DNA of 64,000 bases from Streptosporangium album. Lineage in GTDB: Bacteria > Actinomycetota > Actinomycetes > Streptosporangiales > Streptosporangiaceae. Under the pieces are notes generated by a model. It saw only the letters and a program-made list of their open reading frames with translations, did not search any database and was not told the origin of the DNA. Location of the stretch: NCBI RefSeq assembly GCF_014203795.1, contig NZ_JACHJU010000002.1:558001-622000 (forward strand), read 5' to 3'. The stretch's first letter is position 1; each line of letters begins with the position of its first letter. Both the position numbers and the translations under genes were made by a program. Shown here in pieces: positions 1 through 64,000 of the stretch.

Positions 1-1
1 C

Positions 2-382
2 GGGGACGAGGAGGTGGCCCGGCTGTCCGGGGTGCGGACCGGCCGGGTCATCGTCGCCACGCACGTCCTGTGCTCGGTCTGCGCGGGGATCGCCGGCCTG
101 CTGCTGGCCGGCAGGCTCGGCGCGGGGGCACCCACGGTCGGCACCGACGGCGGCTACGACCTGGAGTCGATCGCCGCGGTGGTCCTCGGCGGCACCGCCC
201 TGGCCGGGGGCCGGGGCGGGGTCCCCGGGACGGTCGGCGGGGTGCTGCTGCTGGCCGTGCTCGACAGCGTCTTCAACCAGCTCGAGGTCAACGCGTTCTT
301 CAAGGACGTGGTGCGCGGCGTGGTCATCGTCGTCGCGGTGGCCGGCTACGCACGCCGTACCGTCAGGAGGCGATCCCGGTGA
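2..382 (+). CDS. Sugar ABC transporter permease, C-terminal part (5' end outside window)
   Basis: This is the C-terminal ~126 residues of a ribose/xylose-type (RbsC-like, BPD_transp_2) membrane permease. The frame is open from base 2, so the gene begins upstream of the window. Visible family signatures are the conserved helix around AAVVLGGTALAGGRGG and a hydrophobic final helix (VVIVVAVAGYA) followed by a basic tail. Its stop overlaps the GTG start of the next permease (GTGA), so the two are translationally coupled and probably form a heterodimeric channel with the ATPase expected upstream. Substrate is not readable from sequence; the neighbouring epimerase and lactonase suggest a monosaccharide or sugar acid. 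Confidence 0.9.
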   Translation, partial: GDEEVARLSGVRTGRVIVATHVLCSVCAGIAGLLLAGRLGAGAPTVGTDGGYDLESIAAVVLGGTALAGGRGGVPGTVGGVLLLAVLDSVFNQLEVNAFFKDVVRGVVIVVAVAGYARRTVRRRSR

Positions 383-1317
383 GAGCCCTCAGGTCCGCAG
401 GGCCGATCTTCCTCGTGCTGGCCGTGCTGCTGGTGCTGATCGCCGTGGCCAACCCGTTCTTCCTGGAGCCCGCCGGGTTCCTGGCGTTCGTGAAACGGGC
501 CGCGCCGCTGGTCATCCTGGCGGCCGGGCAGTACTTCGTGATCGTCTCGGGGGAGTTCGACCTGTCGGTCGGGTCGCTGGTCACCGTTCAGGTGGTGGTG
601 GCGGCCCGGTTGATCGAGGGCGACGAGGCGGCGACCTGGCCGGTGCTGGCCCTGCTGCTCGCGCTGGGGCTGCTGGTCGGGCTGGTCAACGGGGTGATCA
701 CCACCGGGCTGCGGGTGCCGTCGTTCATCACCACGCTGGGCATGATGCTGGTGCTGTCCGGCGCGGTGTTCCTGTGGACCGGCGGCGCCCCGCGGGGTGC
801 GCTGTCGGAGACGTTCCGGATGTTCGGCCGCAAAGACCTCGGGCCGGTGCCCTGGTCGGTGCTCATCCTCCTGGTCGTGGGCACGGCGGCGATCCTGCTC
901 ATGCGCTCCGACTTCGGCAAGCGGCTCATCGCCACCGGCGACAACGAGCGCGCGGCGGCCCTGTCGGGCGTCCGGGTCGGCCGGACCCGGGTCCTCGCCT
1001 TCGTCGTCTCCGGCCTGGCCGCGGCCGTGGCGGGCATCCTGCTCGGCGGCTTCGCGGGAGTCTCCGCCCAGGTCGGCCAGGGGCTGGAGTTCCAGGCCAT
1101 CACCGCCGTCGTGCTCGGTGGCGTCGTGCTCGGCGGCGGGCGCGGCTCGGTGGTGGCGGCCATGGCCGGGGCGTTCACACTGGAGGCCCTGTTCACCCTG
1201 CTCAACCTGCACGGTATCTCGGGGGCCCTGGAGTATGCCGTCCAAGGCGTGATCATCATCGCCGCGGTCGCCGCGGGGGCCGTACGGCTCCCGCTCCGAC
1301 GGGCGGCACGCGTCTGA
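379..1317 (+). CDS. Sugar ABC transporter permease (RbsC family)
   Basis: A 312-residue inner-membrane permease of the ribose/xylose ABC importer family. The GTG start overlaps the TGA of the preceding permease. About eight to ten hydrophobic helices are visible. The family motif VSGEFDLSVGSL lies near residues 55-66, and a second conserved stretch AITAVVLGGVVLGGGRGS lies near residue 238. Length is normal for the family. It is the second of two tandem permeases in one operon with the lipoprotein gene that follows 69 bases later, consistent with a heteromeric importer. Confidence 0.93.
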   Translation: MRALRSAGPIFLVLAVLLVLIAVANPFFLEPAGFLAFVKRAAPLVILAAGQYFVIVSGEFDLSVGSLVTVQVVVAARLIEGDEAATWPVLALLLALGLLVGLVNGVITTGLRVPSFITTLGMMLVLSGAVFLWTGGAPRGALSETFRMFGRKDLGPVPWSVLILLVVGTAAILLMRSDFGKRLIATGDNERAAALSGVRVGRTRVLAFVVSGLAAAVAGILLGGFAGVSAQVGQGLEFQAITAVVLGGVVLGGGRGSVVAAMAGAFTLEALFTLLNLHGISGALEYAVQGVIIIAAVAAGAVRLPLRRAARV

Positions 1318-1386
1318 ACACACCTCTTTTCGAACGTGTTCCCCCATGAAGAGGCACCCCCCAAAAGAAAAGAAGGAGACCTTGAG

Positions 1387-2610
1387 TTGAACAGGTCTAT
1401 CGTGGCTCTCGTCGCGGGCGTCTCCGCGATGTTGCTCGCCGCCGGATGCGCCAGCGACAAGCCGGCCGCCACCGGCGCGACCTCCGCGGCCTCGACGGCC
1501 GCCTCGGCGTCGGCTCCGGTCGCGACCACGTCCTCCGGGACCGGCGAGCAGTCGAAGTTCTTCGTCCAGGCCGACTTCGACGCCCAGCTCGGCATGCGCG
1601 CCCAGACCCCCGAGGGCCCGGAGGGCAAGCCGTGGGAGCAGGCCATCGCGCCGGGTGAGAAGGCGGACACCGCCAAGTACAAGAAGGACGGCCCCTACCA
1701 CCTCTGCTTCTCCAACGCCGCGGTCAACAACCCCTGGCGGCAGGTGGGCTGGAAGACCATGCAGGCCGAGGTGGCCCTGCACAAGGAGATCGCCAAGTTC
1801 ACCGCGCTCGACGCGGAGGGCAAGGACGACAAGCAGATCTCCGACATCGCCGAACTGGTCGGCAAGGGCTGTGACGCGCTGATCGTCTCGCCCAACACGA
1901 CCGCGACGCTGACCCCCGCGGTGACGGGCGCCTGCCCGAAGGTCCCCGTGATCGTCTTCGACCGCGGGGTGGACACCGACTGCCCGGTGACGTTCATCAA
2001 CCCCATCGGCGGCTACGCCTTCGGCGCCGACGGCGCGGAGTTCCTGGTGGAGAAGGTCCCCGCCGGGGGCAAGGTCCTCGCGCTGCGGATCCTGCCGGGC
2101 GTGGACGTCCTGGAGACCCGCTGGTCGGCGGCCAAGGTGGTCTTCGACAAGAGCCGGCTCGACGTGGTCGGGGTGGAGTTCACCGACGGCGACGCGGCCA
2201 AGACCAAGAGCATCGTGAGCGACTACATCCAGCGGAACGGCAAGCTCGACGGCGTCTGGATGGACGCGGGCGCGACCGCCGTGGCCGCGGTCGAGGCGTT
2301 CGAGGACGCCGGCCAGCCGGTGCCGGCGATCGTCGGCGAGGACCAGCAGGACTTCCTGCAGAAGTGGAAGGAGGGCGGCCTCACCGCCGTCGCGCCCACC
2401 TACCCCACCTATCAGTGGCGCACCCCGGTGATCGCCGCCCTGAAGATCCTCAAGGGCGAGGAGGTGCCCAAGACGTGGAAGCTCCCGCAGCCAAAGATCA
2501 CTTCTGAGTCCCTGGACACCTACCTGCAGCCCAACATGCCGCCGCTGCACTACGCGCTCTGCGGCTGCGAGGACCTGCCCGGCTTCCCCGCCAAATGGGG
2601 CGGCAAGTAG
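1387..2610 (+). CDS. Sugar ABC transporter substrate-binding lipoprotein
   Basis: A 407-residue periplasmic-binding-protein-like (Peripla_BP_4, RbsB type) lipoprotein. The TTG start was chosen because an AAGGAGA ribosome-binding site sits 6 bases upstream and a signal peptide follows at once, ending in the lipobox LLAAGC, so the mature protein is lipid-anchored outside the membrane. A Ser/Thr/Ala-rich linker covers about residues 22-55, then the two-lobed sugar-binding fold. It lies directly downstream of the two permeases and would feed them. The ligand cannot be named from sequence. A strong hairpin follows the gene, so downstream enzymes may be expressed at a lower level. Confidence 0.92.
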   Translation: MNRSIVALVAGVSAMLLAAGCASDKPAATGATSAASTAASASAPVATTSSGTGEQSKFFVQADFDAQLGMRAQTPEGPEGKPWEQAIAPGEKADTAKYKKDGPYHLCFSNAAVNNPWRQVGWKTMQAEVALHKEIAKFTALDAEGKDDKQISDIAELVGKGCDALIVSPNTTATLTPAVTGACPKVPVIVFDRGVDTDCPVTFINPIGGYAFGADGAEFLVEKVPAGGKVLALRILPGVDVLETRWSAAKVVFDKSRLDVVGVEFTDGDAAKTKSIVSDYIQRNGKLDGVWMDAGATAVAAVEAFEDAGQPVPAIVGEDQQDFLQKWKEGGLTAVAPTYPTYQWRTPVIAALKILKGEEVPKTWKLPQPKITSESLDTYLQPNMPPLHYALCGCEDLPGFPAKWGGK

Positions 2611-2630
2611 GACCGTCGAGGTGACGACGA

Positions 2631-2667
2631 CGGCGGCGCCCGTCCCGGCAAGGGCCGGGCGCCGCCG
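2631..2667 (+). terminator. Intra-operon hairpin after binding-protein gene
   Basis: A perfect 12-bp inverted repeat (arms 2631-2642 and 2656-2667) with a 13-base loop lies 20 bases after the lipoprotein stop and 37 bases before the epimerase start. No T run follows. It may terminate transcription partly or stabilise the upstream mRNA, as often seen after binding-protein genes. Confidence 0.6.
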
Positions 2668-2703
2668 TCCCGGGCGGCCGTTCAAGACGAGAAGGGATTG
2701 CCG

Positions 2704-3543
2704 ATGTTCTCCATCGGTGTCAACACGTGGGTGTGGGTCTCGCCGCTGACCGGTGAGGACCTTGTACGGCTGGCCCCGAAGGTGGCCGGCTGGGGGTTCG
2801 ACGTCATCGAGCTGCCGGTGGAACAGATCGGCGACTGGGATCCGAAACAGGCGGCCGACCTGCTGGCGGAGCTCGGGCTGAAGGCGTCGGTGGTGCTGGT
2901 CATGCCGCCCGGCAGGGAACTCGTCGCGGCGGAGGGCGCGACGGTCCGCGCGACCCAGGACTACCTCCGGCGCTGCGTCGACGCCGCGGTGGCCGTGGGA
3001 AGCCCGGTGATCGGCGGTCCGGCGTACGCGTCCGTCGGCCGGACCTGGCGGATGTCGGGGGAGGAACGGCGCGCGTGCTACGCCGAGCTGCGCGAGAACC
3101 TGACGCCGGTCGGGGAGTATGCGGCCGAGCGCGGGGTGACGGTCGCGGTCGAGCCGCTCAACCGCTACGAGAGCAGCCTGATCAACACGGTCGAGCAGGC
3201 CGTCGAGGCGGTCGGCGGGATACCGGGGGTCGGTCTCGCGCTGGACGTCTATCACATGAACATCGAGGAGCGGGATCTCGCGGCGGCCGTACGGCAGGCC
3301 GACGAGCTGGTCGCGCACGTCCAGGTCTGCGCCAACGACCGCGGCGCCCCCGGAGCCGACCACCTCGACTGGCCGGGCCTGGCCGGAGCGTTGCGCGAGG
3401 TGGGCTACCGGGGCCCGCTCTGCATCGAGTCCTTCACCGCGCACAACCGGTCGATCGCCACCGCCGCCTCGATCTGGCGGCCGCTCGCCACGACCCAGGA
3501 CGACCTCGCCACCCGGGGCCTGGCCTTTCTTCGCACCCTGTGA
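2704..3543 (+). CDS. Sugar isomerase/epimerase, D-psicose/tagatose 3-epimerase family
   Basis: A 279-residue TIM-barrel enzyme of the AP-endonuclease-2/xylose-isomerase-like family. The metal-binding set expected of ketose 3-epimerases is present in order: Glu in VEPLNRYE near residue 152, Asp in ALDVYHMN near 185, His in AHVQV near 211, and Glu in CIESF near 246. Those positions agree with D-psicose 3-epimerases, so C3 epimerisation of a ketose is the likely reaction. ATG 2704 is preferred over the in-frame TTG at 2698 because a GAGAAGGGA ribosome-binding site fits it. It belongs with the upstream importer genes. Confidence 0.85.
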   Translation: MFSIGVNTWVWVSPLTGEDLVRLAPKVAGWGFDVIELPVEQIGDWDPKQAADLLAELGLKASVVLVMPPGRELVAAEGATVRATQDYLRRCVDAAVAVGSPVIGGPAYASVGRTWRMSGEERRACYAELRENLTPVGEYAAERGVTVAVEPLNRYESSLINTVEQAVEAVGGIPGVGLALDVYHMNIEERDLAAAVRQADELVAHVQVCANDRGAPGADHLDWPGLAGALREVGYRGPLCIESFTAHNRSIATAASIWRPLATTQDDLATRGLAFLRTL

Positions 3544-3630
3544 ACGGCGGCCTCCGGCCCGGTTGAGCGTGCGAGGGGCAGACCCGGCGGATGCCATCCC
3601 CAAGACGGCTGGGGGCGGCTCTCCCCTGAG

Positions 3631-3665
3631 GTGCAGCCCCGCGCGCCGAGTGCGCGGGGCTGCAC
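3631..3665 (+). terminator. Strong hairpin terminator
   Basis: A perfect 14-bp inverted repeat (arms 3631-3644 and 3652-3665) with a 7-base loop lies between the epimerase and the amidohydrolase. It probably ends the importer-epimerase transcript, so the next gene should have its own promoter. Confidence 0.7.
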
Positions 3666-3699
3666 CCGGAGCGCCTGGCTCCCGGAGAAGCCCTCCCTG

Positions 3700-3776
3700 A
3701 GATCCGATCAATGCCCTGCTTCGAGGCCGAGAGCTTGCCCGATGAGGCTTCCTGTCGATTGAATGATCGGATCAAT
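3700..3776. promoter_or_regulatory. Two candidate operator sites upstream of amidohydrolase
   Basis: Near-identical palindromic sites GATCCGATCAAT (3701-3712) and TGATCGGATCAAT (3764-3776) lie 63 bases apart, the second ending 15 bases before the amidohydrolase start. Each contains the core TGATCNGATCA, with one mismatch in the first copy. The spacing of six helical turns suits binding by one dimeric repressor or by DNA looping. No regulator gene is adjacent inside the window, so the cognate protein is unknown. Confidence 0.45.
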
Positions 3777-3791
3777 CCCCTGGGGGGTGCC

Positions 3792-4625
3792 ATGATCGAC
3801 GCGCATCACCACGTCTGGGACCTGTCCGTGCGGGACCAGGAGTGGATCACCGGTCCGGAGATGGCCCCGCTGCGGAGGGACTTCGGCATCGGAGACCTGC
3901 CGGTGGACGCCGCGGCGATCACGGCCACGGTGCTCGTGCAGACGGTCACGGTGGCGCAGGAGACGCCGGAGTTCCTGGCACTGGCCGAAGCGCACGACCT
4001 GGTCGCGGCGGTGGTCGGCTGGACCGACCTGACCACGCCCTCGGTGGGCGACGACCTCGCCGCGCTGCTGGCCGTACCGGGCGGCCGCTACCTGCGTGGC
4101 ATCCGGCACCAGGTCCAGGGCGAGCCCGACCCGCGCTGGCTCTGCCGCGACGACGTACGGCGCGGCCTGGCGGCCGTCGGGCGGGCCGGGCTCGTCTACG
4201 AGCTGCTCACCCTCCCGCACCAGCTGCCCGCCGCGATCGAGACCGTGGCCGCGCTGCCCGAGGTGGACTTCGTGCTGGACCACTGCTCCAAGCCGCCGAT
4301 CGCCTCGGGGGAGCTGGAACCGTGGGCCTCGCTGATCCGCGAGCTGGCCGCCCGCCCGAACGTCACGTGCAAGCTGTCCGGCCTGGTCACCGAGGCCGAC
4401 TGGGGCGGCTGGACGGTCGGGGATCTGCGGCCCTACGCCGGCGTGGTGCTGGAGGCCTTCGGGCCCGACCGGGTCATGTTCGGCTCCGACTGGCCCGTCT
4501 GCCTGCTGGCCGCGCCGTACGGAACGGTGCTGGAGAGCGCCCGCACGCTCACCGCGCACCTGTCGGAGTCCGAGCGCGACGGGGTGTTCGGCGGGGTGGC
4601 CGCCCGCGTCTACGGTCTCGCCTGA
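3792..4625 (+). CDS. Amidohydrolase 2 family protein, probable sugar lactonase
   Basis: A 277-residue TIM-barrel hydrolase (Amidohydro_2, COG3618 type). The start is fixed by a GGGGGG stretch upstream and by the family N-terminus MIDAHHHVWDL, whose HHH supplies metal ligands. Later conserved features are HCSKPPI near residue 160, CKLSGLVTEA near 194 and MFGSDWPVC near 231, which contains the catalytic Asp. Close relatives hydrolyse L-fucono-, L-rhamnono- or other aldonolactones, so lactone opening in sugar oxidation is the likely role. It follows the importer and epimerase on the same strand but behind a terminator and two operator-like sites. Confidence 0.82.
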   Translation: MIDAHHHVWDLSVRDQEWITGPEMAPLRRDFGIGDLPVDAAAITATVLVQTVTVAQETPEFLALAEAHDLVAAVVGWTDLTTPSVGDDLAALLAVPGGRYLRGIRHQVQGEPDPRWLCRDDVRRGLAAVGRAGLVYELLTLPHQLPAAIETVAALPEVDFVLDHCSKPPIASGELEPWASLIRELAARPNVTCKLSGLVTEADWGGWTVGDLRPYAGVVLEAFGPDRVMFGSDWPVCLLAAPYGTVLESARTLTAHLSESERDGVFGGVAARVYGLA

Positions 4626-4705
4626 GCCCGCCGGAGACACCAGGCCTCGCTGACCAGGCAGGGAAGGCCGGCGACCCTCAGATTCGATACATGTAGAGTG
4701 GCTAT

Positions 4706-5026
4706 ATGAAGCTCGACATGCTCCGCGGGCAACTGGACGCGCTGATCCTGGCGGTGCTGGAGCAGGGGCCGCTGCACGGCTACGCCATCATCACCACCCT
4801 CAAGTCACGCAGCGGCGGCTCCCTCGACCTTCCCACCGGCACCGTCTACCCGGCGCTCCGCCGGCTGGAGAGGGCCGGATACGTCAGCAGCGACTGGAGC
4901 ACCGTCGCCGGACGCAAACGGCGGACCTACGAGCTGACCGCCGCCGGGCACAAGGCCCTCGCCGGCGAACGCGCCACCTGGAAGGCGTTCAGCGGCGTCG
5001 TGGGCGGAGTCCTGGGCTCGGACTGA
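4706..5026 (+). CDS. PadR-family transcriptional regulator
   Basis: A 106-residue winged-helix repressor. The N-terminal PadR domain is clear: LDALILAVLEQGPLHGYAI, then GTVYPALRRLERAGYV as recognition helix and wing, and RRTYELTAAGHKAL. The C-terminal dimerisation helix is short, as in the compact PadR-s1 type. A palindrome TACATGTA lies at 4688-4695, 10 bases before the ATG, and resembles the ATGT/ACAT half-sites bound by many PadR proteins, so autorepression is plausible. The neighbours do not reveal a target. Confidence 0.9.
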   Translation: MKLDMLRGQLDALILAVLEQGPLHGYAIITTLKSRSGGSLDLPTGTVYPALRRLERAGYVSSDWSTVAGRKRRTYELTAAGHKALAGERATWKAFSGVVGGVLGSD

Positions 5027-5090
5027 CCGCGGGCACCAGGCCCTCGCGCCGCTCCGAGCCCTCATCCGCCGCGTCCGGAGCGCCCGGTCC

Positions 5091-6527
5091 TCACGGCGCC
5101 GGAGCCCGCCCGGCCCGTCTGAAGAAGGCGGCCACCGCGTAGGGGTCGACCGGGTCGACGAGCAGGGCGAGCATCTCCTCGCGGCGCGCCGGGTCCACCT
5201 TGAACGGGTGGCCGAACACGCGCGGGCCCTCTCCGTCGCCCAGCAGCCTGGTCAGCATCAGATCGCCGGGCAGGGCCTGCTGGGGGAGCAGTTCGTCGGT
5301 CAGCGTCACCGGCTCCCCGCCGTCGCTCCCGGCCTCACGCAGGGTGATCCGGTCGCCGGCGACGTCGAGGACGTCCCACAGGCGCAGCGGTGTCCTGCGC
5401 CAGGACTCCAGCAGCTCCACCTCGTCGTCGCGCAGCCAGTCGCCCCGCGCGTCCAGGAACTCGCCGACGACGTCGTTCTCGAACAGCGCCAGGTCGGCCA
5501 GGGCGGGCTCGGCCACCCGGACGCTCAGCGCCACCAGGTCGTCGATCAGGCGGCGGCGGGCCGGGCGGTGGACATACGTGAGCAACTGCCGGAACAGGTG
5601 CGCGGCCCGCACGGGCAGCGGGTCGTCCGGGGCGGTACGGCAGGCGGCGTACTCGGCCGCGTCCCGCTGGGCGGGGCCCAGGTCCGGGGCGAGGGAGAGC
5701 ACCTCGGTGATGATCCCGGCCGCCTCGAACGACCGTCCCTCGCCCTCGGCCGACCGGGCGATCAGCAGCAGCGCGGCCGGTTCGTCGCGGGGGAGCGCCT
5801 CGATCAGGCCGGGGCCGAGCGGCTCGCGCTCCACCTCGTCGGCGATCCTCGCGAGCACCGTCTCCGACCGGGACAGGTAGGCGACCGCCTTGGACAGGTC
5901 GGCGCCCTCGTCGTAGGTGCGTAGCGCGCTGCGCACCAGAGCCAGCCTGATGATGTCCAGCGGGGCCAGATCGGCGACCGACCCGACCTCCCAGGGCGCG
6001 CCCACGATGCCGACCCGTCCGCCCCGCAGCTCCAGAGAGGCCTCGCGCAGCAGCGGGGCCAGCGGCGGGAGCGGATCGGCGAAGGTCTCCGGCGCCTTCA
6101 TCAGCAGTTCCAGGACCACCACGTCGATCGAGACGCCGGGGCTGGGTTCCAACCCCTCGGCGAAGGCCCGCAACCCCTCCAGCGCCTGCCCGCCGAACTC
6201 CTCGACGACCCGGATCGCCCGTTCCGCGGGGAAGTCGGTCAGCGTCGTGGTGGACAGCTCCAGCTTGCCGTCGCGCAGGCGGAGCGCGACCATGTCCTCC
6301 GGCTCCACACCCGCCAGCCAGCCGGTCGGTCCCGTCAGGGAGGGCTCGCCCGCGTCGACCACGGTCCGGACCACCCCGCCCCCGGCCAGCGGCACCCCCT
6401 CACCGTCGGCCAGCCGTGCCCACAGCCGCAGGTCGTCGACGGCCGTCAGGGCATCGGCCGCCAGCTCGGCACGGGTGGCCAGGTGCGTCAGCACCGCGCC
6501 CTCGCTCAGCCTCAGAAGCTCGCTCAT
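5091..6527 (-). CDS. Uncharacterised 478-residue protein
   Basis: I do not recognise this family. The protein is acidic, rich in Leu, Ala and Asp, has no signal peptide and no transmembrane segment. The middle third (about residues 190-350) is helical and reads like degenerate tetratricopeptide-type repeats. The C-terminal part contains TPLRLWDVLDVAGDRITLRE and then LPGDLMLTRLLGDGEG, a short beta-rich module. The start was placed at the ATG of MSELLRLS because a GAAGAATGAAGGG purine run precedes it; an upstream ATG in the same frame has no such site. It is convergent with PadR and stands alone. A cytoplasmic role is all that can be inferred. Confidence 0.7.
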   Translation of the reverse strand: MSELLRLSEGAVLTHLATRAELAADALTAVDDLRLWARLADGEGVPLAGGGVVRTVVDAGEPSLTGPTGWLAGVEPEDMVALRLRDGKLELSTTTLTDFPAERAIRVVEEFGGQALEGLRAFAEGLEPSPGVSIDVVVLELLMKAPETFADPLPPLAPLLREASLELRGGRVGIVGAPWEVGSVADLAPLDIIRLALVRSALRTYDEGADLSKAVAYLSRSETVLARIADEVEREPLGPGLIEALPRDEPAALLLIARSAEGEGRSFEAAGIITEVLSLAPDLGPAQRDAAEYAACRTAPDDPLPVRAAHLFRQLLTYVHRPARRRLIDDLVALSVRVAEPALADLALFENDVVGEFLDARGDWLRDDEVELLESWRRTPLRLWDVLDVAGDRITLREAGSDGGEPVTLTDELLPQQALPGDLMLTRLLGDGEGPRVFGHPFKVDPARREEMLALLVDPVDPYAVAAFFRRAGRAPAP

Positions 6528-6605
6528 CCCTTCATTCTTCTGGACCTCCGGATACGGCGGCACCGCCGCCCCTCCCGGAATCGTCCGGCGCCGGCCGGCG
6601 GGACG

Positions 6606-7565
6606 TCAGGGAGCGGTGCCGAATCGGGGATTGTCTGCCAGCCAGGCGGCGTAACGCGTGCTGCGCCGTACCGCGTCGGCGTGGGCGGCCTTGGCCTGCT
6701 CGGCGACCGCCGCCGCGACCCGCGCGGCGGGCGCCTCCGGATGCCAGCCGAGCAGTTGCCGCCAGTGCAGCGGTGCGTCGGCGAGCGGCACCATCGCCAC
6801 GCCCGGGGCCGGCTGGAAGGTCGCCTTGCACAGTACGGCGGCGCGGCCGACCGCGGCCAGATGCAGGCAGGTGGCCACGTCGGTCTCGTAGATGGTCTGG
6901 GGCGTGAAGCCCGCGCGGGCGCAGGCCGTGGCGAAGCAGTCGCCGAAACAGCCGTCGCCGGGGGTGCCCGCCCACTGCTCGCCGGACAGCTCGGCCAGTG
7001 CCACCTCCTTGCGGACGGCCAGCGGGTGCTCCTCGTTGAGCAGGACGAAGATCGGGTCCACCCCCACCGTCAGCCACACCACCGGCCCGGCCGTCGGGGG
7101 CGGGCTCTCCCCGCAGGCGCCGATGAGCGCGAAGTCGAGCCGGCCGAGCATGACCATCGTGGTCAGCTCCCTGGCGGACCAGGAGGTGTAGGTGCTCACC
7201 GGGGACGACGGCCATGCCGTGGCGAGCCGGTCCACCAGCCCGCCCAGGATCGGCCCGTTGGTGGCGCCCAGCCGGTAGCTGGGGATGTCCCCGCCGTTAT
7301 TGGCGAACCGGACCGCCTCCTCCTGGAGCTCCCGGGCGGCGGGGAGCAGCACCATCGCCCTGGACAGCACCAGCTCCCCGAGAGGCGTGGGCCGCGCGCC
7401 GTTGTGGTCGCGATCGAAAAGAGCTCCCCCGAGCACCCGTTCTATCCGTTTGAGCTGCGCGGTCAGCGCAGGCTGGGCCAGTCCGAGGTGGGTGGCCGCC
7501 TTGGTGACGCTCCCGGCCTCGGCGACCGCGCGCACGATCTTGAGATGTCGGAGCTCGAGGTCCAT
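6606..7565 (-). CDS. LysR-family transcriptional regulator
   Basis: A 319-residue regulator. The N-terminal winged helix-turn-helix is typical: MDLELRHLKIVRAVAEAGSV, then AATHLGLAQPALTAQLKRIE (about residues 24-43). The remainder is the periplasmic-binding-protein-like effector domain, with GATNGP near residue 98 as its first strand. Length is normal. It is transcribed away from the small DUF6158 gene, and the shared upstream region carries a repeat suitable for LysR binding. The effector and target are unknown. Confidence 0.92.
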   Translation of the reverse strand: MDLELRHLKIVRAVAEAGSVTKAATHLGLAQPALTAQLKRIERVLGGALFDRDHNGARPTPLGELVLSRAMVLLPAARELQEEAVRFANNGGDIPSYRLGATNGPILGGLVDRLATAWPSSPVSTYTSWSARELTTMVMLGRLDFALIGACGESPPPTAGPVVWLTVGVDPIFVLLNEEHPLAVRKEVALAELSGEQWAGTPGDGCFGDCFATACARAGFTPQTIYETDVATCLHLAAVGRAAVLCKATFQPAPGVAMVPLADAPLHWRQLLGWHPEAPAARVAAAVAEQAKAAHADAVRRSTRYAAWLADNPRFGTAP

Positions 7566-7611
7566 ACCGGGAAGGTAAGGCCGCCGCGGTATGCCTGCAA
7601 TGCAAACAAGT

Positions 7612-7640
7612 CATGAAATCTGACTCAATTTCGTGAAATC
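7612..7640. promoter_or_regulatory. Candidate LysR binding site
   Basis: In the divergent region upstream of the LysR gene, TGAAATC occurs twice exactly 20 bases apart (7614-7620 and 7634-7640), and CATGAAAT/ATTTCGTG (7612-7619, 7628-7635) forms an interrupted inverted repeat with one mismatch. This is the size and placement expected of a LysR autoregulatory box. Confidence 0.4.
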
Positions 7641-7701
7641 GTTCTAATGGAAGTGATGGAGAAGGGAGTGAGGAAAGGCCGTGACAGGGTAACGAGACCT
7701 C

Positions 7702-7923
7702 ATGACCATGGGAATCGATCCGGCAGAACTGACAGAGGACGACATGCTCCGCGAGTTGCGGCACCTGCACGCGACCCGGACCGACACGCTCCTGCACGGT
7801 TCCGGCGACGCGCTCGCCAACCACACCATGCGCACCGAGGAACTGGAGCAGGAATATCTCCGCCGGCACCCCGAGCGGGACATCGACCCCGGACGGCTGC
7901 GCGACGGCGCGCGACGGCGTTAG
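7702..7923 (+). CDS. DUF6158 family small protein
   Basis: A 73-residue acidic-helical protein matching a small family found in many actinobacteria, recognisable by LTEDDMLRELRHLHATR and the following TLLHGSGDALANHTMR and ELEQEYLRRHPE. It has no signal peptide or membrane segment. Function of the family is unknown. It is divergent from the LysR gene and followed by a non-coding gap before a convergent gene. A second ATG two codons downstream is an equally possible start; neither has a strong ribosome-binding site. Confidence 0.75.
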   Translation: MTMGIDPAELTEDDMLRELRHLHATRTDTLLHGSGDALANHTMRTEELEQEYLRRHPERDIDPGRLRDGARRR

Positions 7924-8045
7924 GGGGTGTGAGGTGACCCCGGGGCGACCAGCACCGAGCTGTTCGGCCGCAATCACAGACGACCGCCTCCGGATGTCGC
8001 GAGTGCGGCCAGCCGCGCTTCCAGGGGCGGTCCGGCCATGGCCGT

Positions 8046-8411
8046 TCAGGCGGTGGGGACCTGGTCGAGGAAGCCGTGGACGGTCTGGATGCGGCCGTCC
8101 TCGGTCATGACCGCGACGTCGAAGCCGACCACGATGGCCTCGCCGCCCTCAGGGCCGAGGTTCCAGGTGAAGCGGGCCAGGTTGTGGTGGGCGTCGACGT
8201 CGCCGCCCAGGGTGAAGACCAGGCCGGGGAACTGCTGCTGGACCGCGGCGATGGTGGCGTCGATCGCGTCGCGGCCGGCGGCGTCGACCAGGGGGTCGAT
8301 GTAGCGGCCGTCCTCGGCCCAGAGGGCGTCGATCTCCGCGCGACGCTCGGCGGCGTCGGTGATGTTCCAGGTGGCCAGGTAGCGCTCGACCAGCTTGGCG
8401 GTGTCGCTCAT
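8046..8411 (-). CDS. Nuclear transport factor 2 (SnoaL-like) family protein
   Basis: A 121-residue cone-shaped alpha+beta-barrel protein. Typical features are VERYLATWNITDAAERR, then ALWAEDGRYIDPL, and the strands ARFTWNLGPEGGEAIVVGFDVAVMT ending in GFLDQVP; only short pieces of these are diagnostic. An AAGGAGACG site precedes the ATG. Relatives include polyketide cyclases, isomerases and many uncharacterised proteins, so no reaction can be assigned. It lies 170 bases downstream of the truncated PPOX fragment on the same strand. Confidence 0.8.
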   Translation of the reverse strand: MSDTAKLVERYLATWNITDAAERRAEIDALWAEDGRYIDPLVDAAGRDAIDATIAAVQQQFPGLVFTLGGDVDAHHNLARFTWNLGPEGGEAIVVGFDVAVMTEDGRIQTVHGFLDQVPTA

Positions 8412-8582
8412 GTCGTCCGTCTCCTTGTTTCCTGCGGTTGTTCCTGCAGGTCATAAAGCTACGGAGATCGGCGGAACGCGGAATCCGTCGTCCACCAGTA
8501 CTTACCGGGCTCTCTATAGGTCGACCCGGATGTGTCCGGTCCGCGGTGACGGCATCAGCGGGGAAAGGCCTCGAAGGCGGGG

Positions 8583-8750
8583 TCAGACGTCGCGGCCTCT
8601 GGCCCGGCCGTAGATGTCGAGGGTGCCGGTCTCGGGGGCGCAGGAGAAACCGGTGGGGCTGTTCTGCAGCACGCCGTCGGGGCTCGCCGTGGCCAGGCGG
8701 ACCAGCCGCCGGCTCGCGAGATAGTCGAATTCTGCCTGGGTGAACGTCAT
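8583..8750 (-). pseudogene. Truncated PPOX/F420-binding flavoenzyme
   Basis: Only 55 codons remain. The N-terminus (MTFTQAEFDYLASRRLVRLATASPDGVLQNSPTGF in two overlapping parts) is that of a pyridoxamine-5'-phosphate-oxidase-like F420-dependent protein, normally about 130-145 residues. After ETGTLDIYG the sequence diverges from the family and stops. No frame downstream restores the missing FMN/F420-binding half, so a deletion rather than a simple frameshift is likely. It is fired from the SoxR operator described separately, suggesting the intact ancestor was a SoxR target. Confidence 0.65.
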
Positions 8751-8763
8751 GGGACGAGCATGC

Positions 8764-8785
8764 GACCTCATCCAAGGTTGAGGTC
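8764..8785. promoter_or_regulatory. SoxR operator
   Basis: A 22-base near-perfect palindrome, whose 18-base core CCTCATCCAAGGTTGAGG (8766-8783) keeps the CCTCA...TGAGG arms and spacing of the classical SoxR box (16 of 18 positions symmetric). It lies between the divergent PPOX remnant and the SoxR gene, 17 bases before the SoxR ATG. Confidence 0.8.
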
Positions 8786-8800
8786 AAGCTATGGTGAGGC

Positions 8801-9313
8801 ATGCCCAAGAATGTGGAGATCACCGTGGGGCAGCTGGCCTCGCGCAGCGGGGTCGCCGTCTCGGCCCTGCACTTCTACGAGTCCAAGGGGCTGATCAGCA
8901 GCCGCCGTACGGTCGGCAACCAGCGTCGCTTCACCCGTGACACGCTGCGCCGGATCGCCTTCATCAGGGTCTCGCAGCGGGTCGGCATCCCCCTGAGGTC
9001 GATCCAGGAGGCCCTGTCCGCCCTGCCCGACGAGCGCACCCCCACCCGCGAGGACTGGGCGAAGCTCTCGGTGGCGTGGCGGAGCGAGCTGGACGACCGG
9101 ATCAGGCAGCTCCAGCGGCTCCGCGACGGTCTTACCGAGTGCATCGGCTGTGGTTGCCTGTCCCTGGACCGCTGCGCGCTGGCCAACCCCGACGACGTGG
9201 CGGCGGCCCGGGGACCCGGCTCGCGTCTGATGGTCGTCCCGCGCCGTGACTGCGCCCCTCCCTCCTCCTGCGCGGGCCCGGACCTGGAGTCTCCGGAGGC
9301 GGTGGGGGCATAA
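8801..9313 (+). CDS. soxR: Redox-sensitive transcriptional activator SoxR
   Basis: A 170-residue MerR-family regulator. The N-terminal winged helix is followed by a coiled-coil helix and the [2Fe-2S] motif CIGCGCLSLDRC, giving Cys114, Cys117, Cys119 and Cys125, exactly the SoxR pattern. In actinomycetes SoxR is activated by redox-active metabolites such as quinones and phenazines rather than superoxide. GGTGAGG precedes the ATG. The C-terminal ~40 residues after the cluster are extended relative to E. coli SoxR and include further cysteines. The gene is divergent from a decayed flavoenzyme gene that shares its operator. Confidence 0.95.
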   Translation: MPKNVEITVGQLASRSGVAVSALHFYESKGLISSRRTVGNQRRFTRDTLRRIAFIRVSQRVGIPLRSIQEALSALPDERTPTREDWAKLSVAWRSELDDRIRQLQRLRDGLTECIGCGCLSLDRCALANPDDVAAARGPGSRLMVVPRRDCAPPSSCAGPDLESPEAVGA

Positions 9314-9360
9314 CGGCGTCCGGTGCGCGCACACGGCCGCGGAGACGTCCCCCGGGGACG

Positions 9361-10239
9361 TCAGAGGCCGTGGGCGCGTAGCCAGGCGCGGTTGGCGCGC
9401 TGGTCGTCCAGGATCCGGTCGAGGTCCTGGCCGGAGCCCGGAACGTCCTGCTCGACGACCAGCCAGCCCTGGTAGCCGCCGAGCGCGCCCAGAACGGCGG
9501 TCAGGTCGATCTCTCCTGCGCCGAGTGGGGGGAACGCGCCGCCCGCGACGGCCGCCGCCAGGTCGCCGCCGGCCGCCCGCACCCGGTCGCGCGCCTCCCG
9601 GCTCGCGTCCTTGAGGTGGAACTGGCCGATGCGGCCGCCCCACTCCCGCAGCGCCGCCACCGGGTCGCCGCCGGCCAGCCAGAGGTGGCCGGTGTCCAGG
9701 CAGAGCGAGACGTCGGTGAGCTCCAGCAGCCGCTCGACCTCATCGGGGGTCTCCACAAGCGTTCCCGCGTGGTGGTGGAAGACGGGTTCCAGGCCGCGGT
9801 CGCGGCAGCGGTCGGCCGCCTGCTGGACGCGGGAGGCGAACCCCGCCCACGCCTCGCCCGGCAGGCCGGGGGCGACGCCCCCGGCGAACCGCGCCGGGTG
9901 GGCGGGGCAGGCCAGGGTGGGCCGGGGCGCGAACCGCCCGTCGCCGACCGGCACGCTCGCGAACACCGCCAGCGCCGCGTCCAGCCCGGCCAGGTCGGCC
10001 GCGAAGGCGCCGGCGTCCTCGTAGCGCAGGTCCACCCAGCCGCCGGCCAGTCCCATCCCGGTCCGTCCCAGCCGCTCCCGCAGCTCGGCACCGGTTCCCA
10101 GGTAGCCGATCGGGCCCGAGTCGACCCCGTCGTAGCCGGCTTCGGCGAGCACGCCGAGCATGGTGTCGGCGTCCAGCGGGGCGCCCTCCACCTGGTAGAT
10201 CCCGAAGTTGACGGGGGCGTTCGCGACCTTGATCGACAT
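9361..10239 (-). CDS. IolE-like sugar isomerase/dehydratase (TIM barrel)
   Basis: A 292-residue AP-endonuclease-2-like TIM barrel. Landmarks match 2-keto-myo-inositol dehydratase-type proteins: FGIYQVEG near the N-terminus, VFHHHAGTLVETPDEVERLL near residues 152-171, CLDTGHLWLAGGDP near 179, IGQFHLKD near 203 and WLVVEQD near 262, supplying the His, Asp and Glu metal ligands. The start follows the upstream gene's stop by three bases, with its GGAG inside that gene's end, so the pair is translationally coupled. Inosose dehydration or a related isomerisation is likely but unproven. Confidence 0.8.
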   Translation of the reverse strand: MSIKVANAPVNFGIYQVEGAPLDADTMLGVLAEAGYDGVDSGPIGYLGTGAELRERLGRTGMGLAGGWVDLRYEDAGAFAADLAGLDAALAVFASVPVGDGRFAPRPTLACPAHPARFAGGVAPGLPGEAWAGFASRVQQAADRCRDRGLEPVFHHHAGTLVETPDEVERLLELTDVSLCLDTGHLWLAGGDPVAALREWGGRIGQFHLKDASREARDRVRAAGGDLAAAVAGGAFPPLGAGEIDLTAVLGALGGYQGWLVVEQDVPGSGQDLDRILDDQRANRAWLRAHGL

Positions 10240-10242
10240 GGG

Positions 10243-11169
10243 TCACTCCATGTGGCTCAGCCAGCGCAGGGGGTTGTCGTGGGTGATCAGGCGGATGGTC
10301 TCCTCGCCGACCCCGGACTCGCGCAGCCGGGGCAGGAAGGTGCGGAACAGATGGCTGTAGCCGGCTCCGCCGTACCGCTCGATCTCGGAGACCTTCGACA
10401 GGCCGCTGCTGAGCAGCAGACGGTGCGCGTATCCGGCCTCGATGAGGTCCAGCGCCTGCCGGAGCCGGTCGGCGCCGAGGGAGGAGAGGCAGACGTAGCC
10501 CCCGCGTTCCACGATCCTCTGGGGGGTCGCCGGGTCCGTCCCGGAGCCGGCGACGCTGACCCGGTGGGCGGGCAGGCCCTCGCCGAGCAGGATCTCCAGC
10601 AGTGCCAGACCGCCGCGGTGATGGGTGGCGACGGGCAGGCCGGAGGCCAGGGACGCCCTGGCGGCGGCTGCCACGCAGCGCTCCTCGGCGGGTGTGGGCT
10701 TCTGGCCCCAGATGCCGATCTCACCGATCACGCCGGGGCGGACGCTGGTGCCGTCCAGCCCGTCCTCGATCTCGGTCAGCAGGTGCGCGGTGAGGGCGTC
10801 CACGTCGGCGTCGAGGGCACAGGAGGGGGTGAAGGGGCCGGAGAAGAATCCGGTCCCGGCCACCACGGCCACCCGGCTGCCGGCGGTGACCCGGGCCAGC
10901 GTGGCGGCGTCGCGACCCATGCCGATGCAGCTCAGTTCGACGACCAGGCCGAGCCTGTCGGACTGGCGTAGCCCGCACAGTTCCCGAATGACCTCCTGCT
11001 CCTCGTCCAGCCAGCGGTGCGGGTCGGATCCGGCGTCGGCGGCCCTGCGCATGTCGCTGCGCAGGTGCTCGCGGGGGAGGACTGCCCCGTCGATGGCGGA
11101 CGGAGCGCAGGAGCCGGTGACGGTCCTGACAAGGGGAGCCTCGATTGTGTCGAGGAGAGCCTCGGGCAT
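10243..11169 (-). CDS. Phosphotriesterase-family protein with degenerate metal site
   Basis: A 308-residue TIM barrel aligned to phosphotriesterase/lactonase-like proteins: VRTVTG near the N-terminus, PREHLRSD, GVIGEIGIWG with the bridging Glu, VATHHRGG, and the C-terminal ITHDNPLRWL. Three expected ligands are missing: the first His of the HxH motif is Arg (PREHL instead of PHEHL), the His of the family's VIGH motif is Gly (VAGSG), and the Asp after strand 8 is Gly (LLLSSGLS). The fold is intact and the frame uninterrupted, so it may be a pseudoenzyme or use altered chemistry. It leads an operon with the IolE-like gene; an AT-rich stretch upstream (11175-11235) probably holds the promoter. 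Confidence 0.75.
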   Translation of the reverse strand: MPEALLDTIEAPLVRTVTGSCAPSAIDGAVLPREHLRSDMRRAADAGSDPHRWLDEEQEVIRELCGLRQSDRLGLVVELSCIGMGRDAATLARVTAGSRVAVVAGTGFFSGPFTPSCALDADVDALTAHLLTEIEDGLDGTSVRPGVIGEIGIWGQKPTPAEERCVAAAARASLASGLPVATHHRGGLALLEILLGEGLPAHRVSVAGSGTDPATPQRIVERGGYVCLSSLGADRLRQALDLIEAGYAHRLLLSSGLSKVSEIERYGGAGYSHLFRTFLPRLRESGVGEETIRLITHDNPLRWLSHME

Positions 11170-11441
11170 GAACGGACATTAACTCATATTTTGGGTAAAC
11201 ATAATGGAAGCCTCAATGGTTTTACCTTGTTGCCCTTAGCTTGCGATTTAACGTCACTCTCGGTGTTCGTTGCCGGTCGTTACGGTCTTTCGGTAGGGTG
11301 GACGCTTGTCCTTCGGCCGGTTCCTTGATCCTTTTGGGCGTCCGGGTCCGGGTCCGGGGCGGGTGAGTTTCGGTGAGCCGGCGGGCGTCCCCAATTTCGC
11401 ACGGAGACGGCGAAAACCGAGGCGGACCCGGTACGGGCTGA

Positions 11442-11934
11442 GCGGCCTTCCCGCGGGTCTACCTCGGCACCAACGGCCGGGGCATCCTCTACGCCGACAA
11501 CGGCGGGACCGTCCCGCCCGACGACACCACCCCGCCGTCCAAGCCCGGAAAGCCGGTCGCCTCGGCGATCACCTCTTCGGGTGCCACGCTGACCTGGACG
11601 GCGTCCACCGACAACACCGCGGTGACCGGCTACGACGTCTACCGGGAGGCCGGGGCGACCGACGTGAAGGCCGGCTCGCCGTCCTCGGCGTCGTTCGCGC
11701 TGACCGGCCTGGCCGCCGACACCTCCTTCACCTACTACGTGGTCGTTCGCAAACGGCCAGCAGATCACCCAGCTCTGGAGCGGCGTCCACACCCAGACCG
11801 GCGCCGACGTCACCGTGAAGAACGCGAGCTGGAACGGCAACCTGGGGAGCGGGGCGTCCACGACGTTCGGCTTCGGGGGTAGCTGGACCGGCACCAACGG
11901 CGTCCCCGACACCGTCACCTGCACGGCCGGCTGA
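11442..11934 (+). pseudogene. Remnant of secreted GH74-FN3-CBM2 polysaccharidase
   Basis: Translation from 11442 gives RVYLGTNGRGILYADNGG, the typical end of a GH74 xyloglucanase catalytic domain, then a Pro/Thr linker and most of a fibronectin type III domain (TLTWTASTDNTAVTGYDVY). At about 11745 the sequence jumps frame and joins directly to the middle of a family 2 cellulose-binding module (FANGQQITQLWSGVHTQTG, then VKNASWNG and a normal C-terminus). The N-terminal bulk of the enzyme, the end of FN3 and the start of CBM2 are absent. At least two deletions are needed to explain this. It indicates past growth on plant cell walls. Confidence 0.75.
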
Positions 11935-12128
11935 CCGGCCGGCCCGACCGTGGTTCCGCGCGGCCCTCCGAAGCCGCGCGGGACCCGGGCGCGGGCCACA
12001 CCCTCTCCGTGCGACCCAGGGCGCAGGCGCGACTCGTTCTCCAGAACAGGCGCGGCTCATCCCCCAGAAGGAGCGGAGCTGGAATGGGCTGGCCTATTCT
12101 GGAGCGAAACCGACTGTCCGGGGGACGC

Positions 12129-12608
12129 GTGGCTATCTCTGATGAGGTGCGGAAAACCCAGGCCGGGACCGAGCGGCCGTCCGAGACCGGGGACGCCGAC
12201 GCGTTGAAGGACGAGGCGGCGCGGCGATCGGGCATCCACGGCTGGCTTGACGGCGTCAGGTCCACCCGGACGGGCCGTCTCACCCTCAAGATCGTTATTG
12301 GCTTCCTCGGTGCCGTGCTGGTCATCGCCGGCCTCGTCATGGTCCCCTTCCCCGGACCGGGCTGGCTGGTGGTCTTCGCCGGCCTCGCCGTGCTCGCCAC
12401 CGAGTTCCACTGGGCACATTTGCTGCTGGAGTTCGGCAAGCGGACCCTGTCGGCCTGGACGGCCTGGCTCGGCCGCCAGGGCTGGCCGGTCAAGATCCTG
12501 GTCGTCCTCGTGGCCGCCGTGGCCGCCATGGCCATCGTCTACTACGGCCTCAAGCTCAGCTTCCACTTCGACCTGATCGCCGAGGCGCGGAAGCTGATCA
12601 ACCGTTAG
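12129..12608 (+). CDS. TIGR02611/PGPGW family membrane protein
   Basis: A ~159-residue membrane protein with the family motif PFPGPGWLVVFAGLAVLATEF. Three hydrophobic helices are visible: one ending in the PGPGW turn, one immediately after it, and one near the C-terminus (VLVVLVAAVAAMAIVYYG). The N-terminal ~50 residues are hydrophilic. GTG 12129 was preferred, with GGGGGA upstream; ATG 12084 in the same frame is possible, but a TATTCT promoter-like element overlaps that region. Function is unknown; homologues are common in actinobacteria. Confidence 0.8.
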   Translation: MAISDEVRKTQAGTERPSETGDADALKDEAARRSGIHGWLDGVRSTRTGRLTLKIVIGFLGAVLVIAGLVMVPFPGPGWLVVFAGLAVLATEFHWAHLLLEFGKRTLSAWTAWLGRQGWPVKILVVLVAAVAAMAIVYYGLKLSFHFDLIAEARKLINR

Positions 12609-12671
12609 CACGGTGACCGCTCCTGCCCGCCGTACGGCCGGCGGCGGCCGCGTCGTGACGGGCGGGCCGGA

Positions 12672-13205
12672 TCACCTGAGACGGGCGGCGATGATCCGGG
12701 CGCACTCCATGGACTCGGTGCGGGTCGTGTCCACCTCCAGGTCGTAGGCCACACCGTGGTGGACCGTGTCCGCCTGCGACCGCGCCATTCCCGTGACCCG
12801 GTCGCCCCGCGCGACCTCGCGGCCCGCGGCGACCGTACTCTCACAGCGCACACCGACCCAGAGCACCTGTAGCCCGTCAAGCGCCCTCAGCCATCGCTCC
12901 TGCGAAGCCGCCCCACCGAGGAAGACCTCGTCCACGATGACGCGTGCGCCCGCGCGGACCATCGCGGCGATCCCCTGGATCCACGCCTCCTCCAGAGTCC
13001 GGAACGCGGGCTCCACGATCACCTCACCGTCCGGGGCGAACTCGATCCCCGCCCCCGGCGTCCGCATTGACGCGGGCATCCCCTGGACCAGCGTGTCGAC
13101 CCCGAAGGTCAGCCACGGATCCGGCAGGATCGCCTGCAGGCACCGGGCGATCCCGGACTTCCCCGCGCTGGAACCACCGTTGAGAACGATCATTTCGGTC
13201 GTCAT
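12672..13205 (-). CDS. Chloramphenicol phosphotransferase-like kinase
   Basis: A 177-residue P-loop kinase. The Walker A motif [10 protein letters not shown] lies at residues 9-18. [11 protein letters not shown] near residue 34 supplies the Asp that in Streptomyces venezuelae CPT acts as base. [10 protein letters not shown] near 88 is Walker B-like, and WVGVRC and [12 protein letters not shown] follow the CPT pattern. Known members phosphorylate the C3 hydroxyl of chloramphenicol; many genomic homologues have unknown substrates, so resistance is possible but not shown. The gene is convergent with the PGPGW gene. Confidence 0.82.
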
Positions 13206-13445
13206 CGCGCCACAGTAAATGCTCCGAAGGCGTGACCGGAACGGATTTACGGCGGCCGCCTCCCGCCCACCACGACCCGGCGGACGTCCCCGACCACCGC
13301 GCCGGACGGAATCCGGCCGGCAGGCGCGGCGTCTCCGGAGAGGTTTTACCCGGAGCTTCCAGCCACATGATCATTTTGGGACGTCCCTCTCCGTAGTCTC
13401 TCTCCGTCTGATCCCCGAAGCTGGACACAAGGAGAGTGACATCCG

Positions 13446-13820
13446 ATGCGCGCCCTGACCTCGATGGTCGCCCTGGCGGCGGCCGGAATCGTTATCGTGA
13501 CCGGCGTCGCCGCCCGGGCCGACACCGTCAATCTGGGAGCGACGATCCTGCCCGGCGCCGAGGTGTCCCTCGCCAAGGGGCTCGTCCCCACGGCCCCGTA
13601 CAAGGGCAAGGTCCTGGTCAAGCTGGAGAACAACACGGTGCCGACCGAGGTGAAGATCGGTACCTGTAAGGGCAAGGCCATCGGGGCGGTGACCATCGTC
13701 GCCAACGACCACGCGCCCTACGTCGCCGCCGACCCCGACACGGCCCCCGCCTGCATCCGCTTCAAGGTGAAGAACCTCGGCACCACCCCCGCCACCATCG
13801 CGGGCGCCGGTTACTTCTGA
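13446..13820 (+). CDS. Small secreted protein of unknown function
   Basis: A 124-residue protein with a Sec signal peptide ending near VAARADT (cleavage after about residue 25). The mature ~99 residues are beta-rich and hold two cysteines (IGTCKGK and APACIRF) that could form one disulfide. AAGGAGAGTG precedes the ATG with suitable spacing. No family was recognised. A preceding AT-richer stretch around 13370-13390 could be its promoter. It may be an extracellular or wall-associated protein. Confidence 0.7.
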   Translation: MRALTSMVALAAAGIVIVTGVAARADTVNLGATILPGAEVSLAKGLVPTAPYKGKVLVKLENNTVPTEVKIGTCKGKAIGAVTIVANDHAPYVAADPDTAPACIRFKVKNLGTTPATIAGAGYF

Positions 13821-13954
13821 CCCCGTTCCGGAGCCGGGGACACCCGACCGGCCGTCCGTGGCGTTCCCGCATGTAACGGAGGAGCCCGCATCCTTTACAC
13901 GTCGGTCACAGGATCCGACCGGTGATGTAACTCGCGGTAGCCATCCTGGGGTGC

Positions 13955-14248
13955 ATGAGTGAGACGGAACGGAGACGATCCGCCTCGGGGTGGACGCTCA
14001 ACAGGGAACTGCTCAACGTCGGCGCGATCATCGTCGCCGCAGGCATGGCCCACCTCGTCATGGGCCTGATCGGGCACGACAAGTACGGTCCGGTGATGCT
14101 TCTCCTCCTCGGCGCGATCCTGGTGGTGGCCGCGCTGGGGCACCGGTTCTACGAGGAGCGCCGGCTCCGCGTCACGATGGCGGCCGAATGCGCCCGTTGC
14201 GGGGAGGTGGCGGCGGCCGCCCCGCCCCGCACGCGGAAGGCCACGTGA
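13955..14248 (+). CDS. Small two-helix membrane protein
   Basis: A 97-residue protein with a charged N-terminus, two transmembrane helices (LLNVGAIIVAAGMAHLVMGL and VMLLLLGAILVVAALGH) and a basic cytoplasmic tail containing one CxxC (ECARCGE), which could bind a metal. No family recognised. It is followed by an AT-rich intergenic region rather than another gene of the same operon. Confidence 0.6.
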   Translation: MSETERRRSASGWTLNRELLNVGAIIVAAGMAHLVMGLIGHDKYGPVMLLLLGAILVVAALGHRFYEERRLRVTMAAECARCGEVAAAAPPRTRKAT

Positions 14249-14344
14249 TCAGCCGGACAGGGCCCGGCTGTCGAGCGAGATCGCGTTCTTGGCCCGCTCG
14301 GCCGACTCCTCGGATGTCGACCGCCTGGCCGCCCCGGCATGGAG

Positions 14345-14470
14345 AGCGTTTATGCGGTGATTTCATAATATGGACATAACATTTATATGTTAATATGTCG
14401 GAGCATATTGAGGTGCCGGATAAATCAATTAAGCATGGGTGGGATCCCGGATGAATTTCCGGCTTAAAAT
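14345..14470. promoter_or_regulatory. AT-rich regulatory region with palindrome
   Basis: This ~125-bp stretch is strikingly AT-rich for this genome. It contains a perfect 6-bp inverted repeat TAACAT-TTAT-ATGTTA (14377-14392) flanked by related TATG/CATA elements. It lies directly upstream of the beta-propeller gene and probably contains its promoter and an operator; the binding protein is unknown. Confidence 0.45.
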
Positions 14471-14476
14471 GCCGCA

Positions 14477-15424
14477 GTGTCTGTGACTCCTGGGATTTAC
14501 CGACCACTCGGATGCGCCGTCATCGTCGCCTCGACGCTCGCGCTCACCCCGACCGCCGCCTACGCCGCCAGTTCCGTGGACGTCGCGCTCCCCGACACCC
14601 GGGTGACCGTGCGCGAGAGCTCCACGGACCCGTTCACGATCACCTCGTACACCCTCGGCAACTCGGCATACCTACGCAGAAGCACCGGGTTCGTCAAGCA
14701 GATCGGCTATCAGGAGGTCACCGTCGCCCCCAAGGGGACCATGGCCCTCGCGGTGCCCACCTCCTACAGTGCGGGCCACGACTCGGTGCTCCTCGCCGAC
14801 CTGGCGGCGAACAAGGCCAGCAAGATCCAGACCGTCGCCAAGCCGTCCATCGCCAAGTTCGCCCACTGGTCCCGGAGCGGCACCAAGGCCGTCCTGACCG
14901 TCCAGGGCAGGAACGGCACGCTCTGGGAGACGACGGGCTTCGTGATCGTCGACGCGACGGCGAAGACCGCCCGGACGGTGATCGTGAAGGGGGTGGACAG
15001 GGCGGCGAGGTTCCGCTGGAGCCCCGACGGCGTCTACGTGGTGGCCGACTACCAGGGCGGCACCCGTTTCTACGACCAGGCCGGCGTGGTCCGGCGCGCC
15101 CTGGCCAAGACAGGGATCCCGGCCGGCGGCGAGGACGCCTTCGCACCCTCCGCGCGCACCTTCATGACCTGGTGTCCGGCGTCCTACACCGAGTACGTCT
15201 GCTTCTGGGACCGGGCCACGGGCAAGCTCGCAGGCAAGGCGGACGTCAAGCCGAAGGCCCTGCTGGGCTGGTGGGACGACAAGCACATCATCGCCGTCAT
15301 GGCCAGTGGGAACGCCTACCGGGTCGCCGTGCTCGACCTCCAGGGCAAGGCCACGCGGGTGCTGGCCGACATCTCCGCCGAGGACTGGAAGAACAAGGTC
15401 TACCTCAGCTACACCCGCCGGTGA
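14477..15424 (+). CDS. Secreted TolB-like beta-propeller protein
   Basis: A 315-residue exported protein. The signal peptide spans about residues 1-30 (cleavage near AAYAAS). The mature part is beta-rich and shows WD40/TolB-like blade motifs such as FAHWSRSGTKAVL and FRWSPDGVYVV. No catalytic signature is visible. GTG 14477 is the only start that includes the signal peptide, but it lacks a clear ribosome-binding site. It is monocistronic, between an AT-rich regulatory region and a strong terminator. Confidence 0.7.
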   Translation: MSVTPGIYRPLGCAVIVASTLALTPTAAYAASSVDVALPDTRVTVRESSTDPFTITSYTLGNSAYLRRSTGFVKQIGYQEVTVAPKGTMALAVPTSYSAGHDSVLLADLAANKASKIQTVAKPSIAKFAHWSRSGTKAVLTVQGRNGTLWETTGFVIVDATAKTARTVIVKGVDRAARFRWSPDGVYVVADYQGGTRFYDQAGVVRRALAKTGIPAGGEDAFAPSARTFMTWCPASYTEYVCFWDRATGKLAGKADVKPKALLGWWDDKHIIAVMASGNAYRVAVLDLQGKATRVLADISAEDWKNKVYLSYTRR

Positions 15425-15430
15425 CGACCT

Positions 15431-15470
15431 CCGGTCCGGTACGGCCGCCGCGCCCGCCGTACCGGACCGG
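15431..15470. terminator. Bidirectional terminator
   Basis: A perfect 15-bp inverted repeat (arms 15431-15445 and 15456-15470) with a 10-base loop separates the convergent propeller and GroES-like genes and can serve both transcripts. Confidence 0.75.
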
Positions 15471-15527
15471 CGGACAGATCGGAGAAGCCCGGCTCCGGGC
15501 GCGCCGGCAGGGCGGCTCCGGTCACGG

Positions 15528-15848
15528 CTACAGGTACAGGCCGGTGCCGTTGTCGGTCTGCGGGGTGGCGATGGCGTGCAGGTCGCGCTCGCGCATGATG
15601 AGGTAGAGCTGGCTGTGGACCTCGACCTCGTACTGGTCCTCGGGATTGAACAGCACCTTGTCGCCCACCTTCACCGCGCGGGCGTTCGGGCCCGCACCGC
15701 AGACCTCGCCCCAGACGAGCCGGTTGGCCATCTTCACCGTGGCGGGGATGACGATGCCCGCCGTGCTGCGCCGCTCCTCCGGCTCCTGCTCAACCTTGAT
15801 CATGACGCGGTCGTGGAGCATCTGGATCTCGAACTTCGGGTCACCCAC
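15528..15848 (-). CDS. Divergent actinobacterial GroES-family co-chaperonin
   Basis: A ~106-residue Cpn10 protein. MLHDRVMIKVE corresponds to the canonical PL.DRV start, followed by RRSTAGIVIPAT (mobile loop region), GEVCGAGPNARAVKVGDKVLFNPED and MRERDLHAIA. It belongs to the second, divergent GroES type of actinobacteria that is not linked to groEL; no groEL is nearby. The annotated GTG gives a nine-residue extension; the internal ATG of MLHDRV is a plausible alternative start. Confidence 0.82.
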   Translation of the reverse strand: MGDPKFEIQMLHDRVMIKVEQEPEERRSTAGIVIPATVKMANRLVWGEVCGAGPNARAVKVGDKVLFNPEDQYEVEVHSQLYLIMRERDLHAIATPQTDNGTGLYL

Positions 15849-15965
15849 AGGACAAAGCTTATGGGACCGGCGGGATCGCCCCGGCGGGCCCGGTGGCTCG
15901 GCCGTCCTCCCCGGGCCTGTCGGGAGTCGCCCGCACGGGTCCGGATCGGCCGGTCAACCTGCGGT

Positions 15966-16850
15966 TCAGGGGAGCACCAGTTCGGCGAAGACGGCCCGGT
16001 GGTCGGTGCCGGGGACACGGTGGACGCCGAACGACCGGACCCCGATCCGGGGGTCGGCGAGCACATGGTCCAGCGTCACCCCGGGGACCGGCTCCCAGCC
16101 CTGCTGGGGCCAGGTCGGGGTGAAACCCTGCCCGGTGACGTCGGCGGCGTCGCGGTAGCCGGCGGTGAGGAGTTCCCGCATGACCGCATGGTCGAGGGTG
16201 GCGTTGAAGTCCCCGGCCAGGATCCCGGTACGGCCCGGCGCCGGGCCTGGGCAGCGCCCGCAGGCCCTGGGCCCAGCAGGCCGCCTTGTAGTCGAACCGG
16301 GGGGCGCAGGGGTGGACCGAGACGATCTGGAGGTTCTGCTCGGGCGCGACGGCCACCGACTGGCGGAAGTTGCCGTAGTTGAGCGCGGCCTGGTCCGCGC
16401 GGAGCGGGAATCGCGCGTAGACGCCGGAGCCCCAGACGCCCGGGACGGGCTCGCCGGCCAGGTGGGGGAGGGCCTTGCGGATGCCCGCCTTCTCCAGGCG
16501 CTCGGCCGCCTCGGGGGTGAGCTCCTGGAGGGTCAGGATGTCGGGCCTGAGCCGTAGGACGAGGTCCATGACCGTCTTGGTGTCGGCGTCGCCGCGCGCG
16601 AGGTTGGCGGCCAGCACCCGCAGCGGCGCAGGACCAGGGCGAGCAGCGCGACGGCGACCGAGGCCGCCGCCACGTACGGGGTGAACGCCACGAGCTGGAT
16701 CCACCGGAATCCGGCGTCCCAGCCGGTCGTCCGCAGCACCGCCCAGGCCGCGAACGGCGTCACCAGGATCCAGATCAGGACGCTGATCCAGCGCCTCCGG
16801 TGCGGGCGGTCGGCAGGCGGGGCCGTAGTGGAGATCGTTTCGGTGGTCAT
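15966..16850 (-). pseudogene. Membrane-anchored endonuclease/exonuclease/phosphatase protein, two frameshifts
   Basis: Three segments in different frames make one gene. The first (from 16850) encodes a basic N-terminus and hydrophobic helices. A frameshift near 16620-16630 leads to RVLAANLARGDADTK and LTLQELTPEA, which hold the Asn and Glu metal ligands. A second frameshift near 16231-16236 leads to ILAGDFNATLDH, then TLDHVLADPRI and GTDHRAVF, the catalytic end. All motifs survive, so either decay is recent or the two indels, both in short C/G runs, are sequencing errors. Intact relatives are vancomycin-resistance-VanJ-like membrane phosphoesterases. Confidence 0.7.
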
Positions 16851-16895
16851 CTCGCCGGACGCTACCGGTTCAGGCGCGCCGGGAGAAGGCCCGGA

Positions 16896-17135
16896 TCACC
16901 GCTCCTGCGGGGGACGGTGGCTCAGCAGGTCTCCCGGCTGGCACTCCAGAACCTCGCAGAGCCGGGTCAGCGTGGTGAACCGGACGGCCTTGGCCCGGCC
17001 GTTCTTCAGGATCGACAGGTTGACCACGGTCACCCCGACGCGCTCGGCCAGCTCGGTGAGTGTCATCCCGCGCTCGGCCAGCAGGTGGTCGAGGTGGACG
17101 GCGATGGAGTGGGACTCCATCTCGGCCGGTGACAT
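16896..17135 (-). CDS. YozG-type XRE transcriptional regulator
   Basis: A 79-residue single-domain Cro/C1 helix-turn-helix protein: MTLTELAERVGVTVVNLSILK followed by NGRAKAVRFTTLTRLCEVLECQPGDLL, nearly the consensus of the YozG family. Its ATG overlaps the TGA of the upstream membrane-protein gene (ATGA), so they are coupled. Such small regulators are commonly paired with DUF2975 membrane proteins and repress their own operon. Confidence 0.9.
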   Translation of the reverse strand: MSPAEMESHSIAVHLDHLLAERGMTLTELAERVGVTVVNLSILKNGRAKAVRFTTLTRLCEVLECQPGDLLSHRPPQER

Positions 17136-17536
17136 CAGACCGTCCCTTCCAGGTCGTCGCGCATCCGGACCCCGTCGCGCAGGACGCCGGACAGCACCAG
17201 CAGGCCGAGGCCGGCGGCGACCACGAAACCGGGGAAGATCATTGCCTGCCAGATCAGCTGGCCGGTGTCGGGTGTGGGGTCGTGGAAGCCGAGCCGGCCG
17301 GACATGTTGGGCATGACGCCGGGTCTGGCCAGCTGCGCGGCCCATTCCTCGTCCTGCACGGAGAAGCCGTAGAAGGAGTTGGGTGTGCGTGCGTCGACGG
17401 AGCCGTACGTCAGGCCGAAGAGGCCCGCCCGCGAGTAGAGCACCAGGCCGGTGATCGCTCCGGTTATCACGACCAGGAGGACGAACACGGCGGGCCTGGC
17501 CGTCATGCGTCCGATCATGTTGTTCTGCGTTGCCAC
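17135..17536 (-). CDS. DUF2975-like membrane protein
   Basis: A ~133-residue protein with a transmembrane helix near the N-terminus (VFVLLVVITGAITGLVLY), an extracytoplasmic region of about 55 residues and a second helix (FPGFVVAAGLGLLVLSGVL). The terminal RMRDDLEGTV resembles the end of DUF2975 proteins, and the coupled YozG-type regulator supports that assignment. GTG 17536 was chosen because GGAGCGG lies upstream. It is shorter than usual DUF2975 members, which have four helices. Confidence 0.6.
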   Translation of the reverse strand: MATQNNMIGRMTARPAVFVLLVVITGAITGLVLYSRAGLFGLTYGSVDARTPNSFYGFSVQDEEWAAQLARPGVMPNMSGRLGFHDPTPDTGQLIWQAMIFPGFVVAAGLGLLVLSGVLRDGVRMRDDLEGTV

Positions 17537-17553
17537 GCGACCGCTCCAAGGAA

Positions 17554-17601
17554 TATCGAATATCGATAGTATCGATGAACGTAACCATCGAAAGTCGATA
17601 T
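17554..17601. promoter_or_regulatory. Clustered TATCGA operator-like repeats
   Basis: The region upstream of the DUF2975-like/XRE operon and the divergent DUF885 gene carries TATCGA repeats at 17554, 17561 and 17570, including the palindrome TATCGATA (17561-17568), plus a second palindrome ATCGA-AAG-TCGAT (17587-17599). They are the natural candidates for binding by the YozG-type regulator and could control both directions. Confidence 0.55.
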
Positions 17602-17649
17602 GGCAAGTCGGATCCCGGATGTCGGGAGCGCGGAGTAGGCTCACCGGAC

Positions 17650-19260
17650 ATGACGGACCTCTCCCCTGACCTGGTCGGTGACTACCTCGACTGGTATCTC
17701 GCGGCCAACCCCATCCACGCCGCCCTCGCGGACGCGGAAGGCTATGACAGGACCCTCGGCGACTTCACCGAGGCCGGCATCCTCGCCCGCGAGCGGGAGT
17801 CGCGACAGTGGCTGGCGCGCTTCCAGGCGGCGCGGGGCGGAGACTTCGAGGACGTGGTCGACCGCGAGCTGATCATGTCCACCCTGCGCGGCGGGCTCGC
17901 CTACGAGGCCTGGCCCGCCTGGCGGCGCGACCCGTCCGTCTACCTGGGGCCGGTCTTCAACTCGATGTTCAGCCCGTTCCTGAACCGGCTGGCACCCGAG
18001 GGCGAGCTGGTCGAGGCGGCCGTCGCGCGGCTGGCGGAGGTGCCGGGCGTCATCGCGGCCTGCCGTACGAACCTCGATCCCGCGCTGGCGGCCCCGCTGC
18101 TGATCGAGCGGGGTCTGGGCCAGGCGCGGACCGCCCGGCGCTTCCTCACCGAGACGGTCCCCGGCCAGGTGGCCGACGAGACGCTGCGCGCCCGGCTGGT
18201 CGCGGCGGCCGAGCCCGCGGCGGCGGCCTTCGACGAGTTGGTGGGGTTCCTGGAGGGTTTCCAGGCCACCGGCACCTGGCGGATGGGCCAGGAGCTCTAC
18301 TCCACGCTGCTGCGCGAGCGGGAGATGCTCGGTTACGGCGCCGACGAGCTGCTCAAACGCGGTCAGGCGGCCTACGACGAGCTGGACGCGCAGATGCGCG
18401 AGGTCGCCCGGCGGCTGCCCGGCGGCTCCGATGACTGGCACGCCGCCGTCGTCGCCCTCCAGGACGACCACGCGCCGACCCTGGAGGACATGCGGGCCGA
18501 GTACGACGCCGAGACCGAGCGGGCCAGGAGATTCGTGCGCGAGCACGGCCTGGTGACGTTCGCCGAGGGCGAGGAGTGCCGGGTGGTGCCGTCGCCGGAG
18601 TTCCAGCGGCCCATCCTGGCCGTCGCCTCCTACCTGCAGCCCCCGCCCCTGTCCCCCTCGCGGATCGGGCACTTCTTCGTACCGTTCACCCCCGACTCCT
18701 TCACCGAGGAGCAGGTGCGCCAGCGGCTGCGCACCAACGCCAGGGCGCAGATGCCCTCCATCGCCGTCCACGAGGCCTACCCCGGTCACCACTGGCACCT
18801 GTCCTGGATGGCAGGCAACCCGCGCCGGGCCCGCAGGCTGTTCCGCACGCCCTACTTCACCGAGGGCTGGGCCCTGTACGTGGAGAAGGTCATGCGGGAG
18901 CAGGGTTACTTCACCACCCCCGCCCAGGAGCTCGCCCACCTGGACTTCCGCCTCTTCCGGGCGGCCCGCATCATCGTGGACACCTCGCTGCACTGCGGTG
19001 ACATGAGCGTCGAGGAGGCCGAGGAGTTCATGACCACCCGGTCCTCGCTCACCCCCGGCACGGCCAAGGGCGAGGTCGCCCGCTACTGCGCCTGGCCCAC
19101 CCAGGCCCCCTCCTACCTGACCGGCGCCCTGGAGATCGACCGCATCCGCGACGACTACCTGGCCGCGGACCGCGGTGACCTGCGCACCTTCCACGACGCC
19201 CTGGCGGGCTCCGGCGGCCTCCCCCTGGGGCTGGCCCGCCGGGTGGCCCTGGAAGGCTGA
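17650..19260 (+). CDS. DUF885 family zinc metallopeptidase-like protein
   Basis: A 536-residue cytoplasmic protein of the DUF885 family. It has the zinc signature HEAYPGHHW beginning at about His374, then YFTEGWALYVEKVM near 409 and the conserved C-terminal CAWPTQAPSYLTGALEI. The fold resembles carboxypeptidase Taq/M32-like gluzincins, so peptidase activity is likely, though few members are tested. No signal peptide. The start of the following M20 peptidase gene is four bases after this stop, indicating a two-gene peptide-degradation operon. Confidence 0.88.
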   Translation: MTDLSPDLVGDYLDWYLAANPIHAALADAEGYDRTLGDFTEAGILARERESRQWLARFQAARGGDFEDVVDRELIMSTLRGGLAYEAWPAWRRDPSVYLGPVFNSMFSPFLNRLAPEGELVEAAVARLAEVPGVIAACRTNLDPALAAPLLIERGLGQARTARRFLTETVPGQVADETLRARLVAAAEPAAAAFDELVGFLEGFQATGTWRMGQELYSTLLREREMLGYGADELLKRGQAAYDELDAQMREVARRLPGGSDDWHAAVVALQDDHAPTLEDMRAEYDAETERARRFVREHGLVTFAEGEECRVVPSPEFQRPILAVASYLQPPPLSPSRIGHFFVPFTPDSFTEEQVRQRLRTNARAQMPSIAVHEAYPGHHWHLSWMAGNPRRARRLFRTPYFTEGWALYVEKVMREQGYFTTPAQELAHLDFRLFRAARIIVDTSLHCGDMSVEEAEEFMTTRSSLTPGTAKGEVARYCAWPTQAPSYLTGALEIDRIRDDYLAADRGDLRTFHDALAGSGGLPLGLARRVALEG

Positions 19261-19264
19261 CGGC

Positions 19265-20521
19265 ATGACCGACGACGAGGCGAGGGTTCTGGACGCCCTG
19301 GACGAGGCGGAGACGGTCCGGCTCCTGACCGAGCTGGTCCGGGTGCCGAGCGTGACCGGCACCGACGCCGAGTCGGATCTGCAGCACCGCTGCGGCGGGC
19401 TGCTCACCGAGGCGGGGCTGGACGTCGACGTCTGGAAGCTCGACCTCGACACCCTCCAGGCCGCCCCCGGATTCCCCGGCACGGAGGCCCCCCGCGTCGA
19501 GGGCTACGGCGTCGTCGGCGTCACCGGGGGCGAGGGCGCCCCCGCCCTCGTCCTGCAGGGGCACGTGGACGTGGTGCCGACCGGCGACCTGGCCAAGTGG
19601 GAGGGCGGCGACCCCTTCGGCGCCCGGATCGGCGGAAACGTCCTGCACGGCAGAGGGGCCTGCGACATGAAGGCGGGACTCGCGGCGAACCTCGCCGTCG
19701 TCGCCGCCCTCCGCAGGTCGAAGGTACGGCTGGCCCGGCCGCTGGCCGTGCACTGCGTGGTGGGGGAGGAGGACGGCGGCCTGGGCGCGTTCGCCACCCT
19801 GGCCCGCGGCCACCGGGGCGAGGCCGCGGTGATCACCGAGCCGACCGGCGGGGCGATCATCGCGGCGACGGCCGGCGCGCTGACCTTCAGGATCGAGGTC
19901 GCCGGGCGGGCGGCCCACGGCGCCACCCGCTACGAGGGCGTCAACGCCCTGGAGGTCTTCTGGCCGGTCTTCGAGGCGATCAGGCGGCTGGAGGCCGACC
20001 GCAACCGCGCCCCCGACCCGGTCTTCGACGGGAACCCGCTGCCCTACCCGATCGAGATCGGGACGGTCCGGGCGGGCGACTGGGCCAGCAGCGTGCCGGA
20101 CCTGCTCGTCGCCGAGGGCCGTCTCGGCGTGCGCCTGGACGAGGACCCCGCCCAGGCGCGTCTCGCCCTGGAGACCGCTGTCGCCGAGCTCGGCCACCCG
20201 TGGCTGCGGGAACATCCCCCCGCCGTCACCTGGCCGGGCGGCCAGTTCGCCAGCGGCCGGCTGCCCGCCGGGCACGAGCTGCTGGACCAGGTCGCCACGG
20301 CGGTGGCCGACGTGACCGGGACCCGCCCCGCCGAGACGGCCGCGCCGTACGGGAGCGACCTGCGCCTGTACGCCGCGGGCGGCATCCCGGCCCTGCACTA
20401 CGGGCCGGGTGACGTCCGCTTCGCCCACGCCCCGCGCGAGCAGGTCGACCTGCGCGAGCTCCGCGACGTCACCCGGGCGCTCGCCCTGCTGGTCCTGCGC
20501 CGGTGCGGCGTCAGGGGCTGA
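19265..20521 (+). CDS. M20 family metallopeptidase (ArgE/DapE/ACY1 type)
   Basis: A 418-residue di-zinc amidohydrolase. Key residues: LQGHVDVVP with His100 and Asp102, GRGACDMKAG with the bridging Asp, GEEDGG with the catalytic Glu168-Glu169, TEPTG, the dimerisation-domain AAHGATRYEGVNA, and HYGPGD near the end for the last His. It removes an acyl group or terminal amino acid from a small peptide-like substrate; the exact one cannot be read. It follows the DUF885 gene by four bases. Confidence 0.9.
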   Translation: MTDDEARVLDALDEAETVRLLTELVRVPSVTGTDAESDLQHRCGGLLTEAGLDVDVWKLDLDTLQAAPGFPGTEAPRVEGYGVVGVTGGEGAPALVLQGHVDVVPTGDLAKWEGGDPFGARIGGNVLHGRGACDMKAGLAANLAVVAALRRSKVRLARPLAVHCVVGEEDGGLGAFATLARGHRGEAAVITEPTGGAIIAATAGALTFRIEVAGRAAHGATRYEGVNALEVFWPVFEAIRRLEADRNRAPDPVFDGNPLPYPIEIGTVRAGDWASSVPDLLVAEGRLGVRLDEDPAQARLALETAVAELGHPWLREHPPAVTWPGGQFASGRLPAGHELLDQVATAVADVTGTRPAETAAPYGSDLRLYAAGGIPALHYGPGDVRFAHAPREQVDLRELRDVTRALALLVLRRCGVRG

Positions 20522-20570
20522 CCCGTCAGCCGGCGGCGGCGCCGGTGTCGCCGGAGGGCGGCGCGCGGCG

Positions 20571-21242
20571 TCACCTCGGCGGGTCGAAGGGACGGGGTTC
20601 GGCTTCGAGCCAGGCCAGGACGGCCATCACCCGCCGGTTGTGGTCGTCGGACGGCGGCAGTCCCAGCTTGGCGAAGATGTTGTTGGTGTGCTTGCCGACC
20701 GCCTTGTCTGTGACGTGGAGGCGTCCGGCGATCGCGAGGTTGGACATGCCCTCGGCCATCATCGCGAGCACCTGCCGCTCCCGTGGCGTCAGTTCGGCGA
20801 GCGGCTCGTCCCTGCCGTGGCGGGTCAGCAGCTGGGAGATCACCTCGGAGTCCATGGCGGTGCCCCCGGCGGCCACCCGCCGCACGGAGTCGACGAACTG
20901 GTCGACGTCGCCGATCCGGTCCTTCAGCAGGTAGCCCACCGCGCCGGTGCGGTCGGACAGCAGCTCGCGGGCGTAGAGCTGCTCCACATACTGCGACAGG
21001 ATCAGCACCGGCAGCCCCGGCACGTGGCGCCGTGCCTCCAGGGCGGTGCGGAGCCCCTCGTCGGTGAAGGTGGGCGGCAGCCGTACGTCGATCACGGCGA
21101 CGTCGGGGCGGTGCCGCATCAGCGCGTCGAGCAGCATCGGTCCGTTGTCGACGGCCTCGACCACGTCGAGCCCCTTGGCGGACAGCAGGTGGATCAGGCC
21201 GTCCCGCAGGAGGGCGAGATCTTCGGCGATGACAACGCGCAC
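20571..21242 (-). CDS. NarL/LuxR-type response regulator
   Basis: A 223-residue response regulator. The receiver domain has VIAEDLALLRDG, the phosphoacceptor Asp in AVIDVRLPP (about residue 52) and the conserved Lys in YLLKDRI. The LuxR-type helix-turn-helix (LTPRERQVLAMMAEGMSN, KAVGKHTNNIFAKLGL) lies at about 152-195. It starts inside the 3' end of the sensor kinase gene (overlap of 49 bases), so the pair is coupled. Confidence 0.93.
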   Translation of the reverse strand: MRVVIAEDLALLRDGLIHLLSAKGLDVVEAVDNGPMLLDALMRHRPDVAVIDVRLPPTFTDEGLRTALEARRHVPGLPVLILSQYVEQLYARELLSDRTGAVGYLLKDRIGDVDQFVDSVRRVAAGGTAMDSEVISQLLTRHGRDEPLAELTPRERQVLAMMAEGMSNLAIAGRLHVTDKAVGKHTNNIFAKLGLPPSDDHNRRVMAVLAWLEAEPRPFDPPR

Positions 21243-22407
21243 GGCAGCTCCATGGTGAGTTCGGTCGGGCCGCCGGAGGGGCTGCTCACCGCGAGCGAGC
21301 CGTCGAAGGCGGACAGGCGGCGTTCGATGCCGCGCAGGCCGGTGCCGGCGGCGAGGTCGGCGCCGCCGCGCCCGTCGTCGCCGACGGTCAGGCGCAGGAC
21401 GTCGTCCGAGTGGCGCAGCCGTACCCATGCCCGGGTGGCGTCGCTGTGCTTGGCCATGTTGGTCAGGGCCTCACCCGCCGCGAAGTACAGGGCGGACTCG
21501 ACCGGTGCCTCGGGGCGGCCCGGCAGGTCGATTCCGATCTCGACCGGGACCGGGCAGAGCAGCGCGGCGGCCTCGATCGCCCCGGCCAGCCCCCGGTCGG
21601 CGAGCACCGGCGGATGGATGCCGCGCACGATGTCCCGCAGCTCGGCCAGGGCCTGGCCGGTGGACCCCAGGCCTCCTCGACCAGCTCCTGAACCTGGGCG
21701 AGATCGTGGGAGCCCCTGGCCAGCCCCAGGTTCATCCGCACCGAGATGAGCCTGGCCTGCGCACCGTCGTGCAGGTCGCGCTCGATCCGGCGCAGCTCGG
21801 CCGCCTGCGCGTCGAGGGCCGCCGCCCTGGACTCGGTCAGCTCCCTGATCCGCCGGGCCGGTGAGGACGTCGGCCGGAGCAGCAGGTGGGCCATGCGTGC
21901 CTGCCCGGTGCGGAACAGGGGCACGGCCGCCAAGATGATCAACAGGATCGACAGTGACAGGGTGAACGTCACCATCCGGCCCGTGTCCACCGTCCGCAGG
22001 GTCCAGATCGCGCCGACGGCGGACAGCATCGCCCAGACGGCGATCCCGAAGGCCGCGCTGGTGACACCGTGGACGGCCAGCCAGAGGAGGTCACGCCAGG
22101 TGGCGGGGTCGCGCAGGGCGGGGATCAGATGAGCCCGGATCCGCGGTCCGGCCGGTGAGCTGTACGGCTCGGCGATGGCGCGGCCGAGGGCCCTGCTCAC
22201 CCGGGCCCGCTGGAAGCGTGCGAAGGACCGGACCGGCGTGAGCAGGCGGGCCAGCGGCGGGAGTCCGATCCCGGCCACCGGGACCAGTGCGACACCGGCC
22301 AGCACCGTGGCGGTGAGCAGCAGCGCGGCCACGCCCGTGGCGGCGTTCAGCGACAGCTCTCCGGCGGAGACGAGTCCATGCTTCAGCGCGCGGCGGATCC
22401 TTGTCAC
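21194..22407 (-). pseudogene. Sensor histidine kinase (HisKA_3 type) with one frameshift
   Basis: The first frame (22407 to about 21670) encodes an N-terminal membrane sensor with four or more helices and the dimerisation motif ERDLHDGAQARLISV that carries the phosphorylated His. At about 21669-21672 one C appears to be missing from a C run; the second frame continues without loss as STGQALAELRDIVRG, then HATPase motifs EALTNMAKHSDA and VGDDGRGG. All catalytic elements are present, so a sequencing error or a recent inactivating indel explains the break. It overlaps and should signal to the NarL-type regulator. Confidence 0.75.
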
Positions 22408-22736
22408 CGGATCAGTCTGCCCGTTCGACGCCGCGGAGACGGTAGGCCCAGCCCCACCACGGTGGGTGGCGATATCCCACCTTTGCGGGGGACTCGCACC
22501 GATGGCGGCCGCTGAGCCGTGTCTGGAGGCTGGATCACGTCACTCAAGCGATGGGAGTCTCCGTGACCGTTTTCCTGGAAAAACCGACCGGCCCCGGCAC
22601 CTCCGGCCGGCCCGGCGAGCCAGGCGTCCGCCTCCCCCCGCAAGGCACCACCTGCGAGCGTTCGGCCGTCGAATAGCCCGGCCGAGCCGGATCCCGGGTC
22701 CTCCACCGGGTGCGGACGGCGTGGAGTCCTGCGAGG
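22408..22736. other. Intergenic region, no gene seen
   Basis: About 330 bases between the sensor kinase start and the end of the large helicase-associated protein gene. No open frame here has a plausible start or protein-like composition. The only structure noted is the CCCACC/GGTGGG cluster near the kinase start. Confidence 0.6.
22453..22481. promoter_or_regulatory. Candidate operator for two-component pair
   Basis: CCCACC-AC-GGTGGG (22453-22466) is a perfect palindrome, and a third half-site CCCACC follows at 22476-22481 after GGCGATAT. It lies 46 bases upstream of the sensor kinase start and could be an autoregulatory site of the partner response regulator. Confidence 0.35.
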
Positions 22737-25130
22737 TCAGGCGTAGGTGCCGCGGACCTCGACGATGTCGGCCAGCGGGAACTCCAGGTAATCGCCGGCC
22801 TCCTCGCACCACGCGTCGAGCACGCCGCTGCGCAGCTCGCCGTGGCTGATGGTGGCGGTCAGGCCGTCGGTCAGCGTGATCGCCGCCCGCACCCCCCGGT
22901 CCACCACGAAGCCGAGCAGCGACTGCTGGGCGGTCGGCAGCCGGGAGGCCATGCGGCCGATGACCGCCCACGTCCTGCCCTGGTGCCGGGTGACGTCGTT
23001 CTCGGCGGTGAGCAGCCGCCGGGCGTGCTCGTGCGGGTCGGGAGGCGGCTCCAGCAGCGGGTACGACTGCTCCAGCTCGGCCACCCGGCCGCCGGGCAGC
23101 AGGATCAGCCGCCCGTTCTGCGGCTCCTCGATCCGGGCGCGGCGGATGGTGATCTCCCCGGTGTCCTCGATCGGCACCGGGGCGTAGCCGTTCTCCCGGA
23201 GGGCGGCGAGGGTCTTGTCGGCGGGCACCGAGCTGGCCAGCACGGTCGGCGCCAGCAGGCGCAGGCCCAGTCTGCCCAGCCGCCGGTGCCCGGCGATCTC
23301 GGCCAGCAGCACCGGGTCGGAGGCCTGCACGATACAGGCGACCGTGGTCACGGTGACCTCGCCGTGCCGCCTGGCCACGTCACGCACCAGATAGTCGAGA
23401 GGCTGCGGCACCGTTCCCACCTCGGCGAGGTCGGCCAGGAGGGCGTCGGCGCCGTAGCCCGCGTCCATCGCCCGGCGCACGCTCGCCGGGGTGAAGCGCC
23501 ATACCGAGGCCGCGCCGCGTGACTCGCGTTCGGCGGTCCGGTCCAGCAGCTCGGCCAGCTCGGTGGAGGGCGGCCCGGTCACCACGGCGGTGAGGTCGGC
23601 GCCGAACAGGGCGCTCCGCCGTACGCTGGCCAGTGCGCGGGTGGAGCACTCCATCAGTAGCGGGTCGTGCTCCACGACCGGGGTGGAGTCGTCGTTCTCG
23701 TCGCCCGCCCAGGTGTCCAGGGCGGCCAGCGCGCGGCCCAGGTCGGTGATCGTGTCGTAGGCGACGAGCCCGAGCATCCGGGCCTCTTCGAGTACGGCGG
23801 GGGCGCACTCGGCCAAGAGCGACTGCTCCAGCAGCGGGGCGTGCCAGTGCGCGGATCTGACCAATCCGGCCTGGTCCGTGCATGCCGTACTGGCGGGCAG
23901 GCGGGCCAGCACGCCGAGCACCGCCCGCCGGGCCCGGCCGACCGCGGCCCCGGCGGGGTCGTCGCCGAGCACCGTGCCGTATTTGCCGCCGATCCTGCGG
24001 AGCGACGAGCGTTCCATCCGCCACCACGCCGCCAGCAGCACCCGCAGCCTGGCCGCCGCGTCGTCCAGCCGCCAGCGGTCGAACTTCTCGGTGGGCACCA
24101 GCCCGCCGGTCGGCTCGTCCCAGGCCAGCAGCCGGGCCACCGCGCAGATCTCCAGCAGGAGCCGGGTCTCGTCCTCGTCGCAGCCGGTGTCCTTGGCCAG
24201 CCGGCGGACCTCGCGCACACCGACCCCGCCCGCCTTCAGCAGCGGCAGCGGGACCTTGGCGGTGTTCTCCAGCATCGCGGCGCAGCGTTCGACCACGTGC
24301 GGGGCGGCCAGCGTCATCAGGTGGTCGACTGTCTCGGGGTCCACCGGCACGGTCGCGAGCTCGGGCGGGCAGGGGGTGAACGGGGGGTGGTAGCCGGGAC
24401 CGCGCAGCGCGAGCGCCACCTCCCGGGGCATCTCGGCCACGTTCCAGCTCGGCCGGAAGAGCAGACCGTGATCGGCGACCCACTTCTCCGGCGTGCCCGG
24501 TATGACGAACCGGCCGCCGTCCACATCGCGGATCGGGCCGTCCCAGGCGAACTCGTCCAGCAGCCGCTCCGTGCCCTCCGGAGCCCGTTCGACCATGGCG
24601 GTCACCCGCCGGGGATCGGAGAGCACCTCGGTGACCCTGATGACCATCCGCCTTTTGGGGCCGTGGGGCAGGCCCAGCGCCCTGGCGAGCGCGCGGAGGG
24701 CGTCGGCGCTGACCGCCCAGGAGTTCAGGTAGTGCGAGAGCGGCTCGCCGAGTCCGCAGGGGGCCGTCCACCAGCGGGAGACCCCGTCGGCGATGTGGAT
24801 CCGCCCCTCGTCGTCCGGCCAGGCCAGGGCATGGTCGAACAGCCGGTCGATCCAGGGGGCCACGTCGGCCTCCGGCACGCCCATGAACCGGGCCAGTGCC
24901 TCCAGGTCGACCCGGGCGCCCAGGGACAGGGCGGCCTGCGCGACCTCCAGGCACGGGAGCGGCAGCCCGCGCATGACGGACATCAGGGCGAACCCGTTGC
25001 CCAGCCGCTGCGCCAGGGTGTCCAGGCGGCGCGGCCACGGCGGGGCGATGGCGTCCGGCCGGTTCGCCAGCACGTGGGTGAGCCGTTCTTCGTCGAGGGT
25101 TTTCAACCAGCCGAGCAGGTGATCGTCCAT
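22737..25130 (-). CDS. Helicase-associated domain (Helicase_C_3) protein
   Basis: A 797-residue cytoplasmic protein of an actinobacterial family containing the XPB/Ssl2-like helicase-associated domain, here mainly in the C-terminal third (TVACIVQASDPVLLAEI to RTWAVIGRMASRLP). The N-terminal half consists of winged-helix-like modules. No Walker motifs or DExx box are present, so it is not itself a helicase. A WYL-like or Sm-like beta module ends the protein (ISHGELRSGVLDAWC). Homologues are usually chromosomal singletons with unknown function. It could bind nucleic acid or act with an XPB-type helicase encoded elsewhere. Confidence 0.78.
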   Translation of the reverse strand: MDDHLLGWLKTLDEERLTHVLANRPDAIAPPWPRRLDTLAQRLGNGFALMSVMRGLPLPCLEVAQAALSLGARVDLEALARFMGVPEADVAPWIDRLFDHALAWPDDEGRIHIADGVSRWWTAPCGLGEPLSHYLNSWAVSADALRALARALGLPHGPKRRMVIRVTEVLSDPRRVTAMVERAPEGTERLLDEFAWDGPIRDVDGGRFVIPGTPEKWVADHGLLFRPSWNVAEMPREVALALRGPGYHPPFTPCPPELATVPVDPETVDHLMTLAAPHVVERCAAMLENTAKVPLPLLKAGGVGVREVRRLAKDTGCDEDETRLLLEICAVARLLAWDEPTGGLVPTEKFDRWRLDDAAARLRVLLAAWWRMERSSLRRIGGKYGTVLGDDPAGAAVGRARRAVLGVLARLPASTACTDQAGLVRSAHWHAPLLEQSLLAECAPAVLEEARMLGLVAYDTITDLGRALAALDTWAGDENDDSTPVVEHDPLLMECSTRALASVRRSALFGADLTAVVTGPPSTELAELLDRTAERESRGAASVWRFTPASVRRAMDAGYGADALLADLAEVGTVPQPLDYLVRDVARRHGEVTVTTVACIVQASDPVLLAEIAGHRRLGRLGLRLLAPTVLASSVPADKTLAALRENGYAPVPIEDTGEITIRRARIEEPQNGRLILLPGGRVAELEQSYPLLEPPPDPHEHARRLLTAENDVTRHQGRTWAVIGRMASRLPTAQQSLLGFVVDRGVRAAITLTDGLTATISHGELRSGVLDAWCEEAGDYLEFPLADIVEVRGTYA

Positions 25131-25402
25131 CTCGCAGCTCTCTCAGGAATCTCGCGCGGGGACTCTCCGTGAGCCATAGGAATCCACGGTAATGCAGAGG
25201 GCATCCCCGACGGCATGTACCGCGCAGAATGCAATGCGTTCCGGGGGTGTTCTCCCGCATTCTTGACCGATCCCGGGACCGCCGGCGGGGGAGGCTCGGC
25301 GGGCCCGGGACCGATCGGCGCCAGATGAGGGGAAGAGGCGGCGCCTTCACGGGAAGGTCTTCTGATGGAGGGAGAGGCCCGCTGAGGGCTGCTCATGGAT
25401 CT

Positions 25403-25921
25403 TTACCGGAGGACGGCCCAGACGATTTTGCCGTAGGGAGCCAGCGGCGCCCAGCCCCAGCGGAGGCTGAGCGATTCGACGATGTGCAGGCCGAGGCCAC
25501 CGATGTCCAGCGGCGACGGGTCGCGGAGCGCGGGAAGGCCCGCCCCGGGATCGTTGAGCGCGCAGGCGACGAGGCGGTTCCGGCGGATCAGGGAGAGCCT
25601 GATCGGTTCCCTGGCGCGTGATTCGGCCAGCCGCAGGCCGTGCCTGAAGGCGTTGGTGGCCAGCTCCGAGACGACCAGCTCCATGTTCTCGCTCAGCTCG
25701 GTGAGCTTCCACCCGGTGAGGGTGCCCGTCGCGAAGCTGCGGGCCGAGTGGACGGACTCGGCCTGTGGGGGGAGCACGAAGGTGGCGCTGGCCATGGCCG
25801 GAGATCCGGACAGGAGGTCACGCGCCGCGTCTGGCCACCAGCCGACTGGGGGCCACCAGTCGAGCGCTGTCCATGACGTTCGGGGGGGCGCGGTTTGGGC
25901 GGACTGCACACCGGTCATCAT
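25403..25921 (-). CDS. ATP-binding protein, RsbW/AbaA-like (HATPase_c_2)
   Basis: A ~172-residue GHKL ATPase-like protein. ELVVSELATNAFRHG is the N-box, LNDPGAG the G1-like box and GGLGLHIVESLSLRWGW the G2-like box. In actinomycetes such single-domain proteins accompany WhiJ-like regulators and DUF397 proteins and may act as anti-sigma or anti-anti-sigma type kinases. ATG 25921 gives a 48-residue N-terminal extension before MASATFVLPP, which is an alternative start. It is divergent from the XRE gene across the GTGCA array, completing the triad. Confidence 0.85.
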   Translation of the reverse strand: MMTGVQSAQTAPPRTSWTALDWWPPVGWWPDAARDLLSGSPAMASATFVLPPQAESVHSARSFATGTLTGWKLTELSENMELVVSELATNAFRHGLRLAESRAREPIRLSLIRRNRLVACALNDPGAGLPALRDPSPLDIGGLGLHIVESLSLRWGWAPLAPYGKIVWAVLR

Positions 25922-25922
25922 G

Positions 25923-25976
25923 GTGCAAACTCGCGTGCAGGTGCAAGAGCGAATGCACGTGCATAAGGGATGTGCA
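25923..25976. promoter_or_regulatory. Array of GTGCA motifs in triad promoter region
   Basis: GTGCA occurs at 25923, 25935, 25941, 25959 and 25972, with an inverted copy at 25954-25958 forming the perfect 12-bp palindrome ATGCACGTGCAT (25953-25964). The first four intervals are 12, 6 and 18 bases, all multiples of six. Such clustering is far above chance in 54 bases and suggests cooperative binding by the adjacent WhiJ-like regulator. Confidence 0.6.
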
Positions 25977-26095
25977 AGCGCTACGGTTACCCCAGATTCG
26001 GCAATCCGTACGGAAAGGGGACCTTGTTCGCGGCTAAGGAATCTTGGGCCGTGAAGTGACAGACTGTCGGTCAGGGAAGCGAGCAAGGAGCACAC

Positions 26096-26962
26096 GTGTC
26101 CATGGACCCGCCCGGTACCGGTTCCACTGTTCGGCGCATCATGCTCGGCGCAAGCCTGCGTCGCCTGCGTGAGGAGAAGGGGCTCGCCCGTGAGGCGGCC
26201 GGATTCCACATCCGCGCCTCCGAGTCCAAGATCAGCCGAATGGAGCTCGGCCGTGTGGGTTTCAAGACACGGGACGTGGAAGACCTGCTCACCCTATACG
26301 GCGTGCTCGACGACGCCGAACGGCGCGGCCTGCTGGAGATGGTCCGCGAGGCGAACACCCCCGGCTGGTGGCACAAGTTCGGTGACCTGTTGCCGAACTG
26401 GTTCACCACCTATGTGGGGCTGGAGGAGTCGGCGGACGTGATCCGCACCTACGAGGTGCAGTTCGTCCCCGGCCTGCTGCAGACGTCCGCCTACGCGCGC
26501 ACGGTGATGCGACTGGGCTATCCGGACGCACCGGAGGCGGAGATCGACCGTCGTGTGCATATGCGAATGCAGCGACAGGATCGCCTGACGAAGAGGAACG
26601 GCCCGCGGTTGTGGGCGGTCATCGACGAGGCGGCCCTGAGGCGGCCCATCGGAGGTAAGGAGATCATGCGTGAACAGCTCCAGCACCTGCTGGAGGTGGC
26701 CACGTTGCCCAACATCACCCTCCAGGTGATGCCCTTCCGATTCGGTATGCACGCGGCCGAGGGTGGCGCGTTCAGCATCTTGCGTTTTCCCGAGTCCGAC
26801 CTGTCGGACGTCGTTTATGTCGAGCAGCTCTGGGGTGCCCTCTACCTGGACAAACGTGAGGACGTCGATCCATACCTCACGGCTATGGAGCAGCTGTGCG
26901 TGGAAAGCACCACGCCCGGGGGCACCGCCGAGATCCTCGGCGACCTTCTCAGAGAGATCTAA
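26096..26962 (+). CDS. WhiJ-like XRE regulator with DUF5753 domain
   Basis: A 288-residue regulator. The N-terminal helix-turn-helix (LGASLRRLREEKGLAREAAG, ESKISRMELGR) spans about residues 16-70. The C-terminal DUF5753 domain contains YEVQFVPGLLQTSAYAR and MQRQDRLTKR, then ITLQVMPFRFGMH. AAGGAG lies six bases before the GTG. In Streptomyces this protein type (WhiJ) controls onset of aerial development together with small DUF397 partners; dozens of paralogous sets exist. The DUF397 gene follows with its ATG immediately after this TAA. Confidence 0.92.
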   Translation: MSMDPPGTGSTVRRIMLGASLRRLREEKGLAREAAGFHIRASESKISRMELGRVGFKTRDVEDLLTLYGVLDDAERRGLLEMVREANTPGWWHKFGDLLPNWFTTYVGLEESADVIRTYEVQFVPGLLQTSAYARTVMRLGYPDAPEAEIDRRVHMRMQRQDRLTKRNGPRLWAVIDEAALRRPIGGKEIMREQLQHLLEVATLPNITLQVMPFRFGMHAAEGGAFSILRFPESDLSDVVYVEQLWGALYLDKREDVDPYLTAMEQLCVESTTPGGTAEILGDLLREI

Positions 26963-27199
26963 ATGGAGCAGACTTACAACGGCATGCCCGCCACGGACCT
27001 GGCGGGAGCCAGTTGGCGCAAGAGCCGCTACAGCAACTCACAGGGAAACTGCGTGGAGCTCGCCGAACTTTCAGATGGCAGCATCGCGGTCCGTAACTCC
27101 CGTTTTCCCGACGGCCCAGCCCTGATCTACACCCGCGACGAGATCCGTGCGCTGGTGCTCGGGGTGAAGGATGGCGAGTTTGACAGCCTGACGGTGTAA
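26963..27199 (+). CDS. DUF397 domain protein
   Basis: A 78-residue protein with the family signature: SWRKSRYSNSQGNCVELAEL, then IAVRNSRFPDGPALIYTRDE. It begins directly after the stop of the WhiJ-like gene. Genetic work on related Streptomyces sets indicates that the DUF397 partner antagonises its WhiJ-like regulator, probably by direct binding; that role is inferred here from the family. Confidence 0.93.
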   Translation: MEQTYNGMPATDLAGASWRKSRYSNSQGNCVELAELSDGSIAVRNSRFPDGPALIYTRDEIRALVLGVKDGEFDSLTV

Positions 27200-27327
27200 C
27201 ACTGTTTTTACATCCGGCTCACCTCGTAACCCTGGTGCGTCGGTGATGTAACGCAAGAAGTAAGCAGGTCGGGCAGAGTCTGTGTTCTCAGAGGGACAAT
27301 GGGGCGGAGAAATTGGGGGCCCAGACC

Positions 27328-27597
27328 ATGCTTGACCAGATGACCCTGTATCCCGTGGCCGACGACGTACTGTTCGCGCCCGGTGGCCGTGTCGTGATCC
27401 GCACCTACGGTGTCGCCTCGGTGGCCGCGCACGAGGGGGAGGCCACCACGGTTTCCTACCGGACGTGGGTCACCGGGGTCCGTGACCAGCCTCGTTACTG
27501 GCGCTGGGGGCATTTCGAAGACGCCTGTCACGGTCATCGCAAGGTCCTGGAATGGCTGACCGGGCGGGGCCCGCAGCCGCACGCCGCGGCCGCTTGA
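27328..27597 (+). CDS. Small conserved-looking protein, unknown function
   Basis: An 89-residue protein without signal peptide or membrane helix. It has an even mix of beta and helical character (GGRVVIRTYGVASVAAHEGE, WGHFEDACHGHRKVLEWL). Codon use looks coding. A TTG 15 bases upstream is an alternative start. It lies 129 bases downstream of the DUF397 gene and may be expressed separately. No family was recognised. Confidence 0.5.
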   Translation: MLDQMTLYPVADDVLFAPGGRVVIRTYGVASVAAHEGEATTVSYRTWVTGVRDQPRYWRWGHFEDACHGHRKVLEWLTGRGPQPHAAAA

Positions 27598-27716
27598 CGG
27601 TAAGGAAGGGCGTGGTGGCCGTCGACCTGGGGATCGGCTTTCACGATGATGGCGACGGCTGACGCCATGTAACCGGCGCCGGGTACGGTCACCCACCGCA
27701 CCCGGCACTCCGCCTG

Positions 27717-27791
27717 CTCCGACCAGGCTGGTCCCGACCAGAGCTGTTCCGGCCGGACCCGCTCCGGCCGGGGTCGCTCCGGCCGGAGCCG
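27717..27791. repeat. Five tandem 15-bp repeats
   Basis: Five degenerate 15-base units starting at 27717, 27732, 27747, 27762 and 27777, of the form (C/T)(T/C)CCG(A/G)CC(A/G)G followed by five variable bases. The last three share CCGGCCGG exactly. On the minus strand the units would encode pentapeptides of the LVGxx/PAGxx type if read through. The array ends six bases before the histidine phosphatase stop codon. Confidence 0.6.
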
Positions 27792-27797
27792 TCCGGG

Positions 27798-28379
27798 TCA
27801 GACGGGAGCGTTCCAGGTGAGGACGACGGGCTCGCCGTGCTCGAAGCCGAGCCGGGAGTAGGTGCCCGTGTCCAGGCGGAAGAAGCGGCCGTCCCGCGCG
27901 GGCAGGCCGAGCCAGCGGGCGCACAGCACCCGGAGAAAGTGCCCGTGGGCGACCAGGGCCACGTCGCCGTCGACCGTACGGGCCCGGGCGATCAGCCGGT
28001 CGGCGCGGGCGCCGACCTCCTCCACGCTCTCGCCGGGGTGCTCGGCGTCGCCGGGGATGACCCCGTCGCGCCACAGATACCAGTCGGGACGTGTCCGGCG
28101 GATGTCCGGCGTGGTGATGCCCTCGTAACCGCCGTAGTCCCATTCCCACAGGTCGGGATCCGTGTCGTAGGTCGTGAGCCCGGCGAGTTCGGCCGTCCGT
28201 TGGGCGCGTAGCGCGGGGCTGACAAGAGCCAGGTCGAAGGTCCGGCCCTTGACCAGTGGGGCGAGCGCCCATGCCTGGTTCTCACCCTTGCCGGTGAGCG
28301 GCAGGTCGGTGCGCCCGGTATGACGCCCGTCCCTGCTCCATTCGGTCTCGCCGTGCCGCAGCAGAATCATCTCGTTCAT
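27798..28379 (-). CDS. Histidine phosphatase family protein
   Basis: A 193-residue phosphoglycerate-mutase-like phosphatase. The catalytic LLRHGETEWS (His9 as nucleophile, with Arg8) and the second His in ALVAHGHFLRVL near residue 146 are present, as is Glu in the GESVEEV segment. Other members of this branch act on phosphosugars or acid-phosphatase substrates; the specific one is unknown. The 3' end abuts a 15-bp tandem repeat. Confidence 0.9.
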   Translation of the reverse strand: MNEMILLRHGETEWSRDGRHTGRTDLPLTGKGENQAWALAPLVKGRTFDLALVSPALRAQRTAELAGLTTYDTDPDLWEWDYGGYEGITTPDIRRTRPDWYLWRDGVIPGDAEHPGESVEEVGARADRLIARARTVDGDVALVAHGHFLRVLCARWLGLPARDGRFFRLDTGTYSRLGFEHGEPVVLTWNAPV

Positions 28380-28545
28380 GATGTCCCCATCATGCCGGTA
28401 CGGTCTGCGGTGGCCGGTCAGCGCCCCGCGAAATCTTCGGCGACCGGGGAGACGTCCGGATCGTGCTCGTGGGGAGGGCCGGCATGGTCATCGTGCACCG
28501 CCCCGAGGCCGTGATCGGAGCACAGGGGCGTGAGAAACTGGGCCA

Positions 28546-29400
28546 GTGACGATATCTGTGGGTTTGGTGGGCGCAGGGCCCTGGGCGGAGAAGGTGCACG
28601 CGCCGATGCTGGCCGCCGGACCCCATACCCGGCTGGCAGGCGTGTGGGCGCGGCGCCCCGAGGCGGCCTCGAGATTCGGCGTCCCGGTCTTCGAACGCGT
28701 CGAGGAACTGTTCGACAACTGCGAGGCGGTCGCGTTCTCGGTACCGCCCGCCGTACAGGCCGAGATCGGGGTGCTCGCCGCCAAGGCGGGCAAGGCCCTG
28801 CTGCTGGAGAAGCCGCTCGCCGCGGACCTGAACGGGGCGCGGCGGCTGGCCGAGGCGGTCGCCGAGGCGGGCGTGGCCTCGCAGATGGTGCTCACCTGGC
28901 GCTACTCGGCCGCCACACGGTCCTTCCTGGCACGGGTTTCGGCCCTCGAACCGTTCGGGGGATACGCGGCCAACATCTCCGGGGCGCTGCTCGGCGGTGA
29001 CTTCGCCAGCCCGTGGCGGCTGGAGCGCGGAGCGATCCTCGACGTCGGCCCACACATGATCGACATGCTGGACGCCGCGCTCGGCCGTGTCACCGGGGTC
29101 CGCGCCCACGGCAACACGCTGGGATGGGCCGGGCTGCTGCTGGAACACGAGACCGGCGCGGTGAGCGAGGCCTCGCTCTGCATGAGCGTGCCGGGCGAGA
29201 CGCCGCCCTCCAGGGTGGAGGTCTACGGCCGGCTGGGCCGGGAGGTCATCGACGGTGACCAGATCGGCTCCGACGCCTTCGCCGTCATGCTCTCCGAGTT
29301 CGCCCAGACCGTGCGCCGGGGCGGTGGTCACCCGCTCGACGCCGCTCACGGCCTCCGCCTCCAGGAGATCATCTCCGCTGCGGAGGACCAACTCGGTTAG
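28546..29400 (+). CDS. Gfo/Idh/MocA-family oxidoreductase
   Basis: A 284-residue NAD(P)-dependent dehydrogenase. The Rossmann motif VGLVGAGPWAEKVH opens the protein, LLLEKPLAADL near residue 86 holds the EKP motif with the catalytic Lys, and DVGPHMIDMLDAAL near 165 is the family's GxH stretch. It is shorter than most members (about 330-380 residues). The GTG start lies at the expected distance from the Rossmann fold but has only a weak ribosome-binding site. Substrate, probably a sugar or polyol derivative, is not identifiable. Confidence 0.88.
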   Translation: MTISVGLVGAGPWAEKVHAPMLAAGPHTRLAGVWARRPEAASRFGVPVFERVEELFDNCEAVAFSVPPAVQAEIGVLAAKAGKALLLEKPLAADLNGARRLAEAVAEAGVASQMVLTWRYSAATRSFLARVSALEPFGGYAANISGALLGGDFASPWRLERGAILDVGPHMIDMLDAALGRVTGVRAHGNTLGWAGLLLEHETGAVSEASLCMSVPGETPPSRVEVYGRLGREVIDGDQIGSDAFAVMLSEFAQTVRRGGGHPLDAAHGLRLQEIISAAEDQLG

Positions 29401-29465
29401 CGGGTGGCCCCGCGCCGGGCACGAGGGCCGCAACGGCCGTCGCCGGCATCCCGGCCGTCCGGTGA

Positions 29466-29615
29466 CTACCGGCGGATGTTCGTCTGCTCCGCGGTGGGGA
29501 TCGCCGCGAGGTAGACCTGCTTGGCGCCCAATACGTCGCAGAGTCGGCCGTAGAGCGGCAGCATCGCCGTCGCCCCCAGGGTGAACGCCGCGACCAGCCA
29601 GGCGACGCGGTCGAG
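29466..29615 (-). pseudogene. Fragment of DHA2-type MFS drug transporter
   Basis: About 49 codons resembling helices 2-3 of an EmrB/QacA-type exporter: VAWLVAAFTLGATAMLPLYGRL followed by CDVLGAKQVYL, which corresponds to motif A. No start codon precedes it, and the sequence ends abruptly. It faces the TetR fragment immediately to its right, in the divergent orientation usual for an efflux pump and its repressor. Confidence 0.55.
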
Positions 29616-29618
29616 GCC

Positions 29619-29840
29619 GTGGAGGTCACCGCCCGGCTCGCGGCCGCGCAGATCATGGGCGTCCGCAACGCGCTCGTGACGGAGAACCTGCGGCGTCTCC
29701 TTGAGGGGGAGTCCGCCGACGCCGTCCATCCTGACGCGCTCGCCAACGCGGAACAGGGCTTCGGCATGCTTGAAGAGGGACTCGGCGCGTACGGCATCCG
29801 GGAGGCGGACCGGCCGGCTGCCATGTCGCACCCGGCATGA
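29619..29840 (+). pseudogene. C-terminal fragment of TetR-type regulator
   Basis: About 73 codons resembling the ligand-binding C-terminus of a TetR-family regulator (ARLAAAQIMGV, ALVTENLRRLLEGESADAV, GFGMLEEGLGAYG). The DNA-binding half is absent. It starts four bases from the MFS fragment; one deletion that removed the MFS start, the shared promoter and the TetR start would produce this arrangement. The TetR assignment is by pattern only. Confidence 0.45.
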
Positions 29841-29904
29841 GTGTCGCCGGTCTCCGGTGCGGGAGGGCGGGGCAGGAGCCCGCGGCACCGGAGTATCCGG
29901 CACA

Positions 29905-30060
29905 CTTGGTAACGTTTGTCCCACGCGCAGCGCGTAGCGAAGTCCGGTGTGAGTCCGGCGCTGTCCCGCAACTGTCATGGTCCTCACGGATCGAGCCAGG
30001 TCGCCTTCCGCTGCCGTCGACGCCGTCAACCCTCGTGGAAAAGGGTGATCCGTCCCTTTT
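29905..30060 (+). ncRNA. Cobalamin riboswitch
   Basis: The leader of the B12 transport operon contains the conserved core of a cobalamin riboswitch: AGTCCGGTGTGAGTCCGG (29941-29958), CTGTCCCGCAACTGT (29961-29975) and the B12-box-like GAGCCAGGTCGCC (29993-30005). Downstream, a 7-bp hairpin AAAAGGG/CCCTTTT (30039-30045, 30054-30060) ending in four T residues may form the expression platform. Adenosylcobalamin binding would be expected to shut off the import genes. Confidence 0.9.
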
Positions 30061-30097
30061 GCGGGTCTCTCGGTTCCGGCAACTGAAAGGACCTCGC

Positions 30098-31057
30098 TTG
30101 AGGCCCGTACGTACCACTCTCGCCGGCGCGTTCCTCGGCGCACTGACCCTGGCCGGATGCGGTCAGAGTCCTGCCCCCGCCACCCCCGCCGCGGCCACCG
30201 CATCCCCGGCCTCTCCCGCCTCCCCGGCCGCCGCGGGCTTCCCGGTCACCGTCGAGGCGGGCAACGGGTCGGTGGCCCTCGCCAAGAGGCCCGAGCGGAT
30301 CATCTCGCTGTCGCCCACCGCCACCGAGAACCTGTTCGCGATCGGAGCCGGCCCCCTGGTCGTCGCGGTGGACGACCAGTCGAACTACCCGGCGGAGGCG
30401 CCGAAGAGCGACCTGTCGAGCTTCAAACCGAACGCGGAGGCGATCATCGCCCAGAAGCCCGACCTGGTGGTGCTCTCCAACGACATCGACAACGTCGTGG
30501 CCAAGCTGACCAAGGTCAACGTCCCGGTGCTGCTGGAGCCCGCGGCCACCAAGCTCGACGAGGCCTACGACCAGATCGCCGACCTCGGCGCGGCCACCGG
30601 CAACGAGGACAAGGCCGACGAGGTCGTGGCCGGGATGCGGAAGCAGATCGACGCGCTCGCCGCGGCCGCGCCCAAGGACAAGAAGCTCACCTACTACCAC
30701 GAGCTGGACACCACGCCCTACTCGGCCACGTCCACCACCTTCATCGGCCAGATCTACGGCCTGTTCGGCCTGACCAACGTCGCCGACAAGGCCCCCGACG
30801 CGGCCGGCGGTTACCCCAAGCTCTCCGCCGAGTTCGTCGCCCAGGCCGACCCGGACCTCATCTTCCTGGCCGACACCAAGTGCTGCGCCCAGTCCAGGGA
30901 CGCCCTCGCCAAGCGCCCCGGCTGGTCCAGGCTCTCCGCCGTCAAGAACGACCAGGTCATCGGCCTCGACGACGACATCGCCTCCCGGTGGGGGCCGCGC
31001 ATCGTGGACCTCGCCAAGCAGGTCGGCGACGCCGTCCAGAAGGCCGCGACCGACTAG
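30098..31057 (+). CDS. btuF: Cobalamin ABC transporter substrate-binding lipoprotein
   Basis: A 319-residue TroA/BtuF-type binding protein. GAAAGGA precedes the TTG start. The signal peptide ends in the lipobox TLAGC, followed by an Ala/Pro/Ser linker and the fold beginning RPERIISLSPTATENLFAIG. DDQSNYP and QKPDLVVLS are typical of the family. Alone it could be a siderophore or cobamide binder; the riboswitch upstream and CbiZ downstream favour cobalamin. The permease ATG follows the TAG directly. Confidence 0.88.
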   Translation: MRPVRTTLAGAFLGALTLAGCGQSPAPATPAAATASPASPASPAAAGFPVTVEAGNGSVALAKRPERIISLSPTATENLFAIGAGPLVVAVDDQSNYPAEAPKSDLSSFKPNAEAIIAQKPDLVVLSNDIDNVVAKLTKVNVPVLLEPAATKLDEAYDQIADLGAATGNEDKADEVVAGMRKQIDALAAAAPKDKKLTYYHELDTTPYSATSTTFIGQIYGLFGLTNVADKAPDAAGGYPKLSAEFVAQADPDLIFLADTKCCAQSRDALAKRPGWSRLSAVKNDQVIGLDDDIASRWGPRIVDLAKQVGDAVQKAATD

Positions 31058-32245
31058 ATGGCCGATCTCTCCCGCCCGGCCGGAGCCGCCCGCCCGGCCG
31101 GGACCGCCGGGGCAGCAGACCCCCCTTCCCCGGACGCCCCCGCGGCGGAGCACGGCGCGGGCTCCCTGCAGGCCGGGACGGCGGGACGTGACGCGAAGGC
31201 GGCCGGCGTCCCGCCGCGGCCGGCCGCCGGTCCCCGGCGGTCGGCATGGCTGCTGGCGCCGGCCTTCCTGCTGGCCGCCATGCTCGCCGCCCTGATGATC
31301 GGCGCGGCGGACATCGCCCCGGAGAAGGTGGCGCTGCAACTGCTCGACTGGCTGCCGTTCGTCTCGGCCGACTCCGGGCTGGCGCCGGTCGAGCAGGGCC
31401 TGCTGCTGGAACTCCGGCTGCCCAGGGTCCTGCTCGCCGCGATCGTCGGCGGGTTGCTGGCCACCGCGGGCGCCGGCTACCAGGGGGTGTTCCGCAACCC
31501 GCTGGCCGATCCCTACCTACTGGGAGCCGCCGCGGGCGCCGGCCTCACGACCACGACGGCGATCGTTTTCATGAAGGGCGACAACGACGCCCTCCTCATC
31601 CCGGTCGCCGCGTTCGCGGGGGCCATCGGCGGCGTCCTGCTCGCCTACGCCCTGGGCAACGTCGCCGGCCGGGGCGGCGGCACCGCCACACTGGTCCTCG
31701 CCGGCGTGGCGGTCTCGTCCTTCCTCACCTCCGTCCAGACCTTCCTGCAGCAGCTCAGGGTGGAGGAGCTCCAGCGCGTCTACGCCTGGATCCTCGGCGA
31801 CGTCGGCGGCGGCTGGGACCAGGTCGCACTGGTCGCGCCGTACGCCGTGGTCTCGGTGGTGGTCATGCTGCTCCACGGCAGGCTGCTCGACGTGCTCTCG
31901 GTCGGCGACGACGAGGCGGTCAGCCTCGGCCTGAACGTCGCCCGGGTCAGGCTGGCCGTGCTGCTCGCCGCCTCCCTGGCCACCGCGGCGGCCGTCGCGG
32001 TCAGCGGGCTGATCGGCTTCGTCGGCATCGTCGTCCCCCACGTGGTCCGCCGCCTGGCCGGGGGGTCCTATCGGGTCGTGCTCCCGCTCTCGCTGATCGG
32101 CGGCGCCGCCTTCCTGGTCCTCGCCGACCTGATCGCCCGGACCGCGCTGGCCCCGGCCGAGCTGCCCATCGGCGTCGTCACCGCCTTCTTCGGCGCGCCG
32201 TTCTTCGTCGCGGTGCTCCGCATGACCAGGCGGGTGGAGACATGA
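31058..32245 (+). CDS. btuC: Cobalamin ABC transporter permease (FecCD/BtuC family)
   Basis: A 395-residue inner-membrane permease with about ten helices. LLLELRLPRVLLAAIVGGLLA and GVFRNPLADPYLLGAAAGA are diagnostic FecCD motifs; GLIGFVGIVVPHVVRRLAG is the ATPase-coupling region. The N-terminal ~60 residues are an Ala/Pro-rich hydrophilic extension not usual in the family; a later start cannot be excluded. It sits in the cobalamin operon. Confidence 0.92.
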   Translation: MADLSRPAGAARPAGTAGAADPPSPDAPAAEHGAGSLQAGTAGRDAKAAGVPPRPAAGPRRSAWLLAPAFLLAAMLAALMIGAADIAPEKVALQLLDWLPFVSADSGLAPVEQGLLLELRLPRVLLAAIVGGLLATAGAGYQGVFRNPLADPYLLGAAAGAGLTTTTAIVFMKGDNDALLIPVAAFAGAIGGVLLAYALGNVAGRGGGTATLVLAGVAVSSFLTSVQTFLQQLRVEELQRVYAWILGDVGGGWDQVALVAPYAVVSVVVMLLHGRLLDVLSVGDDEAVSLGLNVARVRLAVLLAASLATAAAVAVSGLIGFVGIVVPHVVRRLAGGSYRVVLPLSLIGGAAFLVLADLIARTALAPAELPIGVVTAFFGAPFFVAVLRMTRRVET

Positions 32246-32312
32246 GCGGGCCGGCCGCACGGCGCGGCGCACACGCCCGCGCGGGTTCAGGCCCGCAGGA
32301 CGGGGGGATCAC

Positions 32313-33086
32313 GTGAGCCACGTCGAGGTGCGCGACCTCACCGTCGTCCTGGAGACGCGGACCGTGCTGTCCGGCGTCGACTTCCAGGTACGCGGCGGTG
32401 ACTGGCTGGCCGTCATCGGAGCCAACGGCGCGGGCAAGTCCACGCTGCTCAGAGCGCTCGCCGGGGTACTGCCGTGCTCCGGTGAGGTGCTCATCGACGG
32501 CAGGCCCGCCCGCCGGCTCCGGCCCAGGGACCGGGCCCGGCTGCTCGCCTACGCCCCGCAGGCGCCGGCGCTCCCCGTCGACATGACCGTGTTCGACTAC
32601 GCCCTGCTGGGCCGCACGCCGTACATCTCCTATCTGGGCAGGGAGAGCCGCCGCGACCGCGAGGTGACCGCGTCGGTGCTGGACCGGCTCGACCTGGCGT
32701 CGTTCGCCTCCCGCGCCCTCGGCCACCTGTCCGGGGGTGAGCGCCAGCGCGTCGTGCTCGCCAGGGCGCTGGTCCAGCAGGCCCCCGTGCTCCTGCTCGA
32801 CGAGCCCACCACCGCCCTGGACCTGGGGCACCAGCAGCAGGTCCTGGAGCTCCTCGACCGGCTCCGCCTGGCCGACGGGCTGACCGTGGTCACGACCCTG
32901 CACGACCTGAGCCTCGCCGGCCAGTACGCCGACTCGATGATGCTGGTCGCCGGAGGCAGGGTGGCGGCCTCGGGCGCCCCGGCCGAGGTGCTGACGGAGA
33001 AACTGATCGGCGAGCACTTCGACGCCCGCGTCCGCGTCGGTACCGGCGCCGGCGGCAGGCCCGAGGTCCATCTGGAACGCCCATGA
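32313..33086 (+). CDS. btuD: Cobalamin ABC transporter ATP-binding protein
   Basis: A 257-residue ABC ATPase of the FepC/BtuD type. Walker A GANGAGKST, Q-loop AYAPQAPAL, signature LSGGERQRV, Walker B VLLLDEPTTALDL and H-loop TTLHDLSLAG all appear in order. A 67-base gap separates it from the permease. It powers import by the preceding lipoprotein and permease. Confidence 0.94.
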   Translation: MSHVEVRDLTVVLETRTVLSGVDFQVRGGDWLAVIGANGAGKSTLLRALAGVLPCSGEVLIDGRPARRLRPRDRARLLAYAPQAPALPVDMTVFDYALLGRTPYISYLGRESRRDREVTASVLDRLDLASFASRALGHLSGGERQRVVLARALVQQAPVLLLDEPTTALDLGHQQQVLELLDRLRLADGLTVVTTLHDLSLAGQYADSMMLVAGGRVAASGAPAEVLTEKLIGEHFDARVRVGTGAGGRPEVHLERP

Positions 33087-33177
33087 GGCCGGAACGCGTC
33101 GCCCCGGCCGAGACGTGAGCGGAGCATCCGTGGGACCGGAGTGCGCCGGCCCAGGCCAAGACCCGAGTGGAGCCCCC

Positions 33178-33855
33178 GTGAAACTGCGCCACCGCCAGGA
33201 GGACGGGGCCCGGCTGGCCTCGTTGCTGTGGGAGTTCGGGCCCGGCTGGCGGGCGATCTCCTCGGCGATGGTCGGCGGCGGCATCGGTCCGGTGGAATGG
33301 GTGCTCAACGCCCAGGTGGCCGGCGGTTACGCGCGGATGGACCCGGTGGACCACCTGCTGGAGATGGCCCCGCCGGGGCCGGGCGTCGGCATGCTGACCG
33401 CGGCCTCGGTCGACCGGTTCACCCGGGCGGCCGACGGGGGAGTGGAGGCGGTGGCGACCGTCGGGCTGCGCGTCCCCACCTGGGCCGCCGCCCCCGACGG
33501 CGTCCCCGACCCCGAGCTCGCACCCATCCATCTCCCCGGCACGGTCAACATCATCGTCGCCGTACCGGTCGCGATGAGTGACGCCGCGCTGGTCAACGCG
33601 GTCATGACGGTGACCGAGGCCAAGACCCAGGCGCTGCTGGAGGCCGGCTTCCCCTGTACGGGCACGGCCTCCGACGCGGTCTGCGTGGCCGTACGCGACG
33701 ACGGCCCCGAGGAGCTGTTCGGCGGACCCCGGTCGGTCTGGGGTGCCCGCGTCGCCCGCGCCGTCCACGACGCCGTACGGCGAGGCGCCCACGGATGGGC
33801 GGGCCGTGATGTGCCGGCTACTTTGAGTCAAGAAATCATGGGAAGTAGCATGTGA
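33178..33855 (+). CDS. cbiZ: Adenosylcobinamide amidohydrolase CbiZ
   Basis: A 225-residue CbiZ-family protein: AISSAMVGGGIGPVEWVLNAQV, GVGMLTAASVDRF, GTVNIIVAVPVAMSDAALVNAVMTVTEAK and TGTASDAVCVA are characteristic segments. CbiZ cleaves the lower-ligand loop side chain of (pseudo)cobinamide or pseudocobalamin to cobyric acid, letting cells remake cobamides with their own base. GTG 33178 has GGAG at correct spacing; GTG 33115 and 33130 are in-frame alternatives. Placement behind the riboswitch-controlled importer indicates salvage and remodelling of foreign corrinoids. Confidence 0.9.
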   Translation: MKLRHRQEDGARLASLLWEFGPGWRAISSAMVGGGIGPVEWVLNAQVAGGYARMDPVDHLLEMAPPGPGVGMLTAASVDRFTRAADGGVEAVATVGLRVPTWAAAPDGVPDPELAPIHLPGTVNIIVAVPVAMSDAALVNAVMTVTEAKTQALLEAGFPCTGTASDAVCVAVRDDGPEELFGGPRSVWGARVARAVHDAVRRGAHGWAGRDVPATLSQEIMGSSM

Positions 33856-34126
33856 ACGAGCGCGAGACTCCCGGCGATGAGCAGGTGATCGCGATGGCGA
33901 CGACAGAGCCGACTACCAGGCGGACGGCTGACCGGACCGGTTCCCCATTTGTGCGGTCGATCCGTCCTTTTTGTAGATGGATTTGGCATTTGTGAACATA
34001 GTCGGGTTGTCCACTGGCTGAGGAAGCGCGGGCTCTCTCCCCGAGAATCGTTTGTCTGGCCATTGTTCTATTGACTTCTGCACTACGGTTGCCACGCTGG
34101 TCCTTATTCCCCTTTATGGAGTGGCG

Positions 34127-35752
34127 ATGAGGCGATTCGGCTCGGCTCTGACGATCTTCGGCGGCCTTGTGCTGGCGGTCGCCGCGATGTCTCCCGCCCT
34201 GGCGCACGAGCATCCCAGCGGGATCACCGATCTGGTCACCCCCGCAGTGGTCCGGATCGAGGCGGAGGCGCACGTCGACATCACCCTGCTGGACCACATC
34301 GGTGAGCTGATCCACGTGGAGCGGAGCTACAAGGTGCCGATCGGCAGCGGCACCGGGACCGTGATCAACCCCGAGGGCGGCATGGTCACCCTCACCCGGG
34401 TGGTCAAGTCCGGCAAGGACATCGAGGTCTACGCCGCCAACAAGGTCTTCGCCGAGCACTACAAGGTCAAGATCCCCGACGACTTCGAGCGGCACACGGT
34501 CAAGAACGACCAGCTCAACCATCACCTGCAGGAGTGCTACCCGCCCAAGCAGCCCACGGCGACCTGCATCTTCGACGTGACCACCGAGATCCGTGTCTTC
34601 CCCAACATCTCCCCTCCCGACAAGGAGGGGTTCAAGGCCGAGATCGTCCGCGCCGACTCCAGCCCCGACGGGCCCGCGGTGCTGGTGCCCGTCGGCCGCG
34701 CGGACGGCGGCGCGGGCCTGCCCACGGCGCCGCTCGCGGCCGCGGTGCCCGACAAGGACGCCTCGCCGGTGGCGGTCGCCGGATTCACCGGACGGCCCGC
34801 CGTCAACCTGCCCGAGACCGTGGACATCGCGCACCTGCGCGCGGGAGGCGCGGGTGAGAACGGTCGGCAGTTCAGGGACCCGCAGAACAAGGTCAACGAG
34901 CCGGAGAAGCTGGGCGCCCTCGTCGACAGGGGGCTGCTCGGCGGTCCGGTGATCGAGGACAAGAAGGGCGAGGTCGTCGGGCTGCTGGTCGGTGGCGGCA
35001 AGGACGGCCGGATGATCGGGGTCCGGGAGATCACCAAGGCGCTGGCCGAGGCGAAGGTCGCGCCCCGGCGCGGCCCGATCGACGCGGCCTTCGAGCAGGC
35101 GCTGACCCGCTTCCACACCAAGTACTACGGCGACGCCGTGCCCGCCTTCCAGCACGTCCTGGACCTGTATCCCGGGCACACCGTGGCGGCGGCGCATCTG
35201 AAGACGTCCCAGCAGAAGCGTGGAACCGCCGAGGACGAGGGGGCCAAGAAGGCGGACGCCGCCGTCGACGGCGGCGGCGGGCCGCCGCTCTGGATGTTCC
35301 TGGCCGTCGGCGGGGTGCTGGTGGCGGCCGTCGTGACCGCCGCGCTGCTGCTCTGGAGGCGCAGGTCCTCGCCGGAGCCCGCGGCAGGCCCGTCCGCGGC
35401 CACCCGCCCCGGTGAGAGCTCGACCGGGGGCACCAGGCCCGGAGGAGACACCCCCCCGCCGGTCCCGGGACCGCCGCCCCCGCTGCGGCGCCCGCTGCGT
35501 GACGAGGGGGCCTCCCCGACCGTCGTGGTCGGCCGGTCGTTCCCCGCCCTGCCCAAGGTGTCCTCCACCTCGCCGGGCCAGCCCGTACTGGTCGCGCGAG
35601 ATCCCGGCGCCAAGCCGGCGGACCCGACCGCTCCGGGGACCGGCGCCAGGTCGGCGGATCCGGCCGCCCAGAAGTACTGCACCGCCTGCGGGATGCGGCT
35701 GGGCCCGGTCCACCGCTTCTGCGGCTACTGCGGCCATCCCTCGGAGACGTGA
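34127..35752 (+). CDS. Exported trypsin-fold pseudoprotease with membrane anchor and zinc ribbon
   Basis: A 541-residue protein. A signal peptide (residues 1-26, ending PALAHE) leads to a trypsin-like domain. GSGTGTVINPEGG (73-85) and GEVVGLLVGG match S1C proteases, but the catalytic His position is Arg91 (TLTRVV) and the Ser position is Leu271 (GLLGGP), so it should be inactive. A helix at about 385-407 anchors it. The cytoplasmic part is Pro-rich and ends in a zinc ribbon with Cys518, 521, 532 and 535. Its TGA overlaps the GTG of a Ser/Thr kinase, suggesting a sensor or scaffold for that kinase. GGAGTGG precedes the ATG. Confidence 0.82.
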   Translation: MRRFGSALTIFGGLVLAVAAMSPALAHEHPSGITDLVTPAVVRIEAEAHVDITLLDHIGELIHVERSYKVPIGSGTGTVINPEGGMVTLTRVVKSGKDIEVYAANKVFAEHYKVKIPDDFERHTVKNDQLNHHLQECYPPKQPTATCIFDVTTEIRVFPNISPPDKEGFKAEIVRADSSPDGPAVLVPVGRADGGAGLPTAPLAAAVPDKDASPVAVAGFTGRPAVNLPETVDIAHLRAGGAGENGRQFRDPQNKVNEPEKLGALVDRGLLGGPVIEDKKGEVVGLLVGGGKDGRMIGVREITKALAEAKVAPRRGPIDAAFEQALTRFHTKYYGDAVPAFQHVLDLYPGHTVAAAHLKTSQQKRGTAEDEGAKKADAAVDGGGGPPLWMFLAVGGVLVAAVVTAALLLWRRRSSPEPAAGPSAATRPGESSTGGTRPGGDTPPPVPGPPPPLRRPLRDEGASPTVVVGRSFPALPKVSSTSPGQPVLVARDPGAKPADPTAPGTGARSADPAAQKYCTACGMRLGPVHRFCGYCGHPSET

Positions 35753-37284
35753 CGGCCGTGAACGAGCGGGCCCTGATCGGGCAGGAGGTGGCCGGTTACT
35801 ACATCGAGGACATCATCGGTAAGGGCGGCATGGCCGTGGTCTACCTCGCGGTGGACCCCCGGCTCAACCGCCGGGTGGCGCTGAAGATCCTCAATCCGCT
35901 GCTGGGAGAGGACGACCGTTTCCGTCAGCGCTTCGTCCTGGAGTCGCGGACGGTCGCGAGCATGGACCACCCCAACATCATCCCGATCTACGAGGCCGAC
36001 TCGGCCGCCGACGGCACGCTCTACATCGCGATGCGTTACGTCGACGGTCCCGACCTGCGCCGCCTCTTCTACGACCGGGGGCCGATGCCGATCAGCCAGG
36101 TCAACAGGATCTTCGCCCAGGTGGCCGCCGCTCTGGACACCGCGCACGCGCACGACCTGATCCACCGGGACGTCAAGCCCGCCAACATCCTGATCGCCGG
36201 CCACACCGAGGGTGACCACGCCTATCTCACCGACTTCGGCATCACCAAGCACCGCACCTCGATCTCCGGGCTGACCCAGACCGACCAGTTCATCGGCACC
36301 CCCCGCTACATGTCTCCCGAGCAGATCAACAAGGAGCACATCGACGGCCGCTGCGACCAGTACGGCCTGGCCTGCGTGGTCTACGAGGCGCTGGCCGGGA
36401 GGCTGCCGTTTCAGCGGGACAACGAGATCGCGCTGCTCTGGGCCCATCTGGCCGAGACGCCCACCCCGCTCAGCACGCTCCGGCCAGAGCTCCCGCTGGA
36501 GGTCGACGGGGTCATGATGCGGGCGCTGGCCAAGTCGCCCGAGCAGCGGTACGACACGTGCACGCAGTTCGTCGCCGAACTCCGGGATGCGATCAGCGGC
36601 CAGCCCTACCAACTCGTCCAGAGCCCTCCGACGGTGCGGGCGGAGAAGAAGAGGCGGAAGGAGCCCGGGTCCGGTGGCCGGGGCATTCTCATCGGCGCGG
36701 GAGCGGCGATCGCGGTGATCATCGCGCTGGTGGTGGTGCTCGCGACGGTCATGCGGGGAAGTGACGCCTGGGTGGCCTACGAGGGCTCCGCCGCCGTGCC
36801 GATCGCCTTCGAGCGTCCCGGTGACTGGACTTTGCGCCCGCACGCGGACGTGTTCGTGGTGGCCTCGCCGAAGGTGGGGGAGTTCGACACGCTGTTCGGC
36901 ACACCCGTCACCGCTGACTGGGCGGCCGTCAACGAGATCATCAAGAACACGCCGGAGGAGGCCACCGGCGTCTACGCGCAGACCCTGGACACCCTCGACC
37001 CCCGCAGCGGCGCCCAGCAGCTCCAGGAGACCCTGCAGTCCTCGCTGCCCGGTACGGTCAACGTCTACTCCGAGGTGGTGCAGGTGCGCGTGGGCGGGAA
37101 GCCCGCCGTACGGCTGGAGGGGTCGATCACGGACCCGCAGCGCGGTGGCCGGCTCGACTTCACAGGCTGGGCGGTGGAGCGGGCGGACAAGCCCGCCCTC
37201 ATGATCTACTTCTGTGCGCCCAGCACATGTGACGACGCGCTCGCCAACCGGTTCGTACGGAGCGTGTCGTTCCAGACGTCGTGA
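35749..37284 (+). CDS. Membrane serine/threonine protein kinase
   Basis: A 511-residue Hanks-type kinase. Gly-rich loop IGKGGMAVVY (24-33), catalytic Lys46 (VALKIL), HRDVKPANIL with His139-Asp141, DFG at 162-164 and GTPRYMSPEQ activation end are intact. A juxtamembrane basic stretch (EKKRRKEP) precedes a helix at about 310-332. The extracytoplasmic ~180 residues are not PASTA repeats; they read as a single globular domain similar to lipoprotein LpqN/DUF-like folds, with two late cysteines (FCAPSTC). It is coupled to the pseudoprotease gene by a GTGA overlap. Confidence 0.92.
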   Translation: MTAVNERALIGQEVAGYYIEDIIGKGGMAVVYLAVDPRLNRRVALKILNPLLGEDDRFRQRFVLESRTVASMDHPNIIPIYEADSAADGTLYIAMRYVDGPDLRRLFYDRGPMPISQVNRIFAQVAAALDTAHAHDLIHRDVKPANILIAGHTEGDHAYLTDFGITKHRTSISGLTQTDQFIGTPRYMSPEQINKEHIDGRCDQYGLACVVYEALAGRLPFQRDNEIALLWAHLAETPTPLSTLRPELPLEVDGVMMRALAKSPEQRYDTCTQFVAELRDAISGQPYQLVQSPPTVRAEKKRRKEPGSGGRGILIGAGAAIAVIIALVVVLATVMRGSDAWVAYEGSAAVPIAFERPGDWTLRPHADVFVVASPKVGEFDTLFGTPVTADWAAVNEIIKNTPEEATGVYAQTLDTLDPRSGAQQLQETLQSSLPGTVNVYSEVVQVRVGGKPAVRLEGSITDPQRGGRLDFTGWAVERADKPALMIYFCAPSTCDDALANRFVRSVSFQTS

Positions 37285-37408
37285 CTTGTCGTCCACTTGC
37301 AATCGGTTTGCTGGGGTGTTTGTCCTATGGGCAAGGTCGATACAAGTGTTTAGGCTCCCGGCATGGCGGTGCCCCTTCCCCCCGTTCGACGTCTCCGTGC
37401 GGTGCCGT

Positions 37409-38062
37409 TCACCCAGTTTTTTCACACCGTGCCATTGACGCGGCACTTCCGCACCCTGCCGAAAATCGATGTGCATCGTCGGATGCGGGATCATCGCCAT
37501 CGGCCTGCTGGAGGCGTTCACCGTCGCGACCGAGTACGACGCCGCCGGCGAGCGGGACCCACCAGTGCGCGAACCCGGAGCGCCAGACGCCGATCAGCAG
37601 GATGGGCAGGCCGAAGAGGGCGAAGAAGATCCACGGCATCTGGAAACCGAAGGTGACGCCGGGCAGGTTCAGCATCTCCTCAAGGATCCGGGCGGTCTTC
37701 TCGGGGCTGTTGTGCTGTCCGAGCCGCCGCTCCACCGGGTCGATCATGAGCAGCCCCGACAGGTTGATGTAGCCGAGAGCGGTCAGCGGGCCCACGATGT
37801 GGCCGAAGAGCACCACGCGGCGGCGCATCACGTGCAGGAGGGCGAGGGCGACCAGGGCCATCAGCAGGTAGGCCCAGTGGTACAGGGCCGACTCGGCCTG
37901 GGCCAGGGCGGGGTTGACGCCGTAGCTGACGGCTTCGCGATCGTCACCCCAGGTGCCGGGGTCGAGGATGACGGCGCCCCCGCAGGACGGGATCCTGTCG
38001 CATTCGTACCGGAAAATCCGTGGCGGTCTGCCGGCGGGAGCCCGACGATCACTTGGGCGTCT
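37409..38062 (-). CDS. Hypothetical multi-helix membrane protein, start uncertain
   Basis: The frame is open from just after a TGA at 38063-38065. It reads RIFRYECDRIPSCGG, then SYGVNPALAQAESALYHWAYLL, leading into helices at LMALVALALLHVM, GPLTALGYINLSGLLMI and PWIFFALFGLPILLIGVW. The upstream part (two Cys, polar) looks protein-like, yet no ATG or GTG occurs before 37861. Either the gene is 5'-truncated or frameshifted, or it starts at ATG 37861 inside helix 1. The C-terminal ~40 residues look unlike protein and may be beyond a frameshift. No function assigned. Confidence 0.45.
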   Translation of the reverse strand, partial: RRPSDRRAPAGRPPRIFRYECDRIPSCGGAVILDPGTWGDDREAVSYGVNPALAQAESALYHWAYLLMALVALALLHVMRRRVVLFGHIVGPLTALGYINLSGLLMIDPVERRLGQHNSPEKTARILEEMLNLPGVTFGFQMPWIFFALFGLPILLIGVWRSGFAHWWVPLAGGVVLGRDGERLQQADGDDPASDDAHRFSAGCGSAASMARCEKTG

Positions 38063-38210
38063 TCAGACCCGTTGATCGCCAAGAGCCGTCCGGACCCGGA
38101 GCGCCCGCATCGCGTCCAGCCAGGTGGTCACTGACGGGCGGCACTCTTGAGGGCTCCGCTCTCCGGGGCTGTTGGGTGCGGAGGCGTCCGACGGAGCCGT
38201 GGCCCGGTGG

Positions 38211-38849
38211 TCAGGGGGACGGGGCGATGCCGTTCATGACGGTGGCCACCAGGTCGTCCACGAAACCGGGCGGGACCTCCAGGGAGGCCGGGGCGGAACC
38301 TCGGAACAGGTGGGGCAGGACCAGCTCGTGGCAGGCTCCGACGACCATCGTGGCGGCGGCCTCGGCGCGGGCGTGCCGGGCGAGGCGGCCGAGGTCCTGC
38401 TCGGCACGGAGGTATGCGGTCAGCTCCGCCTTCAGCCCGCGTCCCTTCCCGACGGGGTCGGGCATGTCGGTCAGCAGGCTGAGGACCTCCGGCTGGGACA
38501 GCAGCCCGGCGAAGGCGGGCAGGATCGCGGTGTGCAGCGCCAGGCCGTAGGCGACGTAGGTGCGCAGGTTGGCCTCGACGGTGCCGCTGCCCGCCTCCGC
38601 GGGCAGCTCGCCCAACCGGCGCTGGACGGTCTGGACGTGGGCCTGCAGGGCGAGCGCGATGAGCTCTTCCTTGCCCGCGAAGTGGTTGTAGAGCACCCCG
38701 TCGGCGACCTGGGCCTCACGGGCGATGTCACGCACGGTGAGCCCGGCGGTGCCCCGCCGGGATATGAGGCGTTCGGCGGCGGCGACCAGGTGCTCGCGCA
38801 GGCTCTGGCCGCCGCCGTCACGCAGGACCGCTGCTTTTCTCGGTGACAT
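38211..38849 (-). CDS. TetR-family transcriptional regulator
   Basis: A 212-residue repressor. The DNA-binding domain (LVAAAERLISRRGTAGLTV, DIAREAQVADGVLYNHFAGKEEL) covers residues ~20-66, and the all-helical ligand domain follows. It lies 31 bases downstream of the methyltransferase gene on the same strand, so both are probably one transcript controlled by the tandem operators upstream of that gene. Confidence 0.92.
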   Translation of the reverse strand: MSPRKAAVLRDGGGQSLREHLVAAAERLISRRGTAGLTVRDIAREAQVADGVLYNHFAGKEELIALALQAHVQTVQRRLGELPAEAGSGTVEANLRTYVAYGLALHTAILPAFAGLLSQPEVLSLLTDMPDPVGKGRGLKAELTAYLRAEQDLGRLARHARAEAAATMVVGACHELVLPHLFRGSAPASLEVPPGFVDDLVATVMNGIAPSP

Positions 38850-38879
38850 CACATCGCATCGTAGGCGGTGACCAGGTGG

Positions 38880-39725
38880 TCAGGGGTGGACGGCGGTGAC
38901 CAGCCAGGCGGCGCCGCGCAGCCGTACGGCGTCGCCCTCCTCGTAGGGACGGAGCGCCGCGGTGAGCGCGTCACGGGCCCGGGCGGCGGCGGCCTCGTCG
39001 ACCTGGTCGAGCATGAAACGGACAGGTCCCCACGCGCCGAGGAAATCCCCCGCGTCCTCGGCGTCCCGGCCCCACACCTGGGGGGCGTCGACGGCCGTCG
39101 AGGTCACCTTCTCGAATCCCGCGCCGGTGAGCACCTCCTGGATGCGCGCCGGATCGGCCAGTGACTCCGGCCCGGCGGCGCCGGGTTCGGTGGAGGCGGG
39201 CCTGGCCGGGAGGTGCCGCGCCATCGCGGCGAAGACGGGGCCGAGGTCGTTGTCTCCCATATCCCGCAGCGACAGGAAGGCCAGGCGTCCCCCCGGCCGC
39301 AGCGCGCGGCCGATGTTGGCGAACGCGGCGACCGGGTCGGCGAAGAACATGATCCCGAACCGGCTGACGGCCACGTCGAAACCGCCGTCCGGGAAGGGGT
39401 GGACCTGGGCGTCGCCCCGCTCGAAGGTCACGTTGGCGACCCCCTCGCCGGCCGCGGTGGCTCCCGCCCGCCGCAGCATCGGCGCCGACAGGTCGACTCC
39501 GGTGGCGTGCCCGAGCCGTGCCCGCCGGGCTGCCAGCCGGGTCACCTGTCCGTTGCCGCACCCGACGTCGAGCACGCGATCATGCTCGCCGATGGCGGCC
39601 GCCCCGATGAGGTGGTCGTTGAACCCGCTGTTCACGGCGTCGTAGCGGTCCTGGTGATCGGCCCAGTGGTTGCCCTCGTAGCCGTTCCAGGCCTCGGACT
39701 GGTGGGTGTTGACGACGGACTGCAT
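38880..39725 (-). CDS. SAM-dependent methyltransferase (Methyltransf_11/25)
   Basis: A 281-residue class I methyltransferase. RVLDVGCGNGQVTRLAARR is motif I, GVDLSAPML follows as post-I, RGDAQVHPFPDGGFDVAVSRFGIMFF is motif II and LRPGGRLAFLSL motif III. GGGAGGAAAG lies just before the ATG. Substrate unknown. It heads an operon with a TetR repressor and sits under two overlapping operator copies, so the TetR ligand may be the substrate or product. Confidence 0.9.
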   Translation of the reverse strand: MQSVVNTHQSEAWNGYEGNHWADHQDRYDAVNSGFNDHLIGAAAIGEHDRVLDVGCGNGQVTRLAARRARLGHATGVDLSAPMLRRAGATAAGEGVANVTFERGDAQVHPFPDGGFDVAVSRFGIMFFADPVAAFANIGRALRPGGRLAFLSLRDMGDNDLGPVFAAMARHLPARPASTEPGAAGPESLADPARIQEVLTGAGFEKVTSTAVDAPQVWGRDAEDAGDFLGAWGPVRFMLDQVDEAAAARARDALTAALRPYEEGDAVRLRGAAWLVTAVHP

Positions 39726-39797
39726 CTCTTTCCTCCCGTGGCCGTCTCCGGGTGCCGCCGGATGATCTCGACGGCCCCGATGACTCTGCGATCCATT

Positions 39798-39827
39798 ATG
39801 AACAGTCGTTCATGAATGTGTGTTCAT
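39798..39827. promoter_or_regulatory. Tandem overlapping TetR-type operators
   Basis: ATGAAC-AGTC-GTTCAT (39798-39813) is a perfect palindrome and overlaps by two bases a second copy ATGAAT-GTGT-GTTCAT (39812-39827) with one mismatch. TGAAC-N4-GTTCA is a common TetR operator form. The sites lie 73 bases upstream of the methyltransferase start, the promoter position of the methyltransferase-TetR operon. Confidence 0.7.
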
Positions 39828-39988
39828 ATTGGGGTGAGGGGCCGAGGGATGTCAACAGGGCACGACACCGGCGGCGGTCGGCCGCCGGCCGGATGTGACG
39901 GCTCCCGGACGGGGCTCCGCGTTCTCCCGGGCGGCAGAGGGCCGCCTGTCTCGCCCCGGCCCATGGACCGCCGGACCGTGGCTTTGGC

Positions 39989-40020
39989 GACCTGGGTCGA
40001 CATCCAGATCGACCCAGGTC
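39989..40020. repeat. Perfect 12-bp inverted repeat
   Basis: GACCTGGGTCGA (39989-40000) and its exact complement (40009-40020) flank an 8-base loop. It lies in non-coding sequence between the TetR operators and the ABC transporter remnants. No T run follows. It could be an old terminator or an operator of the lost gene. Confidence 0.5.
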
Positions 40021-40103
40021 CATGTCCGGGGCGACGGACCTGGACCTGCGGCCCTCGCCCCGGGGCCGATGACCGGCGGCCGCGCATCCGATGGACTGGA
40101 CCA

Positions 40104-40337
40104 ATGATCGAGTTCAACTGGATGCGCGGGCTGCTCCGGGGCCTGGCCGACTCGGATTGCTCGGTGCTAATCAGCTCGCACCTGCTGCACGAGGTGGAGC
40201 GGGTCGCCGGCCACATCGTGATGATCGGCCGCGGCCGTCTCCTCGTCCAGGGCACCGTCGACGAGCTCAACCAGGGCCAGAGCCTCGAACAGACCTTCCT
40301 CGAACTGACCGCCGACACCGATCGGAGTGCGGCATGA
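40104..40337 (+). pseudogene. C-terminal remnant of ABC transporter ATPase
   Basis: The frame reads WMRGLLRGLADSD, SVLISSHLLHEVERVAGHIVMIGRGRLL and QTFLELTAD, the D-loop-to-C-terminal part of an antibiotic-exporter-type (CcmA/NatA) ATPase, including the H-loop His. Just upstream, the DGLD of the D-loop is in another frame, marking a frameshift. Walker A, signature and Walker B are missing. The TGA overlaps the ATG of the following permease remnant, preserving the original operon junction. Confidence 0.7.
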
Positions 40338-40531
40338 CCGATGTCAACGTCCCCGCGACCAGGAGCGGCGACGCGAAGTCCATGGACGGCCATCGGACCC
40401 GGACCTCGATCCCATTCCACCGGCTGCCGGCGGTCGAGACCCGCAAACTCCTCGACACGCACAGCAGCAAGATCATGGCCGTGGCCGCCTCTCTGTTCGC
40501 GATGCTGGTCGCGGTGCCGGTACTGACATGA
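40334..40531 (+). pseudogene. N-terminal remnant of ABC-2 permease
   Basis: A 65-codon frame starting with ATGA overlap to the ATPase remnant. IPFHRLPAVETRKLLDTHSSKIMAVAASLFAML resembles the cytoplasmic amphipathic start and first helix of an ABC-2 type permease subunit (only short parts quoted are diagnostic: RLPAVETRKLLDT). It stops in the first helix. The rest of the permease, normally 230-280 residues, is absent. Confidence 0.6.
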
Positions 40532-40691
40532 GGCACAAGCCCGCCCGTGCCCTTCTCGGCATCACCCTGGCCCCCGCCCCGGCCGGACGGAAGGATCCGG
40601 ACATCCAGCAGACATGAGAACCGGGGAGCACCACGGTCACCGTCGCAATTGGCGCATGTGCGTCATGAGTGAGCCGGCAGCGGTCCATCGG

Positions 40692-42197
40692 CTAGCCGGT
40701 GGAGTGGGTCGCGTCCCGCGAGGCCTGGCGGGATCGGGTGGCCAGCCAGAGGTCGAACCGGTCGTTGGCGTCGTCGAGGCGGCGGCCGGTGATCCGCATC
40801 GCCTTGTCGATCCGGTTGCGCACGGTGTGGCGGTGCACGTTGAGCAGCCGGCTGGTCTCGTCCCAGGAACCGCCGGTGTCCAGCCAGGTGGCCAGGGTCG
40901 TCACCAGGTTGCCGGCGGGGTCGGCGCCGTCGAGCGCCCCGAGCACGGCGTCGGCGTAGCCCCGCAGCGCCCGGCGGTCGCCCAGTCCCAGCAGCAGCCG
41001 GCTCGACCCGCTCACCTGCGCCTCCGCCGGCCGCCCGGTCAGCCTGCTCACCTCCAGCAGATTTCTGGCCTGCCGGATCGACGACACCGCCGAACCCGGC
41101 GGGACGAGGGACCCGATACCCGCTGGGCAGCCTGGAGCGAACCGATCGAGAAGCTCCTGCACGTCGAGGTCGCCGCCGACGACGAGCTCGACGGCCCCCG
41201 CCGAGATCCGGGCCAGCCCGCCCGGCGCGGCGAGTGCCAGGTCCGCCGCCACCTCCGCGGCCTCGCTGGCGGGCTCGACCACGAGGCCGCGTACGGTGTC
41301 GGCGGTCAGCCCGGCCGCCCCCAGCACGTCTCGGGCCTGTCCGGCCGAGGTCGCGTCCAGCAGCCGCTCCAGAAGCGCGGACCGGCGCCTGCGCTCGGGC
41401 TCTTCGGCCAGGTGACGCCGTTCGAGTTCGAGTGAGAGCAGCGAGACCAGCCCCGAGGACAGCAGCCGCGTCGTCGGTGCCATCGAACCGTTCAGGATGA
41501 GCAGCCCGCGCAGCCTCTGGGCGCCGAGTGGCTGTACCTCCGCGTGGGTGCCGCCCACGATGCTGATCCCGCTGCCGCGCATGCCCCGGGCGGCGACCTG
41601 CTGGACCAGGTCCGTGCCGGAGTCGAGCAGGTCGGCCGTACCCCGACCGGCGGCGGCGATCAGCCGTCCGAGAGGGTCCGTCACCGCGACGCCGAGCCCG
41701 GTGGCCTCCGTCCACGCTTTCAGGATGGGCGAGAGCCCGCGGCCCGAGGCCGCGGCGGTCGTCAGCCTCCGCTGGGTCTCGAACGCGCGCTCCAGCTCGC
41801 GGCGCTGCTCGGCCGCCCGCGCGGCGAAGACCGCCTTGGTGACAGCGATGAAGGGAATCTCGTCGGGCACGGTCAGCAGGGGCAGCCCGGCCTCCTCGGC
41901 GGCCGTGACCAGCGGCGCCGGCGCATGCTGGTACGGCAGGCCGTGACCGAGCCCGAGCGCCAGGCCGCAGGCCCCGCCGTCGGTGACGTCGCGCACGTAG
42001 GCCCGGCATGAGGCGAGGTCCATCGGCAGCAGCACCCCGATGGTCATGAGCAGCTCTCCGCCCCGCAACCACTCGCCCGGCCGGACGAGTTCGGACGTAT
42101 GGGCGGCTTCGACCGGGCGGTCCAGGCGATCCGACCCGGCGACCACCGACAGATGAAGCTCAGGGATCGTGACCAGGTCGGCGAGATGGAACGGCAT
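40692..42197 (-). CDS. PucR-family transcriptional regulator
   Basis: A ~501-residue regulator with an N-terminal PucR purine-catabolism-like domain (FHLADLVTIPELHLSVVAG, GEWLRGGELLMTIG), a GGDEF-like central CdaR domain and the C-terminal helix-turn-helix_30 (TLATWLDTGGSWDETSRLLNVHRHTVRNRIDKA). ATG 42197 matches the family start; GTG 42212 is an in-frame alternative. It is divergent from an NCS1 permease and a nitrilase, its probable targets in nucleobase, hydantoin or amide catabolism. Confidence 0.9.
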   Translation of the reverse strand: MPFHLADLVTIPELHLSVVAGSDRLDRPVEAAHTSELVRPGEWLRGGELLMTIGVLLPMDLASCRAYVRDVTDGGACGLALGLGHGLPYQHAPAPLVTAAEEAGLPLLTVPDEIPFIAVTKAVFAARAAEQRRELERAFETQRRLTTAAASGRGLSPILKAWTEATGLGVAVTDPLGRLIAAAGRGTADLLDSGTDLVQQVAARGMRGSGISIVGGTHAEVQPLGAQRLRGLLILNGSMAPTTRLLSSGLVSLLSLELERRHLAEEPERRRRSALLERLLDATSAGQARDVLGAAGLTADTVRGLVVEPASEAAEVAADLALAAPGGLARISAGAVELVVGGDLDVQELLDRFAPGCPAGIGSLVPPGSAVSSIRQARNLLEVSRLTGRPAEAQVSGSSRLLLGLGDRRALRGYADAVLGALDGADPAGNLVTTLATWLDTGGSWDETSRLLNVHRHTVRNRIDKAMRITGRRLDDANDRFDLWLATRSRQASRDATHSTG

Positions 42198-42309
42198 GGA
42201 CACAGTGTCCACTAGATTCGGACATAATCGACATTTTTGCCATGCTGGTTTTTATTTCAACCACATACGTTCACTGCATCAGCTCGCCGCGATGCTTCGA
42301 GGAAGACCC

Positions 42310-43773
42310 ATGAACAGCGACCGCCCAAAGCCCGCGTCCGGCCTGCGTGCCATCGAGGTGCGTTCCATCGACTACGTGCCGGCGAGTGAGAGGCATGGCA
42401 AGGTCTGGCACCAGGGGCCGTTCTGGTTCACCGGCAACTTCGTGCTGACCACGATGGTGACCGGCTTCCTCGGCCCCACCGTCGGGCTCAGCCTCGGCTG
42501 GTCGGTGCTGGCCGTCGTGCTCGGGGCGTGTTTCGGCACCTTCTTCATGGCCTTCCACGCCAACCAGGGACCACGGATGGGCCTACCGCAGATGATCCAG
42601 TCGCGGGCCCAGTTCGGCCTCCGCGGGGCGATCGTCCCGTTCGCCGCCGTGGTCTTCGTCTACGTGGGGTTCAACGTCTTCAACGTCGTGCTGGCCACGC
42701 AGGGGATGCAGACCATCCTGCCCGGCGGCATCGGCCTGTGGTACCCGCTCCTCATCGGTCTCGCGATCGTGCTGGCCGTGATCGGGCACGACCTGCTGCA
42801 CAGGGTGCAGCGCTGGCTCACCTACCTGCTCATCGCGGTGTTCGGTGTCCTCACGGTCGGGGCGATGACCCAGCTGGACGTGCCCGCGGCGGCCCCGGGC
42901 TCCGGTTTCTCCTGGACGTCGTTCCTTCTGGTGTTCTCCGCCGCCGCCGGTTACCAGATCAGCTACGCGGTCTACGTGTCCGACTACTCCCGCTACCTGC
43001 CCAAGGATGTGCCGGTCAAGAAGGTGATCTGGTGGACCTACGCCGGCGCCGCGGGCTCCGCCGTCTGGCTCATGTCGCTGGGCGCCCTGCTGGCCTCGGC
43101 GATGCCGAAGCCGGACGCGATCGCCGGAATCCAGCAGGTCGGGAACGCCATCGTGCCCGGCTTCGGCACCTTCGCCGTGGTCGTCTCGGCACTGGCGCTG
43201 ATCAGCGTCATGGCCGTCAACGCGTACGGCGGGATGCTCACCTCCGCCAGCATGGTGGACGCCTTCCGCGCGGTGCGGCCCACCATCGGGATCCGGGTGA
43301 TCGGCGTCGTGGCGATCCAGGCCGTGGTCCTCGTGGTGGCGCTGCTCCTGCCGGCCGACTATCTCGGCAGCCTGAACGTCTTCCTGCTGCTCATGCTGTA
43401 CTTCCTGATCCCGTGGACCGCGGTCAACCTCGTCGACTTCTACTTCGTGCGACGGGGACACTACGCCATCACCGCCATCTTCGATCCGAGCGGCATCTAC
43501 GGGCTCTGGTCCTGGCGCGGCCTGGCCGCCTACCTTGTGGGCATGGTCGCGATGGTCCCCTTCTTCTCCACCTCCTTCTACACCGGCCCCGTGGCCGCCG
43601 CACTGGACGGCGCCGACATCTCCTTCGCGGTGGGCCTGCTGGTGTCGGGCGTGCTGTACTTCGCGCTCACACGCGGGATCGACCTGAGGGCCGAGGAGGC
43701 GGCGGTCGCCGCCAGTGACCGCGAGCTGGAGGGGGCCCACGACCCGTCCACGGCGCCGGTGGCGGCGGGATGA
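42310..43773 (+). CDS. NCS1-family purine/cytosine permease
   Basis: A 487-residue transporter with about 12 helices. WFTGNFVLTTMVTGFLGPTVGLSLG, GPRMGLPQMIQSRAQFG and LSLGALLASAMP fit the CodB/NCS1 family, which imports cytosine, purines, allantoin or hydantoins by cation symport. GAGGAAG precedes the ATG. The stop overlaps the ATG of the nitrilase-type hydrolase, so uptake and hydrolysis of one nitrogen compound are coupled. Confidence 0.9.
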   Translation: MNSDRPKPASGLRAIEVRSIDYVPASERHGKVWHQGPFWFTGNFVLTTMVTGFLGPTVGLSLGWSVLAVVLGACFGTFFMAFHANQGPRMGLPQMIQSRAQFGLRGAIVPFAAVVFVYVGFNVFNVVLATQGMQTILPGGIGLWYPLLIGLAIVLAVIGHDLLHRVQRWLTYLLIAVFGVLTVGAMTQLDVPAAAPGSGFSWTSFLLVFSAAAGYQISYAVYVSDYSRYLPKDVPVKKVIWWTYAGAAGSAVWLMSLGALLASAMPKPDAIAGIQQVGNAIVPGFGTFAVVVSALALISVMAVNAYGGMLTSASMVDAFRAVRPTIGIRVIGVVAIQAVVLVVALLLPADYLGSLNVFLLLMLYFLIPWTAVNLVDFYFVRRGHYAITAIFDPSGIYGLWSWRGLAAYLVGMVAMVPFFSTSFYTGPVAAALDGADISFAVGLLVSGVLYFALTRGIDLRAEEAAVAASDRELEGAHDPSTAPVAAG

Positions 43774-44606
43774 TCCAGATGCCGCCGACCTCGGTCGCCT
43801 GCTGCCAGATCACCCTCGCCGTGGGGGACCCGGACGCCAACCGCGCCGCCGGCCTGCGGGCCGTCGAGCGCGCCGCGGCAGCCGGCGCCCGGGTCGTGGT
43901 CCTGCCCGAACTGGCCAACAGCGGATACGTGTTCCGCGACCCGGCGGAGGCGGCGGAACTCGCCGAGCCCCTGGACGGTCCCACCGTCGAGGGCTGGGCC
44001 GCCTGCGCACGGCGGAACGGCCTCATCATGGTGGGCGGGCTGTGTGAGCGCGACGAGGACGGACTGGTGCGCAACTCCGCCGTCCTCGTCGACGAGAGCG
44101 GCGTGCGGGCCGTGTACCGCAAGGCGCACCTGTGGGACAGGGAGAAGACCGTCTTCACCCCCGGTGACGAGCTGCCGCCGGTCATCGAAACGCCGGTCGG
44201 CCGGATCGGCGCCCTGGTCTGCTACGACCTGGAGTTCCCCGAGTGGGTCCGCACCGTGGCACTCCGCGGCGCCGACCTGCTCTGCGTCCCCACGAACTGG
44301 CCGCTGTCCCCGCGTCCCGAGGGGGAGCGCCCCGCCGAGGTGGTGCGGGCACAGGCGAGCGCCGCGGTGAACCGCATGTTCGTCGCCGCCTGCGACCGGA
44401 CCGGACCCGAGCGCGGAGTGGCCTGGGTCGGCGGCTCGGTCATCACCGACGCCGACGGCTTCCCCCTCGCCGGTCCCCGCCCCCGCTACGACGAGGGCCT
44501 GCTGATCGCCGAGTGCCGGCTCGGCGACGCCCGCAACAAACGCATCAGCGAGCACAACGACGTGCACGCCGACCGGCGGCCGGAGCTGTACCGGTCGATC
44601 GTCTAG
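43770..44606 (+). CDS. Carbon-nitrogen hydrolase (nitrilase superfamily)
   Basis: A 278-residue amidase/carbamoylase-type enzyme with the catalytic triad Glu47 (LPELANSGY), Lys118 (YRKAHLWD) and Cys151 (VCYDLEFPEW). The branch includes N-carbamoyl-beta-alanine amidohydrolases and omega-amidases. Coupling by ATGA overlap to an NCS1 permease and divergence from PucR suggest release of ammonia from an imported ureide or carbamoyl compound. Cytoplasmic. Confidence 0.9.
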   Translation: MIQMPPTSVACCQITLAVGDPDANRAAGLRAVERAAAAGARVVVLPELANSGYVFRDPAEAAELAEPLDGPTVEGWAACARRNGLIMVGGLCERDEDGLVRNSAVLVDESGVRAVYRKAHLWDREKTVFTPGDELPPVIETPVGRIGALVCYDLEFPEWVRTVALRGADLLCVPTNWPLSPRPEGERPAEVVRAQASAAVNRMFVAACDRTGPERGVAWVGGSVITDADGFPLAGPRPRYDEGLLIAECRLGDARNKRISEHNDVHADRRPELYRSIV

Positions 44607-44766
44607 CCCCGCAGGCCCATCGCCCGCCGGTGCGCCCGCAGCCACGGATCTCCACGCTGCCGGGGTCCTAAGGCGTGTTTTGTGGATCTCGTGGCGCCAC
44701 GGCGATCTAGGCCGGAGACACCCGAGACCCTCGCCGGCATGTCCCGCGCGGCCCCGGAGGACGGCG

Positions 44767-44982
44767 TCAAGGTCTGGGGTGACCGACCACGCGCGCCCCG
44801 CCGCCGAAGTCGATCACATCGCCGTCTTCGAGCTCGCGGTCCACCCGCACGGGCGGGGCCGAGGGCAGGGCGGGCTTGTTCTCGTAGAAGTCGCGTTCCC
44901 AGTCGGGCGCGTCGGTGAAGACGGGCGGCGGCCCGGGGACCTCGCCGCGGATGACGGGGGCCTCAAGGCGGTGTGCCATCAC
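44767..44982 (-). pseudogene. Internal fragment of MBL-fold metallohydrolase
   Basis: About 71 codons: MAHRLEAPVIRGEVPGPPPVF, then DRELEDGDVIDFGGGARVV, which corresponds to the central region of a metallo-beta-lactamase-fold protein before the GHTxGS motif. The preceding HxHxDH and following His ligands are absent. The frame stays open slightly upstream of the first GTG but shows no metal motif. Confidence 0.55.
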
Positions 44983-45094
44983 CAGGTGCGGACACCGATC
45001 GTCGCTGGTGCGAGCGTGCGGGTGTGGATGCCCGCCGACTGGCGGGGGCCGGTGTCGGCGGGTCCGGTTATTTCTTATGTAAGGGCTCTGCGGC

Positions 45095-45811
45095 TTACCG
45101 AGTAAGGCCGGATCGGGCGAGGGTCGAGGCCAGAGCGCGGTTGACCGCCGCGGTGTAGCGGTAGAACGCCGCGGTGCGGTTGGCCGGGTTCTCTATCCAG
45201 GAGCGGGCCAGTCTCCCGTCTTTGAAGAACTGCTCGCGCTGGCCCTTGGAGAGTTCGAGTTGGACGCCCTTGTGCCTGAGGTTTCTGTTGACGATGTTGC
45301 GTGAGCTGTCCCCGCCTATCTCCTCGGGTACCGAGTTGGCGACCGTGAACCCGGCGGCGCGTAGTTCAGCGGTGACCGTTCTGATCAACGCGGTGTCGCG
45401 GCCGCCCACGTATGTGGTCGCATCGGCGCCGGACGCGCCGTGCCAGGAGATGGTGTAGCTACTACGAGCGACCAGTTTGACCCCCTTCGGCTCGTCGAAG
45501 TGGGTGGAGGTGAGGTGCAGACCGGAGTTGCCGGCGGGCTTGATGCCCTCGAAGGAGTAGAAGGTGTGGTTGCCGGCCTGCGCCACGTAGTCCGCGAGCT
45601 GGGTGGTAGGGGCTTCGATGGCGCCGCCGTGGATGGCGATGTGCGCCACTTTTGTCCCGCGAGAAAACCGCTGGACGAGACGGTAGTCCTTGCCCTCTAC
45701 CTCGTGCGCCGCGAGCTCGGCGTAACCGCGATACTTGTCGGCCGCTTGCACCGGTGCCGCACTGCCGAGCAGGCAGGCGGCGATTCCGGCGACGAGCAGG
45801 GCTCTCTTCAC
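45095..45811 (-). CDS. Secreted poly-gamma-glutamate hydrolase family protein
   Basis: A 238-residue exported protein. The signal peptide (residues 1-23, ending PVQAAD) is followed by a DUF867/PghP fold related to zinc carboxypeptidases: AHIAIHGGAIEAPTTQLA supplies His and Glu ligands, YTISWHGASG another His, and VQLELSKGQRE carries a late Glu. Related phage and Bacillus enzymes cut poly-gamma-glutamate; actinobacterial substrates are unknown. It fits nutrient scavenging. Monocistronic. Confidence 0.88.
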   Translation of the reverse strand: MKRALLVAGIAACLLGSAAPVQAADKYRGYAELAAHEVEGKDYRLVQRFSRGTKVAHIAIHGGAIEAPTTQLADYVAQAGNHTFYSFEGIKPAGNSGLHLTSTHFDEPKGVKLVARSSYTISWHGASGADATTYVGGRDTALIRTVTAELRAAGFTVANSVPEEIGGDSSRNIVNRNLRHKGVQLELSKGQREQFFKDGRLARSWIENPANRTAAFYRYTAAVNRALASTLARSGLTR

Positions 45812-46172
45812 GGATCACTCCTGAGACGATCTTGGGACGTTGTCGGCCAAAATCCTAATCGGAGCTCCACGCTCAGGTGCCGGGGCCCGGTCGGTGCCTC
45901 CGCCGGCGAGAGCCCGGCCGTATCCCCGGCGGTACCCCGTACGGCCGGATCGCACCGACGGTGCCCGTCGTCCGGGCCATGGTCGTACCCGCGGGAGGGC
46001 GGATCCCCGCCGTGACCGGTTACGGCGGGTGAGGCCGTTGGGCGCTGCTCCGGGGCCGGGACCGCAGAAGATCCTTCGTTCCCGCCTCGGCTTGCCCGTA
46101 AGGGACATGTCAATATTTGGATGGATTGTGTATATTTTCCGTTATTGAGTCTCATCTGAGGGAGGATTTATC
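45812..46172. other. Intergenic region upstream of DUF6421 gene
   Basis: A 361-base divergent region between the hydrolase and the DUF6421 gene. No credible open frame. The right end (46100-46160) is AT-rich and ends in GGGAGGA, the ribosome-binding site of the DUF6421 gene, so the promoter of that operon probably lies there. The central part is GC-rich with no evident repeat. Confidence 0.6.
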
Positions 46173-48242
46173 GTGAGAGCTTTCCCGCGTGTACTGTTCG
46201 ACGAGGCACACAGCGAGTCGTGGACCATCCGGCGGGACGTGGCCGAGACGATGAATCCCGGGCATCCCGACGACAACGGCTACGTCCGCGCCGCCGACAT
46301 CCTGCGCCGCCTGGGCCACACGGTGGCCACCCACACCGAGGGCCCGATCACTCCCGCGCTGCTGGGCCCCAACGACGTCTTCGTGATCGCCCACCCCTCG
46401 GCCGGCCGCTGGGAGCGCACCACCGGCCTGGGCAGCCCGGTCTTCCCCGTTGAGGAGCTCGACGCGATCGAGGCCCATGTCGACGGTGGCGGCGGCCTGG
46501 TCGTGCTGGCCGAGTGCGAGCAGGAGAAGTACGGCAGCAACCTCGACGAGCTGCTCGCCCGCTTCGGCGTCGGCGTCGAGCACACCACCGTCCAGGACCC
46601 CAGGAGCGCCCACAACGGCGTGGCCTCCTGGGTCCTGGGTTCTCCCGGCGAGGCCGACGGCCAGGATCTCCTCGCGGGAGCCCGCCGCGCGTGCTTCTAC
46701 CGCGCCGGAGTCCTCACCGCACCCGCCGACGCGACCGTCCTGTTCCGGACGTCGCCCACCGCCGACCCCGCGGGCCGGCCGCTGGCGGTGGCCGTACGGC
46801 ACGGCAGGGGCCGCGTCGTGGTGCTCGCCGACTCCGACCTGTTCGGCGACGACTCGATCGGCGACTACGACCACGCCGCGCTCTGGGGCAACCTCGTCAC
46901 CTGGGCCGCGCGCGTCCCCGTCCCGGCGGCGGCCACCGGGGAGCCGGCGGCACGTGAGGCCTTCCTGGGGCTCAAGAACGCCGTGGAGGCGATCAAGCCG
47001 CTCCAGGCCAAGGACGGCTCGATCGAGGGCGACCGCGAGCGGGCGGCCGAGCTGGTCTCCGAGATCGTCGGTCACGTCGAACGGCTCGCGCCCCTATTCC
47101 CGCACGACGAGACCTACCTCGCCGCGGTGGTGGCCGACTTCCGCACGTGGGTCGAGCAGGGCCTGGGCGTGCCCGACTTCCTGGACTCGCTCAACGCCTT
47201 CCACCCCGACGCCCAGCGGATCGACGGCCTGGAGCACCTGGTCGTCTTCCCGATGTACACCCAGAACGGCACCACCTTCCGCCACATCGAGGCCGTCTGG
47301 ATCCGTACGATCTGGCCCGAGTGGCTGGCCGAGCTGGAGGGCTCCGGCTACGACAACCCGATGTTCGTGCCGATCGCGTTCGAGGACTTCACCTCCGGCT
47401 ACGACACCAACTCCGCTGTGCTCTTCCCCGAGACCGTCGCCGTCCGCGAGACCCCGCCCCGCTTCACCTGGGGCGGTATCTTCGCCGACCGTGAGGCCGC
47501 CCGGTTCCGAGCGGTGAGCGAGGCCGCCGCGGCGACGCTCAAGCTGGCGCTGCCGCCGGACGCGGCCCGGCTGATCGAGTCGCAGGAGCTGGCGCAGGAC
47601 ACCTTCGTGCTCTGGGACCTGATCCACGACCGCACCCACAGCCACGGCGACCTGCCCTTCGACCCCTTCATGATCAAGCAGCGCATGCCGTACTGGCTGT
47701 ACTCCCTGGAGGAGCTCCGCTGCGACCTGACCGCGTACGGCGAGGCCGTGAAGCTGGAGAAGGAGGGCGTGCCGCACGCCCGCTACGTCCAGATCGCGAT
47801 CCTCTTCGACCGGCTCTTCCGCTTCCCGATCACCGGTGACCGGGTCCGCAACTACGACGGGCTCGGCGGGCAGCTTCTCTTCGCCTACCTGCACCGCAAC
47901 GACGTCGTCCGGTGGACCGACAACCGGCTGAGCGTCGACTGGAACCGGGTCGCCGACGGCGTCGCGGACCTGCGCGGCGAGGTGGAGAAGCTTTACCGCG
48001 ACGGCATCGACCGCTCCAAGCTCGCCCACTGGCTGGCCGCGCACCAGCTCGTCGCCGCCTACGTGGCGCCGCACCCCGCCTCGGCCTGGAACCGCGGCGT
48101 GGACGCGCTGCCCGTCGAGGGATTCCCGAAGGCCGTGGTGGACGCGGTGCTGCCCGACGAGTTCCCCCTGAGCATGTTCTACGAGGCCCTGCGCCGTAAG
48201 CTCAGCGATGTCGTCGACTCCACGAAGGGGATCCGAGCATGA
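46173..48242 (+). CDS. DUF6421 protein with N-terminal glutamine-amidotransferase-like domain
   Basis: A 689-residue cytoplasmic protein. The first ~250 residues (VLFDEAHSESWTIRRDVAETMNP, NDVFVIAHPS, VVVLADSDLFGDD) form a class I amidotransferase-like/DUF4350 domain without an obvious catalytic Cys. The remaining ~430 residues match DUF6421: AIKPLQAKDGSIEGDRE, VFPMYTQNGTTFRH, LIHDRTHSHGDLPFDPFMIKQRMPYWLYSLEELRCDL. The HDRTHSHG stretch offers possible metal ligands. Function unknown. GGGAGGA precedes GTG 46173. The SDR gene starts within its stop (ATGA). Confidence 0.85.
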   Translation: MRAFPRVLFDEAHSESWTIRRDVAETMNPGHPDDNGYVRAADILRRLGHTVATHTEGPITPALLGPNDVFVIAHPSAGRWERTTGLGSPVFPVEELDAIEAHVDGGGGLVVLAECEQEKYGSNLDELLARFGVGVEHTTVQDPRSAHNGVASWVLGSPGEADGQDLLAGARRACFYRAGVLTAPADATVLFRTSPTADPAGRPLAVAVRHGRGRVVVLADSDLFGDDSIGDYDHAALWGNLVTWAARVPVPAAATGEPAAREAFLGLKNAVEAIKPLQAKDGSIEGDRERAAELVSEIVGHVERLAPLFPHDETYLAAVVADFRTWVEQGLGVPDFLDSLNAFHPDAQRIDGLEHLVVFPMYTQNGTTFRHIEAVWIRTIWPEWLAELEGSGYDNPMFVPIAFEDFTSGYDTNSAVLFPETVAVRETPPRFTWGGIFADREAARFRAVSEAAAATLKLALPPDAARLIESQELAQDTFVLWDLIHDRTHSHGDLPFDPFMIKQRMPYWLYSLEELRCDLTAYGEAVKLEKEGVPHARYVQIAILFDRLFRFPITGDRVRNYDGLGGQLLFAYLHRNDVVRWTDNRLSVDWNRVADGVADLRGEVEKLYRDGIDRSKLAHWLAAHQLVAAYVAPHPASAWNRGVDALPVEGFPKAVVDAVLPDEFPLSMFYEALRRKLSDVVDSTKGIRA

Positions 48243-48880
48243 TCATCCTTGTTGCCGGTGCGGCCGGCCCCGCCGGTCAGGCCGTCGTCCGCCGTCTCAC
48301 CGACAAGGGGCACACGGTCATCGGGGTCGACAAGTCCGGCGCCGGCGGGACGCTGGCGGTCGACCTGCTCGACTTCGAGGCCGTGAAGGGGCTCGCCCGC
48401 GCCATCGAGGCCGAGCACGGCCACCTGGACGGGATCGCCCACCTGGTCGGCGGCTGGCGCGGCTCCAAGACCTTCGCCGAGACCCGGCTGGAGGACTGGG
48501 ACCTCCTGCACGACCTGCTCATCCGCACCCTCCAGCACGTCACGCTCGCCTTCGAGCCGCTGCTCAAGGCCGCCGAGCGGGGCCGGTTCGCCATCGTCTC
48601 TGCCAAGGCGGCCGAGCACCCCACCCAGGGCGGCGCGGCCTACGGCACCGCCAAGGCGGCCTCCGAGGCCTGGACCCTGGCCTTCGCCGACGCCCTGGAG
48701 GGCACCGGCGCCACGGCCAATGTCCTGGTGGTCAAGGCGCTGGTGAACGAGGCCATGCGCACGGCGAGCCCGGAACGGAGGTTCCCCGGCTTCACCGACG
48801 TCGACGACCTCGCCGCCGCGATCGAGGGTCTGTGGGACACCGACGCCAACGGCACCAGGATCGACCTCACCCGCGAGTGA
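48239..48880 (+). CDS. Short-chain dehydrogenase/reductase
   Basis: A 213-residue SDR. The Rossmann motif is LVAGAAGPAGQAVVRRL; catalytic residues appear as Ser in IVSAKAAEH and YGTAK with Tyr and Lys. It is short, about 30 residues below the typical classical SDR, lacking part of the C-terminal substrate region. It overlaps the DUF6421 gene and precedes a threonine-aldolase-like gene, a combination I believe recurs in actinobacteria; the pathway is unknown. Confidence 0.85.
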   Translation: MIILVAGAAGPAGQAVVRRLTDKGHTVIGVDKSGAGGTLAVDLLDFEAVKGLARAIEAEHGHLDGIAHLVGGWRGSKTFAETRLEDWDLLHDLLIRTLQHVTLAFEPLLKAAERGRFAIVSAKAAEHPTQGGAAYGTAKAASEAWTLAFADALEGTGATANVLVVKALVNEAMRTASPERRFPGFTDVDDLAAAIEGLWDTDANGTRIDLTRE

Positions 48881-48895
48881 GGGCACGTGCACAAC

Positions 48896-48930
48896 AGCGG
48901 CCGGCCGTACACCCGTGCGGCCGGGCCGCT
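48896..48930 (+). terminator. Intra-operon hairpin
   Basis: AGCGGCCGGCCG pairs with CGGCCGGGCCGCT, one bulged base, across an 8- to 10-base loop. It lies between the SDR stop and the ribosome-binding site of the lyase gene. It may reduce readthrough or protect the upstream mRNA. Confidence 0.5.
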
Positions 48931-48945
48931 TCCGGAGGGGAAGAA

Positions 48946-50004
48946 GTGACGGACGCGATTCGCAGGCACGACCCGCTGGTGAAGGGTTTCGCCAGTGACA
49001 ACTACGCCGGGGTGCACCCGGAGATCCTCCAGGCGATCGCGCTCGCCAACGGGGGACACCAGATCGCCTACGGCGACGACGTCTACACGCAGGCGCTGCA
49101 GGAGGTCTTCAGGAGGCACTTCGGCCCGGCGGCCGAGGTCTGGCCGGTGTTCAACGGGACCGGCGCCAACGTGGTCGCGCTCCGCGCGATGACCGCGCAC
49201 TGGGAGGCGGTGGTCTGCACCGAGTCGGCGCACATCCACACCGACGAGGGCGGGGCGCCGGAGCGGACGGCGGGGCTCAAGCTGCTGCCCGTCCCCACCC
49301 CGGACGGCAAGCTCACCCCCGAGCTGATCGACCGGCAGGCGTGGGGTTTCGGCGACGAGCACCGCGCCCAGCCCAAGGTCGTCTCGATCACGCAGACCAC
49401 CGAGCTGGGCACGCTCTACACCCCGGAGGAGATCAGGGCGATCTGCGATCACGCCCATGAGCTGGGCATGCTCGTCCACCTTGACGGCGCCCGCGCCACC
49501 AACGCGGCCGCCGCGCTGGACGTGCCGCTGCGCGCGTTCACCACGGACGCGGGAGTGGACGTGCTCTCCTTCGGTGGCACCAAGGCCGGGCTGATGTTCG
49601 GCGAGGCCGTCGTGGTGCTCAACCCCGAGGCCGTGCGCGGTCTGCGCTACCTGCGCAAGACCGCGATGCAGCTCGCCTCCAAGATGCGGTTCGTCTCGGT
49701 CCAGTTCGAGGCGCTGCTCGCGGGCGACCTGTGGCTGCGCAACGCCCGCAACGCCAACGCCATGGCCCGGCGGCTGGCCGCCGCCGTCCGGGAGATCCCG
49801 GGCGTCGAGGTGCCGCGCCCGGTGCAGGCCAACGCGGTCTTCGCGATCCTGCCGCCGGAGGTGACCGAGCGCCTGCAGAAGCGCTTCCGCTTCTACACCT
49901 GGAATGTCGCCACCGGCGAGGTCCGCTGGATGACCGCGTTCGACACCACCGAGGCAGATGTGGACGCCTTTGCCCTCGCGGTGGCGGAGGAGCTAAGGTC
50001 GTGA
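48946..50004 (+). CDS. Threonine aldolase/beta-eliminating lyase family PLP enzyme
   Basis: A 352-residue fold-type I PLP enzyme. SDNYAGVHPEILQAI at the start, VFNGTGANVVALRAM, CTESAHIHTDEGGAPE, QTTELGTLY, VHLDGARATNAAA and the Schiff-base Lys213 in SFGGTKAGLMFGE are the family markers. It would split threonine-like beta-hydroxy amino acids to glycine and an aldehyde or act as a beta-eliminating lyase. GGAGGGGA precedes the GTG. It ends two bases before the start of the tryptophan-type leader peptide. Confidence 0.88.
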   Translation: MTDAIRRHDPLVKGFASDNYAGVHPEILQAIALANGGHQIAYGDDVYTQALQEVFRRHFGPAAEVWPVFNGTGANVVALRAMTAHWEAVVCTESAHIHTDEGGAPERTAGLKLLPVPTPDGKLTPELIDRQAWGFGDEHRAQPKVVSITQTTELGTLYTPEEIRAICDHAHELGMLVHLDGARATNAAAALDVPLRAFTTDAGVDVLSFGGTKAGLMFGEAVVVLNPEAVRGLRYLRKTAMQLASKMRFVSVQFEALLAGDLWLRNARNANAMARRLAAAVREIPGVEVPRPVQANAVFAILPPEVTERLQKRFRFYTWNVATGEVRWMTAFDTTEADVDAFALAVAEELRS

Positions 50005-50006
50005 TC

Positions 50007-50060
50007 ATGAGCACGCACAGTCTGGGTCTGTGGCGGGCCGCCCATCGGCGGACCCGCTAG
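50007..50060 (+). CDS. Attenuator leader peptide (tryptophan type)
   Basis: A 17-codon open frame encoding MSTHSLGLWRAAHRRTR, with one Trp codon at position 9 exactly at the 5' edge of the first RNA hairpin. AAGG precedes it. Length, placement before paired hairpins and the adjacent TrpRS remnant mark it as a ribosome-mediated attenuation leader for a tryptophanyl-tRNA synthetase gene, as described for the auxiliary TrpRS of Streptomyces coelicolor. The protein has no other expected function. Confidence 0.65.
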   Translation: MSTHSLGLWRAAHRRTR

Positions 50061-50107
50061 CCAGCCTCGACTGCGCAACCAGACGGCCGCCGTGAACCGG
50101 CGGCCGT
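50033..50107 (+). promoter_or_regulatory. Transcription attenuator: two hairpins
   Basis: Hairpin A: GCGGGCCGCC (50033-50042) pairs with GGCGG-A-CCCGC (50047-50057) with one bulge and loop CATC, overlapping the leader after its Trp codon. Hairpin B: ACGGCCGCCG (50083-50092) pairs perfectly with CGGCGGCCGT (50098-50107), loop TGAAC, followed by TCTCCGTTTCC, a terminator shape. Ribosome stalling at the Trp codon would disturb A and could prevent B. Confidence 0.65.
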
Positions 50108-50403
50108 TCTCCGTTTCCGGGCACGGCCCGGAGGACAAGCCCGGCGTCTCCAACCTGCTCACCGTCCTCGCAGCCTGTTCCGGGCGGCCGGTCGAGTCGC
50201 TCACCCACGAGACGTACGGCGCGCTCAAGCGGGAGGCGGCCGAAGCCGTGGTGGAGACGCTGCGGCCGATCCAGGAGCGCTACCGGGAGCTGTCGGCCGA
50301 CCCGGCCGAGCTGTCGCGGCTGCTGGACGCCGGCGCCGCGCGAGCTGTCGAGCGCGGCGCCGGAGTGATGGCCGCCGCCCGTGAGGCGATCGGCCTGCCC
50401 TGA
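50108..50403 (+). pseudogene. trpS: C-terminal remnant of tryptophanyl-tRNA synthetase
   Basis: The frame encodes DKPGVSNLLTVLAACSGR, then YGALKREAAEAVVETLRPIQERYRELSADPAELSRLL, the C-terminal anticodon-binding part of bacterial TrpRS. The catalytic Rossmann domain with HIGH and KMSKS motifs, about 230 residues, is missing, and homology begins just after the attenuator hairpin. A deletion thus fused the leader region to the gene's 3' third. The 3' end is intact to its normal stop. It descends from a regulated second TrpRS copy. Confidence 0.75.
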
Positions 50404-50425
50404 AGGGGCCGGGTGATCCCCCGGG

Positions 50426-50725
50426 TCAGTTCTTGCGGCCCGTCTCCTGCTCATAGGCGGTGAGCTGCTGTTCCAGGGCCTTCATCAGCTCGAACACCTG
50501 GCTCGGGGGGATCCGGATCCGGCTGACGATCCGGGTCGGCACGCTGACGAAGTGCTGCCCGGAGGAGGGGTCGTTGGCGAGCTGGGGAGGTCTGGTGATC
50601 ACTGCGAAGTCCAGGACGAAGCCGTCCTCGGTGTGCCAGACGGAGGCGAAGTTGGCGTACTGTCCCGCTTCCACCTCGGCGGAGATGCTCACCTCCAGGC
50701 GGTTCTCCGGCTCGTCGTTCACCAT
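50426..50725 (-). CDS. DUF3467 domain protein
   Basis: A 99-residue protein: EAGQYANFASVWHTEDGFVLDF, then SRIRIPPSQVFELMKALEQQLTAYE, which is the DUF3467 pattern. No signal peptide or membrane segment. GGAGGAG lies about 11 bases before ATG 50725. DUF3467 proteins are widespread and uncharacterised. It lies close to the DUF305 gene on the same strand. Confidence 0.85.
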   Translation of the reverse strand: MVNDEPENRLEVSISAEVEAGQYANFASVWHTEDGFVLDFAVITRPPQLANDPSSGQHFVSVPTRIVSRIRIPPSQVFELMKALEQQLTAYEQETGRKN

Positions 50726-50818
50726 GATGTTTCCGTCTCCTCCGACCAGGTTGGCTCCATGCTGCCCTGGCCGGAAACCGGCCGCGCAAGGACGCGCCGA
50801 CGCCATTCAAGGTCGACG

Positions 50819-51469
50819 TCATTTAAGGATGGAAGGCAGCGGTTGGGCGCCGCGCTGCCTCAGCATGTCGGTCATCAGATTGATCTCACTCGCCTGACCT
50901 TCGACGATGTGCCGGGCCATGGTGGCCACCTCGTCGCGGTCCGACAGTTTCAGCAGAGCCTGGGCCATCTGCACGCCGCCCTCGTGGTGGCGGATCATGA
51001 GCTGCAGGAAGAGGACCTCCTGGTCCTTGCCGGTGGCCTCGCGGAGCCTTTTGAGCTCCTCCTGGCCGGCCATCCCAGGCATCGCGGCGGAGGCCGGGGC
51101 CGTCCCGCCGTGGCCGTGGCCGGCCATCCACGCCATCGCCGGCCGCTCGCCGAACTGGTCCAGCCCCCACTGCTGCAGCCAGCCCATGAACATGCCGCGC
51201 TGGGCGGTCTGCGTGACGATGATGTCGTAGGCGAGCCGCCGCAGCCCCTCGTCCTTGCTGCCGTCTCTGGCGATGAAGGACATCTCGACGGCCTGGGCGT
51301 GGTGGACGGCCATGTCGCGGGAGAATCCCGCCTCGGCGGAGGCGTCGGTCGGGGCCGTGGTCCTGCCGATGATCAGCAGCAGGACGGCCGCCACGGCCAG
51401 GCATCCGAGCAGCAGGCCGAGCGCCACGCGGCGCCTTGGGGTCGCATTGGCTTGGGGAGGCGTTTCCAT
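50819..51469 (-). CDS. DUF305 domain protein, membrane-anchored
   Basis: A 216-residue protein with an N-terminal signal anchor (VALGLLLGCLAVAAVLLLIIG) and a ferritin-like DUF305 domain: FSRDMAVHHAQAVEMS and LQLMIRHHEGGVQMAQALL carry the paired His residues. A Met/His-rich segment (MAWMAGHGHGG, AAMPGMAG) suggests copper binding. ATG 51469 begins METPPQ; an upstream frame extension has no ribosome-binding site. Divergent from a DUF3105 gene, a frequent partner in actinobacteria. Confidence 0.9.
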   Translation of the reverse strand: METPPQANATPRRRVALGLLLGCLAVAAVLLLIIGRTTAPTDASAEAGFSRDMAVHHAQAVEMSFIARDGSKDEGLRRLAYDIIVTQTAQRGMFMGWLQQWGLDQFGERPAMAWMAGHGHGGTAPASAAMPGMAGQEELKRLREATGKDQEVLFLQLMIRHHEGGVQMAQALLKLSDRDEVATMARHIVEGQASEINLMTDMLRQRGAQPLPSILK

Positions 51470-51591
51470 CGCCTGCCCAGAGTACCCACTGTCAGGAATC
51501 GTTGCTCTATCACCCGTTGTGTTTGCCTTATTCTCCACACACACCAGTAGGGCATAGTGTGACCCGAAATTGGTTCCCGGCTGGAGGGTCG

Positions 51592-52302
51592 ATGACGGAG
51601 AAAAAGGCGCAGGCGAGACGGGAACATCTCGCCCGGATGCGCCAGGAGCAGAAGCGCAAGGAACGCCGGACCGCGTTCCTGATGTGGGGCGCCGGTGGCG
51701 CCGTCATCGTCCTGCTCGTCGGGATCGTCGGCTTCTACCTGGTCAACGAGCGGGCAGTCGGCTCGCTGGACGCCGTTACCAGCGCCAAATATCCGGGCAG
51801 CATGCACATCCAGACCAAGGTGAGCTACAAGGAGAACCCCCCGATGGGGGGCGAGCACAACCCGGCCTGGCAGAACTGCGGCATCTACGACCAGCCGGTC
51901 AACAACGAGAACGCCGTCCACGCGATGGAGCACGGCGCCGTCTGGATCACCTACCAGCCGGACCTGCCCAAGGACCAGGTGGACAAGCTGAAGGAGCTGT
52001 CCTCCAAGGAGTACATGCTGCTGAGCCCGTACCCGGGGCTGCCCGCCAAGATCGTTGCCAGCTCCTGGAACAAGCAGCTCAAGCTGGACCGCGCCGACGA
52101 CCCGCGCCTGCCCAGGTACATCGCCAAGTACAGGAACAACAGCACAGAGACCCCCGAGCTCGGCTCGCCCTGCACCGGAGGCGTGGACACCACCACCGCG
52201 GAGGCCCCGATCCCGACGGCCACCCCGACGGCCGCTCCGAGCGCGGACCCGTCCACGGACCCGTCCGCGACCCCCTCGCCCAGCTCCTCCCCGAGCTCCT
52301 GA
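51592..52302 (+). CDS. DUF3105 domain membrane protein
   Basis: A 236-residue protein: a basic cytoplasmic N-terminus, a transmembrane helix (AVIVLLVGIVGFYLV near 37-51) and an extracytoplasmic DUF3105 domain with PPMGGEHNPAWQNCGIYDQPV, AVHAMEHGAVWITYQP and LLSPYPGLPAKIVASSW. His residues and the Cys are conserved. A Ser/Thr/Pro/Asp-rich tail follows. GGAGGG precedes the ATG. Found beside DUF305, possibly in copper handling, which is inference. Confidence 0.9.
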   Translation: MTEKKAQARREHLARMRQEQKRKERRTAFLMWGAGGAVIVLLVGIVGFYLVNERAVGSLDAVTSAKYPGSMHIQTKVSYKENPPMGGEHNPAWQNCGIYDQPVNNENAVHAMEHGAVWITYQPDLPKDQVDKLKELSSKEYMLLSPYPGLPAKIVASSWNKQLKLDRADDPRLPRYIAKYRNNSTETPELGSPCTGGVDTTTAEAPIPTATPTAAPSADPSTDPSATPSPSSSPSS

Positions 52303-52339
52303 CCTCGCCGGATGCGAATCCCCCACGGTGTGCGCATCC

Positions 52340-52371
52340 GGTAGGGCCCGCACCCCGGCGCGGGCCCTACC
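52340..52371. terminator. Bidirectional terminator
   Basis: A perfect 12-bp inverted repeat (arms 52340-52351 and 52360-52371) with an 8-base loop separates the convergent DUF3105 and alanine dehydrogenase genes. Confidence 0.8.
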
Positions 52372-52386
52372 CGGCAGGGGCGCCCT

Positions 52387-53502
52387 TCAGTCCAGCGCCC
52401 GCTCCAGGGGCACCGCCTCCAGTCCGTGAGCCTCGGCCACGGGCAGGTTGGTCAGGTGCCCCTCATGCGTGTTCAGGCCCCCGGCCAGCGCGGGGTCGCC
52501 GCGCAGCGCCTCGCGCCAGCCCAGGTCGGCGATCGCCAGCGCGTAGGGCAGGGTCACGTTGGTCAGCGCGTACGTCGAGGTGTGCGGGACCGCGCCCGGC
52601 ATGTTGGCCACGCAGTAGAAGATCGAGTTGTGCACCCGGTAGGTGGGCGCGTCATGGGTGGTCGGCCGGGAGTCCTCGAAGCAGCCTCCCTGGTCGATGG
52701 AGATGTCGACCAGGACCGAGCCGGGCCTCATCCGCGAGACCAGCTCGTTGCTCACCAATTTGGGGGCCCTCGCACCGGGGATCAGCACCGCGCCGATCAC
52801 CAGGTCGGCGGCCAGGACCGCGCGCTCGACCTCGTAGCTGTTCGAGGCGACCGTCTGGCAGTGGCCCTGGTAGACGAGGTCGGCCTGGCGGAGCCGGTCG
52901 ATGTTGCGGTCCAGCAGCACCACCTCGGCCTGCATGCCGAGCGCGATGACCGCGGCGTTCATACCGGACACCCCGGCGCCGATCACGACCACGTTGGCCG
53001 CGTGCACGCCCGACACCCCGCCCATGAGCACGCCCCGCCCGCCTTCGGGCCGCATCAGGTGGTAGGCCCCCACCTGCGGGGCGAGCCGTCCGGCCACCTC
53101 CGACATCGGAGCCAGCAGCGGCAGCGAGCCGTTCTCGCTCTGCACGGTCTCGTAGGCGATTCCGGTGACGCCGGATTCGAGCATGGCCCGGGTGCACAGC
53201 TCGGACGCGGCCAGGTGCAGGTAGGTGAAGAGCACCTGTCCCTTGCGCATCCGGTGGTACTCCTCGGCGACCGGTTCCTTCACCTTCAGCACCAGGTCGC
53301 CCTCGGCCCACACCTCGTCCGCCGACTCCAGGATGGTCGCGCCCACGCTCTGGAAGTCGGCGTCGGTGATCGAGGATCCGGCGCCGGCGTTCTTCTCGAC
53401 GAAGACCCGGTGGCCGTGCCGGATGAACTCGTGCGCTCCGGCGGGAGTGAGGGCCACGCGATACTCGTGGCTCTTGACCTCGCGGGGAACTGCGATCTTC
53501 AC
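52387..53502 (-). CDS. ald: Alanine dehydrogenase
   Basis: A 371-residue enzyme that interconverts L-alanine and pyruvate plus ammonia with [23 protein letters not shown] is the family start, with Arg15 as a substrate-binding residue. Lys74 lies in LVLKVKEP, and His95 in TYLHLAA. The NAD-binding fold begins [18 protein letters not shown] near 171, and [19 protein letters not shown] near 267 includes the catalytic Asp. Length is normal. It often supports growth on alanine and developmental or hypoxic redox balance in actinomycetes. Monocistronic. Confidence 0.96.
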
Positions 53503-53714
53503 GGCTCCTCCAGGATTGCGCCTGTATCTTCTTCACTCTGCGTCCCCGGGAAGGGGGCCACCATGCGCACGATGGAAGGAATTCACAAAAATTGCTGACA
53601 TTTCGTCAAGCGCCGTAGAACCCGGCCCGCACAGCCGGCCCGTCCGGCTGGTTACCGGCCCCTTTCGGTGATCGGTAGGCTCACCCGCGAGCCAGATGTG
53701 AGGGATGCAGGCAT

Positions 53715-54845
53715 ATGACGATGGAGACGCACTCGGGTCCGGGAGACCCACCCGTGCCACAGGGACCTCCACCTGGGCCTCGGGTCCCCCCCTCCGGGCC
53801 GTCCGGGCCCCATGACCCCCCACCTGCCGGCCCTCCCTCGGGGCCGCGAGGCCCGCAGGGACCGGGCAGACCGGGCACCGATCCCGGTGGCGGCGCGCCG
53901 GGGGATCCCCGGGCGAGCCGGGTCACCACCGTCATACTGATCGTCGCCCTGGTCGTCGTCGTGCTGACCACCGGTGTGCTCGGCACCCTCGCGGTGCTCA
54001 TGACCAGGGACCCCGGTGTGCCGCTCGGCGCACCCCCTCCCCAGCGCCTGCGTGTCCCCATCCATTTCGCCCCGGTGATCGGCTCGCAGGCCGGCGCCTG
54101 CACGACCCCCGAGGGCGTGCCCGACGACGCGGGACAGACCTGCTACACCCTTGCCGCCGGAGTCAGCGTGAACGCCGTGCGGAAGATCGAGACGGTCCAG
54201 GACAAAGGAGGCGCCTACTCGGTCAGGATCGCGTTCGCCTCCGCCTTCCGCGACCAGATCAACGACCTGACCCAGGAGGCGGTCAAGCAGCAGCTCGCGA
54301 TCGTCGCGGGGGAGAAGGTGGTGGCGGCCCCCCTCGTCGCCCAGGTGATCACCGAGGACAGCCTCAGCATCGCGGGATCCTTCACCAAGGAGCAGGCGGC
54401 CGCCATGGTCGTACGGCTGGGCGGACCCGCGGGCACCGCTCCGCCGGCCACCGGACAGCCCCAGCCGAGCCAGTCGGTCTCCTCCCCGGCCTCCGACCTG
54501 CCCGTGACCCCGCCCAGCTCGGACCCCTCGACCGCGACCACTCCCACCCCCACGCCCACGACGACCCCGCCGGCCGCCGTGACCACTGCGACGACGACCC
54601 CGCAGGCCACCACCGTGTCCTCCGGCGCCCGCGCCACCACCTCCGTGACGGGGGGTCCACGGGCCACCTCGTCGGGCAGCACCACGTCCGGCGGGCGCGA
54701 GCCCGACCCGCGCTATCCCAGCTGCAAGGCGGCGATCGCCGACGGTTACGGGGGCCCCTACACCCGGGGCGTCCACGAGGAGTACTACTGGTACACCGAC
54801 GCGGACGGGGACGGCGTGGCCTGCGAGACCGGCGGGCTGTCGTAA
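53715..54845 (+). CDS. Membrane-anchored protein with SecD-P1-like and excalibur domains
   Basis: A 376-residue protein. A Pro/Gly-rich cytoplasmic N-terminus (about 70 residues) precedes a helix (VTTVILIVALVVVVLTTGVLG split across 71-92). The extracytoplasmic part contains a SecD P1-like domain (SVRIAFASAFRDQINDL, VVAAPLVAQVITEDSLSIAG), a long Ser/Thr/Pro linker, and a C-terminal excalibur calcium-binding module with DPRYPSCKAAI, YWYTDADGDGVACE and a paired Cys. Role unknown; excalibur domains are common on surface proteins and nucleases. Confidence 0.8.
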   Translation: MTMETHSGPGDPPVPQGPPPGPRVPPSGPSGPHDPPPAGPPSGPRGPQGPGRPGTDPGGGAPGDPRASRVTTVILIVALVVVVLTTGVLGTLAVLMTRDPGVPLGAPPPQRLRVPIHFAPVIGSQAGACTTPEGVPDDAGQTCYTLAAGVSVNAVRKIETVQDKGGAYSVRIAFASAFRDQINDLTQEAVKQQLAIVAGEKVVAAPLVAQVITEDSLSIAGSFTKEQAAAMVVRLGGPAGTAPPATGQPQPSQSVSSPASDLPVTPPSSDPSTATTPTPTPTTTPPAAVTTATTTPQATTVSSGARATTSVTGGPRATSSGSTTSGGREPDPRYPSCKAAIADGYGGPYTRGVHEEYYWYTDADGDGVACETGGLS

Positions 54846-54933
54846 AGAGGGTCCGGGGGTGACGGCGCGGGAAACGCCCGGGCGGTGAGCGCGGCCCGGG
54901 CGATCCCCGGAGTCAGTCCGAGAACCGCCCGAT

Positions 54934-55104
54934 CAGGAGCGCCAGCCGCTGCTCGTGCTGCTCGTGCTGGTCGTCGCCCTCGTTGCCCTCGGCGACACCG
55001 TCATCGTCCTGCGCCACGGCGGCACCAAGGCCGTGGCCTTCGGCATCCACTTCGCCACCGCCGTGGCCGTGCTCATCAGCGCCGCCCTCCTCTTCGCCAG
55101 CTGA
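54934..55104 (+). pseudogene. Remnant of DUF4267-like small membrane protein
   Basis: A 57-codon tail: LLVLLVLVVALVALGDTVIVLRHGG, then AVAFGIHFATAVAVLISAALL (quoted in part). Two helices with the ALGD.. motif resemble the C-terminal half of DUF4267 proteins of about 130 residues. No start codon or upstream half is present in this frame. The match is by pattern only. Confidence 0.4.
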
Positions 55105-55186
55105 AGGCCGGAGCCCGTCCATGAACAGAATCGATCGTCCTGGCGGCAGGGAGCCGTGCAGATGTCACTGATCGGGCCGGATGTCC

Positions 55187-56563
55187 CTAGACGAACAGTC
55201 CCCGGATGCCCTCGATGGCGAAGTACGCCGCGAAGACCAGCGTGACCACCCAGAGCAGCAGCGGGATGCCCCGGGCCTGGCCGGTCGCCGCCTGGATGAC
55301 CGTGTAGGCGACCACACCGGCACCGACGCCGTTGGTGATGCTGTAGGTGAACGGCATCAGGGCGATCGTCAGGAACGCGGGGACGGCCAGCGTCAGGTCC
55401 TCCCAGGGCACGTTCCTGGCCTGCGTCATCATCAGCGCGCCCACCAGCACCAGGGCGGGAGCCGCGGCGGCGGCGGGGACGACCGCCGCCAGCGGGGTGA
55501 AGAACAGGGTCAGTACGAACATGGTGCCGGTGACCACGGCGGCCAGGCCGGTCCTGGCCCCCTCGCCGACACCGGCCGCCGACTCGACGAAGACCGTGTT
55601 GGCCGAGGCGCTGGAGAACCCGCCGATCGCCCCGGCCACGCCGTCGACGGTCAGGATGGCCCCCAGCCGGGGCACCCGGCCCTCGGCGTCCACCAGGCCC
55701 GCCTCGTCGCTCACCCCGATGATCGTGCCCATCGCGTCGAAGAACCCCGACAGCACCAGCGTGAACAGCACGACCGTCGCGGTCACCACTCCCGCGCGGG
55801 AGAAGCCGCCGAACAGGTCCACCCGGCCGACCAGCCCGGCGTCCGGCAGCGACACCACCGCCTCCGGCACCCTGGGCACCACGACACCCCAGCTCGCCGG
55901 GTTGATCGTCGCGAGCGAGTTGACCGCGATCGCCAGTACGGCGGTGACCACGATGCCGATCAGGATGGCGCCCCGGATCTTGCGCACGGACAGCACGATC
56001 ACCAGCAGCAGGCCGAAGCAGAACACCGCCACCGGCCAGCCCGTCAGGTGCCCGGTGGCGCCGAGCTGTACGGGCGTCCCCGTCCCCTTGGCGACGAACC
56101 CGGCGTCCACCAGCCCGATCAGCGTGATGAACATCCCGATCCCCACACTGATCGCGTGCTTCAGCGCGAGCGGTATGGCGTTCATGATGAGCCGGCGCGC
56201 CCCGGAGACCGCCAGCAGCACGATCACCAGTCCCTCCAGCACGACCAGTCCCATCGCCTGCGCCCAGGTCATGTGCGGTGCGGCCTGGTAGGCGACCACC
56301 GCGTTCAGCCCCAGTCCCGCGGCGACGCCGAACGGGGCGTTGCCGACCAGCCCGATCAGGATCGTGCTCACGGCAGCGGCGATGATGGTCGACGTGGTGA
56401 GCTGCGGGATCGACAGCTTCGCGCCGGTGACGTCGGCGGCCCCGCCCAGGATGATCGGGTTCAGCAGGATGATGTAGGCCATGGCCATGAACGTGGTCAG
56501 ACCTCCCCTGACCTCCTGGCCGACACTCGACCCGCGTGCGGTGAGCTCGAAGAACCGATCCAT
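55187..56563 (-). CDS. NCS2-family purine permease (AzgA type)
   Basis: A 458-residue membrane protein with about 13 helices. GGLTTFMAMAYIILLNP at the start, FFDAMGTIIGVSDEAGL, and SSASANTVFVESAAGVGEGARTGL are diagnostic of the AzgA/PbuG branch transporting adenine, guanine or hypoxanthine. It lies 34 bases downstream of the xanthine dehydrogenase gene on the same strand, so import and oxidation of purines are co-expressed under the adjacent PucR regulator. Confidence 0.94.
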   Translation of the reverse strand: MDRFFELTARGSSVGQEVRGGLTTFMAMAYIILLNPIILGGAADVTGAKLSIPQLTTSTIIAAAVSTILIGLVGNAPFGVAAGLGLNAVVAYQAAPHMTWAQAMGLVVLEGLVIVLLAVSGARRLIMNAIPLALKHAISVGIGMFITLIGLVDAGFVAKGTGTPVQLGATGHLTGWPVAVFCFGLLLVIVLSVRKIRGAILIGIVVTAVLAIAVNSLATINPASWGVVVPRVPEAVVSLPDAGLVGRVDLFGGFSRAGVVTATVVLFTLVLSGFFDAMGTIIGVSDEAGLVDAEGRVPRLGAILTVDGVAGAIGGFSSASANTVFVESAAGVGEGARTGLAAVVTGTMFVLTLFFTPLAAVVPAAAAAPALVLVGALMMTQARNVPWEDLTLAVPAFLTIALMPFTYSITNGVGAGVVAYTVIQAATGQARGIPLLLWVVTLVFAAYFAIEGIRGLFV

Positions 56564-56597
56564 GATCCCCTCTCAAGGCGCGGGGGATGAGCCGTTC

Positions 56598-58877
56598 CTA
56601 CCCGTTCAGCGCGATGTCATGGGGACGGATGGGCACGCGGGACAGGGGCAGGCCGGTGGCGGCCCGTACGGCGGCGGCCACGGCCGGGGTGGACGACAGC
56701 GTGGGGGGCTCACCCGCGCCGCGCAGGCCGTAAGGGGCGTGCGGGTCGGGGTTCTCCAGGATCGACACCCGCATGGGCGGCATGTCGAGAATGGTGGGGA
56801 TCAGATAGTCGGTGAAGGAGGGGTTGAGCACCCGCCCCTCCGTGACCTGGATCTCCTCCATCAGCGCCAGCCCCAGCCCCTGCGCGGATCCGCCGTGGAT
56901 CTGCCCCTCCAGCGCCTGCAGGTTCATGATCTTCCCCACGTCCTGTACGGCCGCCAGCTCCACCACCTTGACCAGGCCGAGCTCGGTGTCCACGTCGACC
57001 ACGGCGCGGTGCACGCACAGCGCGAGCTGGGTGTGGGAGTCGCCCTGCCCGGTGACCGGGTCCAGCGGGAAGGTCGGCCGGTGCCGGTACTCCCGGGTCT
57101 CCTCGACGGCACCGCCCTGCTCCAGCGCCTCCTCCAGCGTCGAGCCGCCGGCCCGCAGGTCGTCCAGCCGCTTCCGGACGGCCTCGCACGCGGCCTTGAC
57201 CGCACCGCCGGTGACGTAGGACTGGCGGGACGCGGACGAGGACCCGGCCGAGCCCACGGCGGTGTCGGCCTGGGCGACCGTCACCCGGTCGATGCCCAGT
57301 TCGGTGCGGGCGATCTGCTCCTGGAGCGTCACCAGGCCCTGGCCGACCTCCGCCGCGGCGGTGTGCACGAGAACGTGCGGCTCGCCGCCGAGCAACTCGA
57401 CCCTGACCCGGGCGGTGGAGTAGTCGTCGAAGCCCTCGGAGAAGCAGATGTTCTTGATGCCCACGCCGTACCCGACGCCCCGCCGCACCCCCTCGCCGTG
57501 GGTGGTCTGCGACACGCCGCCGGGCATGTCCAGCAGGCCCGTGCCGCCGGCCTCGGGCAACGGCATGGCCTCCAGCTCGCGGAGCATGTCGGCCAGCGGC
57601 GCGGGAGTGTCGATCACCTGGCCGGTGGCCAGTCTGGAGCCCTGGGAGACCGCGTTGCGGACGCGGACCTCGACCGGGGAGATGCCGCACGCCTCGGCCA
57701 GCGCGTCCATCTGCGACTCGTAGGCGTAGCAGGCCTGCACGGCCCCGAAGCCGCGCATCGCCCCGCAGGGCGGGTTGTTGGTGTAGACGCCGTAGGCGTC
57801 GATCCGGACGTTGTCCACCTCGTACGGCCCCACCCCGAGCGAGGCGGCGTTGCCCACCACGGCGAGGGAGGAGGAGCAGTAGGCGCCGCCGTCGAGCAGG
57901 ATCTCCGCTTTCACGTAGACCAGCCTGCCGTCCGCGGTCGCGCCGTGCTCGTAACGCATCCGGGCCGGATGCCGGTGCACATGCCCGAAGAACGACTCCT
58001 CCCGGCCGTAGACGATCTTCACGGGGCGACCGGTGCGCAGTGCCAGCATGCACGCGTGCACCTGCATGGACAGGTCCTCACGGGCGCCGAACGCGCCGCC
58101 GACCCCGGCCAGCGACAGCCGTACCCGCTCCGGCTCCAGCCCGAGGCAGGGCGCGATCTGGTCGCGGTCCACGTGCAGCCACTGGGTGGCGACGAACAGG
58201 TCCACCCCGCCGTCCTCGGCCGGTACGGCCAGGCCGGACTCCGGGCCGAGGAAGGCCTGGTCCTGCATGCCCACCTCGTACTCCCGGGCGACCACCACGG
58301 GGGCGGTGAAGTGTGAGCCGACCCGCACCGGCTGGTGGCGCAGCACGTTGCCGCTCTCGTGGACCGCCGGGCAGGAGGGGTCGAAGGCGGCCCGGCGCGG
58401 GTCGACGACCGCCTCGCGGACCTCGTACTCCACGACGATCGCCTCGGCCGCCCGCCTGGCCCGCTCCGGATGGTCGGCGGCCACCAGCGCCACCGGCTCC
58501 CCCTGGTAGCGGACCTGGTCGATGGCCAGCACCGGCTGGTCCCGGTGTTCCAAACCGTAGAACTTCTCACCCGGCACGTCCTCGTGGGTGAGCACCGCCA
58601 GCACGCCCGGCATGGCCAGCGCGGGACCGATGTCGACGGAGCGGATCCAGGCAGACGGGTGCGGGCTGCGCAGGGTCACCCCCCAGATCATGTCCGCGAG
58701 GTAGAGATCGGAGGAGTAGGCGAATTCGCCCGTCACCTTCAGCGTCCCGTCGGGGCGCGGCACGCTCTCGCCGACGCCCCGGCTCCGAGCCGGGCTCTGG
58801 GTCCGGACCGGGCCGGGACCCCGGGCCGGGCTCTCGGTCGGGCTCTGGCTCTGGCGAGTCTCTGTGCCGCTCACCAC
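56598..58877 (-). CDS. Xanthine dehydrogenase, molybdenum-binding subunit
   Basis: A 759-residue xanthine oxidase-family large subunit. The N-terminal hammerhead domain starts VTGEFAYSSDLYLADMIWG. The Moco domain holds GGAFGAREDLSMQ, PPCGAMRGFGAVQACYAYES with the substrate-site Arg, AAEVGQGLVTLQEQIA and the C-terminal GLRGAGEPPTLSSTPA whose Glu is catalytic. It oxidises hypoxanthine/xanthine or another N-heterocycle. The FAD and iron-sulfur subunits and XdhC chaperone are not in the window, which is unusual. Divergent from PucR and cotranscribed with the purine permease. Confidence 0.9.
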   Translation of the reverse strand: MVSGTETRQSQSPTESPARGPGPVRTQSPARSRGVGESVPRPDGTLKVTGEFAYSSDLYLADMIWGVTLRSPHPSAWIRSVDIGPALAMPGVLAVLTHEDVPGEKFYGLEHRDQPVLAIDQVRYQGEPVALVAADHPERARRAAEAIVVEYEVREAVVDPRRAAFDPSCPAVHESGNVLRHQPVRVGSHFTAPVVVAREYEVGMQDQAFLGPESGLAVPAEDGGVDLFVATQWLHVDRDQIAPCLGLEPERVRLSLAGVGGAFGAREDLSMQVHACMLALRTGRPVKIVYGREESFFGHVHRHPARMRYEHGATADGRLVYVKAEILLDGGAYCSSSLAVVGNAASLGVGPYEVDNVRIDAYGVYTNNPPCGAMRGFGAVQACYAYESQMDALAEACGISPVEVRVRNAVSQGSRLATGQVIDTPAPLADMLRELEAMPLPEAGGTGLLDMPGGVSQTTHGEGVRRGVGYGVGIKNICFSEGFDDYSTARVRVELLGGEPHVLVHTAAAEVGQGLVTLQEQIARTELGIDRVTVAQADTAVGSAGSSSASRQSYVTGGAVKAACEAVRKRLDDLRAGGSTLEEALEQGGAVEETREYRHRPTFPLDPVTGQGDSHTQLALCVHRAVVDVDTELGLVKVVELAAVQDVGKIMNLQALEGQIHGGSAQGLGLALMEEIQVTEGRVLNPSFTDYLIPTILDMPPMRVSILENPDPHAPYGLRGAGEPPTLSSTPAVAAAVRAATGLPLSRVPIRPHDIALNG

Positions 58878-58969
58878 TGCAGTACATCAGCCCAGGTCAG
58901 GGGTGACCATGGCAGACGTGACGAAACACGGGACGGGGCCGTTGACGGGTCTTGTAGTTTTATCCAATC

Positions 58970-60475
58970 ATGCGGATACGTGACCTGGTCGGGATCGAGG
59001 AGCTCGGGCTCACCCTGCTCGCCGGTGAGGAGCACCTGGACCGCGGCTTCACCGGTGTGCAGATCACCGACCTGCCCGACCCCGGACGCTACCTGTCGGG
59101 CGGGGAGCTGGTGCTGTCCGGGCTCATGTGGCGCAACGGCCCCGAGGACTCCGAACGGTTCGTCGGCCGCCTGGCCGAGGCGGGGGTGGCCGCGCTCGGC
59201 GCCGGCAGCGCCTGGCTCGGCGCGGTGCCCGAGGACCTCGTTCAGGCCTGCCGCGCGCACGGCCTGCCGCTGCTGGCGGTGCCCGTCGAGGTCTCCTTCC
59301 GGACGGTCGCGGAGATGGTCACCCCCCGGCACGCCGAGCTGCGCGACGCCCTCGGCCGCCACCGCAGGATCGTCGCGGCGGTCGCCGAGGGCGCCGGCCT
59401 GCCGGAGCTGTTCGCGCTGATGGACACCGAGCTCGGGATGACCGGCGCGGTCGTCTCGGCCACCGGCGCGGTGATCGCCGGAACCCTCGGCCAGGCCGAC
59501 GCCGTACGGCTGGCGCACGAGTATCTGACCGCGCCCCGGCTGCCGCACGCGGTCCGCGCCCCTTCGGGGACCTTCACGCTCTTCGGCGTGGGCCGCGAGC
59601 ACCGCGCCGCCGGCTGGGCCCTGGTCTGCGGCGGCGACCTGCTCGGCGAGGTCGACCTCGGCTTCGAGCTGGCGGCCTGCGTCGCCCTGGAGCGGACCCG
59701 GATGGAGGAGGGCCGGCGGGTCGAGCGCCGTCTCGCCGAACAGCTGATCGCGCTGGCCTGCTCGGCGGGTGGCGATCCGGCCGAGCTCAGCGCCGGGCTG
59801 CGGACCTGCGGGATCGGCCCGGCCGAACCATACTCCGTGGTCAACGTGACCGTCGCCTGGCCGGGGGCGACCCGGGGACCGGACCCGGCGCGGCTCGGCG
59901 GGCAGGTCCTGGAGGAGCTGCTGCGCCCGCGGGTGGTGGCCGCGGCGGGCGCCGACGGGGCGGTGGCGCTGGTGCCGCTGTCCGGTACGGCGGGCGAGCT
60001 GGCCGCGAGGTTGCGGACCGGTGCGCGGGCGCTGACGGCGGGGCTGCCGGGCATCCGGGTGTCGGTCGGGCTGAGCGCCGCGCTGACCGGCCCGTCCGCG
60101 ATCCGGGGAGGCGCCGAGGAGGCGGGCCACGCGCGACGGCTGGCCGAGGCGCGGGGCGGGGCTGTCGTGACCAGCGACGAGATCTACACGCACGCGCTGC
60201 TGCTGGCCACCGTCCCCGACGATGTACGGCGCTCCTTCGCGGCCAGGATGCTGGACCCGCTGTTCGACTACGACCGGCGGCACGGCTCCGATCTCGTGCG
60301 CACGCTCGGCACGTTCCTCGACTGCGTGGGCTCATGGAACGCCTGCGCCGAGCGCCTGCACGTGCACGTCAACACGGTCCGCTACCGCATCCGCCGGGTG
60401 GAGGAGCTCACCGGCCGGGACCTGTCCACGATGACCGACCGGGTCGACCTGTTCCTGGCCCTCAGGGGATCGTGA
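58970..60475 (+). CDS. PucR-family transcriptional regulator of purine locus
   Basis: A 501-residue regulator with a PucR domain (MRIRDLVGIEELGLTLLAG, LSGGELVLSGLMW), a central GGDEF-like region and the C-terminal helix-turn-helix (LGTFLDCVGSWNACAERLHVHVNTVRYRIRRVEEL). It is divergent from xanthine dehydrogenase and the purine permease with 92 bases between starts, so it almost certainly controls them. It is a distant paralogue of the PucR at 40692. Confidence 0.93.
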   Translation: MRIRDLVGIEELGLTLLAGEEHLDRGFTGVQITDLPDPGRYLSGGELVLSGLMWRNGPEDSERFVGRLAEAGVAALGAGSAWLGAVPEDLVQACRAHGLPLLAVPVEVSFRTVAEMVTPRHAELRDALGRHRRIVAAVAEGAGLPELFALMDTELGMTGAVVSATGAVIAGTLGQADAVRLAHEYLTAPRLPHAVRAPSGTFTLFGVGREHRAAGWALVCGGDLLGEVDLGFELAACVALERTRMEEGRRVERRLAEQLIALACSAGGDPAELSAGLRTCGIGPAEPYSVVNVTVAWPGATRGPDPARLGGQVLEELLRPRVVAAAGADGAVALVPLSGTAGELAARLRTGARALTAGLPGIRVSVGLSAALTGPSAIRGGAEEAGHARRLAEARGGAVVTSDEIYTHALLLATVPDDVRRSFAARMLDPLFDYDRRHGSDLVRTLGTFLDCVGSWNACAERLHVHVNTVRYRIRRVEELTGRDLSTMTDRVDLFLALRGS

Positions 60476-60597
60476 CCCTGTCCGGTGCCGTGAGAGGTCT
60501 GCCGTGCGCGGACAGGAGGGTTTCCCTCTCCTCCGCCAGCGGCTTCTCCAATGTCTGGTCTCCCGTCGCCTCGGCGGTCGCGAAAGCCCGCTCCAGA

Positions 60598-61020
60598 TAG
60601 GCCCAGCATCAGCTGTCCCCAGAGCCGTTCGCGTAATGGATTCGCGTCGGTCGCCGCGCGCAGGCCGGATACGGCCTCCCTGTATCTGCCCAGGCTGAAC
60701 TGGATCTCCGAGAGTTCCTCCAGCACGGCGAGATACTCCTCGGAGAGGCGGGCCGCGGCGTCGTCGAGAGCCGGAGTTCCCCTCTCGTCCAGGAGAGGCT
60801 CACCCCGCCACAGGCCCAGCGCCTGTTCGAAGTGATGGTGCGCGGTGTCCAGATCACCGTTCCAAGAAGCGCGCCTGCCCCGCAGATGACGGTTGGAGAC
60901 GGGAGTGCCGGCTCCCAGGAGGAGCGCCGCCGGAAGCTGACGATGTTTAAGGCGACGGATGGGGACGGTCACGCCGTCGACGTTGCGGATTCCCAGCTTG
61001 CCGAGCACCAGAAAGGTCAC
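60598..61020 (-). pseudogene. Remnant of SARP-family regulator
   Basis: The frame starts VTFLVLGKLGIRNVDG and RLKHRQLPAALLLGAGTPVS, the beginning of a Streptomyces-antibiotic-regulatory-protein DNA-binding domain. It then jumps to the bacterial transcriptional activator domain (LDTAHHHFEQALGLWRGEPL, ERLWGQLMLGL) and breaks off. The winged-helix core, roughly 60-80 residues, and everything after the activation domain are missing. SARPs usually control antibiotic clusters; none is visible here. An IS element lies 165 bases to the right. Confidence 0.7.
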
Positions 61021-61184
61021 GTGGTGAGTCCCAATGCCAGTGCACCCAAGCCGCCTCAAGTGCTTTCCGATAGTCCTTTCAGGCTAATGATGTTCAGTTC
61101 TCGGCTCAAGTCGCCGGAGTCGGTCTTCGCGGGGCTTGTAATGTATTTATAGTGTATTTTCATTCTGCCATATTCAATGAGTCA

Positions 61185-62174
61185 TTGTCAGCAACCGGCG
61201 TTCACGCTGGGTGACAGCTGCTTGTGAGCTTGCTCCCGGTGGAAGAGGACGAGCGCCGCGGCGACGATACCGCCGATCTTCCAAGGGCACTTGCTGACGT
61301 TCCGCAGTGCCTTGAACCGCATCTTGAGCTGGGCGTTCGCTCGTTCGGCGAGGGCTCGGAGCGCACCGTGGACCTTGTTGTACTGGATCTGATCGTCGGT
61401 GAGTGTGCCACCCCGAGACCTCTTGTACGGCAGGCGAAACCCCATACCCGCATCGACGTAGCCGAGGTCGGCCAACGTGATCAGCCCGTCCTCGGCGGCC
61501 TTGGCCAGCGGGTCGAGGAGGCCGTGCAGGCGGGCACAGGTGAGATCGTGTTCACGGCCGGGCCGTACCTCAGAAGTCCACAGCGGGTCGCCGCCGGGGC
61601 TGGACAGGACCTGAATGTTGCCGCCGTGCTGCTTGTGTTTTCCACTCCACCACAGGTCGGCGCCGTTCGGGCCCAGGGCGCGGCAGCGGTCGGTTTCGAT
61701 CAGCGTGCCATCCAGATGCAGGTGGGTGTAGCCGGCGGCCTTCGCCGCCGTGAGCGCCTCCTGTAGCGTCGGCGCCTGGGCCTTCAATACGGTGACCCCT
61801 TCTTCGACGTACCGATCACAGGTCGCGTGCGAGATGGCGTTATCGGCGGCCGGCCGGGCGATCCGAGCGCCGTCCACCAGCCAGCGGATGATCAGAACGG
61901 CCTGCTTGAACTCGCCCAGCGCCCGAGTGCCCGCGCGGGTGCGGCGCCGTACCCGCTCGGCGCGCAACAGCCCGGCCAGAAACAGCACAACCTCGCGCGG
62001 CATGTCCAACTCGGCTGTGTAGGTGATACTGGAGGTCACGTGAAGCCCTTGTGTGCGGTGCGGTGGATCCTTCGACAAGACCCACCCCTACCAGGGGCTT
62101 CACGCTTTTCTCTACTTGATCACTCCCACGCCCGCCGTGATCGGCTACACACGGTCATCGACCGTTGCTGACAA
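61185..62174. mobile_element. IS5-family insertion sequence
   Basis: An element of about 990 bp bounded by 11-bp perfect terminal inverted repeats TTGTCAGCAAC (61185-61195) and its complement (62164-62174). It contains one transposase gene whose stop lies inside the left repeat. No clear target-site duplication was found flanking the repeats, which could mean the ends are slightly misplaced or that flanking DNA has been rearranged. Confidence 0.75.
61188..62039 (-). CDS. IS5-family transposase (DDE_Tnp_4)
   Basis: A ~283-residue transposase, uninterrupted. The catalytic triad is suggested by Asp in HLHLDGTLIETDR, Asp in LITLADLGYVDAG and Glu in ALAERANAQLKMRF. The N-terminal helix-turn-helix (RALGEFKQAVLIIRWLVDG, ISHATCDRYVEEG) binds the ends. 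GTG 62039 with AAGGG upstream is preferred; the frame is open to 62078. It appears functional. Confidence 0.88.
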   Translation of the reverse strand: MTSSITYTAELDMPREVVLFLAGLLRAERVRRRTRAGTRALGEFKQAVLIIRWLVDGARIARPAADNAISHATCDRYVEEGVTVLKAQAPTLQEALTAAKAAGYTHLHLDGTLIETDRCRALGPNGADLWWSGKHKQHGGNIQVLSSPGGDPLWTSEVRPGREHDLTCARLHGLLDPLAKAAEDGLITLADLGYVDAGMGFRLPYKRSRGGTLTDDQIQYNKVHGALRALAERANAQLKMRFKALRNVSKCPWKIGGIVAAALVLFHREQAHKQLSPSVNAGC

Positions 62175-62912
62175 CGTCTCAATGTTCATGTCAGAAGTCG
62201 CCGAGCACCGCGGTGTGGGGGTGTATCCGAGTCCGGCTGCTCGCTTATGCCGGAGAGGGGTCCTGCGTCCGTCTGTCTGGACGGAGACTCCGGGTGCTGG
62301 ACGCCGGCCAGTTGAGACGCTCTGAGCCTGGTGAGGGAGGAGTCGACACGCCCCTCCGAAAACGCGAGGCGGACACGGCGGAGCACTGGCTCATTCTGAA
62401 CGCACGGCGGCGTTCTCTGCGAACGTGACCGAGCCCTCCGCCGAGGTGCGTATGAATTCACCGAGCCGGCGACCCCGTGCCCGCGTGGTCCGGAGGGTGA
62501 TCGACCGAGGGCGTCGGGCGCCTTGCCTTCATGACGTGCCACCAATGGTGGCCAGACTGTTGGCGTGATCGGATCGATCGAATTGCCGCATTTAACTGGT
62601 AAGAACGCTAACCGTGCCGCGCCCTGATCTCGTGGGGAATGGTGAAATGTGATTCTGTGGAGCCATATCGATTCCGTGTCGATCGGCGAGGGGGTGGGGC
62701 ACGACCCCTTCCGCCTGTCATGGATCTGGAAGGTGTGCCGACGCCCCCTAAGACGCTCTACGCGTTTCACGCCAGGCCGACGCCGTGGGGCTCGCGCAGA
62801 GCGTCTGTGTGTTCAGGAGCCGAGTGGCCGGTCTCTATCCTGCTCCGACCGGAGCAGAGAGCCGCGACCCCTCAGATTGACCTCCCACCACATGGAGACA
62901 GAGGGCGCCCGC
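62175..62912. other. Non-coding region right of the IS element
   Basis: About 740 bases without a gene I can support. Several open frames exist on both strands but lack ribosome-binding sites and have arginine-rich shadow-like composition. A 7-bp perfect hairpin CTGCTCC/GGAGCAG (62840-62846, 62851-62857) lies just beyond the stop of the small peptide gene and may terminate it. Confidence 0.5.
62840..62857 (-). terminator. Hairpin downstream of small secreted peptide gene
   Basis: Perfect 7-bp stem with 4-base loop located 56 bases after the peptide stop codon on the minus strand. There is no T run, so termination is only suggested. Confidence 0.35.
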
Positions 62913-63053
62913 TTAGCCGGGCCATTCCCAGGTGCCCGTCATGGTGGCCGCAGGGGCAGACGGATCGGCAGTGAGGGTCGTAGCATTACCGGTGACGGCA
63001 AATGTGGCCGCGATGAGCACGGCGAGGGCGGACAAAGTGAGGCGTTGACGCAT
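62913..63053 (-). CDS. Small secreted peptide, candidate signalling pro-peptide
   Basis: A 46-codon gene on the minus strand. AGGAG lies 8 bases before the ATG (63062-63066). The product begins MRQRLTLSALAVLIAATFAV, a basic start plus hydrophobic core of a Sec signal peptide, continues GNATTLTADPSAPAAT and ends TGTWEWPG. Cleavage would leave a peptide of about 20-25 residues with an aromatic C-terminus. It is divergent from, and 56 bases away from, an XRE-TPR regulator of the type that binds peptides in Firmicutes (PlcR/Rgg class). The pro-peptide role is inference. Confidence 0.6.
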   Translation of the reverse strand: MRQRLTLSALAVLIAATFAVTGNATTLTADPSAPAATMTGTWEWPG

Positions 63054-63109
63054 GGGGGAGACTCCTGTCCTGGGTGCTGCTGCTCAAGCGATATTTTTCA
63101 AGGGGTAAC

Positions 63110-64000
63110 GTGATCGGTCAAGACTTGGTCGGGCAGCGTATCAAGGCTGTCCGCCGTCAGCGCGGGTTTTCCCAAGCGCAGCTCGCTCATCCGGAATTGT
63201 CTGATAGTTACGTCTCCCTCATCGAGAGTGGTAAGCGCACGCCGACGCCCGCGGTCCTGGAACTCCTGGCCGAGAAGCTTGACTGCTCCCTCACCTATCT
63301 CGTCAACGGTGTGACGGCTGAGCAGATGGAGGAGATCGAGATCGGTCTGCGCTACGCTCAGCTCGCCCTGGACAACGGCGAGGTGGCCGAGGCGCGTGCG
63401 CGGTATGCCGAGCTGCTCGACGACAGCGGTCTCGTGGGTCTGCCCCAGGTGAGACAGGACGCGGAGTACGGCCTTGCGATGGCGACTGAGGCCTGCGGCG
63501 ATCTGGACGAGGCCATCACCCTCTTCAACGGGCTGAGGCAGCATGCGTCGGCGGCCATGGCTCCCGAACGCCATGTCAGCGTCGCCGTCGCGCTCACGCG
63601 CTGCTACCGCGAGCGCAGCGAGCTGAGCCGCGCCGTGCAGATCGCGGAGGACATCCTCGGGGGAGCCGTCCGCCCTGTCTGGAGCGAAGGGCTGATCGAG
63701 CTCGGCACGGCTCTGCTGGCCGCCTACGCCCAGCGTGGAGATCTACTCAGGGCGCACCAGTTCGGCGTCGAACTGCTCGCCGCCGCCGAGCTGGTCGGCA
63801 CCCCACGAGCCGCCGTCCTCGCCCTCTGGGCCGAGGCGATCGTCGCCGTCGAAACAGGTCGGCCTGACGACGCCGTTGCGCTCGCGGACAGGGCTCTCGC
63901 CATCTACTCGGAGAACGGCGAACCACGTGGCGTGGCCAAACTCCGTGTCGACCACACGCAGATCCGGCTGATCGCGAGGCCGGCAGAGGCCGCGATATGC
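63110..64000 (+). CDS. XRE-family regulator with TPR domain (3' end outside window)
   Basis: An open frame of 297 codons running off the right edge. The N-terminal helix-turn-helix reads RIKAVRRQRGFSQAQLAHPE, then SDSYVSLIESGKRTPTPAVLELLAEKL (residues ~8-55). From residue ~70 the chain is repeated helical hairpins: LRYAQLALDNGEVAEARARY, LATEACGDLDEAITLF, AYAQRGDLLRAHQFG and AVETGRPDDAVALADRAL, typical tetratricopeptide repeats. GTG 63110 has AAGGGG five bases upstream. Architecture equals RRNPP peptide-responsive regulators. It faces the small secreted peptide gene. Confidence 0.88.
   Translation, partial: MIGQDLVGQRIKAVRRQRGFSQAQLAHPELSDSYVSLIESGKRTPTPAVLELLAEKLDCSLTYLVNGVTAEQMEEIEIGLRYAQLALDNGEVAEARARYAELLDDSGLVGLPQVRQDAEYGLAMATEACGDLDEAITLFNGLRQHASAAMAPERHVSVAVALTRCYRERSELSRAVQIAEDILGGAVRPVWSEGLIELGTALLAAYAQRGDLLRAHQFGVELLAAAELVGTPRAAVLALWAEAIVAVETGRPDDAVALADRALAIYSENGEPRGVAKLRVDHTQIRLIARPAEAAIC

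Follow-up and report, generated by a model that had tools for sequence, protein, structure and literature searches.

TPR receptors that recognize peptide pheromones intracellularly are a known feature of Firmicutes. In the RRNPP systems of that group (PlcR-PapR, NprR-NprX, Rap-Phr, AimR-AimP, Rgg-SHP, ComR-ComS and PrgX), a TPR regulator, mostly equipped with an HTH domain, is accompanied by an adjacent micro-gene for an exported precursor, with the signal at or near its C-terminus. The locus described here shares this arrangement, as well as profile similarity to PlcR and NprR, yet it belongs to Actinomycetes and its precursors carry Cys-Cys or W-x-x-P at the C-terminus. The size range given for RRNPP receptors in PMC10075063 is approximately 250-500 aa, and the regulator analyzed in this work (430 aa), with its TPR repeats and HTH, falls within it; the RRNPP_detector run described in the same source covered complete Firmicutes and virus genomes.

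Actinomycetes produce many antibiotics, and their signalling is thought to proceed mainly via small molecules. In gamma-butyrolactone systems, a self-made signal is read by a cytoplasmic DNA-binding protein, the TetR-type receptor. Gamma-butyrolactones and similar small molecules are presented in PMC4748050 as the means of actinobacterial quorum sensing. By analogy, the pair analyzed here would also join a self-made signal to a DNA-binding protein as its proposed reader, with a gene-encoded exported peptide and a TPR receptor in place of the small molecule and the TetR-type receptor. A search of the full-text literature, judged by title and the start of the abstract and with bioRxiv and most subscription journals outside its scope, returned no such actinobacterial pair among the matches listed.

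The analyzed window is a stretch of 64,000 nucleotides from Streptosporangium album (NCBI RefSeq assembly GCF_014203795.1, contig NZ_JACHJU010000002.1, positions 558,001 to 622,000). The earlier note had described a 46-codon ORF with a ribosome-binding site (RBS) and a signal-like N-terminus, 56 bp from a divergent regulator with HTH and TPR domains, and this description was confirmed in the sequence (Table 1). The deduced product, MRQRLTLSALAVLIAATFAVTGNATTLTADPSAPAATMTGTWEWPG, carries a predicted Sec signal composed of Arg residues, a hydrophobic stretch and a cleavage site between LTA and D, recognized by inspection; export of the peptides in general was judged by eye and with a hydrophobicity filter. 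Both domains of the regulator, HTH_3 and TPR_12, scored above the Pfam cut-offs. The peptide itself gave a single chance-level match to Pfam, far under the cut-off (E 0.17), and none to NCBIfam. Among 25 peptides searched, none matched Pfam at 0.01 and one weak match was obtained to each of two NCBIfam models (including Phr_nterm, E 0.0058), while 10 further peptides gave no NCBIfam match over the cut-off. With script-picked start codons, the spacers of relatives measured 50-69 nt, and neither the aligned sequences nor a column profile revealed anything decisive with regard to an operator in the 56-bp spacer of S. album.

Table 1. Features of the peptide-regulator locus and its surroundings (positions refer to the window unless noted otherwise).
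Feature	Position	Strand	Remarks
Peptide precursor gene	62913..63053	minus	46 codons, ATG start, stop included; kept in 16/16 genus genomes
Predicted Sec-type signal sequence, residues 1-29	62967..63053	minus	MRQRLTLSALAVLIAATFAVTGNATTLTA; cleavage after LTA by inspection
C-terminal motif TWEWPG (W-x-x-P/A-x signature), candidate mature signal	62916..62933	minus	Relatives retain W at -5 and P/A at -2
RBS of peptide gene, AGGAG	63062-63066	minus	From sequence; 8 nt ahead of ATG
Spacer between divergent start codons	63054..63109		56 bp; probable shared control region
RBS of regulator gene, AAGGGG	63100-63105	plus	From sequence
HTH-TPR regulator gene, 5' part	63110..64000	plus	GTG start at 63110; full gene to C2:622402, 430 aa
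HTH_3 DNA-binding domain, regulator residues 11-64	63140..63301	plus	Pfam
Regulator codon 241	63830..63832	plus	Ala here, Asn in Cys-Cys-type receptors; receptor alignment
IS-like element	61163..62196
Terminal inverted repeats of IS-like element	61163-61212 / 62147-62196		Imperfect, 72% complementary
Transposase ORF of IS-like element	61188-62078	minus	DDE_Tnp_4
BTAD-domain ORF adjoining IS-like element	60382-61059	minus	No DNA-binding domain by Pfam at E 1e-4

Downstream of the regulator lies a CopC gene (Pfam), followed by a gene for a membrane protein that we call CopD-like from its position and by inspection. On the other side, the IS-like element separates the peptide gene from the BTAD and PucR genes, and the BTAD ORF next to it may be what is left of a SARP/AfsR-type regulator.

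All 16 genomes of the genus contained an orthologue of the regulator, each with a divergent micro-gene. A peptide profile (A4), which itself includes members of Streptosporangium, gave exactly one strong match per genome, in every case beside the regulator (E 1.9e-20 to 6.6e-16), and no second copies appeared between E 6.6e-16 and 0.003. The N-terminal part of the genus peptides was nearly constant (RRRLALSALAMLFTAAFAVTGNATTASADSSAP), with the signal part conserved in relatives as RRRLALSALAxLF...NATTASA, whereas the linker varied in both length and sequence; their ends (LGWGWPL, YGWGWPG, TSWSYPD, LGWGFPD, LGWNHPD, LGWGHAD and LGWNGPD, among others) followed the pattern W-x-x-P/A-x. The conservation of the frame beside orthologous regulators that the earlier note had proposed to check was found in 16/16 genus genomes and at wider family loci; the expected combination of a kept C-terminus and a varying linker was also present, in the form of W at -5 and P/A at -2, and intact frames were seen at 89/89 extracted loci (83 distinct peptides), all of them loci where a peptide had already been found.

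Two precursors of the genus carried the motif more than once. In G006 (locus L019) there were four WNGPD copies (GGWNGPD SASTLGWNGPD FAGGWNGPD VVSSLGGWNGPD SA), and the precursor of G014 (L017) carried two diverged copies (SLGWTYPE ... SAWTYAE). Several signal copies per precursor are likewise described for the tandem Phr systems Phr3T and Phr105, identical in one of them and diverged in the other (PMC11343458), although the motif here is WNGPD or W-T-Y-P/A and the receptor is an HTH-TPR regulator rather than a Rap protein.

Paralogous regulators presented a different picture. None of 14 from the genus genomes (L021-L034) had such a divergent gene. A highly conserved class of paralogous HTH-TPR regulators of the genus and family (L027-L031, L033, L034, L240, L246 and L255), with the N-terminus MPSQGTIGDRVR where it was read, showed no micropeptide. 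A second regulator class of Streptosporangium, approximately 33% identical to that of S. album, was paired with exported peptides ending in CCYE (L241, L242, L243 and L248); in L245 the frame continues past CCY. Next to the regulator of this class at L241, L242 and L248 stands a paralogue of the S. album receptor (52-54%) that is itself devoid of a divergent peptide.

Within Streptosporangiaceae, the regulator was detected at E <= 1e-75 in 185 of 297 genomes. Fourteen new loci (L035-L048) and 60 further regions, mostly from the top of the match list, were extracted, and a divergent peptide lay beside 88 of 89 regulators (L005-L020 and L035-L104), a proportion that holds for closer relatives because of the way the loci were drawn. 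Among these 88 peptides, 22 ended in W-x-x-P/A (followed by SA in L019), one in GPLNNAE (L040) and 65 in Cys-Cys; the exported Cys-Cys peptides at this place are approximately 42 aa long, as exemplified by MRRRLIVSVLAVLFSTGVVVGANATAASADTSSPKYVMADWCC, read from the shorter of the starts in the L050 frame. Among 394 relatives in named genomes, which are largely of the same species, the best 80 loci were read; 79 of them had the peptide, and the remaining one (L170) is one of the paralogues. Fourteen of the 79, from Streptosporangium, Planobispora and Planomonospora, had the W..P ending; two from Planomonospora had GP..AE; and 63 ended in -CC (Nonomuraea, Microbispora, Herbidospora, Sphaerisporangium, Acrocarpospora and Planotetraspora, among others). 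The location of the pair varied little: the regulator was directly followed by CopC in 78 of the best 80 named loci, and on the opposite side many loci, not all, had genes for PucR and xanthine dehydrogenase (Pfam) within the 6 kb covered.

Tandem regulators occurred in L062 and L067, each with its own peptide; best-matching peptides accompanied the most alike regulators (86.5%), with same-genome copies near (85.6%). The second regulator of L081 had no peptide, and among ten regulators at approximately 42% identity (L105-L108 and L310-L315) nine lacked a CC peptide, L108 being the only one to have it.

In order to place these counts against the background, small ORFs were surveyed. The 80 named loci (1.04 Mb) contained 286 ORFs of 30-110 aa with a strong hydrophobic stretch, of which 61 ended in CC: 60 were situated at the pair and one was the peptide of a second, tandem pair in L137. 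Two further CC-type loci, L136 and L181, are not counted in the 61, since their first start codon yields more than 110 aa. Once the hydrophobicity requirement was dropped, 66 of the 4,763 small ORFs in these loci ended in CC, and the five lacking a hydrophobic stretch lay away from the pair and looked unrelated. Six long loci from outside the family plus the window (151 kb) gave 28 hydrophobic small ORFs, six of them ending in CC and all six beside a regulator; in the window, the peptide ORF was the only hydrophobic small ORF ending in W-x-x-P/A-x. A chance ORF was ruled out by the conservation and by these background counts of CC-ending ORFs.

A class-wide search detected the regulator in at least 49 of 296 genomes (five candidates scored per genome). 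Of the 41 regulator matches outside Streptosporangiaceae, 34 had a small hydrophobic CC peptide next to them. The peptide gene was divergent in 28 cases, located upstream in the same orientation in one (L224) and convergent downstream in five (L203, L226, L230, L232 and L235). The seven without a CC peptide were L202, L221, L229, L231, L233, L234 and L237, with L202 and L221 at contig ends where only 220-290 bases upstream were covered. In family f19, 20 of 20 other regulators had a CC peptide beside them (e.g. MGRAKRVVIAVVASFALMFTVSTPAVAAFAPTASPGDFCC). In L296 and L297, of the same family, the regulator stands between two different CC peptides, one divergent upstream and the other convergent downstream, the latter ending in GGSD[YF]CC. 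The neighbouring genes scanned at five loci outside the family encoded ribonucleotide reductase, an EamA transporter, alanine dehydrogenase, an FAD oxidase, a helicase and a hydrolase, among others, and no copper gene was seen among them. In the wider phylum, at least 8 of 395 other genomes had matches at E <= 1e-60 (four candidates scored per genome), and a CC peptide was present at none of the seven loci with the regulator recovered, L306, at a contig end, being left out. On a Streptomyces goshikiensis plasmid, a 71-aa "hypothetical protein" (WP_008741297.1) ending in IPLCC lies downstream of such a regulator; the other four of five Streptomyces plasmid loci had no CC peptide. The regulator profile matched 16 plasmid records, at least one of which (Nonomuraea gerenzanensis) is chromosome-sized. 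A phage or plasmid origin was also considered and rejected, with only two partial relatives in viral contigs and one in phages by the same profile. These comparisons show the micro-gene and the HTH-TPR regulator gene staying together across many genera and several families of Actinomycetes.

The Cys-Cys ending was present in all 59 distinct CC peptides from Streptosporangiaceae, and the positions preceding it, from -3 to -10, were hypervariable (entropy 3.1-3.8 bits). In 13 Streptosporangium sequences, dN/dS was 0.35 for the signal part and 0.63 for the last six codons, and it ranged from 0.55 to 0.79 for whole peptide genes of four CC genera, in both cases on few codons; judged from these few codons, the peptide genes evolve under constraint but fast. 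In a quick tree, W..P receptors formed one clade among CC-type relatives (SH-aLRT 99), for which a single change of the signal is the simplest account. Also within this clade are the 48-55% paralogues without a divergent peptide, and the 52-54% paralogues of L241 and L242 were placed inside it. The earlier note had described the TWEWPG form, which proved real and conserved but is a variant: the Cys-Cys ending is commoner and probably ancestral, with W..P derived in the Streptosporangium clade.

Comparison of 17 W..P with 64 CC receptors showed an almost unchanged HTH and differences in the TPR part, most of them at positions 107, 237, 241, 247, 319 and 342. Among 184 regulators, Asn 241 (in the motif W-N) was found in 103 of the 106 that have a CC peptide of their own and in 18 of the remaining 78, namely 1 of 21 counted as W..P and 17 of 57 counted as having none. 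For these counts, L067, L071 and L223 were entered as CC, their CC ORF having been seen separately; L241, L242 and L248 were entered as none, given that the CCYE ORF there belongs to the neighbouring regulator; and L019 and L040, whose ends are off pattern, were also counted as none, their regulators lacking Asn 241 (in L040 via its named twin L120). The class of paralogues without peptide, as well as L105-L107, had Glu, Gln or Arg at this position, and the L247 row does not align. Approximately one repeat further on, position 274 was most often Asn in the CC receptors, and none of the 17 W..P receptors had Asn there. On the tree (172 rows, after exclusion of near-identical rows and of L202 and L221 at contig ends), the association of Asn 241 with the CC ending mostly amounted to 2-3 concordant and 0-1 discordant independent changes, and was not significant. 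A conserved Asn that touches the peptide backbone is described for RRNPP receptors in PMC6458997, and the same Asn-peptide contact for Rap in PMC3601965; in the NprR alignment, the column of Asn 241 corresponds to a Glu of NprR, and the S. album receptor has Ala.

The regulator profile matched PlcR (1.1e-9) and NprR (1.1e-9 and 2.7e-9) in the PDB, and RapH weakly (0.0071). Unrelated TPR proteins such as kinesin light chain and LGN matched at similar E-values, which leaves homology to RRNPP receptors unproven.

Both the pairing and the co-variation of peptide and regulator come directly from sequence comparison. The conserved pairing, the export signal and a constant end after hypervariable residues point to a peptide signal read in the cell, and so do the tandem copies of the end, the receptor paralogues with peptides of their own and the TPR differences that match the signal. 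We thus consider it probable that the pair is a peptide-signalling module working like the RRNPP systems of Firmicutes. In such a module, signal peptidase and outside proteases would release the C-terminal 6-10 residues of the precursor, oligopeptide permeases would re-import them, and the peptide would settle into the regulator's TPR groove and change how this protein binds the short control region that both genes share, by which the cell would sense its own or its neighbours' peptide. We infer this processing, import, binding and gene control; the S. album genome encodes 24 SBP_bac_5 oligopeptide-binding proteins, and the peptide and regulator genes, which share the 56 bp, are the first candidate targets. 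In Streptosporangium, Planobispora and Planomonospora, the W-x-x-P/A-x signal would have replaced Cys-Cys, once according to the tree, along with changes in the TPR part. As to the quorum-sensing or self-sensing pair proposed in the earlier note, the conserved frame, the tandem motif copies and the profile matches to PlcR and NprR speak for it, while quorum sensing as such is something we infer.

Other functions for an exported Cys-Cys peptide have to be weighed. Cys-Cys is a plausible Cu(I) ligand, and the location of the pair beside copC in Streptosporangiaceae leaves room for a metal-related role, in which the exported peptide would bind copper and the regulator would control the peptide gene and copC. 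Nevertheless, the Streptosporangium clade stays beside copC with peptides that lack both cysteines, the residues preceding CC are hypervariable, and copper genes were absent from the neighbours scanned in the five loci outside the family, which makes a role in copper handling improbable. The invariance of the adjacent cysteines at the exported end would also suit a thiol or redox sensor, that is, a peptide reporting the extracellular oxidation state, only its reduced (or disulfide) form being imported and read. Such a sensor would amount to a particular version of peptide signalling. We give the sensor a low probability, as the W..P clade retains the pair without peptide cysteines and, among the receptor cysteine columns, 163 and 239 are the only ones at which CC and W..P receptors differ much.

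The peptide might instead be an effector, e.g. a small antimicrobial peptide, with a regulator that merely controls its gene. A short exported peptide encoded divergently to an XRE regulator is compatible with such a role, yet conservation beyond the signal is limited to the last residues, no peptide-modifying enzyme was found among the scanned neighbours (EamA transporter and ABC ATPase genes do occur near the L259 copy), and two CC peptides beside one receptor, as in L296 and L297, fit signals more easily; an effector function is accordingly regarded as very unlikely. With peptide signalling as the preferred reading, we lean somewhat towards the broader proposition that Actinomycetes own a widespread pheromone system with receptors inside the cell, in which exported micropeptides, invariant in their terminal Cys-Cys and hypervariable ahead of it, co-diversify with dedicated XRE-TPR readers encoded next to them, recoded once to W-x-x-P in the Streptosporangium clade, with multi-copy precursors and a changed receptor groove (loss of Asn 241 and Asn 274).

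Through its recurrence, the pair suggests a type of actinobacterial peptide signalling that had escaped notice until now. Synthetic peptides make the signalling reading directly testable, and the switch from Cys-Cys to W-x-x-P offers a natural experiment on the joint change of signal and receptor. If the reading is true, a pair present in several families of Actinomycetes would provide a new handle on development and on silent gene clusters.
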